Shown here: one piece after another, positions 1 through 64,000 of the stretch | Numbering within the stretch: the stretch's first letter is position 1 | Layout: every line of letters starts with the position of its first letter | Source of the DNA: Flavobacterium stagni | Lineage (GTDB): Bacteria; Bacteroidota; Bacteroidia; Flavobacteriales; Flavobacteriaceae | Direction of reading: 5' to 3' | DNA length: 64,000 bases | NCBI RefSeq assembly: GCF_004122105.1 | Contig: NZ_SBKN01000001.1 | Location: forward strand, 1 to 64,000 | The notes under the pieces: generated by a model | Databases searched by the model: none | What the model was told of the DNA's origin: nothing | What the model saw: the letters and a program-made list of their open reading frames with translations, nothing else | Position numbers and translations under genes: made by a program

Positions 1-213
1 GTTGGAACTTTAATATACCAAACATGCGAATGATATATACTATGAGGTATTAATCCAAATTTCTCTGGGCTATCCCTCTGTAAAAGGTAGATTGCATACG
101 CGTTACGCACCCGTGCGCCGGTCTCAAAGGAGCAAGCTCCTTCTACCCCTCGACTTGCATGTGTTAGGCCTGCCGCTAGCGTTCATCCTGAGCCAGGATC
201 AAACTCTTCATCG
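1..213 (-). rRNA. rrs: 16S ribosomal RNA, 5' part only
   Basis: The reverse complement near 185-207 reads AGAGTTTGATCCTGGCTCAG, the universal sequence at the 5' end of bacterial 16S rRNA. The gene is therefore on the minus strand and runs out of the window at position 1, so only about the first 210 nucleotides are present. The mature 5' end is placed near 213 by analogy with other bacteria and may be off by a few bases. An open reading frame across this stretch is not a gene. Two promoters lie upstream at 358-387 and 458-489. Confidence 0.95.
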
Positions 214-357
214 TAGATTTTTGATTTTTTTTGACTCGGGTTCTAGCTTAATTCTAATCTATTCAATTAGCCTTACTCTCTCTTATTTTGCTGTCAATCC
301 AATATGTCTATGAACTTGTCTTCTCTTATTCATCCAACCTCTCTCGGTTAGCGGGTG

Positions 358-387
358 CAAAAGTAAAACTCTTTTTTTAATTAGCAA
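358..387 (-). promoter_or_regulatory. rRNA operon promoter P2 (proximal)
   Basis: On the minus strand a -33 TTG (385-387) is followed after 19 bp by TACTTTTG (358-365), a perfect match to the Bacteroidetes TAnnTTTG -7 box. The bases that follow are CACCCGC. Transcription would start near 350, giving a leader of roughly 140 nt before the 16S 5' end. Confidence 0.75.
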
Positions 388-457
388 ATACTTTCGCAAT
401 TTTTTTTCGAAATCTTTTCTCTCAATCCCGAACCCCAATTCTTCCGTTTTGGGAGTG

Positions 458-489
458 CAAATATAGAAACCTATTCCCTCTTATTCCAA
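458..489 (-). promoter_or_regulatory. rRNA operon promoter P1 (distal)
   Basis: On the minus strand TTG (487-489), a 21-bp spacer and TATATTTG (458-465) form a second canonical promoter exactly 100 bp upstream of P2. It has nearly the same bases after the -7 box (CACTCCC). Tandem promoters are usual for rRNA operons. Confidence 0.65.
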
Positions 490-756
490 ATTTAAAATCA
501 CCTTTTTTTTATCTTTTTTTCTATCGGCTTGTTTCCAACTACTTACACCGCCACTTTTTTCTACCCATTACCGCAAAACAACCCTACTATGGGTTTATTC
601 GCTGCTTTTAGCCTGCAATTCCTTTGAAAAATTCACTTGGAAAAAAGTACCTTTTGTTCATAACCGCGATTTTTTTCGTGAAATCAAGTCTGAAAAAAAG
701 CGAACTTCTTCACTAGGTTGCCTAAAAAATGGCTTTAAAAATTGGTACTTCCCTCT

Positions 757-826
757 TTAGCCCCGATCGAAGCGGCATCCTGAACATGGCCTCAAGCCAT
801 GGGCAGATACAGCGAAGAGCGGGAAG
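757..826 (+). repeat. Dispersed intergenic repeat, copy A
   Basis: It reads TAGCCCCGATCGAAGCGGCATCC, a hairpin CATGGC-ctcaa-GCCATG (785-801), then GATACAGCGaagAGCGGGAA, summarised here as core motifs. The same outer motifs surround different hairpins at 4941-5050 (minus strand), 10587-10633 and 52132-52204. It lies between the rRNA promoters and the 3' end of the permease gene. Confidence 0.65.
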
Positions 827-896
827 GTAATTCTTTAACACTATAAATGCGTGCTCCTAGAAAAAAAACTCTCCTATTATATATAAGGATATGGTT

Positions 897-2132
897 TTAA
901 TCGAATCGAATGGTTTTGGAAGGGACAATTCGGGTAATAATATAGGAAGGCAATAACAATACGATTAAACAAATGAGTATGGTCCCGACGTTGAGCGCAA
1001 GTATGTGAAGCGGATTAATGGCAACTGGAGCAACGGTGACATAATAACTTTCGGGGTTGAGATGAATGACTCCGAAAAATTTCTGTATAGACAACAGCAA
1101 TAAGGCTACCCCATTCCCCCAAAGCAAACCGCGTACGATTAAATGAAAAGCATTGTAGAGGAAGATTTTCCGGATGGACCAATTGTTGGCGCCCATCGAT
1201 TTTAGAATTCCAATCATTTGGGTTCGCTCTAAGATCAACACCAGTAAGGCCACCACCATATTAATGGTTGACACCACAATCATGACAATTAATATAATCA
1301 AGATATTGGCATCAAATAAGGTGAGCCAGTCAAAGATGTAATAGTATTTTTCGGTTATGGTTTCTGAATTCAAGGTAGAAGAGGTTTCGTCATAAACTTC
1401 TTCCCCTTTTTGGGCGATTTGGTCAAAATCGGATACAAACACTTCGAAGGCCCCTACTTCATCAGGACGCCAATGGTTGATGCGCTGCACCTGACGGATA
1501 TCTCCAATCAAATAGGCCGAATCAAATTCTTTGACTCCCGAATTATAAATTCCCGAAACGACAAATCGGCGGGCTTTGGGCAATTTATTCTGTCCTTGAG
1601 CAAAAAAGAAGGTGTTGAATTTGCTCCCGACTTTCAATTGCAGTCGATTGGCTAGAAACTCGGAGATCAACACTTCATTGGAATAGGCGCCCGACATAGA
1701 TGGAATTTTACCGGCTACTAGGTACTCTGACAACACATCCCAGCGGTAGTCTTTTCCTACTCCTTTATATATAATTCCTTCGAACGAAGAAGCGGTACGA
1801 ATAATCCCGGCCTTGGCGGCAACAGCTTGGACATGATCGATGCCTTGTACATTTTTAAAACGGGGATAGAATTTTTGACGTATCGAAATCGGATCGGTAC
1901 TTACATCCGACTCGTTCCCATTGAATCCAGAGATAATAATATGGCCGTTGAACGCTGCAATCTTATCACGGATTTTCTGTTGGAGTCCGACCCCCGTCGA
2001 CACAGAAATCAGCATCATAAACATACCCAATGCAATTGCAATGGTTGCAATTTTTATAATTGGCGCGGAAATACTACTTTTATCCCTCTTGGAAGCCGTA
2101 AGTCGTTTTGCTATGAAAAATTCTAAATTCAA
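897..2132 (-). CDS. LolC/LolE-like lipoprotein-releasing ABC permease
   Basis: A 411-residue FtsX/MacB-type permease. The N-terminus (NLEFFIAKRLTASK) is typical of LolC/E proteins, with a first membrane helix at about residues 25-45, a long periplasmic domain (about 50-270) and three C-terminal helices in the FtsX domain (about 275-405). Such proteins work with a LolD-type ATPase to extract lipoproteins from the inner membrane, or act as other MacB-like exporters; no ATPase gene is adjacent. The open frame extends upstream to 2288, but homology begins at the TTG at 2132, which I take as the start. It is head to head with the muramidase gene, with virtually no space between them. Confidence 0.85.
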   Translation of the reverse strand: MNLEFFIAKRLTASKRDKSSISAPIIKIATIAIALGMFMMLISVSTGVGLQQKIRDKIAAFNGHIIISGFNGNESDVSTDPISIRQKFYPRFKNVQGIDHVQAVAAKAGIIRTASSFEGIIYKGVGKDYRWDVLSEYLVAGKIPSMSGAYSNEVLISEFLANRLQLKVGSKFNTFFFAQGQNKLPKARRFVVSGIYNSGVKEFDSAYLIGDIRQVQRINHWRPDEVGAFEVFVSDFDQIAQKGEEVYDETSSTLNSETITEKYYYIFDWLTLFDANILIILIVMIVVSTINMVVALLVLILERTQMIGILKSMGANNWSIRKIFLYNAFHLIVRGLLWGNGVALLLLSIQKFFGVIHLNPESYYVTVAPVAINPLHILALNVGTILICLIVLLLPSYIITRIVPSKTIRFD

Positions 2133-2136
2133 TCCT

Positions 2137-3438
2137 ATGTGTAATTGGGTGCTCAAAAATACTGTTTTATTCTTGGTTTTGCTAATGGTTTCGTGTGGTG
2201 GTATGCAGTCCAATTCACAAACAAGCAGTACAACCTCGCCAACCATAGAACAATCCAACGAACTTTTACTTACGGGAGCTGAAAACACAAAGGCTTATCT
2301 TTCGCTTTTAAAGGGAAAGAAAGTCGGAATAATTACCAATCCTTCGGGGATACTTTTTGCCAGCAATGCTGAAAATGACACCCTATCCAACGGGAAAATT
2401 ATTACCGTTCATCAATTTTATCAACGTGATGAAACAGGTGGTTTTCAAAAATATAGTAAATCCATTGTTGACTTCCTTTTGGAATCCAACATAAATGTCC
2501 AAAAAATATTTGCTCCCGAACACGGTTTTCGCGGAACTGCCGATGCGGGCGAACACATTGTAGACGGCAAAGACACCAAAACGGGTTTGCCGATTATTTC
2601 TTTATACGGGAACAATAAAAAACCGAAACCCGAGCAATTGGCCGGAATTGACATTATGGTTTTTGACTTGCAAGATGTAGGCGCGCGTTTTTACACCTAC
2701 ATTTCCTCCTTACATTATATTATGGAGGCTTGTGCTGAAAACCATATTCCATTGCTTGTTTTGGACCGACCCAATCCGAATGGCGGTATTGTGGACGGAC
2801 CTGTTTTGGAAAAAGAAAACACTAGTTTTGTGGGCATGCACACCATACCTGTTCTTCATGGAATGACCATTGGTGAATATGCCCAAATGATTAATGGAGA
2901 AAAATGGTTGAAAGACGGGAAACAATGCGAACTTACTGTGATTCCCTGCCTAAATTACAAGCGGGATATGGAATACAGCTTACCCGTTCGCCCTTCGCCC
3001 AATTTACCCAATGACCAATCCATAAATCTGTATGCAAGTTTGTGTTTCTTTGAAGGTACTAATGTAAGTGTGGGTCGGGGCACCGATTTACAATTTCAAA
3101 TCTACGGTTCGCCCTTCCTCAAAAACATGCCTTTTCGTTTTACGCCTCAACCCAATTTGGGCGCCAAAGAGCCTATGCACAAAGGACAACTTTGTTATGG
3201 AGAGGATTTGTCGATGGTAAAAAAAGTGAGTCGCCTCGAATTAAAATGGCTTTTGAAAGCGTATGCGAACACGGAAGATAAAACCAAATTCTTCAATGAT
3301 TTTTTCACCAAATTGGCTGGGACCAAAATATTACGCCAACAAATTGAAGCAGGACTGACCGAAGAGGCGATTCGGGCAAGTTGGAAAAAAGGTCTGGAAG
3401 CCTTCAAAAAAATACGTCAGCCTTATTTATTGTATTAG
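2137..3438 (+). CDS. NamZ-like exo-beta-N-acetylmuramidase lipoprotein (DUF1343)
   Basis: A 433-residue predicted lipoprotein: a hydrophobic stretch ends in the lipobox MVSC with Cys20. It matches the DUF1343/NamZ family, which removes terminal MurNAc from peptidoglycan fragments during cell-wall recycling. The signature FAPEHGFRG is present with the candidate catalytic Glu near 128, followed by DVGARFYTY, LDRPNPNG, PVLHGMTIGE and SVGRGTD. About 30 extra residues (near 70-105) precede the PEHGF motif compared with what I expect of the family. Two starts are possible: ATG 2113, which overlaps the divergent permease gene by 20 bp, or ATG 2137, which does not and gives a normal-length lipoprotein signal. 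It ends overlapping the next minus-strand gene by 4 bp. Confidence 0.85.
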   Translation: MCNWVLKNTVLFLVLLMVSCGGMQSNSQTSSTTSPTIEQSNELLLTGAENTKAYLSLLKGKKVGIITNPSGILFASNAENDTLSNGKIITVHQFYQRDETGGFQKYSKSIVDFLLESNINVQKIFAPEHGFRGTADAGEHIVDGKDTKTGLPIISLYGNNKKPKPEQLAGIDIMVFDLQDVGARFYTYISSLHYIMEACAENHIPLLVLDRPNPNGGIVDGPVLEKENTSFVGMHTIPVLHGMTIGEYAQMINGEKWLKDGKQCELTVIPCLNYKRDMEYSLPVRPSPNLPNDQSINLYASLCFFEGTNVSVGRGTDLQFQIYGSPFLKNMPFRFTPQPNLGAKEPMHKGQLCYGEDLSMVKKVSRLELKWLLKAYANTEDKTKFFNDFFTKLAGTKILRQQIEAGLTEEAIRASWKKGLEAFKKIRQPYLLY

Positions 3439-3659
3439 GCCAAGCGGCGTTCCATTAATTGTTTGAGGAGTTTAAAACTAAAAAACAGCGTGTAAAAAAT
3501 ACTAGTTAGCAATCCGAAGACGATAACCGACATGCAAAAAATTTCTAATCCAAAAGAGAACTTATTAGGATTGGGCGCATCGGTATCGATATAGGCTCCA
3601 AATAAAGTGAGTGCCAATCCTACCGCATAAATCCCAAGAAGGATAAAAACATGTCGCAT
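3435..3659 (-). CDS. Small two-helix membrane protein, unknown
   Basis: A 74-residue protein with two hydrophobic segments (about residues 4-23 and 37-62) separated by a short polar loop containing DTDAPNPNKFSFG, and ending in a basic tail (KQLMERRLA). I do not recognise a family. It is convergent with the muramidase gene (4-bp overlap of stop codons) and lies 42 bp downstream of the cysteine-cluster gene on the same strand, so the two may be co-transcribed. Confidence 0.6.
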   Translation of the reverse strand: MRHVFILLGIYAVGLALTLFGAYIDTDAPNPNKFSFGLEIFCMSVIVFGLLTSIFYTLFFSFKLLKQLMERRLA

Positions 3660-3701
3660 AACTAAGAGTGTTTTTTACACAACGAAAACGACAGAAAAAT
3701 A

Positions 3702-4202
3702 TTACTTCGCCGGAATTCTTTTTTTCATTTCCTCGACAATATTGAAAGCAGCCGGACAAATGGACACGTTCTGCAAAGTCAAATTCGCGATTTGATAAAA
3801 CTTCGTGCGATCCGTGTGCGGGTATTCCCGACAAGCTTTGGGACGCACTTCATAAATCATGCAATAATTATCCGCATCCAAAAACGTACACGGTACACTT
3901 TTCAACACATAATCGTTATCCTCATCAATGCGTAAATAGTGATCGATAAATTGCTGCGGCTTTTGGCGAAAATGCTTCGCAATTCGTTCGATATCGGCGG
4001 AAGTAAATAAAGGTCCCGTTGTTTTACAACAATTGGCGCATTGCAAACAATCCGTTTTTTTGAATTCCCGTTCATGCAATTCCTGCATTTGGTAATCCAA
4101 ATCGCGCGGCGGATTCTTTTTGAGTTTATCAAAATACTTTTTGTTCTCACTCTGGCGCTCTTTTGCCAATTTCGCTAATTCGTGTAATGCTGGTTTCACC
4201 AT
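3702..4202 (-). CDS. YkgJ-family cysteine-cluster protein
   Basis: A 166-residue soluble protein of the YkgJ/UPF0153 family of zinc- or iron-chelating proteins. Cysteines cluster at 52, 55, 58 and 59 (CLQCANCC), then at 105, 114, 124 and 149, with the usual EVRPKACREYP segment. The N-terminal 50 residues are charged and probably helical. The biochemical role of the family is not established. The ATG at 4202 is 30 bp from the divergent methyltransferase start, so the two genes share a short promoter region. Confidence 0.85.
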   Translation of the reverse strand: MVKPALHELAKLAKERQSENKKYFDKLKKNPPRDLDYQMQELHEREFKKTDCLQCANCCKTTGPLFTSADIERIAKHFRQKPQQFIDHYLRIDEDNDYVLKSVPCTFLDADNYCMIYEVRPKACREYPHTDRTKFYQIANLTLQNVSICPAAFNIVEEMKKRIPAK

Positions 4203-4209
4203 TGTACGG

Positions 4210-4217
4210 TATCTTTG
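4210..4217 (+). promoter_or_regulatory. -7 box for the methyltransferase gene
   Basis: TATCTTTG matches the Bacteroidetes TAnnTTTG element and sits 15 bp upstream of the ATG at 4233, implying a very short 5' leader. No clear -33 TTG is present at the standard distance, so it is a partial match. Confidence 0.45.
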
Positions 4218-4232
4218 TGCAAAAATACAATC

Positions 4233-4934
4233 ATGTTGGATTTATTCGGCCAAGCCATCCTCGATTTTTATACCCAAAACAATCCACAACCCTTACTTAC
4301 GGAAACTTCGATTTCTGAAGAAGACGAAATGGACGTAGCGTATTTGTTTCGTACGTTTAAAAATATGCCCAAAATCGAGCAAAAAGCGCTCCAACTCGCA
4401 AAAGGTAAAATTTTAGATATTGGTGCGGGTGCGGGTTGCCATGCTTTGTATCTTCAACAAAAAGGAATGGAGGTAACGGCATTGGATCAATCTGCCCATG
4501 CTATTGAAGCTTGTCGTTTGCAAAATATTCAATCCTGCGTTCAATGTTCAGTACTCGATTACAAGCCCGAAACCCAATTTGACACGTTGCTATTACTCAT
4601 GAACGGCACGGGAATTTTTGGCAAACTGAATCAAACCGCCACGTACCTCCAGAAATTAAAATCCCTTTTGTGTCCGGGTGGCCAAATTCTAATTGACAGT
4701 TCGGACCTGATTTACATGTTCGATGAAGACGAAGACGGCGGACGATGGATTCCCGATACCGGTTATTATGGCGAACTCGAATTTACACTCCATTACAAAG
4801 GGCAAAAAGAGCAATTCCCGTGGTTATATTTGGATTACAATACGCTACAAAACGCAGCCTTGGCCAACGGCTTCCATTGTGAATTGGTTGCCGAAGGCAA
4901 AAATTACGATTATCTAGCACGGTTGACGGTTTAA
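4233..4934 (+). CDS. Class I SAM-dependent methyltransferase
   Basis: A 233-residue cytoplasmic Rossmann-fold methyltransferase. Motif I is clear (KILDIGAGAGCHALYLQ, about residues 64-80), followed by the acidic end of strand 2 (VTALDQS) and a motif near LLLMNGTGIFGKL typical of the ubiE/methyltransf_25 type. The substrate cannot be inferred. Translation could start at an upstream TTG or GTG, but the ATG at 4233 gives the natural N-terminus MLDLFGQAILDFY and follows the -7 box by 15 bp. Confidence 0.85.
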   Translation: MLDLFGQAILDFYTQNNPQPLLTETSISEEDEMDVAYLFRTFKNMPKIEQKALQLAKGKILDIGAGAGCHALYLQQKGMEVTALDQSAHAIEACRLQNIQSCVQCSVLDYKPETQFDTLLLLMNGTGIFGKLNQTATYLQKLKSLLCPGGQILIDSSDLIYMFDEDEDGGRWIPDTGYYGELEFTLHYKGQKEQFPWLYLDYNTLQNAALANGFHCELVAEGKNYDYLARLTV

Positions 4935-4940
4935 TTTTTT

Positions 4941-5050
4941 GGGCAGCAATTCCGGCTTTCCGCTGTACCTGCCTGCCAGTAGGCAGGTCCCTCCACTTCG
5001 TTGCGGGGATGCCGCTTCAACCTGCCTGCCGGCAGGCTGGTCCGGGCTGC
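4941..5050 (-). repeat. Dispersed intergenic repeat, copy B
   Basis: The largest copy of the family, on the minus strand. It reads GCAGCCCGGA, then a CCTGCCGGCAGG palindrome, GAAGCGGCATCC (reverse complement of 5007-5018), a second CCTGCC..GGCAGG inverted repeat, then GTACAGCGGAAAGCCGGA and GCTGC. The outer GCAGC (4943-4947) and GCTGC (5046-5050) are inverted repeats, so the whole element can fold on itself. It separates two convergent genes and may also end their transcription. Confidence 0.65.
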
Positions 5051-5054
5051 AAAT

Positions 5055-6212
5055 CTATATTTCAATCAAATCCGTGGTTTGAATAATATCCCATAAGGCT
5101 GCATACAACGTATCCAAATCGGCAATCGTATTGTATGCATTAATTGAAAACCGCAAATACACACCATCATTCAACGGCATGACTGGAATTTGAATGTGGT
5201 ATTTGGAATACAAGATTTCTTTCAACTCCATCGGTTTTGACGTACACACAGGAATACTCGCCATCTGACCCAAAAATTCTTCGGTTACGGGACAAAGGGG
5301 CTGACTATTTAACAACTTACAAAATCGCGGATATTGTTCGAGTACCATAGCACGACAGGCTTTGGCCTGCATTTCCCAATCGTTATCCTTTAAAAATTGT
5401 ATCACTTGGGGCGTACATAAGTACGTTGAGTGATCATTGGTTCCTTGGTATTCGTGGTAATCCAAAAATTGACTTTCGCTAGGAAACAAACTTTCGTAGC
5501 CCCAACTCACAACCAACGGATCGAGGTCGGCTTGAAACTCCTTTTTTACATACAAAAACGAACTTCCTTTGGGGGCCAACATCCATTTGTGCAGCGTTCC
5601 TGTATAATAATCGGGGTTGAGTTCGCGCAAATTCAACGGAATATGACCCGGCACGTGTGCGCCATCAACGATAGTAATTAATCCGAGTTCTTGGGCTTTG
5701 TCACAAATTTCTTTGACGGGAAAAATGAGTGCGGTCGAACTCGAAATTTGATTGATAAAAACCACTTTCGTTTTGGAGGAATACCCTTTCCAGAAATCTT
5801 CCAGTAGTTGTTCTTTAGAAGTAATGGGTAGGGAAATGTTCTGGCGGATGTATTTCGCTCCTGATTTCTTACAATAAAAATTCCACGTACGATCCATCGC
5901 CCCATATTCATGATTGGTGGCTAATATTTCGTCACCTGGCTGCAATTGCAAACTGTGCATGATGGTATTGATGGCCTGCGTTGGATTAGGTGTAAAGAAA
6001 AAATCAGACGTATCACAACCAATGAATGCTGCCAAGGGTTCTTTGGCCGCTTTTAAATATACCGGGAGTTTCTTCTGAATAAAATGCACCGGATCGGCTT
6101 CCATCTCGCGTTGCAAATTGACTTTGGCCTCAAACACGGGTTGAGGCGTGGCACCAAACGATCCATGATTTAAAAAGGTAATCGCTGGATCCAATAAAAA
6201 GTGTGATTTCAT
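5055..6212 (-). CDS. PLP-dependent class V aminotransferase, isopenicillin N epimerase-like
   Basis: A 385-residue fold-type I PLP enzyme. N-terminal FLNHGSFGATP is typical of the isopenicillin N epimerase-like subgroup of class V aminotransferases. The cofactor-binding Asp183 and His186 lie in IVDGAHVPGH, and the Schiff-base lysine is probably Lys209 in GTLHKWMLAPKG. The actual substrate is unknown; epimerase, cysteine desulfurase-like and amino-acid lyase roles all occur in this subgroup, and no beta-lactam genes are nearby. It is preceded by DUF2059 on the same strand with a 63-bp gap. Confidence 0.85.
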   Translation of the reverse strand: MKSHFLLDPAITFLNHGSFGATPQPVFEAKVNLQREMEADPVHFIQKKLPVYLKAAKEPLAAFIGCDTSDFFFTPNPTQAINTIMHSLQLQPGDEILATNHEYGAMDRTWNFYCKKSGAKYIRQNISLPITSKEQLLEDFWKGYSSKTKVVFINQISSSTALIFPVKEICDKAQELGLITIVDGAHVPGHIPLNLRELNPDYYTGTLHKWMLAPKGSSFLYVKKEFQADLDPLVVSWGYESLFPSESQFLDYHEYQGTNDHSTYLCTPQVIQFLKDNDWEMQAKACRAMVLEQYPRFCKLLNSQPLCPVTEEFLGQMASIPVCTSKPMELKEILYSKYHIQIPVMPLNDGVYLRFSINAYNTIADLDTLYAALWDIIQTTDLIEI

Positions 6213-6275
6213 AGCTTTTGGTCAAAAAAAATCCCAAACAAACTGTTCGGGACTTTCTTATTTTTCATGTCGTTA

Positions 6276-6701
6276 TTATTGCATGTATTTCATCATTAAC
6301 GCTTGCAAGTCCGTTTGAATATCCATCATACTCTCTTGCGACTTTTGGTTAACTTCACCTGCTTTGTCCTTCATTTTTTTACCCACTGGGCTGTTATAAA
6401 AAGCTTTCATTGCTTTGATATCTTCTTTGGTATATACTTGCATATATACTTCAGCTGTTTTTTCATTTACTTTTTTCATCAATGCATCAAATTCCACGAT
6501 AAAAGCAGCGCGTTTTTCTTCAGCTACTTGGCCTACAATTTGATCACGGTATGAGTTTAACATATTTCCTGATCCGCTGGCTTCAATTACCGCTAAACAT
6601 TCTTTTTTAAAAGCCTCGTCTACAGCTGGTTTGGCAGCCTCTTGAGAAAATCCTAAAGTTGATACGCAAACAAATGCGAAGGTGAAAACTAATTTTTTCA
6701 T
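6276..6701 (-). CDS. DUF2059 periplasmic protein
   Basis: A 141-residue exported protein with a signal peptide (residues 1-19, ending GFSQ). The mature part has the DUF2059 pattern: YRDQIVGQV, then AEVYMQVYTKEDIKAMKAFYNSPVGKKM, a helical region found in many periplasmic proteins. Family function is unknown. It is rich in Lys, Met and Ala and ends in a glutamine/methionine-rich helix. Confidence 0.85.
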   Translation of the reverse strand: MKKLVFTFAFVCVSTLGFSQEAAKPAVDEAFKKECLAVIEASGSGNMLNSYRDQIVGQVAEEKRAAFIVEFDALMKKVNEKTAEVYMQVYTKEDIKAMKAFYNSPVGKKMKDKAGEVNQKSQESMMDIQTDLQALMMKYMQ

Positions 6702-6808
6702 TGTATGTTTTTATTATTTGTTATAAATGTAGTGTTTTTACATTTAACTCTTTTAGTCGCTAAAAAATATTTTTTGTTACTTAATCAAATTAGATTTATC
6801 GCTTTTCT

Positions 6809-7192
6809 TTAAGTCTTCAATTTAAACTCAAATGGAAACTTTATTGTTATGCTTGTTGGATTCCCATTTTTTGTTGCAGGCTCCCATTTTGGCGAATTTT
6901 TTAAAACTCGTATCATCTCTGTAGCAGACTCAACATCAATAAGCTGTATGATTCGAATGTCTGTAACTTCGCCATTTTGATTAATCACAAAAGAAACCAG
7001 CATTTTCCCCTGCTTTTTTACTTTCCCAAAATCATAGTTTTGATTCACAAAATCATAAAATTTTTCAAGACCTCCTCCTTTAAATTTAGGATTAATTAGA
7101 TCGCCTTGCAGATATACTTCACCATCCCCTTGAATTTGAGAAGTTACTGTAGTTGTAAACAACAATAAAATGAAAAACAAATATGGTCTCAT
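6809..7192 (-). CDS. TonB C-terminal-domain protein, short
   Basis: A 127-residue secreted protein: signal peptide at 1-19 (ending VTSQ), then one TonB C-terminal-like domain (about 30-127) with GGLEKFYDFVNQNY, the strand VSFVINQNGEVTDI, and WEPATKNGNP. It lacks the N-terminal membrane anchor of true TonB, so it cannot couple to ExbB/ExbD in the usual way. It follows the larger TonB-domain gene by 37 bp; the pair probably arose by duplication. Confidence 0.8.
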   Translation of the reverse strand: MRPYLFFILLLFTTTVTSQIQGDGEVYLQGDLINPKFKGGGLEKFYDFVNQNYDFGKVKKQGKMLVSFVINQNGEVTDIRIIQLIDVESATEMIRVLKNSPKWEPATKNGNPTSITIKFPFEFKLKT

Positions 7193-7229
7193 GGTTTAAT
7201 TAACCTCAATCTTAGTTGGAATAGTGATA

Positions 7230-8030
7230 TTACCCTTTATTGTTAATTTTAATTGGAAGGGTATAACTGCAACGCACGGGCTTGCCCAATTGGTGTCCAG
7301 GCTTCCATAGCGGCGAGAGTTTTAAGACACGGATGGCTTCTTCCCCTGTTCCATAGCCAATATCTCGGAGTACTTTCAATTCGGTTAACGAACCATCTTT
7401 TTCAATCACAAAGGATACAATTACAGTGCCATTCAAACCCGGCACATCAGGAGTTCGGTAGTGCTTTGCAATCAACTTATAAAATTCATTGGGTCCACCT
7501 GGATATTCGGGTTTAGCTTCAATGCCACTAACATTATAAATGTCGTCGTCTTGTATAACATCTGTTTTTGGTACTTCATATTGGGGCATAAAAACCACTT
7601 TGCTCTGACTTTGTAATTCTGAACGATCAATACTTTCCAGTCTATACGACATCATTTTCGTTTTTACTTCCCATTTACCCGCTTTGAAGGTTAGCTTTTT
7701 TTCCACTTTTGTAATGAGGTCGGGAAACATTCCTTCTCTACTCCATTTGGGAGAAGTTGGAATAGTAGTATAAAGCTGTTGGGCAACAGCTTCGTGCATA
7801 TTGTAAAGTACTATTGGATATTTGACCGAACCGTCTTCATCAATATAAAATTGAATAGTAAACCGGTATTCTAATGAAGTATCCCAAGCTACACCAGATT
7901 GTTTCTCTAAAAACTCTTCAAAGGTAGGCCAAGTCGTGGTGGGAAACACAGGCATCTTCGGCGGTTGCATCGGTTGAGCTAGGGTTACTCCCGTTACGAT
8001 ACACGCCAAAAACAACAATACATTTTTCAT
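7230..8030 (-). CDS. TonB C-terminal-domain protein, long
   Basis: A 266-residue exported protein with a signal peptide (about 1-18). Residues 25-120 form a degenerate domain with FYIDEDGSVKYPIVLYNMHEA and SPKWSREGM, which resembles a TonB_C repeat. Residues 170-262 form a clear one: GGPNEFYKLIAKHY, VIVSFVIEKDGSLTELKVLRDIG, LWKPGHQLGKPV. It looks like two tandem TonB_C folds without a membrane anchor. Its start lies one base after the queE stop, so it belongs to the der-queE transcript. Confidence 0.8.
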   Translation of the reverse strand: MKNVLLFLACIVTGVTLAQPMQPPKMPVFPTTTWPTFEEFLEKQSGVAWDTSLEYRFTIQFYIDEDGSVKYPIVLYNMHEAVAQQLYTTIPTSPKWSREGMFPDLITKVEKKLTFKAGKWEVKTKMMSYRLESIDRSELQSQSKVVFMPQYEVPKTDVIQDDDIYNVSGIEAKPEYPGGPNEFYKLIAKHYRTPDVPGLNGTVIVSFVIEKDGSLTELKVLRDIGYGTGEEAIRVLKLSPLWKPGHQLGKPVRCSYTLPIKINNKG

Positions 8031-8031
8031 A

Positions 8032-8664
8032 TTAGGGTATATTTAAATACTTATGTGTCTGTAAAGATACGCGCCATTTGGGATGTTGCATCACATAATC
8101 CACAATCATCGGCGTCACGATTTCTTTTTTGCTCCATTCGGGTTGCAAAAACAATACAGCATTACCATTGACTTTTTCAGCTTGTTCTTCGGCGAAAATG
8201 AAATCGTGTTTATTGTGAATAATCACTTTTAATTCGTCGGCTGCAGCATAAGCAGCATCAACCGGGAGTCGGTTTTTTTTGGGAGAAAGACAAAACCAAT
8301 CCCAATCGCCTGTTACGGGATAACTCCCAGAGGTTTCAATATGCACCCGTAAATTCGCTTCTTTCAAACCTTTTGTTAACGCCGTCATGTCCCACGTTAA
8401 AGGTTCGCCCCCAGTAACCACTACCGTATCGGCATAGGATTTTGCGTTTGAGACAATCTGATCAACTGCTGTAGGCGGATGCAAATCGGCGTTCCAACTT
8501 TCTTTTACATCACACCAATGGCAACCCACATCACAACCGCCAATGCGTACAAAATAGGCAGCTGTACCGGTATGGAATCCTTCCCCTTGAATGGTGTAGA
8601 ATTCTTCCATCAACGGAAGCATCAAACCTTTGTCTACGGCTTGTTGAATTTCTTTGGCTAACAT
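8032..8664 (-). CDS. queE: 7-carboxy-7-deazaguanine synthase
   Basis: A 210-residue radical-SAM enzyme that contracts CPH4 to 7-carboxy-7-deazaguanine in queuosine biosynthesis. The N-terminal FYTIQGEGFHTG is diagnostic, and the cluster-binding C-x3-C-x2-C lies in GGCDVGCHWCD (about residues 43-53), followed by VVTGGEPL and HIETSGS. Length fits the compact QueE type. It lies 6 bp downstream of der and 1 bp upstream of a TonB-domain gene. No other queuosine genes are in the window. Confidence 0.93.
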   Translation of the reverse strand: MLAKEIQQAVDKGLMLPLMEEFYTIQGEGFHTGTAAYFVRIGGCDVGCHWCDVKESWNADLHPPTAVDQIVSNAKSYADTVVVTGGEPLTWDMTALTKGLKEANLRVHIETSGSYPVTGDWDWFCLSPKKNRLPVDAAYAAADELKVIIHNKHDFIFAEEQAEKVNGNAVLFLQPEWSKKEIVTPMIVDYVMQHPKWRVSLQTHKYLNIP

Positions 8665-8670
8665 AACAAA

Positions 8671-9981
8671 CTATTTATCGCGGATGTAAATATCAATAGG
8701 CACGCCAGTAAAGTTCCAGTTTTCACGGATTTTATTTTCTAAAAATCGTTTGTACGGATCTTTTACATACTGGGGTAAATTGGCAAAAAATACAAATTGC
8801 GGCACCGGTGTGGGCAACTGCATGCAGTATTTAATTTTGATGTATTTCCCTTTTAATGCTGGTGGCGGGAAATTTTCAATTAAGTTCAACATGTATTCAT
8901 TGAACTTTGACGTTTGAATGCGTTGTTTTCTGTTTTCGTAAACCTCGACAGTGGCTTCCAACGCTTTTAACAAACGCTGTTTCGTTAATGTCGAAGTAAA
9001 CAAAATCGGCACATCGGTAAATGGCTCTAATTGTTTGCGAATGCGCAATTCGTATTCGCGCATGGTCATAGTTTCTTTTTCCACCAAGTCCCATTTGTTG
9101 ACCAAGATGATGATTCCTTTACGGTTTTTTTGGGCCAACCAGAAAATATTTTGGTCCTGACTCTCAAATCCGCGGGTGGCATCGACCATCAATATACACA
9201 CATCACTGTGTTCGATAGCGCGCACGGAACGCATTACGGAATAAAATTCCAAATCTTCTTTCACTTTGGCTTTACGGCGAATTCCGGCCGTATCCACTAA
9301 GTTAAAGTCGAAACCAAATTTGGTAAAACGGGTATCAATAGAATCGCGTGTTGTTCCGGCAATATCGGTTACAATGTATCGATCTTCACCAATCAAGGCA
9401 TTGATAAACGAGGATTTTCCAGCATTGGGACGACCCACAACACAAAAACGAGGCAATTGTTCTTCTTCATCGGAAGTCTCTGGTAATTCGGGTAATACTT
9501 CTACCAATTTATCCAACAATTCTCCGGTTCCACTTCCGTTCATTCCCGAAAGGGTGAAATATTCGCCAAGCCCAAGATTATAGAATTCGTAGGCATCTTT
9601 TTCGCGGCTAGCCGAATCTACTTTGTTGACAGCAAGCAAAACGGGTTTGGTCACTTTGCGCAACAACTTGGCCACTTCTGCGTCCATGGGTGTGATTCCT
9701 TCTTCGACATCTACCACAAAAATGATGGCATCAGCTTCATCGATAGCTAATTCGACTTGTCGACGAATTTCTGCTTCAAAAATATCCTCAGAACCCTTGA
9801 TGTAACCACCGGTATCGATAACCGAAAATTCTTTTCCGTTCCATTCGCTTTTTCCGTAGATACGGTCACGGGTTACACCGCTCACCGAATCAACGATCGC
9901 TTCTCTTCTTTGAATGAGTCGGTTGAAGAATGTAGACTTTCCTACATTGGGTCTTCCGACGATGGCAACAATATTGTTCAT
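8671..9981 (-). CDS. der: Ribosome-assembly GTPase Der (EngA)
   Basis: A 436-residue protein with two tandem GTPase domains and a C-terminal KH-like domain, the standard Der architecture for 50S subunit maturation. G1 motifs are GRPNVGKS (about 9-16) and GRPNAGKS (about 183-190); G3 motifs are DTGG and DTAG; G4 motifs are NKVD and NKWD. The C-terminus (IYIRDK) is typical. It heads a likely minus-strand transcript der-queE-TonB-TonB. Confidence 0.96.
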
Positions 9982-10073
9982 ACGTATTCTAAATTGGGAT
10001 GCAAAGGTAATAAAGTTGGGTGGAGCATTCTAATTTTTTGTATCTTAGTTCGTACCAATCAAACAAATAAACT

Positions 10074-10568
10074 ATGGAAAACGAACATGCGGTCCAACTT
10101 CGGTTGCGATTTTATAAGGACGTTCCGGAGGCGGTAACGGAAATTCGCTCCAAATTTGAGCAATTCAAAACGGCATGTCCGGCCGATTATTCCATCAAAG
10201 TGAACGACACGCACATTTGGTTTCATATCGTGGGTGCGCAGAAACAATATTACTCACCCCATTTGCATTTGCAGTTAGAAGAACATCGAGAATCGGGCAC
10301 GCATATTCGGGGATTGTTTGGTCCGGACCCGACATTATGGACCTTGTTCATGTTTTTGCATTTTGTGGTGGCGGGTATCTTTTTAATTTTTGGGATGATG
10401 GCGTATTCGAACTACACCATGAAATTACCCATTTTCTGGAATATCTTGACCATGGGAATAATGGTTGGCGTTTGGTTTATGCTGTATGTGGTTGCCCGAC
10501 AAATACGGGAACGCGGCTTGGACCAAATGCACGAACTGGAAGCATTAATGGAAAAGGCACTTCAATAA
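10074..10568 (+). CDS. Membrane protein of unknown function
   Basis: A 164-residue protein with a soluble N-terminal half (residues 1-88, compact alpha/beta with HIWFHIVGAQKQYYSPHLHLQLEEH) and two membrane helices (about 92-114 and 119-141), then an acidic helical tail. I do not recognise the family. It is divergent from der (about 90 bp between starts) and is followed by a dispersed repeat, so it is probably transcribed alone. Confidence 0.7.
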   Translation: MENEHAVQLRLRFYKDVPEAVTEIRSKFEQFKTACPADYSIKVNDTHIWFHIVGAQKQYYSPHLHLQLEEHRESGTHIRGLFGPDPTLWTLFMFLHFVVAGIFLIFGMMAYSNYTMKLPIFWNILTMGIMVGVWFMLYVVARQIRERGLDQMHELEALMEKALQ

Positions 10569-10586
10569 AAAACAAAGTTTGAATTT

Positions 10587-10633
10587 TAGCCCCGACCCGC
10601 CTACCGGCAGGCAGGTACAGGCGAAAGCGGGAA
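10587..10633 (+). repeat. Dispersed intergenic repeat, copy C
   Basis: A short copy: TTAGCCCCGAC, an imperfect GC-rich palindrome GCCTACCGGCAGGC, GTACAGGCG and AAGCGGGAAG. The internal AGCGGCATCC block is missing, but both ends match copies A and B. It lies between two convergent genes (10074-10568 and era). Confidence 0.55.
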
Positions 10634-10663
10634 GATACTTGAAAAATATGGGCACGTGTGCTC

Positions 10664-11548
10664 CTATTTTTGATTATAGCCAAAACGGCGCAATTGAAAA
10701 GCATTACTGCGCCAGTCCTTGTTGATTTTGACAAAGATTTCGAGATAAACTTGTTTGCCAAAAAACTTCTCCATGTCTTCACGCGCCATGACACCCACTT
10801 TTTTAAGGGCTGCGCCTTTGTGACCGATGATGATTCCTTTTTGGGTTTCGCGTTCGACCATGATTAAGGCTTTGATGCGAATGATATTTTCCTCTTCTTT
10901 GAATTCTTCCGTTTCTACTTCGACCGCATACGGAATCTCTTTATCATAGTTCAGTAAGATTTTCTCGCGAATGATTTCATTCACAAAAAAACGTTCCGGT
11001 TTATCGGTCAACGCGTCTTTGGGATAATACGGCGGCGAATCGGGAAGCAGGGTTAGTATGCGATCAAAGACTTCTTGCACATTGAAATTTTGCAAAGCGG
11101 AAATAGGAAAGATTTCGGCATTGGGCACTTTTTCTTGCCATAAAGCCACTTGTTCTTCGAGTTGCTCCTGATTGGATTTGTCAATTTTATTCAACAACAA
11201 AAGAACGGGGATTTTGGCGTTGATGATTTTATTGAAAAAGGCTTCATCTTTAAGTTCTTTTTCACCGATTTCGACCATATACAACAAGACATCAGCATCT
11301 TCAAAAGCGGATTTCACAAAGTCCATCATGGAATTTTGCAACTCGTAGGCGGGTTTGATGATACCAGGTGTATCCGAAAGTACGACCTGGAAATCGTCTC
11401 CATTGACTATCCCGAGAATGCGATGGCGCGTGGTTTGTGCTTTGGAAGTAATAATCGACAAACGTTCACCAATGAAAGCATTCATTAGTGTTGACTTTCC
11501 TACATTGGGATTTCCGATGATGTTTACGAAACCGGCTTTGTGTGACAT
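10664..11548 (-). CDS. era: GTPase Era
   Basis: A 294-residue GTPase needed for 16S rRNA maturation and 30S assembly. It shows G1 GNPNVGKS (about 12-19), effector-region TSKAQTTRHRI, G3 DTPG, G4 NKID and a C-terminal KH domain with the GxxG loop in IIIGHKGAALKKVG (about 236-249). It lies just downstream of the initiator tRNA gene, separated by a strong terminator. Confidence 0.96.
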   Translation of the reverse strand: MSHKAGFVNIIGNPNVGKSTLMNAFIGERLSIITSKAQTTRHRILGIVNGDDFQVVLSDTPGIIKPAYELQNSMMDFVKSAFEDADVLLYMVEIGEKELKDEAFFNKIINAKIPVLLLLNKIDKSNQEQLEEQVALWQEKVPNAEIFPISALQNFNVQEVFDRILTLLPDSPPYYPKDALTDKPERFFVNEIIREKILLNYDKEIPYAVEVETEEFKEEENIIRIKALIMVERETQKGIIIGHKGAALKKVGVMAREDMEKFFGKQVYLEIFVKINKDWRSNAFQLRRFGYNQK

Positions 11549-11563
11549 GGTAATGGGATTAAA

Positions 11564-11590
11564 TAAAAAAACCCAGCAGTTGCTGGGTTC
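11564..11590 (-). terminator. Terminator of the tRNA-fMet gene
   Basis: On the minus strand the palindrome AACCCAGC-aact-GCTGGGTT is followed by a run of seven T. It sits 5 bp after the tRNA 3' end and before the era start. Confidence 0.85.
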
Positions 11591-11594
11591 TTAG

Positions 11595-11667
<73 letters not shown>

Positions 11668-11678
11668 CTGTTCGGGTG

Positions 11679-11707
11679 CAAATATACAACTTATATTTAA
11701 AATACAA
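11679..11707 (-). promoter_or_regulatory. tRNA-fMet promoter
   Basis: On the minus strand TTG (11705-11707), an 18-bp spacer and TATATTTG (11679-11686) form a canonical promoter, followed by CACCCGAAC. The bases after the -7 box match those of rRNA promoter P2. Confidence 0.75.
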
Positions 11708-11798
11708 GTCGAAATTAAAGATTTTAATTATATGATTTTTTTAAACGAACAAACCCCGTGAGACACAGGGTTTTTCGACTTGGAAATAGGGAAAAAAA

Positions 11799-12653
11799 TT
11801 ATTCTTCTTCTGCGATTGCAGTATCTCTATCAGCTTTGATGGACAAGTTAACCGCTAAACCTTGCTCGTTAATCATGGTCATGTTCATCATATCTTTGCT
11901 ATACATTTTCTTAGTCACAAATCCATTGAATTTGTTGTAGGAAATATTCATAGCTGTAAGGTTGTTCATTTTTTCAATCTCAACTGGAATACGACCGTTC
12001 ATTTGGTTGTCAAATAAACTCAAGGTTTCCAAAGAAGTAAGATTGGCAATTTCAGGTTTTAAGCTACCTGATAATTCGTTGCTGTTTAATTCTAGCGTAC
12101 GTAACCCTTTCAAGTTGTATAATTCGGCTGGAATCTCACCAGTTAAACGATTGTTGTACAAAGAAACAATTTGCAACTGAGTTAATGTTCCGATTGAAGT
12201 TGGAATTGAACCAGTCAAATTGTTCATGAATAAGGTCAATTCTTTAAGAGAAACAGCTCCTGAAATTTCAGCTGGAATTTCACCCGACATTTTATTGAAG
12301 GACAAATTCAACACTTGAAGGTTTTTCAACTGCCCTAAAGTTGCAGGAATCACCCCTTCAATACTATTTTTAAACAACACTAAAGATTGTAAGTTTTTTA
12401 AGTCGCCTAATTTAGCCGATAAGGTCCCGGATAAATTATTATCAGAAAGATCAATGGCAACTACCTTATCATTTTCTACTTTTACACCGTACCAGTTGGC
12501 AACCGGTTTAGTCACATCCCATTTATTGGTCCACTGGGCACCATTGGTAGATTTGTTTAATTCTAATAATGCTTTTTTCTCAGAGTTGGAAACTTCAGCA
12601 AAAGCATTGACAGACAAAACTAATAAAGCAACAAGAGTAGATAATCGTTTCAT
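11799..12653 (-). CDS. Secreted leucine-rich-repeat protein, plant-type repeats
   Basis: A 284-residue exported protein: signal peptide at 1-19 (ending NAFA), a cap-like segment (about 24-62) containing ALLELNKSTNGAQWTNKWDVTKPVANWYGV, then about seven 24-residue repeats (65-250) of the form LxxLxxLxLxxNxLxGxIPxxIGxLxx. These are plant-specific-type LRRs, with the NW(Y)GV cap seen in plant LRR receptors. The C-terminal 35 residues are non-repetitive, with an acidic end (AIAEEE). There is no clear T9SS sorting domain or membrane anchor, so it is probably periplasmic or surface-associated. Function is unknown; LRR proteins usually bind other proteins. Confidence 0.85.
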   Translation of the reverse strand: MKRLSTLVALLVLSVNAFAEVSNSEKKALLELNKSTNGAQWTNKWDVTKPVANWYGVKVENDKVVAIDLSDNNLSGTLSAKLGDLKNLQSLVLFKNSIEGVIPATLGQLKNLQVLNLSFNKMSGEIPAEISGAVSLKELTLFMNNLTGSIPTSIGTLTQLQIVSLYNNRLTGEIPAELYNLKGLRTLELNSNELSGSLKPEIANLTSLETLSLFDNQMNGRIPVEIEKMNNLTAMNISYNKFNGFVTKKMYSKDMMNMTMINEQGLAVNLSIKADRDTAIAEEE

Positions 12654-12843
12654 GGTTATTTTGATTTGGTGATGTAAAAATACATTGTTTTGTCGTTTAT
12701 AAGCAAATAAAATCGACGAAATGCATTTAAAGAATAAATTTTAATATTATAAATAGTCTTTTTCTTACAAAAATCGACAAACTACATCTTTTGTATTTTA
12801 AAATATTGTAGTTTTGGTATACTAATCAAAATCTAAACAAACT

Positions 12844-13335
12844 ATGGAACTAGAAATGAATTGGCTAGCCATTCTATTGGCTGCTTTGTCAACACTTGTT
12901 ATGGGATTTATTTGGTACAATCCCAAAACCTTTGGAAACATTTGGATGCGCGAATCGGGTGTGACCGAAGAAAAAATGAAAGGCGCCAATATGGCTTTAA
13001 TTTTTGGCCTTTCCTTCATCTATGCCATTATGATTTCAATAATCCTCAACTTCCTTACTATTCACCAATGGGGTGCTGTAGGAATGATTGGCGGTAAATA
13101 CAATGAAGCACTTCCTTCGTATGCCGCATTTATGAATGATTATGGAACACATTTTAGAACCTTCAAACACGGTGCATTACACGGATTCATGTCGGGCGTA
13201 CTGCTTGCCTTTCCTTTGATTGCTACCAATGCCATGTATGAGCGAAGATCATTTAAATATGCATTAGTAACCAGTGGCTTTTGGATTGTGTGTTTCACAA
13301 TTATGGGAGGCATCATCTGTGGTATGCCAAAATAA
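12844..13335 (+). CDS. DUF1761 membrane protein
   Basis: A 163-residue protein with four membrane helices (about 5-24, 52-72, 106-128, 138-158). NWLAILLAALSTLVMGFIWYNPKTFGNIWMRESGVTEEKMKGAN gives the DUF1761 signature, cited here as starting at residue 6. Function is unknown. A TAGTTTTG box at 12809-12816 lies about 28 bp upstream of the ATG. Confidence 0.8.
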   Translation: MELEMNWLAILLAALSTLVMGFIWYNPKTFGNIWMRESGVTEEKMKGANMALIFGLSFIYAIMISIILNFLTIHQWGAVGMIGGKYNEALPSYAAFMNDYGTHFRTFKHGALHGFMSGVLLAFPLIATNAMYERRSFKYALVTSGFWIVCFTIMGGIICGMPK

Positions 13336-13392
13336 ATCCTTAACATTTTATTATCAAACAATCGCTCTACATTTGTGGGGCGATTTTTTATT

Positions 13393-14547
13393 ATGAGTTC
13401 GAAACTTCATTTTACTATTTATTCAAAAACAGCAGAATTGCCAACACATTGGGATGATGTGGCACAGCAGAATGCCTTCTTACAAACTCCCTATTTAAGT
13501 GTTTTAGAACAATCGGCGCCCACCAATATGGAATGTTTTTTTATTGGGATTTTTGAAGGAGAAGAACTGATAGGCGTTTCATTGGCTCAATATTTAAATG
13601 TCGATAAGCTGATTTCTTTTGGGGAACGATTGCATTGCATGAAAACCCGCGTTCGGAATTTCGCTTTTCGTCAATTTGCCTCCCATGTTTTGATTATTGG
13701 AAATAATATGATTACGGGACAAAATGGTTATGTGTTTTCCAAATCGATTGACTTCAATGACATCAGCATCCTTTTACGCGCCATGGCGGATGAAATCATT
13801 CAGTATTTTAAAAAGAAATGCATTCGCATCCATTTGGTGTCATTCAAAGATTTTTATGAAGAATGTGCAACAGAATTAAAGCAGCATCAATTTAAATCCT
13901 TGTTTGGGTTTACGGTTCAACCCAATATGATTTTTTCGTTGCGATCGGACTGGAAATCCATGGCTGATTATGTGGATTCGCTTTCCAAAAAATACCGCGA
14001 CCAATACAAGCGTTCGCACAAAAAATATGAAGGAATTGAATGTGTGGAATTAACGTGGGAGCAAATTCAGCAAAATGAATCACGTCTCTACGAATTGTAT
14101 TATTATGTTGCACTCAATGCCTCTTTCAATACGTTTTTCTTAGCCCCGAATCATTTTAGTACATTTAAAAAACAATGTGGCGATCGATTCAAATTATTTG
14201 GGTATTACTTTGAAGGTAAATTGGTAGGATTTCATACGTTATTGTTGAATGGAAAAACATTGGAAACCTATTTTTTAGGATATGACGCTTCCCTTCAAAA
14301 AGAGAAAATGCTGTATTTAAACATGCTCTACAACATGACCGAATTTGGGATTACCCATCAATTTGAACGCATCATCTATGGCCGTACAGCGATGGAGATA
14401 AAGAGTTCGATAGGCGCCTCACCCACACCTATGCACGGTTTTATGTACCACACCCAACCTTTAATCAATCGATGTGTGCCGCAATTATTCAAGAACTTAG
14501 AACCCCCTGTAGCTTGGGAGCAACGCCATCCGTTTAAAGAGGCTTAA
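13393..14547 (+). CDS. GNAT/FemAB-like acyltransferase family protein
   Basis: A 384-residue cytoplasmic protein with two GNAT-like halves, as in peptidoglycan-bridge (FemAB-type) and related proteins. The segment SLSKKYRDQYKRSHKKYEG (about 205-223) resembles the conserved S-K-R-R helix region of that superfamily, and KLVGFHTLLLNG..YFLGYD (about 275-300) looks like an acyl-CoA/GNAT core. The reaction is unknown. The ATG at 13393 is preferred over the in-frame start at 13375 because the shorter form avoids a 6-residue extension. The stop codon overlaps the convergent ABC-F gene by 4 bp. Confidence 0.7.
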   Translation: MSSKLHFTIYSKTAELPTHWDDVAQQNAFLQTPYLSVLEQSAPTNMECFFIGIFEGEELIGVSLAQYLNVDKLISFGERLHCMKTRVRNFAFRQFASHVLIIGNNMITGQNGYVFSKSIDFNDISILLRAMADEIIQYFKKKCIRIHLVSFKDFYEECATELKQHQFKSLFGFTVQPNMIFSLRSDWKSMADYVDSLSKKYRDQYKRSHKKYEGIECVELTWEQIQQNESRLYELYYYVALNASFNTFFLAPNHFSTFKKQCGDRFKLFGYYFEGKLVGFHTLLLNGKTLETYFLGYDASLQKEKMLYLNMLYNMTEFGITHQFERIIYGRTAMEIKSSIGASPTPMHGFMYHTQPLINRCVPQLFKNLEPPVAWEQRHPFKEA

Positions 14548-16469
14548 GAAAAAGCCTCCAAATCCATTTGAATGGTTTCCCATTCTACTAGCAATTGATC
14601 CAATTCCCGTTTCTTTTTTTCATAGGCGCTAAAGAAATTGGCATCCTCTATATGTTTGTCATAATTATCAGCTAGTGCTTTATCATCGTGTTGAATGTCT
14701 TTCTCCAATTGCTGAATCATCGACTCTACTTTACTCAGACGATTTTGCAATGTTTTTGCTTTTTTCTGATCCTCATAGGAAAGACTCTTAACCGCTTTGA
14801 TTTCGGGAGCTGGTTTGGATTCCACTTTCACCACATCTTTTTGTTCGAACTCCCGCATATTTTGTGCGTTGCGTTGTTCCAAGAAGAAATTAATATCTCC
14901 GAGATATTCTCTAATTTTTGTATCCTTGAATTCGTAAACGATATTCGCCATGCCTTGTAAAAAATCACGGTCGTGGGAAACGATCAGCAAGGTTCCTTCA
15001 TAAAGTTGCAAGGCTGCCTTCAATACATTTTTGGACTTAATATCCAAGTGATTGGTGGGCTCATCCATTAACAAAACGTTAATCGGCTGTAATAACAAGC
15101 GGCATAAAGCCAAACGATTGCGTTCACCACCGGAAAGCACTTTGACTTTTTTCTCAACATCATCCCCGCGGAATAAGAAAGCCCCGAGCATGTCTCGCAC
15201 TTTGGAGCGGTTAGCATCCGTGGCGGCTTCTAGCATGGTATCGAGAAGTGTTTTTTCACCATCCAAATGATCGGCTTGGTTTTGGGCAAAATATCCCAAC
15301 TCCACATTGTGCCCTAATTTGATGGTTCCATCATAGGGAAACTCATCCACCATGGCTTTGATAAACGTAGATTTTCCTTGACCGTTTTGGCCCACAAAAG
15401 CAATCTTACTTCCGCGCTCCACCATTAATGAGATATCTTTCAAAACTTGCTTATCGCCAAATGCTTTAGAAACATTTTCGGCTTCAATGACCACACGACC
15501 TGGAGTTTTAGAAACTGGAAATGAGATGGCCATTACGGCATTATCGTCTTCATCGACTTCGATGCGTTCTACTTTATCTAACTTTTTTATCAGCGATTGT
15601 GCCATAGAAGCTTTAGTCGCTTTGTATCGAAAACGCTCGATTAACTTTTCTGTCTCTTCAATTTTCTTTTGTTGGTTGCGTTGTGAAGCCAATTGCTTTT
15701 CGCGGATATCTTCGCGCAATACCAAATACTGCGTATACGGTTTATTATAATCGTAAATTTTACCCAAAGAAATTTCAATGGTACGATTAGTCACATTATC
15801 CAAAAACATTTTATCGTGGGAAACAATCACAACTACTCCTGGAAATGTTTTTAAGAAATTCTCCAACCAAATGATACTTTCAATATCCAAGTGATTGGTC
15901 GGCTCATCCAACAACAACACATCATTGAACTGCAATAATAACTTCGCCAATTCAATTCGCATGCGCCATCCCCCAGAAAACGTTTCGGTAGGATTATTGA
16001 AATCTTCGCGTTTGAACCCGAGTCCGAGTAAAATCCGTTCCGTATTCCCTACATAATTGTACCCATCCAACAATTCAAATCTATGGGTATAATCCGAAAG
16101 GTCTTCTATTAATTGAGAATACCCTTCACTTTCATAATCGGTTCGTGTTGCCAACTGTTCGTTGATGGATTCTAGTTTACGTTCAACGTATTTTATCTCT
16201 TCGAATGCTTCATAAGCCTCTTCAAGCACGGTTCGTCCTTTTTCAAAATCAATATCCTGACGCAAAAATCCCAATTTAATATCGCGTTCTGTGGCAATGG
16301 TTCCGCTATCGGGTTTGATATCTCCAGAGAGAATTTTCAGCATGGTTGATTTACCGGCTCCGTTTTTGCCCACTAATCCGACGCGATCACCCGACCCTAA
16401 TCGGAACGTTACTTCTTCAAACAAATAGGTTCCACCAAAGGAAACCGATAAATTATGGATATTGAGCAT
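14544..16469 (-). CDS. ABC-F family ATPase
   Basis: A 641-residue soluble protein with two ABC domains and no membrane segment: Walker A GKNGAGKST (about 36-44) and GQNGQGKST (about 353-361), signature SGGWRMR and SGGERNR, Walker B LLLDEPTNHLD and LLMDEPTNHLD. The linker between domains carries the charged helical pair of the ABC-F subfamily, and the C-terminal 80 residues form a coiled coil as in Uup. ABC-F proteins act on ribosomes; this layout suits a housekeeping Uup/EttA-like factor better than an antibiotic-resistance one, but the sequence alone does not decide. Confidence 0.9.
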   Translation of the reverse strand: MLNIHNLSVSFGGTYLFEEVTFRLGSGDRVGLVGKNGAGKSTMLKILSGDIKPDSGTIATERDIKLGFLRQDIDFEKGRTVLEEAYEAFEEIKYVERKLESINEQLATRTDYESEGYSQLIEDLSDYTHRFELLDGYNYVGNTERILLGLGFKREDFNNPTETFSGGWRMRIELAKLLLQFNDVLLLDEPTNHLDIESIIWLENFLKTFPGVVVIVSHDKMFLDNVTNRTIEISLGKIYDYNKPYTQYLVLREDIREKQLASQRNQQKKIEETEKLIERFRYKATKASMAQSLIKKLDKVERIEVDEDDNAVMAISFPVSKTPGRVVIEAENVSKAFGDKQVLKDISLMVERGSKIAFVGQNGQGKSTFIKAMVDEFPYDGTIKLGHNVELGYFAQNQADHLDGEKTLLDTMLEAATDANRSKVRDMLGAFLFRGDDVEKKVKVLSGGERNRLALCRLLLQPINVLLMDEPTNHLDIKSKNVLKAALQLYEGTLLIVSHDRDFLQGMANIVYEFKDTKIREYLGDINFFLEQRNAQNMREFEQKDVVKVESKPAPEIKAVKSLSYEDQKKAKTLQNRLSKVESMIQQLEKDIQHDDKALADNYDKHIEDANFFSAYEKKKRELDQLLVEWETIQMDLEAFS

Positions 16470-16512
16470 AAAAAATGTGACTTTAGTTACATGAGAAAGA
16501 TAAGCGAAATCT

Positions 16513-16520
16513 TACCTTTG
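16513..16520 (+). promoter_or_regulatory. -7 box for the DUF983 gene
   Basis: TACCTTTG, a perfect TAnnTTTG element 16 bp upstream of the ATG at 16537. No convincing -33 TTG at the usual distance. Confidence 0.4.
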
Positions 16521-16536
16521 CTTAAAATTTTTGCAA

Positions 16537-16923
16537 ATGTTAAAAAAAGGCTGGAAAATCAATAGTATTTTAACAGGAAGTTGTCCTCGTTGTCAAGAAG
16601 AAAATATGTATGTAGAGAAAAATCCCTACAAACTCAAGACAATTTATGATATGCATGAAGAATGCAGTCACTGCCATTTACATTATGAAATTGAACCTTC
16701 GTTCTTTTATGGTGCTATGTATGTTGCGTATGCCGTTTCGATAGCGTTTGGCGTTGCCATTTTTGTGATTACAAAATTATTTCTGGGATTGTCTACCAAA
16801 GTTTCATTCATTTCATTGGGTATTGGCATTTTGGTTTTAATGCCGGTAACCGCGCGAATTGCGAGAAACATTTATATCAATCTCTTTGTTAATTACGATA
16901 AGGATTGGAAGGAACATTCTTAA
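16537..16923 (+). CDS. DUF983 zinc-ribbon membrane protein
   Basis: A 128-residue protein with two Cys pairs (CPRC near 18-21, CSHC near 46-49) forming a likely zinc ribbon, then EIEPSFFYGAMYVAY and two membrane helices (about 60-85 and 88-110), the DUF983 layout. Family function is unknown. The ATG at 16537 is preferred over the TTG at 16531. Its last 35 bp overlap the 3' end of the convergent oxidoreductase gene. Confidence 0.85.
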   Translation: MLKKGWKINSILTGSCPRCQEENMYVEKNPYKLKTIYDMHEECSHCHLHYEIEPSFFYGAMYVAYAVSIAFGVAIFVITKLFLGLSTKVSFISLGIGILVLMPVTARIARNIYINLFVNYDKDWKEHS

Positions 16924-17956
16924 CGCGCTTAATATCAATATAGGGATCCAATGGGGTCCCTTTTTCAATATGTTCAAATAAGGCTTTGGCCATGGCCGGA
17001 CCCAACATGACACCGCGTGTTCCTAAACCGTTTAACACATGAAGGCGATCAAAATCGGGATGCGTCCCTACCAAAGGTCTGCGGTCTTTCACTGTGGGTC
17101 GTACGCCCGCATAGTGTTCGATAACTTCGTAATCGCATTGTAAAAAAGAATCCAAATCCTCCAGGAGTTCTTTTCTTGCTTCTTGTGTTTGGATAGCAGT
17201 TTTATCTTCCCAATTGTAGGTAGCTCCTACTTTGTATAAATCTTCCCCTACAGGTAAAACAAAAACTCCAGATTTGATGATTTGTTTTAATTTTAAATTA
17301 GGCGCTTTAATAAGCAGAAGTTCCCCTTTGGTTCCATCAAGCGGCAAATAATTGAAAAAGGGATTTTGTTGTACACCAAAGCCTTCTGCAAAAATAATGT
17401 GTTGTGCTTGTATTTCGCCATAGGTTACATCCTTTTCTCTAATTTGTAATTGAGAATAATCCAATCGTTTTGACCGGAACTGCTGGTTACTTTCTAATAA
17501 TTTAATATACTCATTGACTAAAGTAGTCGTATCCACATAACCACAATGCAAGACATGACCAAATCCAAGGGGTGCATTAATATTTGAAATCTTGGTTTGT
17601 AGTAACGTTGTGGAAAGAAAAGGGGTCAAATTGGGTTTGTCAGCAGCAGTGAACCAATTGTTTTGTTCTTCAATGGAGTGAAAAATTCGAAATAATGGCA
17701 ATGGAAAATCTACAGTAGTTAGTAAATCCGATTCTAATTGCTTGTAAAATGGAACCGCTAAATCAAGTTGCTCTTGCGCTTGCCAAACTGCGCTGAAGCG
17801 TTTTAAAACTACTGGATTATAGAGTCCGCCAGCTATACGCGATGAATTTTGAGATTCATCACTAATCACTATAAAGGTTTTATTATTTTGTCGACAAAAC
17901 TGTGCAAAGGCGATACCCGCTAAACCTGCTCCTACTATGAGATAATCTACTTTCAT
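16889..17956 (-). CDS. FAD-dependent oxidoreductase (DAO family)
   Basis: A 355-residue flavoprotein with an N-terminal dinucleotide-binding motif (DYLIVGAGLAGIAFA, about 3-17), RIAGGLYNPV (about 42-51) and a C-terminal FAD-contact segment LHVLNGLGTRGVMLGPAMA (about 310-328). This is the D-amino-acid oxidase/glycine oxidase fold; the closest generic role is amine oxidation, but the substrate is unknown. The ATG at 17956 is chosen over a TTG at 17962. The gldN terminator lies immediately upstream. Confidence 0.85.
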   Translation of the reverse strand: MKVDYLIVGAGLAGIAFAQFCRQNNKTFIVISDESQNSSRIAGGLYNPVVLKRFSAVWQAQEQLDLAVPFYKQLESDLLTTVDFPLPLFRIFHSIEEQNNWFTAADKPNLTPFLSTTLLQTKISNINAPLGFGHVLHCGYVDTTTLVNEYIKLLESNQQFRSKRLDYSQLQIREKDVTYGEIQAQHIIFAEGFGVQQNPFFNYLPLDGTKGELLLIKAPNLKLKQIIKSGVFVLPVGEDLYKVGATYNWEDKTAIQTQEARKELLEDLDSFLQCDYEVIEHYAGVRPTVKDRRPLVGTHPDFDRLHVLNGLGTRGVMLGPAMAKALFEHIEKGTPLDPYIDIKRVKNVPSNPYRN

Positions 17957-17960
17957 GGTC

Positions 17961-17993
17961 AAAAAAAAACTCCCACCAAAGGTAGGAGTTTTC
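17961..17993 (-). terminator. Terminator of the gldKLMN operon
   Basis: On the minus strand AAACTCCTACC-ttt-GGTGGGAGTTT (one U:G wobble) is followed by a T run. It sits 24 bp downstream of the gldN stop and abuts the start of the FAD oxidoreductase gene, which is therefore probably transcribed separately. Confidence 0.8.
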
Positions 17994-18016
17994 TATGTTG
18001 TTGATTGAAAAACTTT

Positions 18017-18928
18017 TTAGTAGTTCCACATATCTTGTTCAAAGTTGCGGATTTTTTCTTTCACACGTTCCGCTTCAAGAAGTTGCGTTTGTGCATTGTC
18101 TTTCATGTAATCTTGAATCGTACGGTCACCATACACGTTTTCTTCTTTGTAAATCACACCGTTAAATCGGCGCGTATTTAGCAAATGGTCAAACGTAATG
18201 GGCATTGCCGAATTTCGATCATTGAAAGCTTTTGCATCATGCAACAATCCACGTACAGATGGGAAGTATACCCAAAACAATTCGATAGGATCATTATTAC
18301 CTCTCGCCTTATCACGTGCTTCTACTGCTAATGGACAAATGGCCATTAAACGGTATTTTAATTCACTCTGACGTTTGTCAAAATACCAAAATCCTTTTAC
18401 TTTATAACCAGATATATCAGAGGCATCCAATTCAGTCTCATTAATAAACTGTTTATCTAATACCTTTCTACCTGATTTGTAATCATCGTAATAGTTGTTG
18501 ATTTCGTCTTTACCAGCATCAGTAGTATCAATAAATTTGAACACTGATTCCATATCTTTCAACGTTTTCTTGGTATTGAAATAGTCATCACCGTAAACTT
18601 CGGTAATTTTTCCATCTTTAATACCTTTCAACAAGACAGCGAATAAAGAACGACGATCTTTACCTACGAAGGCTGTATCTACTGGATAGTATAAAGGGAA
18701 ATTGATACGTTCATCCAAATCAATTTGTTCCCAAATCATTTTACCCATTAATACATCACGATCGTGAACATAACCGTAAGGTAGCGGTTTGTCATTATCG
18801 GATTCCAACTGAGCAGCCGTTTTTTTACCGATTTCATCCGGAGTTTTGGCATTCAATAAATTCGATTGCGCAGAAACTGTTGTTCCTAACACTCCGATGG
18901 CAATTAATAAAAGGTTTTTCAATTTCAT
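18017..18928 (-). CDS. gldN: Gliding motility/T9SS protein GldN
   Basis: A 303-residue periplasmic protein with a signal peptide (1-20, ending VSAQ). With GldK it forms the ring structure of the type IX secretion system associated with the outer membrane. Recognisable features are PYGYVHDRDVLMGKMIWEQID (near 50), INFPLYYPVDT and the C-terminal FEQDMWNY. It is the last gene of gldKLMN, 41 bp after gldM, with a terminator 24 bp downstream. Confidence 0.95.
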   Translation of the reverse strand: MKLKNLLLIAIGVLGTTVSAQSNLLNAKTPDEIGKKTAAQLESDNDKPLPYGYVHDRDVLMGKMIWEQIDLDERINFPLYYPVDTAFVGKDRRSLFAVLLKGIKDGKITEVYGDDYFNTKKTLKDMESVFKFIDTTDAGKDEINNYYDDYKSGRKVLDKQFINETELDASDISGYKVKGFWYFDKRQSELKYRLMAICPLAVEARDKARGNNDPIELFWVYFPSVRGLLHDAKAFNDRNSAMPITFDHLLNTRRFNGVIYKEENVYGDRTIQDYMKDNAQTQLLEAERVKEKIRNFEQDMWNY

Positions 18929-18969
18929 TTTAATTCAGTTATTTATGATACAACGGCTTTAATCAAGCA

Positions 18970-20505
18970 TTATTGTATTTCGTAGATTGCTGGAGCAGCA
19001 GTTTTAACATCAATTGATCCTGCACCATCTACTTTAGACTTGATATCTGAAATAGTAACTTGGTCACCTTTAGATACTCTTGCTAAAGCAGCAATACATT
19101 GTGGACTTAAACGATCACCATTAACTACGATAGAAGCTTGTCCTGGTACTTTGAATACAAATTGAGTTACACGGAATTTCAAGTCATATAAGAAGTCTGG
19201 CAATACTGCAGAAATCTGTGACGCTTGTAAACGTGATTTAGCACCTTTTTGAACACCTGGAGTACCTCCAATTGCACCTAGTGGAGCAGGGATGTTTTTG
19301 ATACGGAATACTTTTTTATCTGTTACAGATTTACCGTCAGTCATTTTACCAGTAACATTGATAACTACTTCAGTTCCTGCACCTGGATTTAAATCGTATT
19401 TTCCTTTACCTAAATTTTTCAATCCAGCAGCTGTAGCTGTTACATTGTTATCCGAAATACCCGCGATAGAAATAGTCATTGGGTTAGGTAAACCACGGTA
19501 AACCACATTCATCTTATCTGCAGAAATGTTAGCATTGTTTGGACGAGGAACTACCACGTATTTCCCTTCGAAAGGTAAATTAACTGGTTTACCGTCTTCC
19601 ATGAAGGTAAAGCTACCGTTTAAGTTTTGCTCACCAATGCTACCAGCTGTAGAACTGATTACTGCTTGACCGTTTACAATTTTACCAGGACCTTTGAAAC
19701 TAGCTACTTTTACGTTTTCATCGTATTTACCGATAACCACTTTACCTGTAACTTGTTCTCCTTGGAAATAAACGTTTTTGTCTAAAGCAACAATTGCTTG
19801 GAAGTTTTTCAACGACATCGTTTCGATAGCCGCTTTACCTAACAAAATTTGATAGATATCTGCTTCTGCTTTTTTGATGTCATTTTGCGTTAACGCTAAT
19901 TTTGATAAAGTTGCCACTGCTGGGAATCCTTTAAAGTGATAATCTAAATATTTTTTAGTTACCCCTTCACCATCTTTAACGTCTTTAGTGCTGAATTTAG
20001 CATCTAATTCGCGTACAATAGGAGTCAATTTTACATTTTCTCCCAATACCGCTTTCATGTCTGATAAATATTTAGCAAAAGCACCTACAATTTCATTTCC
20101 TTTTGGAGAATATCCATCACCTTTGAACCATTTCTCGTCAATGTTTGACTTATCCATAGCTTCATAAGGTAATTTACCTGTTTTCTCATCCAAAGGGAAA
20201 TCTTTCGTGATTTCACCTTTCACAGTTTCTAAATATTCATAGAAAGTTTTTGAAATTTCCTTAACACGATTCGCTTGATCCAATGCTGCTTTAAAGTTTG
20301 CATTTTCTTCAGCTTTTGATGCTAAAACTTTCAACATATCTTCGTTGGCTTTTTTAGCACCTGCGTTAACTTCTTCAAATTTTTCGTCCATCAAACCGAA
20401 CGCCGAAAGAACCTCTTTCGACATGTTCAATGCCAACATCGCGATGAAAACCAAGTACATCAGGTTAATCATCTTCTGTCTAGGGGTTAATTTTCCTCCT
20501 GCCAT
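18970..20505 (-). CDS. gldM: T9SS motor protein GldM
   Basis: A 511-residue protein anchored by one N-terminal membrane helix (about 14-32, MINLMYLVFIAMLALNMS), with a long periplasmic part made of a helical domain (40-225) and beta-rich domains (225-511). GldM and GldL form the proton-driven motor that powers T9SS and gliding. The N-terminus MAGGKLTPRQKMINLMYLVF is characteristic. It lies 52 bp after gldL. Confidence 0.96.
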   Translation of the reverse strand: MAGGKLTPRQKMINLMYLVFIAMLALNMSKEVLSAFGLMDEKFEEVNAGAKKANEDMLKVLASKAEENANFKAALDQANRVKEISKTFYEYLETVKGEITKDFPLDEKTGKLPYEAMDKSNIDEKWFKGDGYSPKGNEIVGAFAKYLSDMKAVLGENVKLTPIVRELDAKFSTKDVKDGEGVTKKYLDYHFKGFPAVATLSKLALTQNDIKKAEADIYQILLGKAAIETMSLKNFQAIVALDKNVYFQGEQVTGKVVIGKYDENVKVASFKGPGKIVNGQAVISSTAGSIGEQNLNGSFTFMEDGKPVNLPFEGKYVVVPRPNNANISADKMNVVYRGLPNPMTISIAGISDNNVTATAAGLKNLGKGKYDLNPGAGTEVVINVTGKMTDGKSVTDKKVFRIKNIPAPLGAIGGTPGVQKGAKSRLQASQISAVLPDFLYDLKFRVTQFVFKVPGQASIVVNGDRLSPQCIAALARVSKGDQVTISDIKSKVDGAGSIDVKTAAPAIYEIQ

Positions 20506-20557
20506 TTCTTCTAATTAGTTTTAATTCGTTAAAATAAATATGAGCGTTTAAAACTAA

Positions 20558-21187
20558 TTATCGGTTGCTCATTGCAGTTAACATACCACCGTATACAGAG
20601 TTTAATGACTGTAAGTTGGATGCTAATGATTGCATTTGATCTTTTAATTTTAAGTTATTTTCAGCAACTTCGTTGTTGATTTGAGCATTTTTCTCAGCTG
20701 CTTGCAATTGAACTTGGTATAAGCTGTTCAATGTTTCTAATTGCGTAGCCGCTTTCGTCATTTCTTCAGCATATTTTTTAGTTGAAGCTACAGAATCAAC
20801 TGTTGGAGAAATTGCTTTAGCAGCTCCTTCAAAGTTTTTGATACTGTTTCCTAAGCTAGCCATCAATTCACCATCGATTTTAGCTTCTTTTAATAAGTTA
20901 TCCAATTTTTGAGATAACATTCCTTGAGCTTCAGTTGGGTTTTCTTTTTTCTCACGAGCTTTAGCTTGACCACCTGCTAATTCAGGATAAACTAAAGACC
21001 AGTCTAATTCTTTTTCAGGAGCATCAAAAGCAGAAAGACCGAAGATCAACGCTTCTGTACTTAATCCTACGATAAGCATCAAACTCGCACCTGGCCAGTG
21101 CATCAATTTGAATAACGCTCCAACGATTACAACAGCTGCACCCATACCATAGGTGAAATTCATAACTCTAGGTGGTAATAGTCCCAT
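20558..21187 (-). CDS. gldL: T9SS motor protein GldL
   Basis: A 209-residue inner-membrane protein with two helices (about 10-28 and 33-55) and a cytoplasmic coiled-coil tail (110-205). It is the proton-channel partner of GldM. Glu45 in GLSTEALIF corresponds to the channel glutamate Glu49 of Flavobacterium johnsoniae GldL; the loop between the helices is four residues shorter here. It lies 61 bp after gldK. Confidence 0.95.
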   Translation of the reverse strand: MGLLPPRVMNFTYGMGAAVVIVGALFKLMHWPGASLMLIVGLSTEALIFGLSAFDAPEKELDWSLVYPELAGGQAKAREKKENPTEAQGMLSQKLDNLLKEAKIDGELMASLGNSIKNFEGAAKAISPTVDSVASTKKYAEEMTKAATQLETLNSLYQVQLQAAEKNAQINNEVAENNLKLKDQMQSLASNLQSLNSVYGGMLTAMSNR

Positions 21188-21248
21188 AATAATAATAATT
21201 TAGTTAGTTAAGTTTAATATAATTAAGTTAGTTAATATACAATTTTGA

Positions 21249-22655
21249 TTAGCGTCTTCCTTTACCTGCGTTACCGGTTACTTGCGTACCCATGTAATCT
21301 TGTACTGTACGGAATCCGATGTAACTTCTGGCTGTATCTTGGTATTCGAAGTCACGTGTACCTACTTGTAGGAAATAAGCAACATCTTTCCATGAACCTC
21401 CACGAACTACCTTACGTTTGTTTGAAGTGTCCGGCACGTTAGGGTTCATCGTAGAAACGTATTCATAAGCAGCAGCATCATACGATGAATCTGTCCATTC
21501 TGCTACGTTTCCAGACATATTATATAAGTTGTAACCGTTAGGTTGGAATGATTTTGCTTCAACTGTATAAAGTGCTTGGTCAGCTGCGTAGTCTCCACGA
21601 TTGGGTTTAAAGTTAGCCATAAAACAACCTCTGTCATTTTTAGCATAAGGACCTCCCCAAGGATAAGTCGCTGATTCCAGACCACCACGAGCAGCATATT
21701 CCCATTCTGCTTCGGTTGGCAAACGGAAAGAGTTTACTAAATCTCTTCCTTTTTTCTTTGACTTGATATACACATTCTTATTTAATGTTCTCCAAGCACA
21801 AAAAGCTTTGGCTTGCTTCCAGTTCACACCCACTACAGGATAATCCCCATACGCTTGGTGCCAGAAGTAGTCATTGTGCATTGGTTCATTATACGAATAT
21901 GCAAAATCTTTAATCCAAGTAGTAGTATCTGGATAAACTGGCGTTTTCTCATTGCGGATGAACTTACTACGCTTACCCACTTTTGCTTTTGCAGCCGCTT
22001 GAATATCCATCCATGAATAACGGAAAACCAATTTATTCACATCGATAGTACGTAATCCATTATAAGATTCAGTCGCTGGCAAATACATAGAGTCCATTAC
22101 TTCTACGTAATACTCATCTGGATATTTCTTAGTATCTGTGATTAATTTTACTTTACGATTTAGTCGTCTACCCGCATACGGATCATCAGGAGTTCCTACG
22201 CTGTAGTAATTCTCGTACATGTATTTATCGTATGGCGTCATTTTAGCAGGATCTTGATCGTTGAAAGCAAAGTCACCTATACTTCCACCGCCTTTACCTC
22301 CTTTACCAGCACCAGGCTTCACCCCTACTTCATCAGCAAGAATAGCTAAACGCACACGAATAATAGAGTCTTTAACCCATTCTACGAATTGACGGTACTC
22401 ACTATTGGTAATTTCAGTTTCATCCATATAAAAGGAACGAACTGTAACCGTTTTAGTAGGCGCATCTTGTACATTGGCTAAATCGTCATCCGACTTACCC
22501 ATGATATAAGCTCCACCTGGAACTAATGTCATTCCGTAAGGTTTCTCTGGATGCCATTTCTTACCCTTTACTCCTACTAATTCGCCCTTGTCACTGGACT
22601 TTCCACAGCTAGCTAACAGAGTTAATACAGATGCAAACGCAATGAACTTCTTCAT
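21249..22655 (-). CDS. gldK: T9SS lipoprotein GldK
   Basis: A 468-residue outer-membrane lipoprotein (lipobox LLASC, Cys17) with a formylglycine-generating-enzyme/SUMF1 fold. Segments GGAYIMGKSDDD, MDETEITNSEYRQFV, FRLPTEAEWEYAARGG, NMSGNVAEWTDS and VVRGGSWKD are plainly visible. It forms the T9SS ring with GldN. A glycine/lysine-rich insert (GKGGKGGG, about 120-128) lies before the conserved core. It is the first gene of gldKLMN, with a promoter at 22694-22724. Confidence 0.95.
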   Translation of the reverse strand: MKKFIAFASVLTLLASCGKSSDKGELVGVKGKKWHPEKPYGMTLVPGGAYIMGKSDDDLANVQDAPTKTVTVRSFYMDETEITNSEYRQFVEWVKDSIIRVRLAILADEVGVKPGAGKGGKGGGSIGDFAFNDQDPAKMTPYDKYMYENYYSVGTPDDPYAGRRLNRKVKLITDTKKYPDEYYVEVMDSMYLPATESYNGLRTIDVNKLVFRYSWMDIQAAAKAKVGKRSKFIRNEKTPVYPDTTTWIKDFAYSYNEPMHNDYFWHQAYGDYPVVGVNWKQAKAFCAWRTLNKNVYIKSKKKGRDLVNSFRLPTEAEWEYAARGGLESATYPWGGPYAKNDRGCFMANFKPNRGDYAADQALYTVEAKSFQPNGYNLYNMSGNVAEWTDSSYDAAAYEYVSTMNPNVPDTSNKRKVVRGGSWKDVAYFLQVGTRDFEYQDTARSYIGFRTVQDYMGTQVTGNAGKGRR

Positions 22656-22693
22656 ATAATTTGGGTTAATTTATGTTATTTTTTTTGAGGCCG

Positions 22694-22724
22694 TAAACCT
22701 ATCTATAATTTTTGAAAAAAACAA
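22694..22724 (-). promoter_or_regulatory. gldK operon promoter
   Basis: On the minus strand TTG (22722-22724), a 20-bp spacer and TAGGTTTA (22694-22701) form a promoter with one mismatch (final A for G) to TAnnTTTG, about 38 bp upstream of the gldK ATG. Confidence 0.55.
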
Positions 22725-22877
22725 TTATTTATTTCTTAAATTTTGATACGCAATCCAAAAATACAATTTAACTTGAATCCACAATGGGATTTTGTCGATA
22801 AAATGCATTTTTTAATCGCTAAATTGCAAAAAAGTGCTTTTTTATATTATTTTTCTTACAATTTTTATCTAAATTTA

Positions 22878-24029
22878 CTACAGAATACTTTTTCGTTGTG
22901 CCTTCCACCAGCGTTCAGGGAATTCTTGGTTGCAAGCCGCCAAATAGTCTTCGTGTGTACAAGGCATTAACGTATTTTTATGAAGCTTATTGTGCACATT
23001 TGAAAAAAATGGAACTTCGATCCACCAACGGTCAGTTTTATTGCTTTTGAAAAACACAATTTCCTCTTCTTCGAAAGGCACTATATATTTTAAATAATGT
23101 TCTCTGCTGCCAAATGGGTACTCGTTTGATCGATAATTGGCACCTTCAATAAAATACCAAATAATTTGTGCAATCAACGGTGCTTCTTGTCGCGAAGCTT
23201 GATGATTAAAAATACCGAAAGCACTTACTTTATCGCTAATCCCCGCATAACGTGATAAGGCACAAATCTCTTTTCCATTAAATCCGTTGGGTTGGAAATT
23301 GATGAAATTTCCAGAATCAGCTGATTTCACTGCCGTCAAATCCAAACTTACCAAATCCGCATCTCTAAATACTGGCTCTGCAATGGCGATATTATTACAA
23401 ACTTCGCCCAATCGATAGGCATCAAAATATAATTTTTCAACCAAATCAATTTCTTCCTGCGAATTATAATAGGTTTGAAACCCCACATTACTATAATTAA
23501 ACAGATTTGTAGGTTCTTCAACAATCATTTTTGACAAATAGGATAACGCTGGAATAGTATCGTCTTGTTTTCCAAAATCGAAACGATTATCAATAGAAAC
23601 CAAATTCACCATTTGTTCCAAATCGTCATACCCGCGGTAAACGGCATACGTAAGATCTTGTGAACCGCCAATTACAATGGGAATCACTTTATTCTTCAAC
23701 AAACGAGAAACAACTTTACTTACCGCAAAATAGGTGTCCTCTGGAGAATTCCCCGGATTGATATCACCCATATCGGCAATGGTTTTGTTCCAATTCCCCG
23801 GAAAAAGACGGTACAACTCCATACGAATCTCCGACAAATCTTCGTGTTCTACATAAAACTGTGATCCTCTGTTTTCAGGAACTCCTACAATAGCAATGTC
23901 AACTTTTTGGATGTCGGGAAACTCTTCTTGGGTATGAAAAACAACTTTACTCGATAAATGTTGCGATGATAATCGTTTGATATCAATCACTAAATCAGTA
24001 TCCAACGGAGAGAGAAAGTCAAATTCCAT
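22878..24029 (-). CDS. Arginase/formimidoylglutamase-fold protein with degenerate metal site
   Basis: A 383-residue ureohydrolase-fold protein. The fold is recognisable (VDIAIVGVPENRG, ADMGDINPG, VIPIVIGGSQDLTYA, VNLVSIDNRFD, ADLVSLDLTAVKSAD), but the binuclear manganese site is damaged. The usual GGDHS is GGSQD at 121-125 (His replaced by Gln), DAHxD is DNRFD at 147-151 (His replaced by Arg), and SxDxD is SLDLT at 228-232 (second Asp replaced by Thr). It is unlikely to hydrolyse arginine-type substrates as a normal arginase. It lies 5 bp after topA and upstream of gldKLMN, an order I recall from other Flavobacteria. Confidence 0.8.
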   Translation of the reverse strand: MEFDFLSPLDTDLVIDIKRLSSQHLSSKVVFHTQEEFPDIQKVDIAIVGVPENRGSQFYVEHEDLSEIRMELYRLFPGNWNKTIADMGDINPGNSPEDTYFAVSKVVSRLLKNKVIPIVIGGSQDLTYAVYRGYDDLEQMVNLVSIDNRFDFGKQDDTIPALSYLSKMIVEEPTNLFNYSNVGFQTYYNSQEEIDLVEKLYFDAYRLGEVCNNIAIAEPVFRDADLVSLDLTAVKSADSGNFINFQPNGFNGKEICALSRYAGISDKVSAFGIFNHQASRQEAPLIAQIIWYFIEGANYRSNEYPFGSREHYLKYIVPFEEEEIVFFKSNKTDRWWIEVPFFSNVHNKLHKNTLMPCTHEDYLAACNQEFPERWWKAQRKSIL

Positions 24030-24034
24030 GTAAT

Positions 24035-26536
24035 TTATTTCTTTTTAGCAGTTGTTTTTTTAGCTGTAGTCTTTTTGGCTGTCGCTTTTTTAGCGGGTGC
24101 TTTTTTCTCAATCATCTCTTTTACTTCTTCTAAAGACAACTTCGAAGCATCCACGTCTTTGCTTAATTCAATTTTGATTTTTCCTTTCAAAATCACAGAT
24201 CGTCCCCAACGGGCTTTTTCAATACGAATGCCCTCAGCTGGCCAATCTTGCAACACCTTTTCTTCTTCTTTTTGAAGTTTGTCAAGAATTAACTCTTTAA
24301 TATCTGCTGCAGATAAGTGATCAAAATTGTATTTTTTATTGACATTGATAAACATGCCATTCCATTTAATAAAAGGTCCGAAACGCCCTACTCCTTTCTG
24401 CACTGGCATTCCCTCATATTCTCCAATTGGAGCATCCGCTTGATTCTTCTCTTCAATCAAACGTTGCGCGATTTCAAATGTAGTATCCATCGGATCCATT
24501 CCTTTAGGTAAGGAAATGAATTGTTTCCCAAAACGAACATAGGGTCCGAAGCGGCCATTATTCACCTCTACCTCTTCTCCTTCATATACACCCAATTTTT
24601 TGGGAAGTTCGAATAAATTCAACACTTCTTCTAAACTCACGGTGCCAATATTTTGATCTTGACGTAAACTCGCAAACTGCTTGTTTTCATCTTCAGCATC
24701 ACCAATTTGTGCCATGGGTCCGAATTTACCCAAACGAACAGAAACGGGTTTCCCTGATTTGGGATCAACTCCTAAAATGCGTTCCCCACTTTCGCGATCC
24801 GCATTTTGCTCTACATCCACTACATTGGGATGAAAATGATTATAGAAATCATTCATCATGGCTGCCCAATCACGATTACCCTCAGCAATGTCGTCAAAAT
24901 CTTGTTCGACTTTAGCCGTGAAGTTATAGTCTAATATTGTATCGAAATTTTTAACCAAGAAATCATTCACAATCGTTCCGATATCGGTTGGCACTAACTT
25001 CCCTTTATCTGAACCTACATTTTCCGTTAAAGTTTGTGCCAATAGCTTCCCTTGCTTCAAGGTTAATTGCTGATAACTGCGCTCTTGCCCTTCAAAGCTT
25101 CCTTTTTCAACATAATTACGACCAATAATAGTTGAGATTGTAGGTGCATAAGTTGAAGGACGCCCGATTCCGAGTTCTTCCAGTTTTTTCACTAAAGAAG
25201 CTTCTGTGTAACGACTCGGCGGACGTGAAAAACGTTCCGTTGCTGTAATCCATTGATTCAACATGCGTTCCCCGACTTTCATAGCGGGCAACATGCCTTC
25301 TTGTTCTTCTTCATCGTCATCATGTCCTTCCAAATACACTTTCAAGAAGCCTTCAAACTTGATAACTTCCCCTGAAGCCACAAATTGTTCGGAATGGTTG
25401 TTGGCAACAATCTTAACATTGGTGCGCTCTAATTCGGCATCACTCATTTGTGAAGCCAAGGTGCGTTTCCAAATCAAATCATACAAACGGGCTTGATCGC
25501 GATCAATATCAACGGTATGACGCGACATATCCGTAGGACGAATCGCTTCGTGCGCTTCTTGAGCCCCTTTTGATTTGGTATTGAAATTTCGTGGTTTACT
25601 AAATTCAGGCCCATAAGAACGAGAAATTTCAGCTTTAGCTGCTGCCATCGCCTCTTGGGATAAGTTAACACTATCCGTTCTCATATAGGTAATCAACCCT
25701 GCTTCATACAAACGCTGTGCAATTTGCATGGTAATCCCCACCGGCAAATACAATTTACGGGCGGCCTCCTGTTGTAGTGTGGAAGTAGTAAATGGTGGTG
25801 CAGGTGATTTCTTAGCGGGTTTGGTTTCTAAGTCGCCTACTTGATAAGTGGACGCCATACTGTTTTGCAAAAACGCTTCCGCTTGTTGACGTGTAGCAAA
25901 ATTTTTAGACAATTTCGCTTTTACTACTTTACCGTCTTCATTCGTGAATTCAGCGGAAATGCTATACGATGCCTCGGGTTTAAATTCTTGGATTTCGCGT
26001 TCGCGCTCCACAATCAAACGCACAGAAACGGATTGCACCCGACCCGCAGACAAACCGCTTTTCACTTTTTTCCAAAGCACGGGTGACAATTCATACCCCA
26101 CCAAACGGTCCAATACACGACGTGCTTGTTGGGCGTTGACTAAATTATAATCGATTCCTCTCGGATTCTCAATCGCTTTTTGAATAGCGGTTTTCGTAAT
26201 CTCATGAAAAACAATACGCTTGGTTTTGTTTTGGTCCAATTTTAATTCTTCCGCCAAGTGCCAAGAAATGGCCTCTCCCTCGCGGTCCTCATCGGAAGCC
26301 AACCAAACGACTTCAGCTGATTTAGCAAGATCCTTGAGTTTTTTCACCAATGCTTTTTTATCGGGAGAAACTTCATATTTGGGTTTGAATCCGTTACTCA
26401 CATCCACCCCAATTTCCTTGGAAGGTAAATCGGCAATATGACCATAACTGGATTCCACTTGAAATTCTTTCCCGAGAAATTTTTCAATGGTTTTTGCCTT
26501 GGCAGGCGACTCAACAATCACTAAATTCTTTGCCAT
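24035..26536 (-). CDS. topA: DNA topoisomerase I
   Basis: An 833-residue type IA topoisomerase that relaxes negative supercoils. It starts with the Toprim domain (NLVIVESPAKAKTIEKFLG, then LASDEDREGEAISWHLAE); the catalytic tyrosine is in AGLITYMRTDSVNLS (about residue 290). The C-terminus has several non-cysteine topoisomerase repeats (GRFGPYVRFG, GRFGPFIKWNG) and ends in a histone-H1-like tail of alternating Lys, Ala and Thr (about 810-833). A TACTTTTG box at 26556-26563 (minus strand) lies 20 bp upstream of the ATG. Confidence 0.96.
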   Translation of the reverse strand: MAKNLVIVESPAKAKTIEKFLGKEFQVESSYGHIADLPSKEIGVDVSNGFKPKYEVSPDKKALVKKLKDLAKSAEVVWLASDEDREGEAISWHLAEELKLDQNKTKRIVFHEITKTAIQKAIENPRGIDYNLVNAQQARRVLDRLVGYELSPVLWKKVKSGLSAGRVQSVSVRLIVEREREIQEFKPEASYSISAEFTNEDGKVVKAKLSKNFATRQQAEAFLQNSMASTYQVGDLETKPAKKSPAPPFTTSTLQQEAARKLYLPVGITMQIAQRLYEAGLITYMRTDSVNLSQEAMAAAKAEISRSYGPEFSKPRNFNTKSKGAQEAHEAIRPTDMSRHTVDIDRDQARLYDLIWKRTLASQMSDAELERTNVKIVANNHSEQFVASGEVIKFEGFLKVYLEGHDDDEEEQEGMLPAMKVGERMLNQWITATERFSRPPSRYTEASLVKKLEELGIGRPSTYAPTISTIIGRNYVEKGSFEGQERSYQQLTLKQGKLLAQTLTENVGSDKGKLVPTDIGTIVNDFLVKNFDTILDYNFTAKVEQDFDDIAEGNRDWAAMMNDFYNHFHPNVVDVEQNADRESGERILGVDPKSGKPVSVRLGKFGPMAQIGDAEDENKQFASLRQDQNIGTVSLEEVLNLFELPKKLGVYEGEEVEVNNGRFGPYVRFGKQFISLPKGMDPMDTTFEIAQRLIEEKNQADAPIGEYEGMPVQKGVGRFGPFIKWNGMFINVNKKYNFDHLSAADIKELILDKLQKEEEKVLQDWPAEGIRIEKARWGRSVILKGKIKIELSKDVDASKLSLEEVKEMIEKKAPAKKATAKKTTAKKTTAKKK

Positions 26537-26890
26537 GCTATACTTTTATTTGGGGCAAAAGTAGCCCTTTTTTTTATAAATCTTAAAAGGCTACACGATT
26601 CAGGCCTTTTTTATTATGTGTGAAAACTAGGGAAACACCTTGAAAAACAGCATTTTTATGGTTGAAAAAATTATTATTCAAGGCTAAACATTCCTTTTTC
26701 AACTATAGAATTCAGACGGTTAAAAAAACCGAAACTAGATTTTTATTCAAAAAGATTTCCAAATGTGTCACACCTATTATATATATACAATCAAATATTA
26801 AATCGAGTTTAACACTGCCATCTTGTCATAAATTTTGATTTTAGTATTATCTTTGCAGTCCGTTTCACGCAATTGAACGGCACTACATTG
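26537..26890. other. Divergent topA/miaB intergenic region
   Basis: About 350 bp between divergent genes. It holds the topA -7 box (26556-26563, minus strand) and the miaB promoter (26823-26855, plus strand). The middle (about 26580-26820) is A/T-rich, with short repeats of GGTTAAAAAAACC type but no supported gene or structured RNA. Confidence 0.6.
26823..26855 (+). promoter_or_regulatory. miaB promoter
   Basis: TTG (26823-26825), a 22-bp spacer and TATCTTTG (26848-26855), followed by CAGTCCG, about 35 bp upstream of the miaB ATG. Confidence 0.65.
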
Positions 26891-28342
26891 ATGGAAAAAG
26901 AAATTAATGAAAGCATCCAAGGTCAGAGCATGATTCTGGATGAACGAAAAGGCAACACTAAAAAAATGTTTATTGAAAGCTACGGCTGTCAGATGAATTT
27001 CTCTGACAGTGAGATTGTAGCTTCAATTTTGGCGAATGAAGGGTACAATACAACTCAGAATCTGGAAGAAGCTGACTTGGTATTGGTGAATACCTGTTCC
27101 ATTCGCGACAAAGCCGAGCAGACCGTTCGCAAACGTTTGGAACAATACAATGCAGTAAAAAAAATCAATCCTTCCATGAAAGTGGGCGTTTTGGGTTGTA
27201 TGGCTGAACGTTTGAAAGAAAAATTCTTGGATGAAGAAAAAATCGTAGACATGGTGGTAGGTCCCGATGCCTACAAAGATATTCCGAACTTATTAAAAGA
27301 AGTGGAAGACGGTCGCGATGCCATCAATGTGATTTTGTCCAAAGAAGAAACCTATGGCGATATTGCGCCTGTGCGCTTGAATAGCAATGGTGTGAATGCT
27401 TTTGTATCGATCACGCGCGGTTGTGACAACATGTGTACTTTCTGTGTAGTTCCTTTTACGCGTGGACGCGAACGCAGTCGGGAGCCCCAAAGTATCCTTG
27501 AAGAAATTCAGGATTTATGGAACAAAGGGTTCAAAGAAGTGACTTTATTGGGTCAAAATGTGGACAGTTATTTATGGTATGGCGGTGGCTTGAAAAAAGA
27601 CTTTGTCAAAGCGACCGAAATGCAAAAAGCAACGGCTGTAGATTTTGCCCAACTCTTGGACATGTGCGCGACACAATTTCCAAAAATGCGTTTTCGCTTT
27701 TCCACCTCCAATCCGCAAGACATGCATATTGAGGTGATTGAAACTATGGCGAAACACCATAATATTTGCAAATACATTCACCTTCCTGTGCAAAGTGGAA
27801 GTACACGCATATTGGAAGCCATGAATCGCCAACATACACGCGAGGAATATATGTCCCTAGTCGATAGAATCTATGAAATCATCCCCGAAATTTCATTGTC
27901 GCAAGACATGATTTCTGGTTTCCCAACCGAAACAGAGGAAGATCATCAAGATACGCTTTCGCTCATGGAACACGCTAAATACGACTTCGGATTCATGTTT
28001 GCTTATTCGGAACGTCCGGGAACATTGGCCGCACGTAAAATGGAAGATGATGTGCCTGAAGAAGTAAAGAAACGCCGTTTGAACGAAATCATCGCGCTCC
28101 AACAAAAATTAGGTTGGGAACGCACCCGCCGTTTTGTGGGTCAAGAAGTCGAAGTTTTAATTGAAAAAGAATCGAAACGTTCCGATGCCCATTGGAGTGG
28201 AAGAAACTCGCAAAACACCGTAGTGGTTTTCCCCAAAGAAAATTACAAACCCGGCGATTTTGTGATGGTTAAAGTAACCGATTGTACTTCGGCTACCTTG
28301 ATTGGTGAAGCAGTTGGCTATTCAGAAAAAATGCAATCCTAA
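26891..28342 (+). CDS. miaB: tRNA-2-methylthio-N6-dimethylallyladenosine synthase
   Basis: A 483-residue methylthiotransferase that adds a methylthio group at A37 of tRNAs reading U-starting codons. An N-terminal UPF0004 domain (FIESYGCQMNFSDSEIV, about 26-42) with its three cysteines is followed by the radical-SAM C-x3-C-x2-C in GCDNMCTFC (about 180-188) and a C-terminal TRAM domain (about 415-480). The ATG at 26891 is preferred over a TTG at 26873. It starts a plus-strand run continuing through the sigma-54 activator. Confidence 0.95.
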   Translation: MEKEINESIQGQSMILDERKGNTKKMFIESYGCQMNFSDSEIVASILANEGYNTTQNLEEADLVLVNTCSIRDKAEQTVRKRLEQYNAVKKINPSMKVGVLGCMAERLKEKFLDEEKIVDMVVGPDAYKDIPNLLKEVEDGRDAINVILSKEETYGDIAPVRLNSNGVNAFVSITRGCDNMCTFCVVPFTRGRERSREPQSILEEIQDLWNKGFKEVTLLGQNVDSYLWYGGGLKKDFVKATEMQKATAVDFAQLLDMCATQFPKMRFRFSTSNPQDMHIEVIETMAKHHNICKYIHLPVQSGSTRILEAMNRQHTREEYMSLVDRIYEIIPEISLSQDMISGFPTETEEDHQDTLSLMEHAKYDFGFMFAYSERPGTLAARKMEDDVPEEVKKRRLNEIIALQQKLGWERTRRFVGQEVEVLIEKESKRSDAHWSGRNSQNTVVVFPKENYKPGDFVMVKVTDCTSATLIGEAVGYSEKMQS

Positions 28343-28344
28343 CT

Positions 28345-28848
28345 ATGGAAATTCGCTTTAGTTATCAACCCGAACTCAAAGAAATGGCAGCCGCTACGCG
28401 GTATATGCTGTTCAACAAACCCTTGGTAAAGGTGTTGTTGGTCTTTGTTTTTGGAATGATTGGCCTGAGCGTTTTTTCAGCGATTTATTATAAAACCAAT
28501 GAATACTGGGAATCGGCATTTCATGGCTTGATCTTAGTTTTTATTTGGTTAATCATCTATGGATATACCATGTGGAGTGTGAAACGCAATCTCACAGAAA
28601 ATCCGAAAAACAGAGAAATACAGCATTTGACTTTTGATGAGAAAGGGATTGACCAAAAAGGAGATTCTTTTCATGTCTACCGCCAATGGTCTGAAATTCA
28701 TAAAGTCAAAGAAACCAAAAGTTGGTTGTTTATTTACGTCCAACGCAATGCCGCGTTACCCATTTTTAAAAACAAATTACAACCGGAAGACATCATTGCC
28801 ATTCGTCAATTGATTCAAGGGTTACCCATTAAAAAGAAATTGCTCTAA
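28345..28848 (+). CDS. YcxB-like membrane protein
   Basis: A 167-residue protein with two membrane helices (about 30-50 and 57-78) and a C-terminal YcxB-like domain (about 90-160: HLTFDEKGIDQKGDSFHVYRQWSEIHKVKETKSWLFIY region). Family function is unknown. It starts 2 bp after the miaB stop and ends 11 bp before the sigma-54 activator, so it is part of that transcript. Confidence 0.75.
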   Translation: MEIRFSYQPELKEMAAATRYMLFNKPLVKVLLVFVFGMIGLSVFSAIYYKTNEYWESAFHGLILVFIWLIIYGYTMWSVKRNLTENPKNREIQHLTFDEKGIDQKGDSFHVYRQWSEIHKVKETKSWLFIYVQRNAALPIFKNKLQPEDIIAIRQLIQGLPIKKKLL

Positions 28849-28859
28849 TCCACTGAAGT

Positions 28860-30119
28860 ATGGAAAGTGTTCAAAGTATAAAACAGCGTTTTGAAATTAT
28901 CGGAAATGATCCGAAACTGAACCGTGCCTTAGAAAAAGCAATTCAAGTGGCGCCAACCGACATTTCTGTTTTGGTTGTTGGTGAAAGTGGTGTAGGAAAA
29001 GAAAGTATTCCAAAAATCATCCATTCCCTCTCCCATCGCAAACACGGGAAATATATCGCCGTAAACTGTGGAGCTATCCCAGAAGGTACCATCGACAGTG
29101 AATTGTTTGGACACGAAAAGGGTTCGTTTACCGGAGCTACCAATACGCGTGAAGGATATTTTGAAGTGGCAGATGGCGGAACTATTTTCTTGGATGAAGT
29201 GGGCGAACTCCCGTTAACGACGCAGGTTCGATTGCTGCGTGTATTAGAAAACGGTGAATTTATCAAAGTGGGGTCGTCAAAAGTTCAAAAAACGAATGTT
29301 CGCATCGTGGCTGCGACCAATGTCAACATGCATGAAGCGATTGAAAAAGGAAAATTTCGTGAAGATTTGTACTATCGATTGAGTACGGTCGAAATTGGAC
29401 TGCCGCCTTTACGTGAACGTACCGATGACATTCATTTATTGTTCCGAAAATTTGCTTCTGATTTTGCCCACAAATACAAAATGCCGCCCATCAAATTGGA
29501 AGACGATGCGGTTCGCTATTTGGTGAATTACCGTTGGAGCGGAAACATTCGTCAGTTGCGCAATGCCGCCGAACAAATTTCGGTTTTGGAAACCAAACGC
29601 GACATCAGTGCTTCTACGTTAGCCTCTTACCTACCTTTAGACAATCGGAATTTACCAAGTGTAGTTTCAAAAAGTAAATCAGAAAGTGATTTCTCTACAG
29701 AAAGAGACATTCTTTACAAAGTACTTTTTGACATGAAAAGCGACTTAAATGATTTGAAAAAACTTACGTTAGAGTTGATGAAAAACGGGAAAAATGTGCA
29801 AGACATTAATCCGAGTTTGATTCAAAAAATATACGGCAAACCGGAAGACAATACGGTTTTTGCTGCTGAACCAGCGGTAGCGGTTTACCAACCGCATGTG
29901 GAACCCCAGCAAGAAGAATTTCATGACGACGATACGGAGCAAAACTACTTGTTTGCCGAAACCGTTGAAGAAGAGGAAGTTTTGCGCTTGGAACAAAAAG
30001 AAATCGAACTAATTAAGAAGGCTTTGGAGCGCAATAAAGGCAAACGAAAAGCCGCTGCAGACGAGTTAGGCATCTCAGAACGCACACTTTATCGAAAAAT
30101 TAAGCAGTTTGACCTGTAA
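28860..30119 (+). CDS. Sigma-54-dependent transcriptional activator without receiver domain
   Basis: A 419-residue bacterial enhancer-binding protein. It begins almost directly with the AAA+ domain (about 10-240): Walker A GESGVGKE (41-48), sigma-54-contacting loop GSFTGA (88-93, a Ser variant of GAFTGA), Walker B GGTIFLDEVGEL (107-118). A spacer of low similarity (about 260-375) precedes a C-terminal Fis-type HTH (about 385-418, RKAAADELGISERTLYRKIKQF). There is no N-terminal sensory or receiver domain, so activity must be controlled by level or partner. It is followed by lptE-secG-groESL. Confidence 0.92.
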   Translation: MESVQSIKQRFEIIGNDPKLNRALEKAIQVAPTDISVLVVGESGVGKESIPKIIHSLSHRKHGKYIAVNCGAIPEGTIDSELFGHEKGSFTGATNTREGYFEVADGGTIFLDEVGELPLTTQVRLLRVLENGEFIKVGSSKVQKTNVRIVAATNVNMHEAIEKGKFREDLYYRLSTVEIGLPPLRERTDDIHLLFRKFASDFAHKYKMPPIKLEDDAVRYLVNYRWSGNIRQLRNAAEQISVLETKRDISASTLASYLPLDNRNLPSVVSKSKSESDFSTERDILYKVLFDMKSDLNDLKKLTLELMKNGKNVQDINPSLIQKIYGKPEDNTVFAAEPAVAVYQPHVEPQQEEFHDDDTEQNYLFAETVEEEEVLRLEQKEIELIKKALERNKGKRKAAADELGISERTLYRKIKQFDL

Positions 30120-30171
30120 ATTAGTGGGAATCGAAATCACTTTCTATTTTCGAAGTCCAAATCTATCTTAA

Positions 30172-30975
30172 ATGAAAAATCTAATGTTACTTTTTGCGCT
30201 TGCAATAAGCTTTGTATCGTGTTCTAATGATGAAACTCCAATCACGCAAGAACCAACTCCTCAACTTGAAAAAGTAATCGTTTTTAAAAATACCGCTAAC
30301 GAACAAACATGGAATTTTTCTGCAACGGGTCAGTTGTACGAATGTTTGAATAACGCGGGACAACGCATCGAATCGTATACCTATAACGATAAAAACCAAG
30401 TGGTGAGTTGGTCAAAATACACCAACGGTGCTGTAACGGCAACTTACAATTTCACCTACAACGCAGCAGGTATTGTTTCAAAAATCAACACCACAGACAT
30501 CACATTTAATGCAAACACAGGCTACTATAGCTATACAAACAATGGCATTACGCGTGAAGTGACCTTAAATGCAGATCGCATGGCAACATTTGTAAAAGAA
30601 ACCAACGGTACTGCAACCACAAATTACCAAATGCTATATACGGCAGGGAATTTAATGTCGTTTGCACGCACGTCTACTTCTTCAAATTTCACTAAAAATT
30701 ACACCTACAATACAAGCGCTACTTATAAAACCAATTTAGGAGCTATGATTGCTCCTGTTGCACTTATCAAATCATTCATGGAACCTGATTTCCTTGCCAA
30801 CGGATTTACTTCTATTTCTGTTCCTGAAGCTAGCCAAAACGGTAATCCAGCGGCGTTGCGTTATGAATACGGGGCCATTCCAAGCGAAAGAGCCATGTTG
30901 TTCATTGGGGAAGAATTTGTAAATAACAACCCTGGAAATTTAACATCGTACCAAGAGTATTATTACGCGAATTAA
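30172..30975 (+). CDS. Lipoprotein with YD-repeat-like strands, unknown
   Basis: A 267-residue predicted lipoprotein (lipobox SFVSC, Cys17). The mature protein is rich in Asn, Thr and Tyr, with strand-turn patterns such as ESYTYNDKNQVVSWSKYTNG and TYNFTYNAAGIVSKI that recall RHS/YD repeats. Function is unknown. It lies between the sigma-54 activator and lptE. It resembles in style the lipoprotein at 50762-51631. Confidence 0.7.
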   Translation: MKNLMLLFALAISFVSCSNDETPITQEPTPQLEKVIVFKNTANEQTWNFSATGQLYECLNNAGQRIESYTYNDKNQVVSWSKYTNGAVTATYNFTYNAAGIVSKINTTDITFNANTGYYSYTNNGITREVTLNADRMATFVKETNGTATTNYQMLYTAGNLMSFARTSTSSNFTKNYTYNTSATYKTNLGAMIAPVALIKSFMEPDFLANGFTSISVPEASQNGNPAALRYEYGAIPSERAMLFIGEEFVNNNPGNLTSYQEYYYAN

Positions 30976-31024
30976 TCGTTTTTTTTCAAAAAATCAACTA
31001 TTTTAGCTGACTTATAATTTGACA

Positions 31025-31525
31025 ATGAAAGCAGTTAAAATCGTCCTTTTCCTTCTACTATCGCTCAGCTTTTATGGCTGTGGGAGTTATAGTTTTACAG
31101 GCATTCAAACCGACGCAAAAACCGTTCAAGTCAAGTATTTTCAAAATACGGCTGCGATTGTCGAACCTGGAATTGAGCGTACATTTACCAACAAATTACA
31201 AGAGGCCATTCAGAATCAGACGAGTCTCGGACTCACGAATTCCAATGCAGATTTAGTGTATGAGGGAGAAATTGTGGATTACCGCATTTCGCCCATGACC
31301 GCAACAGCAAATTATACGGCATCCCAAAACCGTCTCACCATATCCGTTTTAGTCAAATTTTCCAACGCCAAAAAAGAAGAGGAAAATTTTGAAAAACGTT
31401 TTTCATTTTACCAAGATTACGAAGGTGATGCCCAACTTACAGGAAGTAAATTGACCGAAGTAGTGGACTTTATCTTTACCCGTATCACGCAAGACATCAT
31501 TAATGAATCGCTAGCCAAGTGGTAA
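31025..31525 (+). CDS. lptE: LPS-assembly lipoprotein LptE family
   Basis: A 166-residue outer-membrane lipoprotein (lipobox SFYGC, Cys19). GCGSYSFTG, then VKYFQNTAAIVEPGIERTFTNKLQEAI and NADLVYEGEIVDYRISP are the pattern of the Bacteroidetes LptE family, which plugs LptD during lipopolysaccharide insertion. The ATG at 31025 is used; an in-frame TTG 6 bp upstream is unlikely. It is followed by a 281-residue protein after one base, and then by secG. Confidence 0.85.
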   Translation: MKAVKIVLFLLLSLSFYGCGSYSFTGIQTDAKTVQVKYFQNTAAIVEPGIERTFTNKLQEAIQNQTSLGLTNSNADLVYEGEIVDYRISPMTATANYTASQNRLTISVLVKFSNAKKEEENFEKRFSFYQDYEGDAQLTGSKLTEVVDFIFTRITQDIINESLAKW

Positions 31526-31526
31526 A

Positions 31527-32372
31527 ATGAATACAACCGACTACACCTATTTAATCAACAAACCTTACGCGATTAACGAGCGTCAATTCCAAGAAATGGA
31601 GGCAATTTTGGAAAGTTTTCCTTATTTCCAAAGTGCGCGGGTGTTGCGGTTGAAACATTTGTACAATCAAGATAGTTTTCGCTACAATAATGCTTTGAAA
31701 GTAGCCGCGGCCTATACTACTGACCGTAGTGTGCTCTTTGATTTTATAACGGGAGATCATTTTGTCACGGTTGACAATACCCTTTATGATCGAAAAGTGG
31801 CCGAATTGTTAAATATGGATGTCATCGATTTGGAAATTGTCGAGCCGATTTCCATGCCTGAACAACCCCTAAATACGATTGAGCAATCTTTACGCACCTC
31901 AATTAAACAATCGGGTGAAACGGAAAAGGAAATTGCTGTATCACCGGAAGAAAAGTTAGGAATTGGAAAACCACTGGAATTCAACCCGTCGGAAAAACAT
32001 AGTTTCCAAGAATGGCTACAACTATCGCGTTTAAAACCGATTGAACGGAAAGAAATGTCGCCACCAACGCCAATTCAGACTCCCGAAACGGACGAACGGA
32101 AAAAGAAATTGGACTTGATTGATAAGTTTATCGAAACGAATCCTAAGATTCCTGCAGTCTCAAAAGACAGTCTCCCTTCAGCTAAACTTGCTGAAAATGA
32201 AGATAAAAGCTACTTAATGACAGAAACGCTGGCCAAGGTGTATTTGGAACAAAAAAAATACCAGCGGGCAATTCAAGCCTATGAAATTTTAATTTTGAAA
32301 TATCCAGAAAAAAGTAGTTTCTTTGCAGACCGAATTGAAGAAATTAAATTAATACAACAAAATAATAATTAA
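31527..32372 (+). CDS. Conserved protein with C-terminal TPR-like motif
   Basis: A 281-residue soluble protein. The N-terminal 100 residues contain ESFPYFQSARVLRLKHLYNQDSF, a helical pattern common in a Flavobacteriia-conserved family of unknown function. The middle (130-215) is Pro/Glu/Lys-rich and probably disordered. The C-terminus (about 230-275: SYLMTETLAKVYLEQKKYQRAIQAYEILILKYPEKSSFFADRI region) is one TPR-like helical hairpin. It lies between lptE and secG, 1 bp and 6 bp away, so it is co-transcribed with them. Confidence 0.75.
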   Translation: MNTTDYTYLINKPYAINERQFQEMEAILESFPYFQSARVLRLKHLYNQDSFRYNNALKVAAAYTTDRSVLFDFITGDHFVTVDNTLYDRKVAELLNMDVIDLEIVEPISMPEQPLNTIEQSLRTSIKQSGETEKEIAVSPEEKLGIGKPLEFNPSEKHSFQEWLQLSRLKPIERKEMSPPTPIQTPETDERKKKLDLIDKFIETNPKIPAVSKDSLPSAKLAENEDKSYLMTETLAKVYLEQKKYQRAIQAYEILILKYPEKSSFFADRIEEIKLIQQNNN

Positions 32373-32378
32373 TAAGTA

Positions 32379-32744
32379 ATGAGCACATTTACAATCTTTT
32401 TGGTTTTGATTACGATCGTATGTTTTCTATTGATTATCGTAATTATGGTACAAAACCCTAAAGGTGGAGGATTATCTTCATCTATTGGCGGTGGTACACA
32501 ACAATTAGGAGGCGTTCAGAAAACAACTGATTTCTTAGATAAAAGTACTTGGGTTTTAGGAGGAGCTTTGATTCTTTTAGTATTGTTATCCAGCTTAAGC
32601 TTCTCTGGAGCTGCGGGTGATAATGACAAAATTATCGATGCTAGCCAGTCGAAACCTACAACCGAAGCCGAAGCGACAGAGAAAAAAGCAGACGATAAAA
32701 CTGCTACTCCAACGCAAACACCGGCCACTCCGGAGAAAAAATAA
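32379..32744 (+). CDS. secG: Preprotein translocase subunit SecG
   Basis: A 121-residue subunit of the SecYEG translocon with two membrane helices (about 3-24 and 54-74) separated by the conserved loop NPKGGGLSSSIGGGTQQLGGVQ. The C-terminal tail (about 80-121) is a disordered Ala/Thr/Lys/Asp-rich extension common in Bacteroidetes. It is followed directly by an intrinsic terminator. Confidence 0.93.
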   Translation: MSTFTIFLVLITIVCFLLIIVIMVQNPKGGGLSSSIGGGTQQLGGVQKTTDFLDKSTWVLGGALILLVLLSSLSFSGAAGDNDKIIDASQSKPTTEAEATEKKADDKTATPTQTPATPEKK

Positions 32745-32746
32745 TA

Positions 32747-32772
32747 AGAGTCCCGATTGGGACTTTTTTTTT
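32747..32772 (+). terminator. secG terminator
   Basis: AGTCCC-gatt-GGGACT followed by a run of eight T. It ends the lptE-secG transcript before groES. Confidence 0.85.
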
Positions 32773-32785
32773 ACCCCATAATTAA

Positions 32786-32839
32786 CTGTCAGTTCAACTG
32801 AAAAATTGACAGCCTTTTTTCCCTTGGCACAATTTCTGA
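32786..32839 (+). promoter_or_regulatory. groES control region: inverted repeats and sigma-54-like motif
   Basis: An inverted pair CTGTCA (32786-32791) and TGACAG (32807-32812) encloses a palindrome CAGTT-c-AACTG (32790-32800). Just downstream TTGGCAC-N5-CTGA (32824-32839) resembles a sigma-54 -24/-12 promoter (TTGGCAC-N5-TTGC), matching the -24 block fully but the -12 block only in TG. No TAnnTTTG promoter is evident. The CIRCE operator found upstream of groE in many bacteria is absent. Confidence 0.4.
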
Positions 32840-32886
32840 AATAGGGAGGTCAAACTTAAAATTAACTTTTAAAAAATAAATTCATT

Positions 32887-33162
32887 ATGGCTTTAAACAT
32901 TAAACCCTTATCTGACCGTGTTTTGGTAGAGCCTGCAGCTGCAGAAACTACTACTGCTGCAGGAATCATTATTCCAGATACTGCAAAAGAAAAACCACAA
33001 CGAGGAACTGTTGTTGCTGTGGGAAATGGTAAACAAGACCACCCAATGACAGTGAAAGTTGGTGATACGGTGTTGTATGGAAAATACGCCGGAACCGAAC
33101 TCAAATATGAAGGCAAAGATTATTTGATCATGCGTGAAGATGACATCTTAGCGATTATTTAA
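32887..33162 (+). CDS. groES: Co-chaperonin GroES
   Basis: A 91-residue co-chaperonin that caps Gro[18 protein letters not shown], the mobile-loop [17 protein letters not shown] and the C-terminal [14 protein letters not shown] are typical. It precedes groEL by 41 bp. A GGGAGGT ribosome-binding-like sequence at 32844-32850 is too far (36 bp) to serve this ATG. Confidence 0.96.
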
Positions 33163-33167
33163 TGTAA

Positions 33168-34832
<1,665 letters not shown>

Positions 34833-34854
34833 TTCATCAACTGATAAAAAAAGA

Positions 34855-34884
34855 AAATCCGACTCTTTCAAGTCGGATTTTTTT
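34855..34884 (+). terminator. Bidirectional terminator between groEL and dedA-like gene
   Basis: AAATCCGACT-ctttca-AGTCGGATTT with a T run on the plus side and A-rich sequence on the other. It serves the convergent groEL and DedA-family genes. Confidence 0.85.
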
Positions 34885-35551
34885 ATTTGCGTTTGCGAAG
34901 AATTTTTATCAAAACGGGAACTGTAGTGACCATCACAATTCCGATGACAATGTATTCGATATAATGCTTTAAATCGATATTGAATTTAATCTTAAAAAGT
35001 TCGTACAAATAATGTCCGGCAAAAATCATGACGATTGCCCATACAACCGAACCTAGTATATTGTAAAACATGAATTTTTTACGATCCATTTCTACAATAC
35101 CCGCAATGACGGGTGCGAAGGTGCGTACAATCGGCAGGAAACGTGCAAAAACGACGGCTCTACTTCCGTACTTATCGAAAAAATCTTTGGATTGGTACAA
35201 GTATTTCTTTTTAAAGAACAAACTATCTTCTCTTTTGTAAAGGTATGATCCGCTTTTTTTTCCAAACCAATACCCAAACATATTTCCGAAAATAGCCATT
35301 AATGCAATTAATAAGGCCAAGAAAGTCACATCGAGAAAATCACTCCCCGTTGCAAAATCTTTCATGAGTAATTCGCTATAAATCCCGCAAAGAAAAAGCA
35401 AACTATCTCCGGGCAAAAAGAAACCGGCTAACAAACCTGTTTCAGCAAAGACGATAAACAACACTACATATAAACCGATTTTTATTCCGCCTACTTGAAG
35501 TAAAATATAAAACTCGGGATTGAAGAGTTGCTTCCAGTCAAAATGATTCAT
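34883..35551 (-). CDS. DedA/SNARE-associated family membrane protein
   Basis: A 222-residue inner-membrane protein with about five hydrophobic segments. The conserved FAETGLLAGFFLPGDSLLFLCG (about 34-55) and FDKYGSRAVVFARFLPIVRTFAPVIAG (about 120-145) are the DedA signatures. Members support envelope homeostasis, and some are linked to undecaprenyl-phosphate recycling; the role here is unspecified. Confidence 0.92.
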   Translation of the reverse strand: MNHFDWKQLFNPEFYILLQVGGIKIGLYVVLFIVFAETGLLAGFFLPGDSLLFLCGIYSELLMKDFATGSDFLDVTFLALLIALMAIFGNMFGYWFGKKSGSYLYKREDSLFFKKKYLYQSKDFFDKYGSRAVVFARFLPIVRTFAPVIAGIVEMDRKKFMFYNILGSVVWAIVMIFAGHYLYELFKIKFNIDLKHYIEYIVIGIVMVTTVPVLIKILRKRK

Positions 35552-35618
35552 GTAGTCAATATTTCAGTTGGTGAAAATAGGCAATATTTTCGAAAGGACG
35601 TCTTAAATTTTTCACATT

Positions 35619-35660
35619 AAAAAAAAGAGACCGGTAACCAAACAGGAAGTCACCGGCCTC
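35619..35660 (-). terminator. Terminator of the DAB/SulP/porin operon
   Basis: On the minus strand GAGGCCGGTGAC and GTTACCGGTCTC form a near-perfect stem, followed by eight T. It lies 19 bp downstream of the porin-like gene and ends the four-gene run. Confidence 0.8.
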
Positions 35661-35678
35661 AAAACTAACACACTCTTT

Positions 35679-36998
35679 CTAATTTAAAAACACCTGATAT
35701 TGGGCTACTAAAGCGCCCATGTGATCGGTCAGGTCACTGTTAGCTGTATATAACGGCCGATTTTGGTACGAAAAAGTCAATTTCGAATTGTGACCGGCCA
35801 ACAACCAATTCACACCCACATCATAATAATTCATGGCGTCATGCAATCGGTCATAATTGGCATGTTGCACGGATGCATAGGGCATCAATGTCGTTTTACC
35901 CATTAAATTGTCTTTGAATTTATAACCAATTTGCGCATACAAAACCGTACCTGTTCCAAACATCGGGAAACCATTGCCCGATCCATTTAATAAATTGGTA
36001 TTCGTTGTACCGTTGGTAGGATTCATTATTGCAGAATTTCGGATGTAATTTTGACCAAAGTTATAGCTTACCAAAGTTCCATAACATGAAACTGCAGCTC
36101 CTTTTGCCCCTATTGGCGCATCATAAAACACATCTATTGCAAAATGTGACATGTCTTCCCTTTCAATTGAGTTGGGATCTGCAGCATCGGTTAAATGCCA
36201 CATTGCATCTTTTTGAAATATAAAACCTGCACCAACATTAAAGACTTTTTTCTTTCCTAAATAAGTACCTGTAGTATAGGGAGTCAAGTTACTTTCTTGA
36301 TCCAAAAATTGGTATTGAACATAGCCATTCCATTGAATTTTGGGAGGCTCCGCAGAAAATGCTGTTGTAGTTGTTAAAGCTGTAGCTGCATTGTAAGAAG
36401 GGCTTTTTTGAATTGCCATGGGTTGTGCCCATTCAAAACGATAATCAACTTTACCCAATTTCCCTTTAACAAATACCGACAATTTTCGCAAAAACTGATC
36501 ATTTACATCATTTGTAGATTGCAAAAAAATAGGTGAATCCAACCCCATTATCGAGGTTACTGAAGCCGCAGAAAAACGAGATAACCCACTCCATCCCGAC
36601 AAACCAGTACCTATTTGAAGTTTAGTTTTGTCAATTGCATAATCAGCAAATGCATCGTGTACAAAAAACCCCTGTTTCCGATCGGCTATGTTGTTAAAAT
36701 TATTTTCTCCAAATTGGCTGTAAAAAAACACGCGATCTGTGACTTGTGAAGTCAGTATTAATCGATAGCGTCGAATACCTAAATCTGTTCCTGAGTTCTT
36801 GCTATATCCATATATCGTAGAGCCAGGATTATATTCCATATTCCTTACCCAACCTTGAACAAGACCTGTTAATTTTATGTAATTACTTCCTGACTCGTTC
36901 AAGTTTAATTGATGATTTTTCCAATAATCTTGTGCAAAAATCAGATTATTAGTCATAAGTAACAGTAAACTTATAACCCCAAATAAACATTTTTTCAT
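35679..36998 (-). CDS. Outer-membrane porin-like protein
   Basis: A 439-residue protein with a signal peptide (about 1-22, ending IFAQ). Amphipathic strands alternate throughout (IKLTGLVQGWVR, RRYRLILTSQVTDRVFFYSQFG, VDYRFEWAQP), and the C-terminus VAQYQVFLN suits an outer-membrane barrel of the phosphate-porin/OprP-like kind. It starts one base after the SulP stop, so it is the last gene of a DabA-DabB-SulP-porin transcript. The inference is that it lets bicarbonate or another anion across the outer membrane; the substrate is not shown by sequence. Confidence 0.8.
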   Translation of the reverse strand: MKKCLFGVISLLLLMTNNLIFAQDYWKNHQLNLNESGSNYIKLTGLVQGWVRNMEYNPGSTIYGYSKNSGTDLGIRRYRLILTSQVTDRVFFYSQFGENNFNNIADRKQGFFVHDAFADYAIDKTKLQIGTGLSGWSGLSRFSAASVTSIMGLDSPIFLQSTNDVNDQFLRKLSVFVKGKLGKVDYRFEWAQPMAIQKSPSYNAATALTTTTAFSAEPPKIQWNGYVQYQFLDQESNLTPYTTGTYLGKKKVFNVGAGFIFQKDAMWHLTDAADPNSIEREDMSHFAIDVFYDAPIGAKGAAVSCYGTLVSYNFGQNYIRNSAIMNPTNGTTNTNLLNGSGNGFPMFGTGTVLYAQIGYKFKDNLMGKTTLMPYASVQHANYDRLHDAMNYYDVGVNWLLAGHNSKLTFSYQNRPLYTANSDLTDHMGALVAQYQVFLN

Positions 36999-36999
36999 G

Positions 37000-38589
37000 T
37001 TAAGCTATTTTTTTACGAGCAGCTAATTTATGTTCCGACAATGGCTGATGGGATTCTAAACCAATTATCTTAACTTTTCCGCCATCAACCGCTTCATAAT
37101 CGTGTTTGAAATGTTCCAAACTTTCCATGACCGAGTGATCGACCATTTTGGTTTTTTTCAAATCAATGGTCACATTAAACCCTGTTGGAATTTCTTCCAA
37201 TTTGCGTTTGATTCCCAAGAAATTGGTAAATACCGCTGCTTTATTAATTTCTACTAAATATTCATCGCCTTCAAATGACACCACTGTTGGCGCTTTAAAA
37301 AAGGAAGACAACGGCGTTCCATTAATCATGTGAACTATCATTTTCAACAAGATACCTGCTGCAATCCCAACCAATAAATCTTCGTATAAGGTGAAGAAAA
37401 TGGTGATTAAGAAAATCGACAATTGTTCTTTACCAATATGGAACGTATGCATGAATTCTTTGGGATGTGCCAAGCGAATCCCTACCGTAATTAACATGGC
37501 TGCCAAAGCTGTATTGGGTATCAATTCAATTAAATGGGATGCTAAAAGTACAAAGGCCAAAATGAAGAAACCATGATAAAAGTTAGCCCAACGTGTTTTA
37601 GCGCCATTAGCCACATTCGCAGATGAACGCGCTACCTCTGAAATCATGGGTAAACCCCCAAAAATTCCCGCGATGGTATTCCCTACTCCTACTGCAATTA
37701 AATCTTTGTTGGCATTGGATTTACGTTTGAACGGATCCATTAAATCAATTGCTTTTACGGTTAACAACGATTCTAAAGTTCCCACTAAAGCAAACATGAT
37801 TACGTATTTGATGAAAAGACCCGTTTGCGCCATTCCGCCAAAATCCACATTCACTTTTACATTATCCAAAAGATTTCCAATATGCACCAAAGCGTAAGTC
37901 GGCTCTGTCGTTTGAAAATCCATCATCAATTCGGCTGGAATCGCCACAAACAAGACCATAAGAGGAGCCGGAATCATTTTGATGTATTTATTTTTAAGAT
38001 AAGGCCAACCCAACATAATCGCCAAACTAATCACACCAATTCCCGTTGCTTTGGGATCTAAATGCGTAAAAAACTCGGGGATTTTAGCAAACAAACCTAA
38101 GGGACCTACTCCTTTTGTCATTGCAGGATCGACATCCAACAATACGGGAATTTGTTTGGCGATAATAATTAAACCGATAGCGGCCAACATACCGTGAATG
38201 GCTGACAATGGGAAGAAGTCAACTAATTTCCCGAATTTTAGAAGTCCGAATAGAATTTGAATCACACCCGCAACGACTATGGCTCCAAGCGCCAAATGCC
38301 ATCCTTGTTCACCGCCTCCAAATTCAGCTACAGCACCCGCAACAATTACAATCAATCCGGCCGCCGGACCTTTGATGGTTAAACGGGAACCCATTAAAAA
38401 ACTCACGACTAAACCACCAATAATAGCAGTAATCAACCCCATTAAAGGAGGAAATTCAGATGCTTTAGCAATCCCTAAACTTAGAGGTAATGCTAATAGG
38501 AAAACGATAAAACCGGAAATCGCATCGGTTTTGAAATATTCTTTTAAGCCGGCTAATCCGTCGGCAGGGATGTTTTTATATTGTGACAT
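37000..38589 (-). CDS. SulP-family inorganic anion transporter
   Basis: A 529-residue permease: about 10-14 membrane segments (20-420) and a C-terminal STAS domain (about 445-515). FIVFLLALPLSLGIAKASEFPPLMGL near the N-terminus and NANKDLIAVGVGNTIAGIFGGLPMISEVARSSANV (near 295-325) are SulP signatures. Family members carry sulfate, bicarbonate or other anions; the neighbouring dabAB genes favour bicarbonate. It lies 11 bp after dabB and 1 bp before the porin-like gene. Confidence 0.92.
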   Translation of the reverse strand: MSQYKNIPADGLAGLKEYFKTDAISGFIVFLLALPLSLGIAKASEFPPLMGLITAIIGGLVVSFLMGSRLTIKGPAAGLIVIVAGAVAEFGGGEQGWHLALGAIVVAGVIQILFGLLKFGKLVDFFPLSAIHGMLAAIGLIIIAKQIPVLLDVDPAMTKGVGPLGLFAKIPEFFTHLDPKATGIGVISLAIMLGWPYLKNKYIKMIPAPLMVLFVAIPAELMMDFQTTEPTYALVHIGNLLDNVKVNVDFGGMAQTGLFIKYVIMFALVGTLESLLTVKAIDLMDPFKRKSNANKDLIAVGVGNTIAGIFGGLPMISEVARSSANVANGAKTRWANFYHGFFILAFVLLASHLIELIPNTALAAMLITVGIRLAHPKEFMHTFHIGKEQLSIFLITIFFTLYEDLLVGIAAGILLKMIVHMINGTPLSSFFKAPTVVSFEGDEYLVEINKAAVFTNFLGIKRKLEEIPTGFNVTIDLKKTKMVDHSVMESLEHFKHDYEAVDGGKVKIIGLESHQPLSEHKLAARKKIA

Positions 38590-38600
38590 GATATTTATAT

Positions 38601-40469
38601 TTAAGATGATTTATAGGGTAATTCATGATAGGTTTTCACGTGGGGACCAAGGAAAAGTCGGGCATACAAACGAATCCCTGCAATCCCTGAAACGATAAAA
38701 CTTGAGGAGATTAAAAACGCAAGTATGTATTGATGACTTTCCACGTGACTAAAGATTAAGTCTTCTCCAATGAAAGTGGTTGTAATGGGAAATCCGGTGA
38801 TCCCTAAAGTGGCCAATAAAAAGAAAAAGGCAAACTTCGGATGTTCATAAACGTGGCCGAGGTATTGACTAATCAAAATGCGTTTTTCCATTTTTTTCAA
38901 CTTCAATAACGCCCAATAGCCCACCAATCCGGCAACTACAACACCTGATAAGTACACCGCAATTTCGGACCAATCTACTTTTTCATTGAAAGCAATGGCC
39001 AAGGCAATCCAAAAATGATTGAGCACCACTAAGGTCCAGGCCACAAACGGACTTTTTCTTTCTGAAAATGCTTTGAATACGAATATGAGTCCGAACAACC
39101 CAAATACCTCAGGCAAATTCCCCATAATTTGATACGGTAATTGGTCCCGGTAGAAAAAGCTGATCAGTCCTAATCCATACACAGGAAGAAAAACTAGGTA
39201 TACCCGATTAAGGTTTAGGAAATCCAACACCTTCCCGATTTTCTTTAGTGGGTGCCATAAAAACACGCTTAGAAATCCTTCAAGGTTGAACTCTTTAATC
39301 CCTAAAACATAGAGGGAATTGTTCCATTTTTGAGGAATCCATCCTTTGTGAGTGGTGTCTTTGGGTTGGAACGTATAAAATTGCTCCCGAATTAAATAAC
39401 TCACTACAGAAGGTGAAACCAATAACTGATAAGTTCTTAAAAAAGCATTTCCAGCAAAGTGAATCAAGGCCAAGGTATCCCATCCTAAAGCAATTTCAAT
39501 AAAAATTAATCCGATTTGGGAAATGGAACTGTACGCCACCTGACTCTTCACTGTCGATTGCACATTCGCCATCACAGAAGCGGCAATACTTGTTACCAAT
39601 CCCATCAAACCAATGGCAATTCGCATCGAAGTTTGGTGTTCCCAAAAAGGAAAAGTGCGCAACATCAAGAAAACACCCAAGTGAACGGACAAAGAGCCGT
39701 AGAAAATTGCACTGGAAGGCGTCGGACCTTCCATTGCTCTGGGCAACCAAGTGGAAAAGGGTACTTGCGCCGATTTTGCGGCAGCTGCACAAGCCAAACA
39801 CAAGGCGATAAATGCCCCGATGAAGGTGTGACTTTGCAAATGTTCGCTCACCAAGTCGGCATTCGCCAATTTCATAAATGTAATATTTTCATGAAATAAA
39901 TGATGGCTCGCCCACATCGCCAATATCAATCCCACATCGCCAATGCGGTAAACCGAATACACTTTGAAGGCATTGCGCACCGGCAAATAGCGCTCACGAT
40001 AAAATCCAATTAATAAAAAGGACGAAATTCCGATGATTTCCCAGCCAATAAAAAGGGTTTCAAAATTTCCAGACAAAATCGCCAAATTATAGCCAAAAAA
40101 GAAAAACAAAACCGTATTGAAAAAACGTTTATATCCTTTTTCTCGGTGCAAATAATACCGACTATAAGTGGTAATCATTCCCGTGAGTAACGTACCGATA
40201 AACAAATAAACAGCCGTTACTTTATCAAAATAAAAATCAACAAAAAACTCGTAATTCGCCGTTTTCAACAACGTGATTTCATTCAGGTTTAAAGGAGAAA
40301 ATCCCTTCAACAACCACACTACGATAAATGTTGTTAACCCTACCAATTGTAGAACTACCGTTCCAAAAGCCCATTTGGAAATTACTGCTTCATGACGTTC
40401 CGGCAAGACAAGACTTACAACGAAACCTACAAAAGGAAGCAGAATAAAATATTGCAATAACTCATTCAT
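38601..40469 (-). CDS. dabB: DabB-like proton-translocating subunit (NuoL/MrpA family)
   Basis: A 622-residue membrane protein of the NADH dehydrogenase subunit 5/NuoL family with some 14-16 helices. GWEIIGISSFLLIGFYRER (near 140-160) and SAQVPFSTWLPRAMEGPTPSSAIFYGS (near 235-260) are the conserved proton-channel segments. It is not next to other complex I genes but to dabA, which marks it as DabB, the ion-driven membrane partner of DabA in energy-coupled CO2/bicarbonate uptake. Confidence 0.9.
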   Translation of the reverse strand: MNELLQYFILLPFVGFVVSLVLPERHEAVISKWAFGTVVLQLVGLTTFIVVWLLKGFSPLNLNEITLLKTANYEFFVDFYFDKVTAVYLFIGTLLTGMITTYSRYYLHREKGYKRFFNTVLFFFFGYNLAILSGNFETLFIGWEIIGISSFLLIGFYRERYLPVRNAFKVYSVYRIGDVGLILAMWASHHLFHENITFMKLANADLVSEHLQSHTFIGAFIALCLACAAAAKSAQVPFSTWLPRAMEGPTPSSAIFYGSLSVHLGVFLMLRTFPFWEHQTSMRIAIGLMGLVTSIAASVMANVQSTVKSQVAYSSISQIGLIFIEIALGWDTLALIHFAGNAFLRTYQLLVSPSVVSYLIREQFYTFQPKDTTHKGWIPQKWNNSLYVLGIKEFNLEGFLSVFLWHPLKKIGKVLDFLNLNRVYLVFLPVYGLGLISFFYRDQLPYQIMGNLPEVFGLFGLIFVFKAFSERKSPFVAWTLVVLNHFWIALAIAFNEKVDWSEIAVYLSGVVVAGLVGYWALLKLKKMEKRILISQYLGHVYEHPKFAFFFLLATLGITGFPITTTFIGEDLIFSHVESHQYILAFLISSSFIVSGIAGIRLYARLFLGPHVKTYHELPYKSS

Positions 40470-40480
40470 AACCTTCTGTA

Positions 40481-42970
40481 TTAATTCATGATATAAACTG
40501 GTAAATTCTCAAGGGTCTCCACCACTTTTGGCATTTCATCTTGAATGACTTCCAATTGGGGAGTTAAGGGCTGATACAATTCAAATTGCTCGTTATCAAA
40601 ATGAAAAATATCGTGCGTTTCTGGGTGTACCACAACCAACTTCACCCATTGATTCTTGAACCATTCATAGGTCGCCTGATTTTTGGTTATCGCATATTTC
40701 GCAATCTCAGGAAAATGTTCGACCACAATTAAAATGCGTACGGGATCGTGCACTTCAATCATCTGACTCGGTAATCCCGGACGTAAATCGCCGTCGATTC
40801 CATTGGCCACACCAATCAATCCCATGACATTGTGGGGAAGTTTAGTTCCGGCACCTAACTTGTGGTTGTCGACTCGAGAAAAATAATATTCCAAATTAAT
40901 CCCACCGGCAACAGGCGCCACAGCTCCGAGAATTCCGGCTAAATAATCACCCGATGGATCCACTTCATAATCGTAGGAATTTAAAAACGAACGACGGTCC
41001 AAAAACAATTGTTTGGATAACGTTCGGCGGCCCACAATAGCCATAGCATTCGTGGCATGGTTCAATTCGGGACGCGGTTCAAAAAGCGATACCGAACGGC
41101 GTTTGATTTTTTCATGAATCGTTTTGGGATTCGCTTTTGAATCAATCAAATCAAAACGGCGGGAACGTTCAATGGCATTGGTTTCTAGCGCTCGTAAAAA
41201 AGTAAGTTCGTTGTGCTCGTGCAAATGACGATTGTGCTCTGTCAAGGTTTCTTCGTCATAAAATGTAATCTCATCGCGCGTAGTATCGTGCAAAGCCGGC
41301 AAGAATTGTGTGGTGAAAGGAATATGAATTCCACGTTTTTTCAACTCTTCTCGCACTTTAGGGTGATTGGCAGCAAAACAAGCTACTTTGGCATTCACCG
41401 AACTCGGACGACCGCTACATGCACCACAGTCGTAACCCGCATAATGCGTATTGTTAACACTGGTAGCACCATGACCTACAACATATACTATTGGCGCAAA
41501 ATGATCGACTAATCCGATACTTTTTAAAAGTCCTTCAAGACGATTGGCCATTTCTTCTACGGTGAATCCCACTTGCAAACCATCCACTTGATCCTCCAAA
41601 TTTTTATTTTCAATATGGAGTTGTGATTTTTTATGCAAATGTTTGAACGAGGCACTGGTTGCCGGAGTCATTTTTGGATTGAAAATATTCAAGAACAACT
41701 TCAAAGCGGCACTAAATCCGAGTGTTTGCGAAATTATCCAGCCAAAAAACAAATTGTGCGAACCTTTGTGATAGGTTAAATCCACCGCCTGCTTTTTCTT
41801 GCGGTCCATTTCTTTAATCAAATACTTTGGCGTAACGGGAGCGGGACACAGCTTGGTAAAAAACTTCCCGTTTACGGGTTGGTAAAAGAACTCGAAATTA
41901 AAGAAGGCCGCCGTACCAAAAGTCACAGCATTTTTATCCAAATGTTCAATATGACGTCGGAACGAACATTCGCGATCGTCCATACAAAACAAACCTTGGA
42001 ACGTTGGATTTTCATTTTTGGGTTCGGGTGCAACTAACTTAATTCCGGCCAATACTTGATCGTACAAAGACCATTCAAAAGCTTCTTGCCAAAGTTGATA
42101 GACTTCAAATCGCTCGTCTTCCTTGACAACTTCAAATAAATCAAAAGGCGATTGTTTAATTTTAAACGATAAAGGCGCCCAGATTTCATCGAACTTGGAA
42201 TCCAATGCATCAATTTCAAGCAACAATTCCAATTGAATAAACTCGGCTAAGGTAATGGATTTTTTATCCAACAATGAAGCTGGATTTTCTTCAATGGTAG
42301 CGACCATACCGCTCCAACCAGGATGTCCAAACTGTTGGTCAAACAAATATTGTTCGTAATAACGTTCATCACCCACGACAATATGGAGTAACTCGGTAAT
42401 GGATGCTTTTTTGAAAAGTAATTTTCGAGCTCGAGGCGCGTTGAATATACTGACAGAACTATTGCGTTCCAACGCTATGAGTCCGTCTAAAAGTCCGGCG
42501 GCTTCTAACGGAAATGGGTTAATCGAAACGCCTTGATCGAGGTAACTGCACACCAATTTGAAAAGCAAACCATAGGTCATTTTTTCCAAATTGACGGTAT
42601 ATTCTTTACGCCAATTGGAACGTAAAGCGCCAATGCGAGAAAAAGAAGATTCATCGTAGGCCGCATGCAGCATTTTTGAAGTCCAAGCTTCTACTGCGGC
42701 TTCGCCTTTGTGTTTTTGTATTACACGCTGTAGAATATCGGGTCGAATTTCCCCTTTGGCAAATCGCGAACGGAAGTCGGCTAACGACAAATAGGTATGG
42801 TATCCAAAAATCGTAGCCGCTTCATGCAAAGCTTTATGAAAATTGCGATCCTGAAACGCATGCAAGGTATTGTGATGCACGAAATCCTTCAGCGGATTTT
42901 GCGCCGGTAAATAGTGCTTGAGGTGATGAAGAACATGTGATTCTTCAAAACCATGTGCGGTATGTTTCAT
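40481..42970 (-). CDS. dabA: DabA-like inorganic-carbon transporter subunit (DUF2309)
   Basis: An 829-residue DUF2309 protein, the carbonic-anhydrase-like subunit of the DAB dissolved-inorganic-carbon accumulation complex. The zinc site described for DabA has Cys and Asp two residues apart and, much later, His and Cys 15 residues apart; here Cys329/Asp331 in FCMDDRE and His500/Cys515 in VGHGATSVNNTHYAGYDCGAC match both spacings. Thus it is probably catalytically competent. It is first in the operon, with 97 bp between it and the next gene upstream. Confidence 0.92.
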   Translation of the reverse strand: MKHTAHGFEESHVLHHLKHYLPAQNPLKDFVHHNTLHAFQDRNFHKALHEAATIFGYHTYLSLADFRSRFAKGEIRPDILQRVIQKHKGEAAVEAWTSKMLHAAYDESSFSRIGALRSNWRKEYTVNLEKMTYGLLFKLVCSYLDQGVSINPFPLEAAGLLDGLIALERNSSVSIFNAPRARKLLFKKASITELLHIVVGDERYYEQYLFDQQFGHPGWSGMVATIEENPASLLDKKSITLAEFIQLELLLEIDALDSKFDEIWAPLSFKIKQSPFDLFEVVKEDERFEVYQLWQEAFEWSLYDQVLAGIKLVAPEPKNENPTFQGLFCMDDRECSFRRHIEHLDKNAVTFGTAAFFNFEFFYQPVNGKFFTKLCPAPVTPKYLIKEMDRKKKQAVDLTYHKGSHNLFFGWIISQTLGFSAALKLFLNIFNPKMTPATSASFKHLHKKSQLHIENKNLEDQVDGLQVGFTVEEMANRLEGLLKSIGLVDHFAPIVYVVGHGATSVNNTHYAGYDCGACSGRPSSVNAKVACFAANHPKVREELKKRGIHIPFTTQFLPALHDTTRDEITFYDEETLTEHNRHLHEHNELTFLRALETNAIERSRRFDLIDSKANPKTIHEKIKRRSVSLFEPRPELNHATNAMAIVGRRTLSKQLFLDRRSFLNSYDYEVDPSGDYLAGILGAVAPVAGGINLEYYFSRVDNHKLGAGTKLPHNVMGLIGVANGIDGDLRPGLPSQMIEVHDPVRILIVVEHFPEIAKYAITKNQATYEWFKNQWVKLVVVHPETHDIFHFDNEQFELYQPLTPQLEVIQDEMPKVVETLENLPVYIMN

Positions 42971-43067
42971 GATGTATAAATAAAAGTTAAACGATTGACT
43001 TTAAAGCGGAAAGACCGCGAATCAATTCGTAAGCCCGGGGTGGGAGCATAAAACGTTTAAACTTTCT

Positions 43068-43463
43068 TTATACTAAGTGTATTTTAAGTTTACAGAAAAG
43101 AATATACAACGGTTGGGGTGAAGTGACCGTTGATTCTGTTGTCGTTTGAAGATAATCGGAGGAAGATTTGAAAAAATGAAAGATGCGTTCTTGGATACCA
43201 AAATCACAACAATCTAAAACATCATCACTTTCTGCTTCTTCAAAATCAGATTGATCATCATTTTCGGTCAAAACACTTCCTTTATATACCGAAGCATTAA
43301 CCCCTAACTTTTTTAAGGAATTCTCTTGCTTTTGAAGGAATTTGGAATTGGAAACCGAATAATTAAAATTGAGCTGCGAGAATAAAATCGACAATAGAAA
43401 AAGTGCCGAAACAAAGTTTCGGTTCCAAAAGGAAACACGGTATCTTTTTGTCAATTTGCTCAT
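43068..43463 (-). CDS. Small exported or membrane-anchored protein, unknown
   Basis: A 131-residue protein with a basic N-terminus and one hydrophobic segment (about 18-36, FVSALFLLSILFSQLNF), then a polar part with an acidic cluster (NDDQSDFEEAESDDVLDCC, about 68-86) containing a Cys pair. I do not recognise a family. It has its own promoter (43473-43500) and lies 97 bp upstream of dabA on the same strand, so it could be co-transcribed with the DAB genes, or belong functionally to the Cys-rich metal cluster upstream. Confidence 0.6.
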   Translation of the reverse strand: MSKLTKRYRVSFWNRNFVSALFLLSILFSQLNFNYSVSNSKFLQKQENSLKKLGVNASVYKGSVLTENDDQSDFEEAESDDVLDCCDFGIQERIFHFFKSSSDYLQTTTESTVTSPQPLYILFCKLKIHLV

Positions 43464-43472
43464 AATCGGGAA

Positions 43473-43500
43473 CAAAGTTATTGGAATTTCAACACGCCAA
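43473..43500 (-). promoter_or_regulatory. Promoter for the 43068-43463 gene (and perhaps dabA operon)
   Basis: On the minus strand TTG (43498-43500), a 17-bp spacer and TAACTTTG (43473-43480), 10 bp upstream of the ATG at 43463. A terminator lies just upstream, so it starts a new transcript. Confidence 0.6.
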
Positions 43501-43522
43501 CTCTTTTTTAAAGAAATTTTTA

Positions 43523-43553
43523 CAAAAAAAATCCCGAAAACAATTTCGGGATT
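43523..43553 (-). terminator. Terminator of the metal-cluster transcript
   Basis: On the minus strand AATCCCGAAA-ttgt-TTTCGGGATT is followed by eight T, 10 bp after the stop of the HMA-protein gene. Confidence 0.85.
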
Positions 43554-43562
43554 CGTCTATTA

Positions 43563-43898
43563 TTAGCGTTCATACTTGCAACAGTGATGTAATTTATCAT
43601 ATACTGCATCGTCTGCTTTCATATCACCTACATCATGTCCCACGGCTACAATCGCTTTTTTCACAGCCGTAACATCTGTTTTTTCTTCATTAATGATAAC
43701 ATCCAACTGATGTGTTTCGATATTCCAAACCGCGGATTTGACGCCTTTTACACTATACGCCGCTTTTTCTATACGCTGTTTACAGGTTTCACAATTACCA
43801 TTCACCTCAAAAGTGTAGGTCGCATTTTTATTTTTCTTTTCTTGTGCTTGGATTCCCACACTGAAAAGGGTTACTAAAAGAATTACTATTGTTTTCAT
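43563..43898 (-). CDS. Exported heavy-metal-associated (HMA) domain protein
   Basis: A 111-residue protein with a signal peptide (1-19, ending IQAQ) and one HMA fold (about 26-93). The metal-binding loop is GNCETC with Cys36 and Cys39, the usual G-M-x-C-x-x-C with Asn in place of Met. A second Cys pair (106-107, HHCC) ends the protein. It is most likely a periplasmic metal carrier working with the TonB receptor 15 bp upstream. Confidence 0.88.
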   Translation of the reverse strand: MKTIVILLVTLFSVGIQAQEKKNKNATYTFEVNGNCETCKQRIEKAAYSVKGVKSAVWNIETHQLDVIINEEKTDVTAVKKAIVAVGHDVGDMKADDAVYDKLHHCCKYER

Positions 43899-43913
43899 TT
43901 GAATTAATTTTAA

Positions 43914-45920
43914 TTATTTGATTTTATAACGGAGTCCGGCATACAGCATTCGACCAAACACTGGAGCATATACGATGGTGGCATCGAAATAATTACCAAA
44001 GGGATTATCGGTGCCTAAAACAGCGCGTTGTTGACGGTAATTCAACACATTTTCGCCTCCTAAATACATTTCAAAAGTGGGTGAAAATACGCGGGTAATT
44101 TGTGCATTAACTAACGAAAACGCCGGAGATTTTGCGCCCAACTGTTCACTTATGGGATTGTTTTGCGTATTGGGCAATTGCTGAGCTCCCAACCAATTGT
44201 AAGTCACATCCATTTTCCACAAACGGTTTTTATCTGTGGTTGCTGTTTCGTAGGCAACGTTACTAAAAAACCGATGTCGTGCTTGCAATGGACGCTGAAA
44301 ACGACCCGATTGGAAGTCGGTTGCCAAATCATAATACTTATACGAATTACGAATGTTCAATCGGTGAATGGGTTCGATATTGAAATCCAACTGTACACTA
44401 TTGGCGTAGGAACGTCCTTGCAAATTATAGAACAACACTTGTTGGGCATTTTGCATGACATCAACGACAACTTGGTTTTGAAAATCTGTGCGATAAACAT
44501 CCAAAGTAACTTCTGAATTTTTATTGAATAATCGGAATTTCTGGGTAAAACTTACTCCATAATTCCACGCAATTTCAGGATCTAAACCGTACAATTTCCC
44601 ACCGCTATTTTGAATAACAAATTGACGGGAACTTCCAAAATACTGTTGGTTTTCAGCAAAAATATTCGCAGCGCGTTTGCCTCGACCTATAGAAAATCGA
44701 AACACACCCAAATCCCACGGATTGTAGCGCACATGCAATCTTGGCGTCATAAAAATGCCCAAGCGATTATGGTAATCGACACGACCTCCGATGATATAAC
44801 TGAAGGTTTTTCCATTGTCGAAAGTATATTCAAAAAAGGTTCCGATTGAATTATCGATCCGACTGAAATCGGTTGCATTCACCCATTCGGTGTAGCGATC
44901 CAACGTATAATTGAGTCCGGTTGAAAATTTATTCCGCGTATTTTGAATAATCGAATTAAAGATAAAATTGGAATAGGCACTTTGTTGTTTGATATGGTAG
45001 GTGCGTAATCCAAAATATGATTCCTGATTGTGGTACGAAAACGCATTTTGCCATCCCATACTTTGGTAGGGCATTCCCTTAAAAACATAGCCTGTTTTCG
45101 ACGAAAAATCCAATCGCTCCGTATTGATCTCAGAACCCCAAAAAGTGGTTGTCCCTCGATGTTTATTGGGGTCAAAATCCACTTGACCGGATTGTTTACG
45201 ATCATTTAAATATTTGACATTAAAAAAAGAAACCCAGCCTTTTTCAGCATTGGTGTATTGCCAACGATTGGTCACATTTATTTGCTTACCGAGTGGATTA
45301 TCCAAAAACCCGTCGTTGTTCATGTCGTTTTTACCCACTCGGGTATTGCCATGAATGAACAAACTCGAGGCCCAATGTTTGCCTAATTTCCGATTAAAAT
45401 GGGTATTTAACTCATACCGATTTCCCGAATCACCATAAGCATTCAAGAAAAACGGAATGTCTTTAAGTGGTTTAATTAATTCCGTATTGATTTGGCCAGA
45501 AATACTTTCGTAGCCATTTACCACACTCCCTGCACCTTTGGTAATTTGAATACTTTCTACCCAAGTTCCGGGCACAAAGGACAAGCCATAGACTTGTGAA
45601 GCGCCACGCACCATCGGAATATTCTCTTCAGCTATGAGTAAATAGGGACTTGTGAGTCCGAGCATTTTGATCTGCTTGGTTCCCGTCAACGCATCAGAAA
45701 AATTGACATCGATGGACGGATTGGTTTCAAAGCTTTCGGCGAGATTGCAACAAGCCGCTTTGAGCAATTCTTTGGACGACACGGTTGTCGTATTAACAGT
45801 AGTACTTAATGATTTTTGTAGTCCGCGATTGTTGTTTTTCACTTTTACTTCATCCAACTTTTGTTGTGAAAAAATAAATGTAGAAAACAACAACGTCGTG
45901 ACTAACGTTATTTTTTTCAT
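43914..45920 (-). CDS. TonB-dependent outer-membrane receptor, probable metal receptor
   Basis: A 668-residue receptor: signal peptide (about 1-18), plug domain (about 35-145) with ELLKAACCNLAESFETNPSIDV, where the CCNLAESF variant with a Cys pair is typical of a receptor group linked to HMA and HYC_CC_PP genes, and a beta-barrel (150-668) ending in GRMLYAGLRYKIK. No carboxypeptidase-like N-terminal domain or partner SusD is present, arguing against glycan uptake. The start at 45920 (MKKITLV) is chosen over 45944. The Cys-rich neighbours suggest copper or a similar metal as ligand. Confidence 0.88.
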   Translation of the reverse strand: MKKITLVTTLLFSTFIFSQQKLDEVKVKNNNRGLQKSLSTTVNTTTVSSKELLKAACCNLAESFETNPSIDVNFSDALTGTKQIKMLGLTSPYLLIAEENIPMVRGASQVYGLSFVPGTWVESIQITKGAGSVVNGYESISGQINTELIKPLKDIPFFLNAYGDSGNRYELNTHFNRKLGKHWASSLFIHGNTRVGKNDMNNDGFLDNPLGKQINVTNRWQYTNAEKGWVSFFNVKYLNDRKQSGQVDFDPNKHRGTTTFWGSEINTERLDFSSKTGYVFKGMPYQSMGWQNAFSYHNQESYFGLRTYHIKQQSAYSNFIFNSIIQNTRNKFSTGLNYTLDRYTEWVNATDFSRIDNSIGTFFEYTFDNGKTFSYIIGGRVDYHNRLGIFMTPRLHVRYNPWDLGVFRFSIGRGKRAANIFAENQQYFGSSRQFVIQNSGGKLYGLDPEIAWNYGVSFTQKFRLFNKNSEVTLDVYRTDFQNQVVVDVMQNAQQVLFYNLQGRSYANSVQLDFNIEPIHRLNIRNSYKYYDLATDFQSGRFQRPLQARHRFFSNVAYETATTDKNRLWKMDVTYNWLGAQQLPNTQNNPISEQLGAKSPAFSLVNAQITRVFSPTFEMYLGGENVLNYRQQRAVLGTDNPFGNYFDATIVYAPVFGRMLYAGLRYKIK

Positions 45921-45969
45921 GAATAATAATTTAGAATTCGACAATTAAAGCATAAGGTCGAAAACTAAA

Positions 45970-46386
45970 TCAGGCGTAAAAAACAAATTGGGAATAGAGT
46001 TGGTATAGCGGAGGCCCGTGGGCATCACAATAATACGCCAAAACTTGCGAAGAAATGGATGGCGTAGCTAGTACTGTTTGAAAATGATATCCCGGAATTT
46101 CAAATTTTACAAAGTGAAAATCGGGGGCTATATTTTTTACTAAAACTTTGGCAGAAGTGTCTTTGAAGGTCAGTTGCTTGTCGTCACAACAACTCATTTT
46201 TTTGGGCTTTACTTCTGATTTCCCACAACAACTTTGTTCTACATCTTTGAAGAATTCAGTACTGCCTACTACGGTTTCAACAGACGCGACTTCCCCGGCA
46301 CAATAATGCACATGCAAGGCAATACCCATTTGGGCTACCAAAATTAATAGGGCAATAGTACCGCTAAACAACTTTTGAAATCGCAT
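45970..46386 (-). CDS. HYC_CC_PP family protein
   Basis: A 138-residue exported protein with a hydrophobic N-terminal signal (about 8-24) leading straight into HVHYCAGE. Two Cys pairs follow (SCCGK near 77, MSCCDD near 90), and the C-terminus has DAHGPPLYQLYSQF. These HYC, CC and PP motifs define the family, which is restricted to Bacteroidetes and of unknown function. It is 49 bp upstream of the TonB receptor; with the HMA protein it makes a three-gene metal-handling set. Confidence 0.88.
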   Translation of the reverse strand: MRFQKLFSGTIALLILVAQMGIALHVHYCAGEVASVETVVGSTEFFKDVEQSCCGKSEVKPKKMSCCDDKQLTFKDTSAKVLVKNIAPDFHFVKFEIPGYHFQTVLATPSISSQVLAYYCDAHGPPLYQLYSQFVFYA

Positions 46387-46440
46387 GAGGCAAAGGTAAA
46401 AACAAAAAATGGAAATTTTTATAAATTGCTGTTAAACAAA

Positions 46441-46893
46441 CTATTTTGGGTGTTTAATCCGCTTTTGATAATAAAATGCAGGTACAAAAAGCAGGAGGAA
46501 TAAGGGCTGAATCAAAAATCGGCGCAAATAAAACAACTCCACTTTGTGTGTATTTCCAAAATTGAATAAGACAACAAGAAAAGCGACAAACAAAACAAGC
46601 CCCAATACAGTGTATAAGAAAGAGGCAAATTTATTCATTCTCCGATCTTTGAAAATAAAATGAATAATGCCTAGAGACAATACGGAATTGATGATATAGC
46701 GAAAAGCAATGTTTAGACTAAAATTAAAATGATCCAAATGCGGAATGGGTTGGTTTTGAAAATCCCCTTTAAAATAAACTGTCAACGGATCATAAAAAAA
46801 TACGGTTTCCCCAGCACGAACAGCAATGAGAAGCAGAAGCAATATCCCGAGGATAAAAATTTGCAGTTTACTTTTGAGTAGTTCCTTTGGCAT
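46441..46893 (-). CDS. Exosortase F system-associated membrane protein
   Basis: A 150-residue protein with four membrane helices (about 12-28, 58-80, 90-110, 123-142). The segment RAGETVFFYDPLTVYFKGDF (starting near 26) and RYIINSVLSLGIIHFIF are characteristic of the protein encoded next to XrtF in Flavobacteriia. Its gene overlaps the 3' end of the XrtF gene by 26 bp, suggesting translational coupling. Its biochemical role is unknown. Confidence 0.85.
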   Translation of the reverse strand: MPKELLKSKLQIFILGILLLLLIAVRAGETVFFYDPLTVYFKGDFQNQPIPHLDHFNFSLNIAFRYIINSVLSLGIIHFIFKDRRMNKFASFLYTVLGLVLFVAFLVVLFNFGNTHKVELFYLRRFLIQPLFLLLFVPAFYYQKRIKHPK

Positions 46894-47425
46894 ATTTAGA
46901 AAAACGATTGACCCAAATCATCCACAAAATAAAAACTATTCCGTAAATCAATAAGGGAAATAAAACCCCGTGCAAGAGATGTTCTGCCTTTGGAAAATGG
47001 TACAACGCTACCGCTAATAAGGCAATTCGTAGGATATTGGCGATATGAATCACCGCAATCCCGAAAGGTAAAAACCAAACCATGGCTTTTAATTTTCCTT
47101 TAAAAGCGATGACAAAACTGACAAAAAGTATCATGACACTAATGGCATTACACCCTTCCACTATTCGGGCGATCCATCGGTGATGAAAGAATAATTTTAC
47201 ACCAGCCTCTTTGGGATTGGGGTCTATGTAGGCTTCTGAATCGACGAGTTGCAACACGCATTTAGATTGTTCGGCAACCCATTGAGTGATACCGTCAACT
47301 TCTTTCCTTTCAACCGAAAACTGCTCTAAATAAAGGGCATAACAATACGCAAGCACCACATACGTCAATGCAAATCGAAGCAAAAAAAAGAGGAATGGAC
47401 GGTATTGTTTGAAGTATGAGGTCAA
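46868..47425 (-). CDS. xrtF: Exosortase family protein XrtF
   Basis: A 185-residue inner-membrane protease/transpeptidase of the exosortase superfamily. The catalytic triad is evident: Cys92 in VEGCNAISVM, Arg133 in NILRIALL and His152 in HLLHGVLFPL, each next to a membrane helix. The family recognises C-terminal sorting signals on exported proteins; the target of XrtF is not in this window. The gene overlaps its partner by 26 bp and is 71 bp from the divergent GAF gene. Confidence 0.92.
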   Translation of the reverse strand: MTSYFKQYRPFLFFLLRFALTYVVLAYCYALYLEQFSVERKEVDGITQWVAEQSKCVLQLVDSEAYIDPNPKEAGVKLFFHHRWIARIVEGCNAISVMILFVSFVIAFKGKLKAMVWFLPFGIAVIHIANILRIALLAVALYHFPKAEHLLHGVLFPLLIYGIVFILWMIWVNRFSKYAKGTTQK

Positions 47426-47496
47426 TTATTCTTTTAACAAATTTTAGGTAAAAATACGAAAACGCATTGGTTACTTTTGCAAAAATAGTTTGAAAT

Positions 47497-47952
47497 ATGA
47501 GTTTTGAAGGATTACAATCGGGTGTGGTTTCCATCTTGCAACAGGAAAACAAAACCCGTGATGAAAAATTACAAGAATTGTGTGCGTATTTAAGCAATAA
47601 CGTAGCGTATTACAATTGGGTTGGCTTTTATTTTGCCAATCACGAAACCAAAACCTTGCATTTGGGACCTTATGTTGGCGCACCGACCGATCACACTGTG
47701 ATTCCCTTTGGAAAAGGGATTTGTGGACAAGTCGCTGAATCCAATGCCAACTTTGTCGTGCCTGATGTATCGGCCCAAGACAATTACATCGCTTGCAGCT
47801 TTACTGTAAAATCAGAAATTGTGGTACCGTTGTTTGTAAACGGTGTAAACATTGGTCAGATCGATATTGACAGCCATGTTTTGGATCCGTTTAGCGAAGT
47901 GGACGAACGCTTCTTGGAGTTTGTAAATCAAGAAGTTGCTAAATTATTCTAA
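47497..47952 (+). CDS. GAF protein, free methionine-(R)-sulfoxide reductase-like
   Basis: A 151-residue single GAF domain of the fRMsr (MsrC/YebR) type, which reduces free methionine-R-sulfoxide. FGKGICGQVAES, PDVSAQDNYIAC and KSEIVVPLFVNG are family motifs. Cys76 and Cys100 correspond by spacing (24 residues) to Cys94 and catalytic Cys118 of the E. coli enzyme, but the site of its first Cys (Cys84, ten residues before Cys94) is His66. Activity is therefore plausible but the redox relay would differ. Confidence 0.82.
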   Translation: MSFEGLQSGVVSILQQENKTRDEKLQELCAYLSNNVAYYNWVGFYFANHETKTLHLGPYVGAPTDHTVIPFGKGICGQVAESNANFVVPDVSAQDNYIACSFTVKSEIVVPLFVNGVNIGQIDIDSHVLDPFSEVDERFLEFVNQEVAKLF

Positions 47953-47967
47953 AAGGAAAGTTTTTAT

Positions 47968-47997
47968 TTGTGCAATCCAAAAATAAACTTACCTTTG
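47968..47997 (+). promoter_or_regulatory. rpsO promoter
   Basis: TTG (47968-47970), a 19-bp spacer and TACCTTTG (47990-47997), followed by CAACCGAA; about 55 bp upstream of the rpsO ATG. Confidence 0.75.
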
Positions 47998-48052
47998 CAA
48001 CCGAATTGGGAACGACCCAATCTACATAATAATTATTTAAAGAAATATTAGC

Positions 48053-48322
48053 ATGTACTTGACTAAAGAAGTTAAAGAACAAATCTTCGCTAAACACGGA
48101 GGAGCTGCTGCAAACACTGGTTCAGCAGAAGGACAAATTGCTTTGTTCACATTCAGAATTAACCACTTAACCGAACACTTGAAAAAAAATCGTCACGATT
48201 TCAACACTGAGCGTTCGTTGGTGAAATTGGTAGGTAAACGAAGAAGCTTACTCGATTACTTGAAAAATAAAGATATCAACAGATATCGTGAAATCATCAA
48301 GGAATTAGGTATTAGAAAATAA
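48053..48322 (+). CDS. rpsO: 30S ribosomal protein S15
   Basis: An 89-residue ribosomal protein. GSAEGQIALFTFRINHLTEHLKKNRHDF and the C-terminal LLDYLKNKDINRYREIIKELGIRK are typical. It binds 16S rRNA at the central domain. It precedes pnp, the common rpsO-pnp order, but a strong terminator lies between them. Confidence 0.97.
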   Translation: MYLTKEVKEQIFAKHGGAAANTGSAEGQIALFTFRINHLTEHLKKNRHDFNTERSLVKLVGKRRSLLDYLKNKDINRYREIIKELGIRK

Positions 48323-48333
48323 TACAAAACTAA

Positions 48334-48360
48334 AGAGGTGCCTGCGCGCCTCTTTTTTTT
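48334..48360 (+). terminator. rpsO terminator
   Basis: AGAGGTGC-ctgc-GCGCCTCT (one G:U pair) followed by eight T, 12 bp after the rpsO stop. Confidence 0.88.
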
Positions 48361-48400
48361 AAATAAAAATAGAAAAAAGTTTCAGTTTTTCATTGGGTTA

Positions 48401-48435
48401 CAACAACTAACAACAACAGCAACAACACAACTAAC
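48401..48435 (+). promoter_or_regulatory. CAA-rich pnp leader
   Basis: The pnp 5' region contains a run of CAACA-type units (CAACAACTAACAACAACAGC and onward) with almost no G or T. Such sequence stays unpaired and could act as a translation enhancer in a phylum that rarely uses Shine-Dalgarno pairing. It lies 28 bp upstream of the ATG. Confidence 0.5.
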
Positions 48436-48462
48436 CTTAATGTTTAAATGAATTGAATTTTT

Positions 48463-50631
48463 ATGATTCCAAAAGTAACCCAAGAAACGATTACTTTGGT
48501 GGATGGAAGAACCATCACCATTGAAACCGGTAAATTGGCAAAACAAGCGGATGGATCTGTTGTAGTACGCATGGGTGACACTATGTTATTGGCTACAGCG
48601 GTTTCTGCACGCACTGCTAATCCCGGTATTGATTTTTTACCATTAACGGTAGATTACCGTGAAAAATTTGCCGCTGCAGGACGATTCCCAGGTGGTTTCT
48701 TCAAAAGAGAAGCGCGTCCAAGTGATGCAGAAGTATTGACCATGCGTTTGGTTGACCGTGTGTTACGTCCGTTATTCCCGGATGATTACCACGCAGAAAC
48801 CCAAATCATGATTCAGTTAATGTCGCATGATGAAGAGGTTATGCCGGATGCTTTAGCAGGTTTAGCCGCTTCAGCAGCATTGGCGGTATCTGACATTCCT
48901 TTCTACAACTTGATTTCTGAAGTACGTGTGGGTCGTGTGAACGGCGAACTCGTAATCAATCCTAGCCGTGCACAATTAGAATTATCGGACATCGACATGA
49001 TGATTGGTGCTTCTAAGGATTCGGTATGTATGGTGGAAGGTGAGATGAAAGAGATCTCTGAGAAAGAAATGGTAGACGCGATCAAGTTTGCACATGATGC
49101 AATCAAAGTGCAAATTGAAGCACAAGAACGTATGCGTGCTGCTATCGGAAGTCCTGCCTACCGTGAATACGAAGCAGAGAAAGAAGACAAAGTGGTTTAC
49201 GAGAAAGTTCGCGCCGCTTGTTATGACAAATACTACGCAATCGCTCAAGAAGCCTCTTCAAAACAAGAGCGTGGCGAGAAATTTGGTTTAGTAAAAGAAG
49301 AAGTTGTCGCTTTATTCACCGAAGAAGAATTGGCTGAAAACGGTGATTTAGTGAGCAAATACTTATACAAATGTCAAAAAGAAGCCGTTCGTAACGTGAT
49401 CCTTGATTTAGGAATTCGTTTGGATGGTCGTAAAACGACAGAGATTCGTCCGATTTGGTGTGAGGTGGATTACTTACCAAAAACACACGGTTCAGCGATC
49501 TTTACCCGAGGTGAAACACAAGCTTTAGCAACTGTAACACTAGGAACTTCTCGCGAAGCAAACGTGATCGATTTGCCTTCAGAACAAGGAGAAGAGCGTT
49601 TCTATTTACATTACAACTTCCCTCCTTTCTCAACGGGTGAAGCGAAACCGTTACGCGGTACGTCACGTCGTGAGGTTGGACACGGAAACTTGGCACAACG
49701 TGCTTTGAAAAATATGATTCCCGCAGATTGTCCGTATACTGTTCGTGTGGTATCTGAAGTATTAGAATCGAATGGTTCTTCTTCGATGGCAACCGTTTGT
49801 TCAGGAACTTTGGCTTTGATGGATGCTGGTATTCAAATGATCAAACCTGTTTCAGGTATTGCGATGGGATTGATTACTGACGGTGACCGTTTTGCGGTTC
49901 TTTCAGACATCTTGGGTGATGAAGATCACTTGGGTGACATGGACTTCAAAGTGACGGGTACTGCTGATGGTATTACCGCTTGTCAAATGGACATCAAAAT
50001 TGACGGTTTACGTTATGATATCATGGAACAAGCCTTGGATCAAGCCCGTGAAGGTCGTATGCACATTTTGGGCAAATTGACTGAAACTTTGGCTACTCCA
50101 AGAACGGATGTGAAAGCACATGCTCCAAAAATCATTACACGTACTATTCCAGGCAACTTCATTGGAGCGTTAATCGGACCAGGCGGAAAAGTAATTCAAG
50201 AATTACAAAAAGCTTCGCAAACGACAATCGTTATTAACGAAGTGGACGAGCAAGGAATTGTGGAAATCTTGGGTACAAATCAAGACGGTATCGATATGGT
50301 ATTGGCGAAAATCGATTCGATTATCTTCAAACCACAATTGGGTGAAACCTATGAAGTTCGCGTTATCAAAATGCTTGATTTCGGTGCGGTAGTAGAATAT
50401 ACTCAAGCGCCAGGAAATGAAGTATTGTTACACGTATCAGAATTGGCTTGGGAACGCACTGAAAAACCATCTGATGTTGTAAACATGGGTGATGTTTTTG
50501 AAGTGAAATATTTAGGTATCGATCCAAAAACGCGCAAAGAGAAAGTTTCGCGTAAACAATTGTTACCACGTCCTCCAAGAGAAGACAAACGTCCTCCAAG
50601 AGAAGATAAGCAAGATACGCCCAAGGGTTAA
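48463..50631 (+). CDS. pnp: Polyribonucleotide nucleotidyltransferase
   Basis: A 722-residue phosphorolytic 3'-5' exoribonuclease. Two RNase PH-like domains (about 10-230 and 310-545; [64 protein letters not shown]) are followed by a KH domain with [10 protein letters not shown] (about 573-582) and an S1 domain (about 625-695). The tail carries a repeated PPREDK motif. It probably has its own promoter after the rpsO terminator. Confidence 0.97.
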
Positions 50632-50652
50632 TTAGGGCAAACAAATGAATAG

Positions 50653-50688
50653 AACTCCCGTTTCAATTATTAGAAGCGGGAGTTTTTT
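50653..50688 (+). terminator. pnp terminator
   Basis: AACTCCCGTTTC and GAAGCGGGAGTT form a 12-bp stem (one mismatch) around an A/T-rich loop, followed by a T run. Confidence 0.85.
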
Positions 50689-50761
50689 ATTTAAAATTTT
50701 AAGAAAAAATTATATATTCGGCTTGATTATTGTTGTATCTCTCATCTAAATTGTAAAGTAT

Positions 50762-51631
50762 ATGAAAAAATTAGTTCTACTCCTTTGTGTATTTTTAACG
50801 ACAACTATCGTATCATGTGAATCAAATTCGAGTTCAGTGGCAACCGAAAGTACTATGAGTTTGGTAAAAAAAATCACCTTACAAACCTATTCGCAAACCC
50901 CTCAAGACAACACTAAACGTATTCAGTATTATGCAAACAATCAAGTCATAGCCGACACAACTTTTAACCATTTAAATCAGTGGATTAGTCGAAATGTAAT
51001 TACAGAAAACGGCAATACAAAATCGTATAAAACCTTTAATAATAGTAATCAATTAATTTTTCAACAAGACTTAATTCATGATGCCTCTGGTCGATTGATT
51101 GAAAAGAGAGATGTTTTACCCAGCACATCATCCAAGACTTATGTTTATAATGATGTGGAGGGAACGGTAACGATTTATACAACTTTTTTAAATCAACCAG
51201 GCAACCCATCCTTTTACCTTGCAACCTTTTACTATCATTCCAACGGGCTATTTTTTAAAGAATCCGTAGGACAAGACAACCCTGACATTAGAACAGTAGT
51301 CTACAACAATTTACAACCTGTTTCTTACCAAAGTACAAACAACCCAAGTATAAACTTAACTTATGCTTTTTATCCATTCCCAAAACCCTCCAACTTTACG
51401 ACCTCAATTTTAGAAATGAATAATATCATGCTTAAAGATTTAACGATAAGAAATATTAATACCATTTGTAATTTTTATCCCCAATATACCAATACCACTA
51501 GTGGAAATTTCACAACCACTCATCAAGCTACTTTTAACAGCTCAAATTATATTACTAATCGCACAAGAACTCAAGTAAACAACAACAATAGCGGTACTTT
51601 TACTGAAGAACTCATTTATTTTTACAATTAA
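50762..51631 (+). CDS. Lipoprotein, unknown, YD-repeat-like
   Basis: A 289-residue predicted lipoprotein (lipobox TIVSC, Cys19). The mature part is Asn/Thr/Tyr/Ser-rich, with strand-turn patterns such as IQYYANNQVIADTTFNHLNQW and HDASGRLIEKRDV that recall YD/RHS-type repeats. Its layout and composition resemble the 30172-30975 lipoprotein, so the two may be distant paralogues. Function is unknown. It has high A/T content compared with pnp. Confidence 0.7.
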   Translation: MKKLVLLLCVFLTTTIVSCESNSSSVATESTMSLVKKITLQTYSQTPQDNTKRIQYYANNQVIADTTFNHLNQWISRNVITENGNTKSYKTFNNSNQLIFQQDLIHDASGRLIEKRDVLPSTSSKTYVYNDVEGTVTIYTTFLNQPGNPSFYLATFYYHSNGLFFKESVGQDNPDIRTVVYNNLQPVSYQSTNNPSINLTYAFYPFPKPSNFTTSILEMNNIMLKDLTIRNINTICNFYPQYTNTTSGNFTTTHQATFNSSNYITNRTRTQVNNNNSGTFTEELIYFYN

Positions 51632-52025
51632 TAGCGGGTCCTTCGTGAAGTCATAAAAAGTTCCCCTAAATTACCGAATGAAAACTTAATCTTTATTTCG
51701 AAAAAAATTAAAAAAAATACTTTGATACTCTTTTCACATAGCAAACCATGTAGTTATTTAAATATATTATGAATGCTAATGTCTTAAATTAGTCCACCTT
51801 TCAGTACTATAAAAGCTATCTTTCATCAGAGTAAGGTATAATAGTGTAATGAAAGCCTTAGTTAAATTTAAAAATTTGATTTTCCATATAGCATCAATAG
51901 CTAGTTTAGGAAGTAATTCTAATGAGCCTGATTAGCGCTACCAATTGACCCCGCAAACCGTTTCACAATAAAGGTGAAAACAACCAAAATCAAGAAGGTT
52001 AATCAGTATTGATTTAATAATAAGC

Positions 52026-52058
52026 ATCCCCAATTCGGTTGAATTGGGGATTTTTTTG
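52026..52058 (+). terminator. Strong intrinsic terminator with no obvious gene
   Basis: ATCCCCAATTC-ggtt-GAATTGGGGAT, a perfect 11-bp stem, followed by seven T on the plus strand. The minus side lacks a T run, so it serves plus-strand transcription. Confidence 0.85.
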
Positions 52059-52131
52059 TCTAATAGGTTAGGTATTCTAAATTGGAATTATTGCCTTTAC
52101 ATATCAAAAACAACTTACATGAATGAAGCAG

Positions 52132-52204
52132 CTTTGCGCTAGGGGTAGCAGCGGTATCCCGCACGTACGTTAGGGAGTGCGGATATAGCGGATGACCCGC
52201 CCCA
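52132..52204 (+). repeat. Dispersed intergenic repeat, copy D
   Basis: GGTAGCAGCGGTATCC, a hairpin CCGCAC (52159-52164)/GTGCGG (52177-52182), then GATATAGCGGATGACCCG. The core blocks match copies A and B; the hairpin is different. Confidence 0.65.
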
Positions 52205-52387
52205 GTTGGGTTTACACATTAAGACCATTTGAACTTGGAAAAACCAACGGGGGAGCGCCCAAATCAGAAACCGAAAGACTCAATAGGAAATTCGCTATAT
52301 TTGAGTTCTTATCACCAACTTATGGAAGTTATCGTTTTTAACTTTTTGTCCATTTGGTTTATGGTTTTCTGAAACAACAAAAGGGCA

Positions 52388-52624
52388 ATGACCTTTTTAT
52401 GGGTGTTGGAAGCATTGGGCTTATTGGTTTTGAGCATTACCTTAAAAGAAAAATACTACCGATATGTCTCTCTTTCTGTAGTGGGTTTGTGTATAGTACG
52501 GTTAATGTTTTTTGACCTTTCGAATACCGACTTTTTGATACGCGCATTGGTGTTACTCGGAGTCGGAATCGTGTTGTTGGTGATGAACAGTTCATTCAAA
52601 AATTACAAGGATCGATTGGATTAA
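52388..52624 (+). pseudogene. C-terminal remnant of a DUF2339-type membrane protein
   Basis: A 78-residue open frame with three membrane helices (FLWVLEALGLLVLSITL; YVSLSVVGLCIVRLMFF; LIRALVLLGVGIVLLVM). It reads like the last part of large DUF2339 proteins, which end in a similar WVLEALGLL ... FDLS ... ALVLLGVGIVLL series. The frame upstream of the ATG continues with KNNKRA-type residues but hits a TGA at 52370-52372, as expected for a truncated gene. It could alternatively be expressed as a small membrane protein. It overlaps the convergent CDP-alcohol gene by 4 bp. Confidence 0.45.
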
Positions 52625-53220
52625 TTCAAAAGGGAATGCTTTTTAAAAGGAATGCCTTTTCGAATTAAATAAGCATGATAAGCGCTCGGAACATCATGAG
52701 TCCATTTCGGTAGTATCAAAATAATGAGGTATACATCCAAATGGCTAATCACGCCGAAAATTATAGCCAAGGCAAACGGAACACCTGCATGGGCAAAGCC
52801 AATTAAGGAGACAAAAACTACCAATAATGTTATTCCCCAAAGTTTGGATAAAAACGCATGAGTACACGTTTCACGACCAAATTTGAGAAAACTATACACA
52901 TAAGTTAGTGCTTCCATTGCCAAAACGGTGAACACAGCCAGTCGATTTTCGGCGATTAATTCTGGATTTAATAACCAAGCACAAACGCCAATGCAAACCC
53001 AAAATACCATATCAGTTTGACTGTCCATGCGGCGTAATTTGGCAGATGCGACACCTGTTTTGCGAGCGATTATACCATCTAAAATATCACTTATAAATCC
53101 GAGACTTAAAAGAACCAACAAAATTGGTCGAACATGAGAGATGTCCCATACAACTAAAGTAATCGCTATGGGACCTAATAACAATCGAAACAGGATAAGG
53201 AGTAAGGGGATCTTTTTCAT
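52621..53220 (-). CDS. CDP-alcohol phosphatidyltransferase family protein
   Basis: A 199-residue membrane enzyme that would transfer a phosphatidyl or similar group from a CDP-linked donor to an alcohol. The signature DG-x2-AR-x8-G-x3-D-x3-D is present as Asp48, Gly49, Ala52, Arg53, Asp66 and Asp70, but the central Gly is Leu62 (SAKLRRMDSQTD). About six helices follow. The acceptor alcohol is unknown. A possible 44-codon gene ends one base before its ATG. Confidence 0.85.
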   Translation of the reverse strand: MKKIPLLLILFRLLLGPIAITLVVWDISHVRPILLVLLSLGFISDILDGIIARKTGVASAKLRRMDSQTDMVFWVCIGVCAWLLNPELIAENRLAVFTVLAMEALTYVYSFLKFGRETCTHAFLSKLWGITLLVVFVSLIGFAHAGVPFALAIIFGVISHLDVYLIILILPKWTHDVPSAYHAYLIRKGIPFKKHSLLN

Positions 53221-53221
53221 T

Positions 53222-53356
53222 TTATTTATTTTTTAAGTAATTCATTAATTGAAATAAGAGGTACTTTATTTGCTTTCGTAAAAGGCTTTCGGGTTCATAC
53301 CATTCAACCCCTTTTCGATAGATCCAAGACAAAAACAAGAGTGCCTTTTTTTGCAT
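53222..53356 (-). CDS. Possible 44-residue small protein
   Basis: An intact small frame starting ATG at 53356 (or in-frame ATG at 53362) and ending one base before the next gene's ATG. The product begins MQKKALLFLSWIYRKGVEWY and ends LMNYLKNK; it is basic and amphipathic rather than clearly transmembrane. The tight junction with the CDP-alcohol gene suggests coupled translation. No family is recognised, and chance is possible at this length. Confidence 0.35.
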   Translation of the reverse strand: MQKKALLFLSWIYRKGVEWYEPESLLRKQIKYLLFQLMNYLKNK

Positions 53357-53395
53357 GATCATTCGTTTTATAGAGAATATTAAAATCCGTTTGGA

Positions 53396-54019
53396 TTAAA
53401 ACCGCGTCACCATTCCACAAGAAATGAGTGTTCCACCAAAATGCGCTTCATTTTTTTTATAAAAAAGGGTATACGGTTGTAGTGAACCTGTGACATAGAA
53501 TCCTATACGATTCCAATTGACTTTTACTGTTTGGGATACAAAAAGGGTATGTAAGTCCGTTTTTTTATCCAAATCATGTTGGAATTGATCGGGATATTGG
53601 GATGACACTTTATAATAGAGTGCCGCCCATCCTAGACCGGAATTGGACTCTAGGGAAAACCTGTCAGGATTTGAACCTTTGCACCAAACTAAACTGTACC
53701 GAAAACCCAATTTCAATCCCACTCTAGACGATTCAAACTGAATAAGGGAATCGGCATAGCGATAAGCAATAGCGCGCGGTTTTTCTAGAAAATTTAATTC
53801 TAAACCATAATCCAGATAGTTGTTTTTGGCTAATCGATTGCGCAACCAATAGCCTACTTCAACGCCATGTACAAACTTGTTGCTTAAATTTCCTTGTGGA
53901 TAGTTAAAACCTATTTCCACATAATTTCTTCGGAATGTATCCGGGGATTTTACAAAAATGGTGTCCTGTGCTTGACTAATTTGAAAGCCTAAGATTACGA
54001 GTAGGAGTATTTTTTTCAT
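53396..54019 (-). CDS. Outer-membrane beta-barrel-like protein, unknown
   Basis: A 207-residue exported protein with a signal peptide (1-17, ending SQAQ). Alternating strands (NYVEIGFNYPQGNLSN, LGLKLGFRYSLVW-like, IGFYVTGSLQPYTLFY) and a C-terminal aromatic residue (GMVTRF) suit a small 8-stranded barrel. Function is unknown. Its ATG overlaps the stop of the lipoprotein gene upstream (ATGA-type 4-bp overlap), so the two are translated together. Confidence 0.7.
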   Translation of the reverse strand: MKKILLLVILGFQISQAQDTIFVKSPDTFRRNYVEIGFNYPQGNLSNKFVHGVEVGYWLRNRLAKNNYLDYGLELNFLEKPRAIAYRYADSLIQFESSRVGLKLGFRYSLVWCKGSNPDRFSLESNSGLGWAALYYKVSSQYPDQFQHDLDKKTDLHTLFVSQTVKVNWNRIGFYVTGSLQPYTLFYKKNEAHFGGTLISCGMVTRF

Positions 54020-54534
54020 CGTGAAATGGATTTAAAAATGGAATAATACGAACCGGAGTTACCTGCTCCCATTATAAAGAGCATTCCGCTATGATCAAAG
54101 GATTTCAGCACTACTAAACTTGCGTCTGGTTGCCGATACAATTGAAATTTAGTTTTTTGGGTCATTATTAATAAAGGCGGAAAATTCAACGTCTCATATT
54201 CGGTGTAGAATTCAAAACAATGCCGTTTTAATTTTCCTTCATACTGCAAAAAATGATTGCTTCCTAATCGATCTCTAAAGTGAATTACCAAAGCTTTGGT
54301 GGTGATTTCTAAATGATAGATCGAATCGGCATTGTAGCGATTCAACTCGAGTAATTCAATTAAATTTCTTGATTTGGTAACCGAATCGATGGATTGGATA
54401 GCATAATTGTCTTTCCAACCGTTCCCTTTTGTTTTTACTGTTTCGATAGCGTTAAATTTCTGCTGTGTCACCGAACATGAAGTCGCTAAAGCACAAAAAA
54501 CAAACATGAGTGTAAAGGATACTAATGATTTCAT
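54016..54534 (-). CDS. Lipoprotein, unknown
   Basis: A 172-residue predicted lipoprotein (lipobox ATSC, Cys20). The mature part is mixed alpha/beta, with DSVTKSRNLIELLELNRYNADSIYHLEITTKALVIHF (summarised by its central ELLELNRYNADSIYHLEI) and no recognised family. The start at 54534 (MKSLVSF) is chosen over 54561 because it leaves a proper signal. It overlaps the barrel-like gene by 4 bp and is divergent from the HTH regulator, with operator-like repeats between them. Confidence 0.7.
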   Translation of the reverse strand: MKSLVSFTLMFVFCALATSCSVTQQKFNAIETVKTKGNGWKDNYAIQSIDSVTKSRNLIELLELNRYNADSIYHLEITTKALVIHFRDRLGSNHFLQYEGKLKRHCFEFYTEYETLNFPPLLIMTQKTKFQLYRQPDASLVVLKSFDHSGMLFIMGAGNSGSYYSIFKSISR

Positions 54535-54569
54535 AGGGGTAAACTTTAAATTATAGCCCAAAATTAATT

Positions 54570-54596
54570 GTGATTATCACGATTATAATTGTGATT
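54570..54596. promoter_or_regulatory. Operator-like repeats between divergent genes
   Basis: GTGAT-t-ATCAC (54570-54580) is a perfect palindrome, and GTGATT recurs at 54591, 21 bp away (two helical turns). A further half site TTTCAC lies at 54627-54632, just before the regulator ATG. This is consistent with autoregulation by the HTH protein and control of the lipoprotein/barrel pair. Confidence 0.5.
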
Positions 54597-54634
54597 TATA
54601 TTAATTTTGAAAATAATATTTGCGATTTTCACAA

Positions 54635-55573
54635 ATGAATAGACAAGACTTATTATTTTCGAGTATCCGAAAAAAAATTGGAAACCGTTCTTTACATGAT
54701 GCGTTGACCGAAAGTTTACACATTAGTTATGATGCTGCCCACCGCAGGATTAGTGGAAAAAGCAAACTGTCCCTAGATGAAGCCATGACCTTGAGTCAGT
54801 TTTTTGGAATCGCATTAGATCAATTGGAACAACACCAAAACCATTTGATTTGTAAAAAATCAACTGCGGTGACCTCGCAATCGGAATTGGCGGCTTATCT
54901 TAAAGATGCTTATTTTCACTTGAAAGATTTTTCGAAAGATGGTACCTTTTATTATTCGGCCAAAGACATTCCTTTGTTTTATACGTTGGAGGGAAGTGTG
55001 CTCACGAAATTCAAATGGTATGTATGGTTGAATTTATTGGCCCAACCTGAGGAAATTAAACCTTTTGACCTATTTTACATCGAACAATCTTTGGCTGAGC
55101 ATGCGCAAAAATTACAACAGCTTTATCAAAATGCAACGGTTCATGAATTGTGGAATGATTCGACATTGAATAGCACCTTATACCAAATCGATTATTATTA
55201 TGAGTCGGGTTTATTACAAAGCCATCAAGCGTTGTTGCTTCTGGAAGACCTATTACAATTAATCGAAACCGTTGAAAGAAAAATGACTGTAAAGTCCAAT
55301 TTCTATATGTATTATCACGAATTATTGCTGATGAACAATAATGTTTTGGTCCAAAATAAGACCACTGCCAAATTATTTGTACCGTATACGATGATCAGTT
55401 ATTTAATTACCGACGATTCACAAACCACTAAGGAATCCGAAGTATATTTTCAACGCCAACTTCTGAATGCCAAATGTTTGAACACTTCTGGACCGAAAGA
55501 TCGGTTACAATTTTTTGCACGTAATCGCCAAAAAATTGCTTGGTATGTAACAAAATTTAATTCCTTTTTATAA
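54635..55573 (+). CDS. HTH transcriptional regulator, unknown class
   Basis: A 312-residue protein with an N-terminal helix-turn-helix (about 5-60: LFSSIRKKIGNRSLHDALTESL, then SYDAAHRRISGKSKLSLDEA) of the XRE-like kind, and a long helical C-terminal domain (80-312) of unknown fold. Flavobacteria have a family with this layout whose effectors are unknown. The ATG at 54635 is preferred over 54620. It lies 57 bp upstream of an ECF sigma factor and divergent from the lipoprotein gene. Confidence 0.75.
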   Translation: MNRQDLLFSSIRKKIGNRSLHDALTESLHISYDAAHRRISGKSKLSLDEAMTLSQFFGIALDQLEQHQNHLICKKSTAVTSQSELAAYLKDAYFHLKDFSKDGTFYYSAKDIPLFYTLEGSVLTKFKWYVWLNLLAQPEEIKPFDLFYIEQSLAEHAQKLQQLYQNATVHELWNDSTLNSTLYQIDYYYESGLLQSHQALLLLEDLLQLIETVERKMTVKSNFYMYYHELLLMNNNVLVQNKTTAKLFVPYTMISYLITDDSQTTKESEVYFQRQLLNAKCLNTSGPKDRLQFFARNRQKIAWYVTKFNSFL

Positions 55574-55630
55574 AAAAAAGGATAATAGACGCAACCTTTT
55601 CTATTCTTCAAGACTATTTTAAAAAAAACG

Positions 55631-56185
55631 TTGGAACTCCCACTTCAAGATATCATCACAGGGTGTCAAAATTTTGACCTCAAAGCCCAAAGGCAGCTCT
55701 TTGATCGCTATGCTAAACTATTGTTGAGCATCAGTTTAAAGTACTGTAATTCCATGGCTGATGCTGAAGATAATGTTCAAGATAGTTTTATTGAAATTTA
55801 TCACACGATTAATTCATTCAAAAATAAAGGGTCATTTGAAGGTTGGATGAAACGCATTGCCATAAACAAAGCCATTACAAAATTCAAGAAAAACTGTAAA
55901 GTAGTCCCTTTGGATACGGCTAAAAATTTATATCCAATTACTGAAGTTGTAATTGAGGCTGAGGAAATCGAGATGGACATCGTACTTCAATGCATTCAAA
56001 ATTTACCCCCTCAATACCGAATGGTTTTTTCACTTTTTGAACTCGACAATTACAACCACAAAGAAATTGCCGAATTATTGGGAATTTCTGAAGGAACCTC
56101 AAAATCGAATTTGCATCGCGCCAAACTCATTTTAAAAGAACAAATCATACACTATCGTCAAAACCGTCACCATGGAGCATCCTAA
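55631..56185 (+). CDS. ECF-type RNA polymerase sigma factor
   Basis: A 184-residue sigma-70-family protein with region 2 (about 20-90: FDRYAKLLLSISLKYCNSMADAEDNVQDSFIEIYHTI region, core AEDNVQDSF) and region 4 (about 120-175: LPPQYRMVFSLFELDNYNHKEIAELLGISEGTSKSNLHRAK region, core HKEIAELLGIS). The start is a TTG at 55631 because no suitable ATG precedes region 2. Its 3' end overlaps the next gene by 14 bp, the arrangement expected for a sigma/anti-sigma pair. Confidence 0.88.
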   Translation: MELPLQDIITGCQNFDLKAQRQLFDRYAKLLLSISLKYCNSMADAEDNVQDSFIEIYHTINSFKNKGSFEGWMKRIAINKAITKFKKNCKVVPLDTAKNLYPITEVVIEAEEIEMDIVLQCIQNLPPQYRMVFSLFELDNYNHKEIAELLGISEGTSKSNLHRAKLILKEQIIHYRQNRHHGAS

Positions 56186-57434
56186 AAAAGATATTGGAAC
56201 CGTTTTCAAATCCCATTGGGAACAGATGGACATTACTCCATCAGAGGCATTATGGCATAAAATTGAGCCCGAACTTCCACGCAAAAAAAAATCTAACCGC
56301 ATATTTTTTTGGTGGTTTTTCGTCATGGTAAACTTGGGCGGTGTACTATTCTATTTTGGAGAAAAAAATACGGCTCATAATTCAATACAACACAATTCTA
56401 CTCCAAAAAAAGTAGAAAATAATAGCAAGCATAAAAATGCTAATTATAATTCTCATGAAAATTCCTTTTCGCTTATACATAAAGTAAGTGGAAAAGGAAA
56501 ACAGGAAAAAATAGAAACCAACAAAACCACAAGCAGCTATTTCAACAAAAAGAGAAAGGAGCCTCTTAAAAAGTTTGATTCGGAGTCCAGTTCCGAAATT
56601 AACAACTTCACTCCTAGTTGGATTGTTAATTCTGAACAAACCTTTGAACACAATGAACAAACGAGTGATAATACAAATGTTGACGATTTTAATAGTGTCG
56701 CTCTCGCTTGTGATACATTACAAAAAATTGTAAAACGACAAAAAAAGACACAAGAGAAAGACACCTCTAAGACAAAAGAAAAAGCAGTATTTTGGGTTGG
56801 AAGTTTTAGCAAAATCTATCTTTCCGACTTCAATTCTAATGCGTCAATGTTCATCAATTCGGGCGCAACGAGTGAAAACAAGAAACTCAATTATGGCTAT
56901 GGTTTACTTTTAAAATGGCAATGGAATTCTGATTGGAGTGTACAAATGGGTTTAGGTATTCTCAATCAACAGGAACAATTAGAAATTCAAAATGCACCAA
57001 ATATATTCAACACACAGAATGTAGCTTTAAACCGTTCTTCACAAGAGATGAATGATTTATTGGTTAACGAGACTTCATTTGATATGATTCACACCACGCG
57101 CTATTTGGAAATTCCTGTAGAATTCTCTAAACAATGGCCATTAAAACGAATAACACTCAATGCAACAGCGGGAATTAGCAATTGGATACTCCTTAACAAC
57201 GAAATTACAGTTCAATCGTCACGTTTATCAAAACAATACATTGGAAAACTAGACGCTCAAAATAAATTTACTACTTCGTTAAATCTTCGCGCTGGATTGC
57301 ATTTTAAAATTTGGAAACAATTTACGGGAGGTATTGAACCGGGGCTTCAAATTCAAATTTTACCTACCAAAGCAAAAGATTCCAGATTGTATTACCATTA
57401 CCTAATTCAAACTGGATTGTATTACAAACTGTAA
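56172..57434 (+). CDS. Anti-sigma-like membrane protein with barrel-like C-terminus
   Basis: A 420-residue protein. The N-terminus (1-43) is cytoplasmic, with LWHKIEPELPRKKK resembling the first helix region of Bacteroidetes anti-sigma factors. One membrane helix follows (about 44-64, FFWWFFVMVNLGGVLFYFG). A long Asn/Ser/Lys-rich, probably disordered linker (65-200) leads to a C-terminal domain (205-420) with beta-strand patterns like PorT-type outer-membrane proteins (NYGYGLLLKWQWNSDWSVQMGLGI region). Its start overlaps the sigma gene by 14 bp. The inference is that it restrains the sigma factor and senses the envelope. Confidence 0.7.
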   Translation: MEHPKKDIGTVFKSHWEQMDITPSEALWHKIEPELPRKKKSNRIFFWWFFVMVNLGGVLFYFGEKNTAHNSIQHNSTPKKVENNSKHKNANYNSHENSFSLIHKVSGKGKQEKIETNKTTSSYFNKKRKEPLKKFDSESSSEINNFTPSWIVNSEQTFEHNEQTSDNTNVDDFNSVALACDTLQKIVKRQKKTQEKDTSKTKEKAVFWVGSFSKIYLSDFNSNASMFINSGATSENKKLNYGYGLLLKWQWNSDWSVQMGLGILNQQEQLEIQNAPNIFNTQNVALNRSSQEMNDLLVNETSFDMIHTTRYLEIPVEFSKQWPLKRITLNATAGISNWILLNNEITVQSSRLSKQYIGKLDAQNKFTTSLNLRAGLHFKIWKQFTGGIEPGLQIQILPTKAKDSRLYYHYLIQTGLYYKL

Positions 57435-57533
57435 GTGAAATCGACCACGGATTAAAAAAAAACAGAAAAAAGTAATTTTATGTAACTTTTTAGAAATTCA
57501 TTACGTAGAAGTACCTGAACACTTTAATTTAAT

Positions 57534-57540
57534 AAGGAGA
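57534..57540 (+). promoter_or_regulatory. Strong Shine-Dalgarno sequence of rpoD
   Basis: AAGGAGA, 7 bases before the rpoD ATG at 57548. Good Shine-Dalgarno sites are rare in this phylum, where the anti-Shine-Dalgarno end of 16S rRNA is normally held back on the ribosome, so its presence here may be regulatory. Confidence 0.6.
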
Positions 57541-57547
57541 GAACGTA

Positions 57548-58411
57548 ATGAGACAGCTCAAAATCACCAAGCAGGTAACCAATCGTGAAACTGCTTCCTT
57601 AGACAAATACCTACAAGAAATCGGTAAGGTAGATTTGATCACCGCCGACGAAGAAGTGGAATTGGCACAGCGCATTAAAGCAGGTGACCAACGCGCACTT
57701 GAAAAATTAACAAAAGCCAATTTACGTTTCGTTGTATCCGTAGCAAAACAATACCAAAACCAAGGTTTAACACTTCCTGATTTAATTAATGAAGGAAATT
57801 TAGGTTTGATCAAAGCCGCTCAACGTTTTGATGAAACCCGTGGTTTCAAATTCATTTCGTATGCGGTTTGGTGGATTCGTCAATCGATTTTACAAGCTTT
57901 GGCCGAACAATCTCGTATCGTTCGTTTACCGTTGAACAAAATCGGTTCGATCAATAAAATCAACAAAATGTACGCTTTATTAGAGCAATCTAATGAACGT
58001 CCACCTTCTGCAGAAGAAATTGCTAAAGAATTGGACATGACGGTCAATGATGTGAAAGAGTCGATGAAAAACTCTGGTCGTCACTTATCGATGGATGCTC
58101 CTTTAGTTGAAGGTGAAGATTCCAACTTGTACGACGTTTTGCGTTCAGGTGAATCTCCAAATCCCGACCGTGAATTGATTCACGAATCATTGCGCATCGA
58201 AATCGAGCGTTCGTTAGAAACCTTAACACCAAGAGAAGCAGATGTTGTGCGTTTGTATTTCGGTTTAGGCGACCAACATCCAATGACGTTAGAAGAAATT
58301 GGTGAAACATTTGACTTAACTCGTGAACGTGTACGTCAAATTAAAGAAAAAGCTATTCGTCGTTTAAAACATACTTCGCGCAGCAAAATTTTAAAAACCT
58401 ATTTAGGATAA
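57548..58411 (+). CDS. rpoD: Primary RNA polymerase sigma factor
   Basis: A 287-residue principal sigma factor. It lacks region 1.1 and starts with region 1.2 ([25 protein letters not shown] region), then region 2 (about 80-150, [19 protein letters not shown] and [14 protein letters not shown]), region 3 and region 4 (about 215-285, [28 protein letters not shown]). The short form is normal for Bacteroidetes SigA. It directs use of the TTG/TAnnTTTG promoters seen across the window. Two terminators follow. Confidence 0.95.
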
Positions 58412-58462
58412 AAAAACTATATTTGGATTCTTGAAAATAAGACACTCCAAGTTTACGATAAC

Positions 58463-58487
58463 AACAGTTTCAAACTGTTCGTTTTTT
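58463..58487 (+). terminator. rpoD terminator 1
   Basis: AACAGTTT-c-AAACTGTT followed by CGTTTTTT, about 50 bp after the rpoD stop. Confidence 0.7.
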
Positions 58488-58500
58488 GATTGATGATTGA

Positions 58501-58531
58501 AACTCCGGCTGATTACCGGAGTTTTGTTTTT
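58501..58531 (+). terminator. rpoD terminator 2
   Basis: AACTCCGG-ctgatta-CCGGAGTT followed by TTGTTTTTT. Its 3' arm and T run are part of the tandem duplication that follows. Confidence 0.75.
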
Positions 58532-58634
58532 TGTAGGGCAAACAAAACCCGGTCTGTTCGCTTTCGCTCGAGTGCCCGGAGTTTTGTTTTTTGTAGGGCA
58601 AACAAAACCCGGTCTGTTCGCTTTCGCTCGAGTG
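58516..58634 (+). repeat. 60-bp tandem duplication of a hairpin element
   Basis: Two copies with a period of exactly 60 bp (58516 and 58576) are identical apart from the boundary. Each contains a long inverted repeat: CCGGaGTTTTGTTT pairs with AAACAAAACCCGG around the loop tttgtagggc, then GGTCTGTTCGCTTTCGCTCGAGTG-like sequence. The first copy begins inside the rpoD terminator. Confidence 0.85.
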
Positions 58635-58739
58635 TTCAAGGATTTGATTTGTATTTCTATCAACTCATATTTCATAACTCATAATTCATAACTATAATTA
58701 ACTACTTTTGTACCACAACACAACAAATTATCTTTTCTC

Positions 58740-59399
58740 ATGAAAAATACCCTAATTGCGCCTTCTGTTTTGGCAGCCGACTTTGCCAATTTGCAACGTG
58801 ATATCGAAATGGTCAACGCCAGTGAAGCCGATTGGTTTCATATCGATATTATGGACGGCGTTTTTGTTCCCAACATTTCATTTGGTATGCCTGTCTTGGA
58901 AGCCATTCAAAAACATGCTAAAAAAACAATCGATGTCCATTTAATGATTGTCGATCCTGATCGTTACATTACCACCTTCAAAAAATTAGGCGCCGATGTT
59001 CTGACGGTACATTATGAAGCTTGTACGCATTTGCACCGTACTCTTCAAGCCATTAAAGCAGAAGGAATGAAAGCAGGTGTAGCTTTAAATCCGCATACAA
59101 ATGTTGATTTGTTAGAAGATGTTATTCAAGACATTGATTTGGTATGCATCATGAGTGTGAACCCTGGGTTTGGCGGACAATCTTTTATTGAAAATACTTA
59201 TTCGAAAGTGAAAAAGCTGAAAGCCTTAATTCAAAGAAAAAATGCGGCTACTTTAATCGAAATTGACGGTGGCGTAACCAATAAAAACGCAAAACAATTA
59301 GTCGATGCAGGCGCAGATGTTTTGGTCGCAGGCAGTTATGTGTTCGGGGCTGAAGATCCCATTGCAACGATTCAAAATTTAAAATCCATTACCCAATAA
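58740..59399 (+). CDS. rpe: Ribulose-phosphate 3-epimerase
   Basis: A 219-residue TIM-barrel enzyme that interconverts ribulose-5-phosphate and xylulose-5-phosphate in the pentose phosphate pathway. APSVLAADFANL, WFHIDIMDGVFVPN, TIDVHLMI, MSVNPGFGGQSFI and EIDGGV are all conserved; the histidines and aspartates in these segments bind the metal. A -7 box TACTTTTG lies 30 bp upstream. Confidence 0.97.
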   Translation: MKNTLIAPSVLAADFANLQRDIEMVNASEADWFHIDIMDGVFVPNISFGMPVLEAIQKHAKKTIDVHLMIVDPDRYITTFKKLGADVLTVHYEACTHLHRTLQAIKAEGMKAGVALNPHTNVDLLEDVIQDIDLVCIMSVNPGFGGQSFIENTYSKVKKLKALIQRKNAATLIEIDGGVTNKNAKQLVDAGADVLVAGSYVFGAEDPIATIQNLKSITQ

Positions 59400-59400
59400 A

Positions 59401-59424
59401 AAAGGCTTCTTCGGAAGCCTTTTT
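59401..59424 (+). terminator. Bidirectional rpe/CBS terminator
   Basis: AAAGGCTTC-TTCG-GAAGCCTTT, a perfect 9-bp stem with a UUCG tetraloop, between convergent stops. Confidence 0.88.
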
Positions 59425-59843
59425 CAATACTGTGCCAATAAATACTTAATTAAATCGGTGGTGGTGACAATACCTACCAATAATTCATCCATAACAACAG
59501 GCAGTGCATGAAATTCTTTGGTTGCTAAAATCTCAGCAACTTCTCTAATGGACGTTTCCGGTGAAACTTTTACTAAATTTCGAGCCATTACCTGCTCAAC
59601 CGTAAACATATTATACACCGTAACATCCACTTCTTGAGCTTCATCATCAACGGCATCCGCGAAAGAGATACGTAACAAATCCGTTAAACTCAACATCCCA
59701 ACGATTCGGTTCCCATTCACTACAGGGATATGTCGAATATGATGCTTCTTGAAAAGCGTTTCCGCCTTGGTCAAATCATCGGTAACATTAAGTTTGATTA
59801 CATTTTTGGTCATTATAGAAGTGACCGGTACATGCTGTTTCAT
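59424..59843 (-). CDS. Tandem CBS-domain protein
   Basis: A 139-residue protein made of two CBS motifs (about 9-65 and 83-138): SIMTKNVIKLNVTDDLTKAE, HIRHIPVVNGNRIVGMLSLTDLL, then VMARNLVKVSPETSIREVAE and HALPVVMDELLVGIVTTTDLI. CBS pairs usually bind adenine nucleotides and regulate a partner. There is no attached catalytic domain and no obvious partner next door. Confidence 0.9.
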   Translation of the reverse strand: MKQHVPVTSIMTKNVIKLNVTDDLTKAETLFKKHHIRHIPVVNGNRIVGMLSLTDLLRISFADAVDDEAQEVDVTVYNMFTVEQVMARNLVKVSPETSIREVAEILATKEFHALPVVMDELLVGIVTTTDLIKYLLAQY

Positions 59844-59909
59844 AAGGCATTATTCTTTAGTACTATAAAGTTACTGCCGAATAAAAAAGGAAAACATGAC
59901 ATTCATCAC

Positions 59910-60908
59910 CTATAAGGATTGTCGCTCAATTAACCGACTCGGATTTTCTTCCTGAATGCGTTGTTGTTCCCAAACAAGTGTCGCCAAGCGTTGCCCCATC
60001 GCTGCAAAGTCAGTCGAAATCGTCGTAATTCCATTAGCTACAACTTTCTTTAACGGCGTATCATTATAAGAGATAATTCCAACATCGCTTCCGATTTTCC
60101 ATCCTAATTGTTGTGTCTTTTCAACTACATCAACCAAATCACGGTCATCAGGGATAATATAAACGGTACCTTTTTCTGGTTGGTAGGCAGCAAATGATTG
60201 TAGAATTTGGTTCTCAAATTGATAATCGGTACAAAATCGTTCAAAACCATGCACCATCCCCAAAGGTTCTTTATTCCCGGGAAATAACAAGATAAGTCGG
60301 GCATACTTTTGAATTCGTTCCCAACCCAAAACCAATGCTTCATACATGGCTTGATCAAAATTTTGATAAATAGAAGGATAGTGTTGTAATGAATCCCGCA
60401 TTTGATCCAAAATATACACCTCATTTTCGGGAAGCAATCCAATAACAGGTTCTACTCCTTCTAAATTGGAAGGCATGATAATATATTTGGAATAATTTCC
60501 CTGCGCATCATGAATCAATTTGCGAAACATTCCTAAATTAAAATGATGAAAGTAAATGTCAATTTGAGCTTTTCCTTCTAAAGCCGTCACAAAAGCATGA
60601 TAAACATCTTCTTTAAAGGCATTTAATTCATCAAACAATAAAAAATACCGCTGTTCATAATCGAACTCCTCAGTCTTCACATAATACCCTTTTCCTGTAA
60701 TCGCGTAAATCACGCCTTTCTTTTTTAACTCTTCGTAGGCCAACAGAACCGTATCCCGTGACAACTGATTCTCCAAACAAACTTTATTCACCGAAGGCAA
60801 TCGATCATTTTTAAATAACTTCCGATTCATGATTGCTTGTTCAACCTGACCTACAATTTGCTTGTAAATCGGAGTAACTAATTGCTTATCAACCTGTATT
60901 ATTCGCAT
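59910..60908 (-). CDS. GntR-type regulator with LacI-like sensor domain
   Basis: A 332-residue transcription factor: GntR winged helix at about 5-75 (PIYKQIVGQVEQAIMNRKLFKNDRLPSVNKVC region, DTVLLAYEELKKKGVIYAITGKGYYV region), then a periplasmic-binding/LacI-like domain (about 85-325), with GSDVGIISYNDTPLKKVV (about 278-295) and ISTDFAAMGQRLA typical of LacI-type sensors. This fusion is common in Bacteroidetes sugar loci. It is divergent from galM and the galactanase genes, so it is their likely regulator, responding to a galactose-containing sugar. Confidence 0.88.
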   Translation of the reverse strand: MRIIQVDKQLVTPIYKQIVGQVEQAIMNRKLFKNDRLPSVNKVCLENQLSRDTVLLAYEELKKKGVIYAITGKGYYVKTEEFDYEQRYFLLFDELNAFKEDVYHAFVTALEGKAQIDIYFHHFNLGMFRKLIHDAQGNYSKYIIMPSNLEGVEPVIGLLPENEVYILDQMRDSLQHYPSIYQNFDQAMYEALVLGWERIQKYARLILLFPGNKEPLGMVHGFERFCTDYQFENQILQSFAAYQPEKGTVYIIPDDRDLVDVVEKTQQLGWKIGSDVGIISYNDTPLKKVVANGITTISTDFAAMGQRLATLVWEQQRIQEENPSRLIERQSL

Positions 60909-60918
60909 GTTCTAAAAA

Positions 60919-60955
60919 ACCGGTAGGATGTTTACGAAAACCGGTAGGTACTGGT
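60919..60955. promoter_or_regulatory. Operator-like repeats of the galactan locus
   Basis: ACCGGTAGG occurs twice, at 60919-60927 and 60940-60948, 21 bp apart. The second copy extends into an inverted repeat ACCGGTA-gg-TACTGGT (60940-60955, one mismatch). They lie between the divergent regulator and galM, directly upstream of the galM -7 box, a good position for the GntR-type protein. Confidence 0.6.
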
Positions 60956-60978
60956 ATGCAATTTACAACTTTGTCGCT

Positions 60979-60986
60979 TACTTTTG
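60979..60986 (+). promoter_or_regulatory. galM -7 box
   Basis: TACTTTTG, a perfect TAnnTTTG element 22 bp upstream of the galM ATG. The expected -33 region falls in or next to the second operator-like repeat and has no clear TTG, which fits a regulated promoter. Confidence 0.5.
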
Positions 60987-61008
60987 ATAAATCCAAAAAA
61001 AATTAGGG

Positions 61009-62061
61009 ATGAAAAATGAAAATTCGCAATTAACCTCACACTCTATTGCTAGATTGTTTGGTTTCACCCAAAAAGAAAAAGAAGTGTATGTTCGCACGAT
61101 TCGTAACCAAAACGGCATGGAACTAACTGTGAGTGATTTGGGGGCGACGATTACTTCACTAAAGATTCCGGTGAGCGACTATTCCAATGTCGATGTAGTC
61201 CTTGGCTTTGATAATGCAGAAGACTATGAAGCATCATTCTCATTACCGAGTCCACCCTTTTTAGGAGCTGCAGTTGGCTTGTATGCGGGCAGGATAAATA
61301 AAGGAATAGTGAAATTCAATGGCCGTGTAATCCAATTGGAGACCAACTTAGGCATGCACCATATTCATGGGGGCAATCGCAACTTGAGCAATCAGGTGTG
61401 GCGCTTTAAATCGGCAACTTTGGATGAAAACCCGAGTTTGACTTACACCTTTACCACGCCCGAAAATCATGGAAATTATCCCGGATCGACTACCGTTACC
61501 GTAACCTATCAATTGCTTGAAAACAATGCATTAAAAGTTACATTCCATGCGACTGCAACTGAAGATACGCCGATTAATTTGACCCAACATAGTTACTTTA
61601 ATTTGAACGGACATGACCAAGCGGTGGAAGGTATGCAACTCAAACTGTATGCAGATACCTTCTTGGATACCGATTACGAACTTATTCCTTCGGGAAAATT
61701 TATTCCCGTTAAAGGTTCGATCCACGATTATTCCTCCATCGCCGAGTGTCCAAAATCAATCGACACGACATTTGTATTGAACCAACCGCTTGCCGCCACC
61801 CTTTTTAGCCCAAAAAATCAGTTGCGTATGGATGTTTTTACCAACCAACCCGCCGTCCATATTTATGTAGGCGGTAACTGCTTCAACCAAATCAAAGGAA
61901 AAGAACAATCCAATTATCACCCGCTGAGCGGAATTTGTTTTGAAACCCAAAATTTTCCCGACGCTCCCAACCATAAGCATTTCCCAAATGCCCTATTAAA
62001 AAAAGGAGAAGCGTACCTTCAAGAGACATTATTTCAATTTAAAAAAACTACGGCACTATGA
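61009..62061 (+). CDS. galM: Aldose 1-epimerase (galactose mutarotase)
   Basis: A 350-residue mutarotase that interconverts alpha- and beta-galactose. Conserved segments are DLGATITSLKIP, GLYAGRINKG, HHIHGGNRNLSNQVW, the catalytic-His segment LTQHSYFNLNG and the catalytic-Glu segment GICFETQNFPDAPN. The first 30 residues are an extension before the usual start of homology. There is no signal peptide. It overlaps the galactanase gene by 4 bp, so sugar release and mutarotation are co-expressed. Confidence 0.93.
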   Translation: MKNENSQLTSHSIARLFGFTQKEKEVYVRTIRNQNGMELTVSDLGATITSLKIPVSDYSNVDVVLGFDNAEDYEASFSLPSPPFLGAAVGLYAGRINKGIVKFNGRVIQLETNLGMHHIHGGNRNLSNQVWRFKSATLDENPSLTYTFTTPENHGNYPGSTTVTVTYQLLENNALKVTFHATATEDTPINLTQHSYFNLNGHDQAVEGMQLKLYADTFLDTDYELIPSGKFIPVKGSIHDYSSIAECPKSIDTTFVLNQPLAATLFSPKNQLRMDVFTNQPAVHIYVGGNCFNQIKGKEQSNYHPLSGICFETQNFPDAPNHKHFPNALLKKGEAYLQETLFQFKKTTAL

Positions 62062-63134
62062 AAAAGTTCTTTTTTATTCTAATAACCATTTCTCTAGTTG
62101 GTTGTTCAAAAAATGAAGAGTCAACCTCACCCACGCCAACGCCAACACCAACGGAAACTTTTATTCGGGCCGCCGACATGTCGTACCTCCCATTAATCGA
62201 AAGTGAAGGCACACAATACAAATACAACAATACCGTACAAGACCCCATTCTTACGCTTAAAAATGCGGGGTGCAATACCATTCGTGTTCGCCTTTGGCAA
62301 AACCCCTCTGACGGACATTGTGGGCTGAATGAAGTAAAGTCCTTTGCCCAACGTATTAAACAAGCGGGATTGAAAGTGTGGTTATCCGTGCATTATTCAG
62401 ATACTTGGGCCGACCCAGGAAACCAAACCAAACCAGTGGCTTGGCAGTCGTTTGACTTTACTACCCTCAAAAATACGGTAGGCACGTACACTTCATTAGT
62501 CATGACCGAAATTCAGCCTGACATCATCCAAATTGGGAATGAAATCAACGACGGTATGCTGTGGCCAGAGGGTAAATTATCCACAAATGAATCGCAATAC
62601 CTACAACTTGTTACTACCGCTTGTGCGGCGGTTCGGGCTAATTCGTCTACTACAAAAATCATGTTACACCATGCCGGCATGAGCGGTTCGGATTGGTTTT
62701 TTAGTAAAGTAGCAACAGTTGATTATGACTATATCGGACTCTCCTACTACCCCGTGTGGCACGGCACGGATATGAATGCACTTCAAACCAAAATGCAAAG
62801 TTTGAGTCAGTTGTATTCCAAAAAAATTCTCGTGGCCGAAACCGCTTATCCTTTTACCTTGGGTTGGAATGATTGGACAAACAATATTGTCGGACTCCAA
62901 AACCAACTCGTTCCTGGATATGATGCGACGGCTGATGGACAAAAGAATTTCCTTTTAGACCTTAAAAACAGAATCAAACAAGTGCCAAACGGTCTAGGAT
63001 TTTGTTATTGGGGGGCCGAATGGCTTGCCTTCCGCGGACCAACTTCTACCAATGGCTCTTCTTGGGAAAACCAAGCGTTATGGGACTTTAATAATAATGC
63101 ATTGCCCGCGATGAGCGTATTTAATGCGAATTAA
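62058..63134 (+). CDS. GH53 endo-beta-1,4-galactanase, lipoprotein
   Basis: A 358-residue predicted lipoprotein (lipobox LVGC, Cys16) with a short Thr/Pro linker (SPTPTPTPTE) and a GH53 (beta/alpha)8 domain (about 35-355). Arabinogalactan endo-galactanases use two Glu residues, here Glu162 in QIGNEINDGMLWPEG and Glu261 in VAETAYPF. It would cut beta-1,4-galactan of plant cell walls at the cell surface. It overlaps galM by 4 bp and is followed 10 bp later by a second GH53 gene. Confidence 0.93.
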   Translation: MKKFFFILITISLVGCSKNEESTSPTPTPTPTETFIRAADMSYLPLIESEGTQYKYNNTVQDPILTLKNAGCNTIRVRLWQNPSDGHCGLNEVKSFAQRIKQAGLKVWLSVHYSDTWADPGNQTKPVAWQSFDFTTLKNTVGTYTSLVMTEIQPDIIQIGNEINDGMLWPEGKLSTNESQYLQLVTTACAAVRANSSTTKIMLHHAGMSGSDWFFSKVATVDYDYIGLSYYPVWHGTDMNALQTKMQSLSQLYSKKILVAETAYPFTLGWNDWTNNIVGLQNQLVPGYDATADGQKNFLLDLKNRIKQVPNGLGFCYWGAEWLAFRGPTSTNGSSWENQALWDFNNNALPAMSVFNAN

Positions 63135-63144
63135 TACAATACAA

Positions 63145-64000
63145 TGATTAAAAATTTTATTTTTCATGTTTTGCCACTGTTAATGGTAGGGCTTCAAGCC
63201 GCATCGGCGCAGCAATCGACTTTTGCTAAAGGTGCCGATGTGAGCTGGTTGCCCCAAATGGAAGCTAGTGGTGTTCAATTCAAAGATGAAAAAGGGAATC
63301 CGAAAGATTGCCTCCAAATTCTTAAAGAACTAGGTATGAACAGCATTCGTTTGCGAGTATTTGTCAATCCCAACGACGATAAAGCCAGCGGACATTGCAG
63401 TAAAGAGGAAACCGTTCAAATGGCGGTTCGCGCTCAAAAATTAGGCTTTCGTGTGATGATCGATTTTCATTACAGCGACTCTTGGGCTGATCCTGCCAAA
63501 CAAAACAAACCGAAAGCATGGGAAAATCATAGTTTTCCTGAACTATTAAATGATGTGTATACCCATACTTTTGAGGTACTTTCTGCACTTAAAAAAGCAG
63601 GCGTTACACCAGAATGGGTTCAAATTGGGAATGAAATTCCGGGTGGGTTACTTTGGCCCGACGGTTGTACCCACAATTGGAAACAATTGGGCCAACTCTT
63701 AAACAAAGGCTATGACGCCACCAAAGCGGTGGATCCAAAAATCAAAGTGATTGTTCATGTGGATGAAGGGAACAACATCGATAAATTCAATGCTTTTTTT
63801 GATCATGTCACGCAAGAAAATGTACGCTATGATGTTATCGGACTCTCTTATTATCCTTTTTGGATTAAAAAAGACTACACCGAAACCATTGCTGATTTGG
63901 AAACAAATTTGATTAACTTGTCTAAAAAATACAACAAAGAAGTGATGGTCGTTGAAGTAGGCGGCGAAGTTTCTAAAGTGGAAAATACGTATAAATTACT
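63145..64000 (+). CDS. Second GH53 endo-galactanase, cut by the window edge
   Basis: An open frame from the ATG at 63145 to the end of the window, 285 codons so far. It has a signal peptide (about 1-24, ending ASAQ) rather than a lipobox, so it is probably periplasmic or secreted. GH53 segments are clear: GADVSWLPQMEASGVQF, NSIRLRVFVNP, HYSDSWADPAKQ, catalytic QIGNEIPGGLLWPDG (Glu near 159) and VVEVGGEV (second Glu). With the upstream lipoprotein copy it forms a tandem pair with different locations. Confidence 0.9.

Follow-up and report, generated by a model that had tools for sequence, protein, structure and literature searches.

The window (the whole stretch of DNA that was analysed, 64,000 nucleotides of Flavobacterium stagni) contains at positions 35627–43500 a set of genes and flanking signals, as follows.

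42970–40481, minus strand: dabA, 829 aa; PF10070, with a beta-CA-like zinc site
40469–38601, minus strand: dabB, 622 aa; NuoL-like membrane partner
38589–37000, minus strand: sulP permease gene, 529 aa; dab/barrel-linked SulP group
36998–35679, minus strand: outer-membrane porin gene, 439 aa; predicted barrel, with OprO and OprP closest
43463–43068, minus strand: leader open reading frame, 131 codons plus stop, between the promoter match and dabA
43473–43500, minus strand: Bacteroidota-type promoter match (TTG, 17 nt, TAACTTTG), a few bases 5′ of the leader start codon
42974–43073, minus strand: predicted RNA hairpin, with the leader stop codon in its 5′ arm and a 3′ arm that stops 3 nt before the dabA ATG
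35660–35627, minus strand: terminator-like hairpin 3′ of the porin gene, 13 pairs followed by a T run

The open reading frames were called by a simple script and their start positions are therefore uncertain. A prior sequence-only reading had described four tightly packed genes, and these are confirmed as minus-strand open reading frames with gaps of 11, 11 and 1 bp. The four-gene transcript that it proposed holds for the genes but not for the start of the operon, which lies one gene earlier, at the leader open reading frame. The best explanation of the locus is a single transcription unit: leader, dabA, dabB, sulP and porin gene.

The transport genes and their linkage

DabA matches PF10070 over profile positions 2–747 of 747 (705 bits, Pfam). 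The zinc site previously noted as intact (Cys329, Asp331, His500, Cys515) has the residues as stated, and these align with C351, D353, H524 and C539 of the solved DabA2 (9rd0); R333 aligns with R355 of DabA2. All 24 of the DabA sequences aligned have the same five catalytic residues (C, D, R, H, C). At the position aligned with the DAB2 finger glutamate, E444, the window DabA has N428. No acidic residue is found in the finger (positions 408–433) in any of 22 aligned DabAs, and position 424 is Lys or Arg in 21 of the 22. It should be noted that E444 is a coupling residue of DAB2, not a stated requirement of the DAB family.

The adjoining gene product, DabB, matches PF00361 and PF00662 (Pfam). 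Its predicted model aligns with NuoL over about residues 1–444 only, and residues 537–596 give a weak phmmer alignment with ND5 (6.2 bits). E569 is kept in 54/56 DabBs and D570 in 56/56. DabAB is a candidate for gradient-driven CO2 uptake.

The SulP protein displays the PF00916 transporter domain (217 bits, Pfam). It had been read as a SulP permease with a STAS domain; the SulP assignment stands, but there is no Pfam STAS match at E ≤ 0.01, and the C-terminal stretch is STAS-like by eye and by length. The score against the NCBIfam BicA equivalog is 141.8 bits, with a cut-off of 880. The solved structure closest to this SulP is 6ki1, that of BicA. A sister SulP clade adjoins beta-CA genes, also in the F. 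stagni genome, and the window SulP falls outside this CA-linked clade.

The porin gene product has no Pfam match, and a sequence comparison with the PDB gave chance-level matches only. In NCBIfam the single hit is porin_ExtI (48.5 bits, below the cut-off of 150). The predicted model does give a barrel fold, as the description of a porin-like outer-membrane protein had anticipated. The closest structures are an OprO mutant (Z 25.0) and OprP (Z 24.7), with an rmsd of 3.1 over 310–311 residues; general porins come next at Z 23.6, so that an OprP/OprO type is not sharply resolved. A paralogue of this porin in the same genome adjoins an MFS-like transporter gene.

Linkage was surveyed in 141 loci: 60 chosen regions (which left out the window and several contig-end fragments), the best 80 of 566 confirmed relatives, and the window. 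Two were without a dabA model match and nine were divergent or partial. The remaining 130 were reduced to 118 by removal of near-duplicates, and 81 of these had enough flanking sequence. In these non-redundant, fully covered Bacteroidota dabA loci, dabB lies within the operon in 81/81. A sulP gene is present in the dabA operon in 59/81 (67/81 within 6.5 kb), and an outer-membrane barrel, either this porin or DUF2490, in 43/81 (53/81 within 6.5 kb). Thus the linkage of SulP and porin to dabAB, which had been offered as the point on which the proposal could fail, recurs across Bacteroidota. Two barrel types are found in dab operons, this porin in 21 and DUF2490 in 22, and all 43 barrel-bearing operons also have sulP. 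A dedicated porin had been suggested; its recurrence is borne out, but the partner is not, as the barrel tracks SulP rather than DAB. Among the open-licence papers listed by literature searches, none mentioned DAB with SulP or porin in Bacteroidota. No carbon-fixation genes had been seen in the window, and in agreement with this RuBisCO was not found anywhere in the F. stagni genome.

The leader open reading frame

A strict, profile-based test detects the leader in 55 of the 81 dab operons and before 2 of 480 control genes; the profile leaves out the locus being tested and keeps its relatives. Some of the 26 operons that fail are near misses and others have no leader, e.g. L109, L113 and L163, where inspection by eye suggests a response regulator gene and a kinase gene before dabA. 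A looser count gives 124 of 163 operons, a figure that takes in four divergent dabB-dabA loci with an unrelated small open reading frame; seven of the remainder are at contig ends.

The leader comes first in the operon irrespective of the order of the other genes. At seven loci the dabAB and sulP-porin operons are arranged head to head, and each of the two has its own leader. Leaders also precede sulP-porin and SulP-CA operons that are without dab genes. A proline-ended sister form is present before SulP in 19/30 loci, counted with a loose motif and no control set; its carriers include the second F. stagni operon (SulP-carbonic anhydrase) and three genomes of the same genus without DabA.

Alignment of 111 non-redundant leaders on the stop codon shows raised information content confined to roughly the last 12 positions. 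The conserved C-terminal end reads P-(L/I)-(Y/F)-L...(R/K)..(L/R)-I or PPPE, and this peptide end is common to distant taxa. An N-terminal hydrophobic segment, scored by hydropathy only, is found in 106/111 leaders versus 139/371 other small open reading frames, and an acidic patch in the middle in 97/111 versus 41/371. The leader is under constraint at the protein level, with dN/dS values of 0.24–0.47 in eight Flavobacterium pairs. In the last 14 codons pN is 0.00–0.09 (nine pairs), and in eight of the nine the amino acids are kept there while synonymous sites change.

The leader family is not described by any Pfam or NCBIfam model. Pfam gives no match for the window leader. With 43 leaders, none of the 25 Pfam models listed, out of 32, matches more than one leader (best E = 0.0032), DUF2946 (CutF/CruR) is absent from these 25, and no NCBIfam model matches more than three (best E = 0.0078). 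Among the open-licence papers listed by a literature search, there was likewise nothing on leader peptides of inorganic carbon genes.

Other identities were considered. A chance open reading frame is ruled out by the strict test, the C-terminal conservation and the protein-level selection. A DAB subunit is not the first choice, as both leader forms precede operons without dab genes. As for a known RNA element, positions 34500–46500 gave one match below the gathering score, at 34847–34918, far from the leader. The dab-type motif is not widespread in the genome; a 21-base pattern has six matches, the one at the window leader being the only one at a credible end of an open reading frame, and the reversed pattern has no matches.

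Upstream of the leader, the −7 element TAnnTTTG is present in 78/109 loci, with 0/109 in the leader-gene spacers and 89/784 in coding windows of 310 nt; the spacers are shorter (10,983 nt in all versus 33,790 nt upstream). The full two-part pattern gives 22/109, 0/109 and 8/784, respectively. The consensus used for these matches is that of Bacteroidota promoters.

The window hairpin has a predicted energy of −24.2 kcal/mol (z = −2.82), and 1 of 200 shuffled sequences is as stable. Over the whole set, leader spacers show more structure than controls do, and pairing in the RNA is highest at the leader stop and links the stop and start regions. Fewer than six stop-start pairs are predicted in 58/98 leader spacers, and at least six in 25/150 controls. 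RNAalifold did not recover a common stem from ten Flavobacterium spacers. A stem picked by hand is 91% paired, but changes on both sides are seen in a single pair. The nearest relative, L096, is without the stop-start hairpin. Terminators are not enriched in leader spacers (9/103 versus 62/389).

Proposed mechanism and known systems

The reading we favour, with somewhat better than even confidence, is an operon for uptake of inorganic carbon (Ci) whose membrane-targeted leader peptide slows or arrests translation at its own end, thereby controlling uptake. DabAB would convert cytoplasmic CO2 to bicarbonate in one direction, with an ion gradient as the drive. SulP most likely brings bicarbonate across the inner membrane and the porin may pass anions across the outer membrane; that both handle bicarbonate is suggested by their gene context. 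The bicarbonate would supply carboxylases in this heterotroph. The last ~12 residues of the small leader peptide, up to the stop codon, are most likely the part that slows or arrests the ribosome. A ribosome on the leader stop codon would cover the 5′ arm of the hairpin, the 3′ arm of which adjoins the dabA start, and dabA could therefore be translated; departure of the ribosome would let the hairpin close. Release may require that the peptide be exported or that its acidic middle encounter a signal.

Alternatively, the leader could work in trans as a small protein, exported or lodged in the membrane, that serves the transporters as, e.g., an accessory subunit or a periplasmic sensor and binds through its C-terminus. 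In favour of this are the signs that the gene is translated and selected at the protein level, its N-terminal hydrophobic segment, and the small third membrane protein present in DAB1 of H. neapolitanus (PMC13144422). We regard it as unlikely, however: at seven loci both members of a head-to-head operon pair have a leader of their own, leaders occur where dab genes are absent, conservation is confined to the extreme C-terminus, and the leader keeps first place under every gene order. It is quite improbable that the region acts as RNA only, i.e. that dabA expression is governed by the hairpin, or by its coupling to the translation of any upstream open reading frame, irrespective of the peptide sequence. 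The excess structure of leader spacers agrees with this, as does the lack of Shine-Dalgarno sequences in Bacteroidota according to the cited part of PMC6847099, by which structure at the start matters; yet the last 14 codons keep their amino acids while synonymous sites change, and distant taxa share the peptide end.

A further alternative concerns the substrate. SulP and porin may carry another anion (sulfate, phosphate or dicarboxylate), and their place in one operon with dabAB would then have a different reason, e.g. co-regulation at high pH. SulP substrates vary, the window SulP is far under the NCBIfam BicA cut-off, the porin paralogue lies beside an MFS-like transporter gene, and OprP/OprO folds also carry phosphate. 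Against this, the recurring partners are dabAB and, for the sister SulP clade, beta-CA, and the closest solved structure to SulP is 6ki1, that of BicA. Another anion is given a low probability.

An extension of the favoured reading is that Ci uptake throughout Bacteroidota (DAB, SulP-porin and SulP-CA) is under nascent exported peptides that sense Ci, the pH of the periplasm or the proton-motive force, stall on reaching the stop codon of their own gene, and control whether a hairpin over the first transport gene is open or closed. This is tentative and we hold it to be rather doubtful; if true, it would add a nascent-chain sensor of carbon status to the Sec/YidC and copper examples. If the favoured reading is right, bacteria would set their intake of CO2 and bicarbonate by stalled translation, and carbon-uptake genes across the phylum would carry an unannotated regulator.

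The arrest peptides of PMC10987492 are the closest parallel. As described in the cited part of that report, they are alike in having a small upstream open reading frame, an N-terminal signal, a long spacer and a conserved C-terminus, and stalling in two Bacteroidota groups occurs with the stop codon placed in the A site. The spacer criterion there is >30 residues; the window leader has about 90, counted by eye between the N-terminal segment and the conserved end. Their targets are sec or yidC, whereas the leader precedes dabA or sulP. Their motifs (RAPP, NAP, NSP) are absent from the leader motif, and stalling of the leader is a prediction.

CutF is also comparable. According to the cited part of PMC9973294, CutF is an exported peptide and the start of the following gene is masked by a hairpin; the C-terminus of CutF alone gave no stalling in the published assay. 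CutF has a CxxxC copper motif, whereas the leader has an acidic middle and carbon-uptake targets. CruR (PMC9426467, in the part cited) is grouped with CutF under DUF2946. Points against the arrest reading are the RNAalifold result, the single two-sided change in the hand-picked stem, the relative without the hairpin, the 58/98 spacers with fewer than six pairs, the 26/81 operons failing the strict test, the loose motif behind the sister-form count and the CutF C-terminus. Those against the proposed uptake function are the absent finger glutamate and the low BicA score of the SulP.

As regards the transport genes, MpsAB of Staphylococcus aureus is a DAB homologue in a heterotroph and is required at atmospheric CO2 (PMC6689103, in the part cited). 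Unlike the window system it has no barrel, because S. aureus lacks an outer membrane. The window SulP shares the SulP fold of BicA (6ki1) but is under the BicA cut-off, and it is outside the clade of SulP-carbonic anhydrase pairs. DAB2 of Halothiobacillus neapolitanus (DabA2-DabB2, 9rd0; PMC13144422) shares the catalytic C, D, R, H, C and likewise has a NuoL-like DabB next to DabA, of 551 aa versus 622 in the window. The residues E569 and D570 of the window-type DabBs are a further difference. DAB2 uses the finger glutamate E444 (PMC13144422), whereas DabAs of the window type have no acidic residue at 408–433 and thus offer a natural variant for the coupling mechanism. Unlike DAB2, the window operon belongs to a heterotroph and adds sulP and a barrel; heterotroph DAB complexes would thereby gain a two-membrane context, with SulP and one of two outer-membrane barrels.

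Linkage of dab genes with sulP and outer-membrane barrels

The four genes, described in the sequence-only reading as a tightly packed run, are open reading frames on the minus strand, and the gaps of 11, 11 and 1 bp that it gave are correct:

42970-40481, minus: dabA open reading frame; Pfam DabA (705 bits, model covered nearly end to end)
40469-38601, minus: dabB open reading frame; by Pfam, a NuoL-like Proton_antipo_M protein
38589-37000, minus: sulP open reading frame; Pfam SulP
36998-35679, minus: porin open reading frame; identity from an NCBIfam match below cut-off and the predicted fold

A Pfam search with the porin shows no match, and its sole NCBIfam match, to porin ExtI, is below cut-off. 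The AlphaFold model is a beta barrel (mean pLDDT 89.3). Structure comparison ranks OprO first (Z = 25.0 and 24.8), with OprP next (Z = 24.7); general porins score little below these (Z = 23.6). The DabA zinc residues (Cys329, Asp331, His500, Cys515) were also assigned correctly; they align with residues mutated in the study of DAB2, the DabA2-DabB2 complex of Halothiobacillus neapolitanus (PMC13144422). The dyad arginine, R333, is present too.

The neighbourhood survey covered the window and 140 fetched loci (60 chosen DabA regions and the best 80 of 566 confirmed DabA relatives); counts refer to the 81 non-redundant loci flanked sufficiently on both sides. dabB lies inside the dabA operon in all 81 loci and sulP in 59 (67 if within 6.5 kb). 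A porin of the window type is inside the operon in 21/81, DUF2490 in 22/81 (family name verified on one member), either barrel in 43/81 (53/81 within 6.5 kb), and a beta-carbonic anhydrase in 9/81. sulP is present in all 43 operons with a barrel. Gene orders include dabA-dabB-sulP-porin, sulP-porin-dabA-dabB and divergent operons; this variability indicates that the dab/sulP/barrel set is more than a single inherited arrangement. Among 106 SulPs placed in a tree, 19 of the 21 carbonic-anhydrase-linked ones and two others make up one clade (support 0.993); the second SulP of the genome falls within it and the window SulP outside. The survey thus bears out the proposed linkage of SulP and porin to dabAB in relatives. 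Bicarbonate is the probable substrate, judging from the partner genes and the closest solved SulP, 6ki1, which we take to be BicA.

A porin paralogue in the same genome (L194:8089-9465) adjoins an MFS-like transporter gene, which suggests that porins of this family work alongside inner-membrane carriers of various kinds. At three fetched loci (L109:5253-13851, L111 and L139), dabAB adjoins genes that by eye resemble a Hyf/complex-I-like membrane module.

Occurrence of DabA and a possible coupling variant

The nearest named relatives of the window DabA are from Flavobacterium. DabA is found in 16/150 genomes of the genus and 63/295 of the class, the window's genome counted in both, and thus its distribution is patchy. 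The F. stagni genome has a single DabA copy, a search of it for RuBisCO gave no match, and its one PF00484 carbonic anhydrase is encoded downstream of the second SulP in a separate operon. Bacteroidota-like dabAB genes under other-phylum labels (L151, an Azotobacter chroococcum record; L163, a Nitrosomonas communis MAG; L139, a Planctomycetota MAG) represent contamination or transfer. A divergent DabA type (L036-L041, L075) has dabB first and a LysR-like gene on the opposite strand; an unrelated ORF of ~100 aa lies upstream in four of these seven loci.

DAB2 needs the glutamate E444 in its finger, whereas none of 22 window-type DabAs has an acidic residue at positions 408-433; position 424 is Lys or Arg in 21 of the 22. 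In DabB, E569 is present in 54/56 and D570 in 56/56 sequences, and this stretch aligns weakly to complex I subunit ND5. The alignments suggest a relocated coupling residue, where Lys/Arg424 of DabA and Glu-Asp 569-570 of DabB may replace the finger glutamate; a model of DabB alone does not decide this.

The leader open reading frame and its RNA

Two further features, the first of which the sequence-only reading had missed, lie ahead of dabA:

43463-43068, minus: leader ORF, 131 aa
43073-42974, minus: predicted hairpin whose 5' arm includes the leader stop codon and which ends 3 nt upstream of the dabA ATG (z = -2.82)

Immediately upstream of the leader are a Bacteroidota-type promoter match and the terminator-like hairpin of the preceding gene. 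A same-strand small ORF (<170 aa) is found <=400 nt upstream of 124/163 operons carrying dabA or sulP, a count that includes four unrelated ORFs of the divergent dabB-dabA type. In an ungapped alignment of 111 non-redundant leader-type ORFs, anchored on their stop codons, information content is raised in about the last 12 positions, with preferences for I/L at -1, L/R at -2, R/K at -5, L/I at -8, Y/F at -9, L/I at -10 and P at -11; from -13 inward it mostly equals that of shuffled ends. Close to the N-terminus, 106/111 leaders have a strongly hydrophobic segment vs. 139/371 other small ORFs; an acidic patch occurs in 97/111 vs. 41/371.

Leave-one-out scoring with a profile built on the 12 C-terminal residues (threshold >5 bits) detects 78/98 main-type leaders and 1/1434 larger proteins; among other small ORFs it detects 10/497, of which seven are near-duplicate leaders that had been removed earlier. 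A strict automatic test is positive upstream of 55/81 dab operons vs. 2/480 control genes, and these two, upstream of genes judged NhaD-like and RND-like on visual inspection, may be real leaders. Leader-like ORFs at L084:3802-4125, L129:16506-16874 and L048:13238-13579 precede an NhaD-like gene, an RND-like operon and a porin gene, respectively; thus the class may extend beyond carbon uptake. Immediately upstream of three leaderless dabA genes are genes that by eye resemble a response regulator and a histidine kinase (L109:624-2665, L113:6842-8892 and L163:6474-8448).

In nine Flavobacterium pairs pN of the leader is well below pS, and dN/dS is 0.24-0.47 in the eight computable pairs. Over the last 14 codons pN is 0.00-0.09 and pS, rough at this length, lies anywhere between 0.00, the value of one pair, and about 1, which argues that conservation acts on the peptide end and not on the DNA. 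Judged by these codon comparisons, the leader is selected as a protein.

Predicted structure in the spacers between leader and gene (median z = -2.08, n = 103) exceeds that in the remaining spacers at these loci (-0.94, n = 90). Predicted pairing is maximal around the leader stop (at -3, 0.54 vs. 0.32 in 296 controls). Pairs between stop and start regions average 5.8 (n = 98); shuffled versions of these spacers give 2.1 and 150 controls give 2.4. At least six pairs occur in 40/98 leader spacers vs. 25/150 controls. In SecM-type control a ribosome halted on the leader holds the following start open; the predicted window hairpin has the same geometry. Three results speak against such control here: the stop-start hairpin is absent in the nearest relative (L096), RNAalifold on 10 Flavobacterium spacers gave no common long stem, and covariation support for the stem is weak.

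A sister form, with a proline run a few residues ahead of the stop, precedes SulP-carbonic anhydrase operons. It is found upstream of SulP in 19/30 loci (loose motif, no control set), among them the second F. stagni operon and three genomes of the genus without detected DabA; in 4 of the 11 misses the carbonic anhydrase gene precedes SulP, so that a leader there would fall outside the stretch examined. Seven loci (L108, L112, L115, L116, L122, L127, L130) have head-to-head dabAB and sulP-porin operons with one leader each, an arrangement needed by a cis element and not by a diffusible protein.

Comparison with arrest and sensor peptides

No NCBIfam model, and no Pfam model among the matches listed, describes the family in 43 leaders scanned. 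We infer that the leader may function as an arrest peptide. PMC10987492 defines upstream ORFs of this kind by unknown function, an N-terminal signal, a conserved C-terminus and a spacer of >30 residues; as sequence features, all four are present in the window leader type. That search was limited to sec and yidC genes; for two of the groups that it recovered in Bacteroidota, stalling occurs while the stop codon occupies the A site. RAPP-type upstream ORFs were later reported to precede genes of many kinds (PMC12992588), in a paper whose main text contains none of the terms bicarbonate, carbonic and SulP.

Elsewhere in the window, 46441-47425 (minus) encodes exosortase XrtF and an exosortase F-associated membrane protein, and 45970-46386 (minus) an HYC_CC_PP family protein (NF047658), 25 nt upstream of a TonB-receptor-like gene. 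The latter has a signal-like N-terminus, Cys/His motifs and a PPLY-type motif at its stop that is kept in Flavobacterium relatives; the protein may correspond, in Bacteroidota, to the leaders CutF and CruR, which sense copper.

CutF, as described in PMC9973294, is exported, acts as a sensor of extracytoplasmic copper and controls the next gene via a proline-rich C-terminus and a hairpin; its C-terminus by itself gave no stalling in a fusion assay. CutF is the closest working model for the putative regulatory role of the leader.
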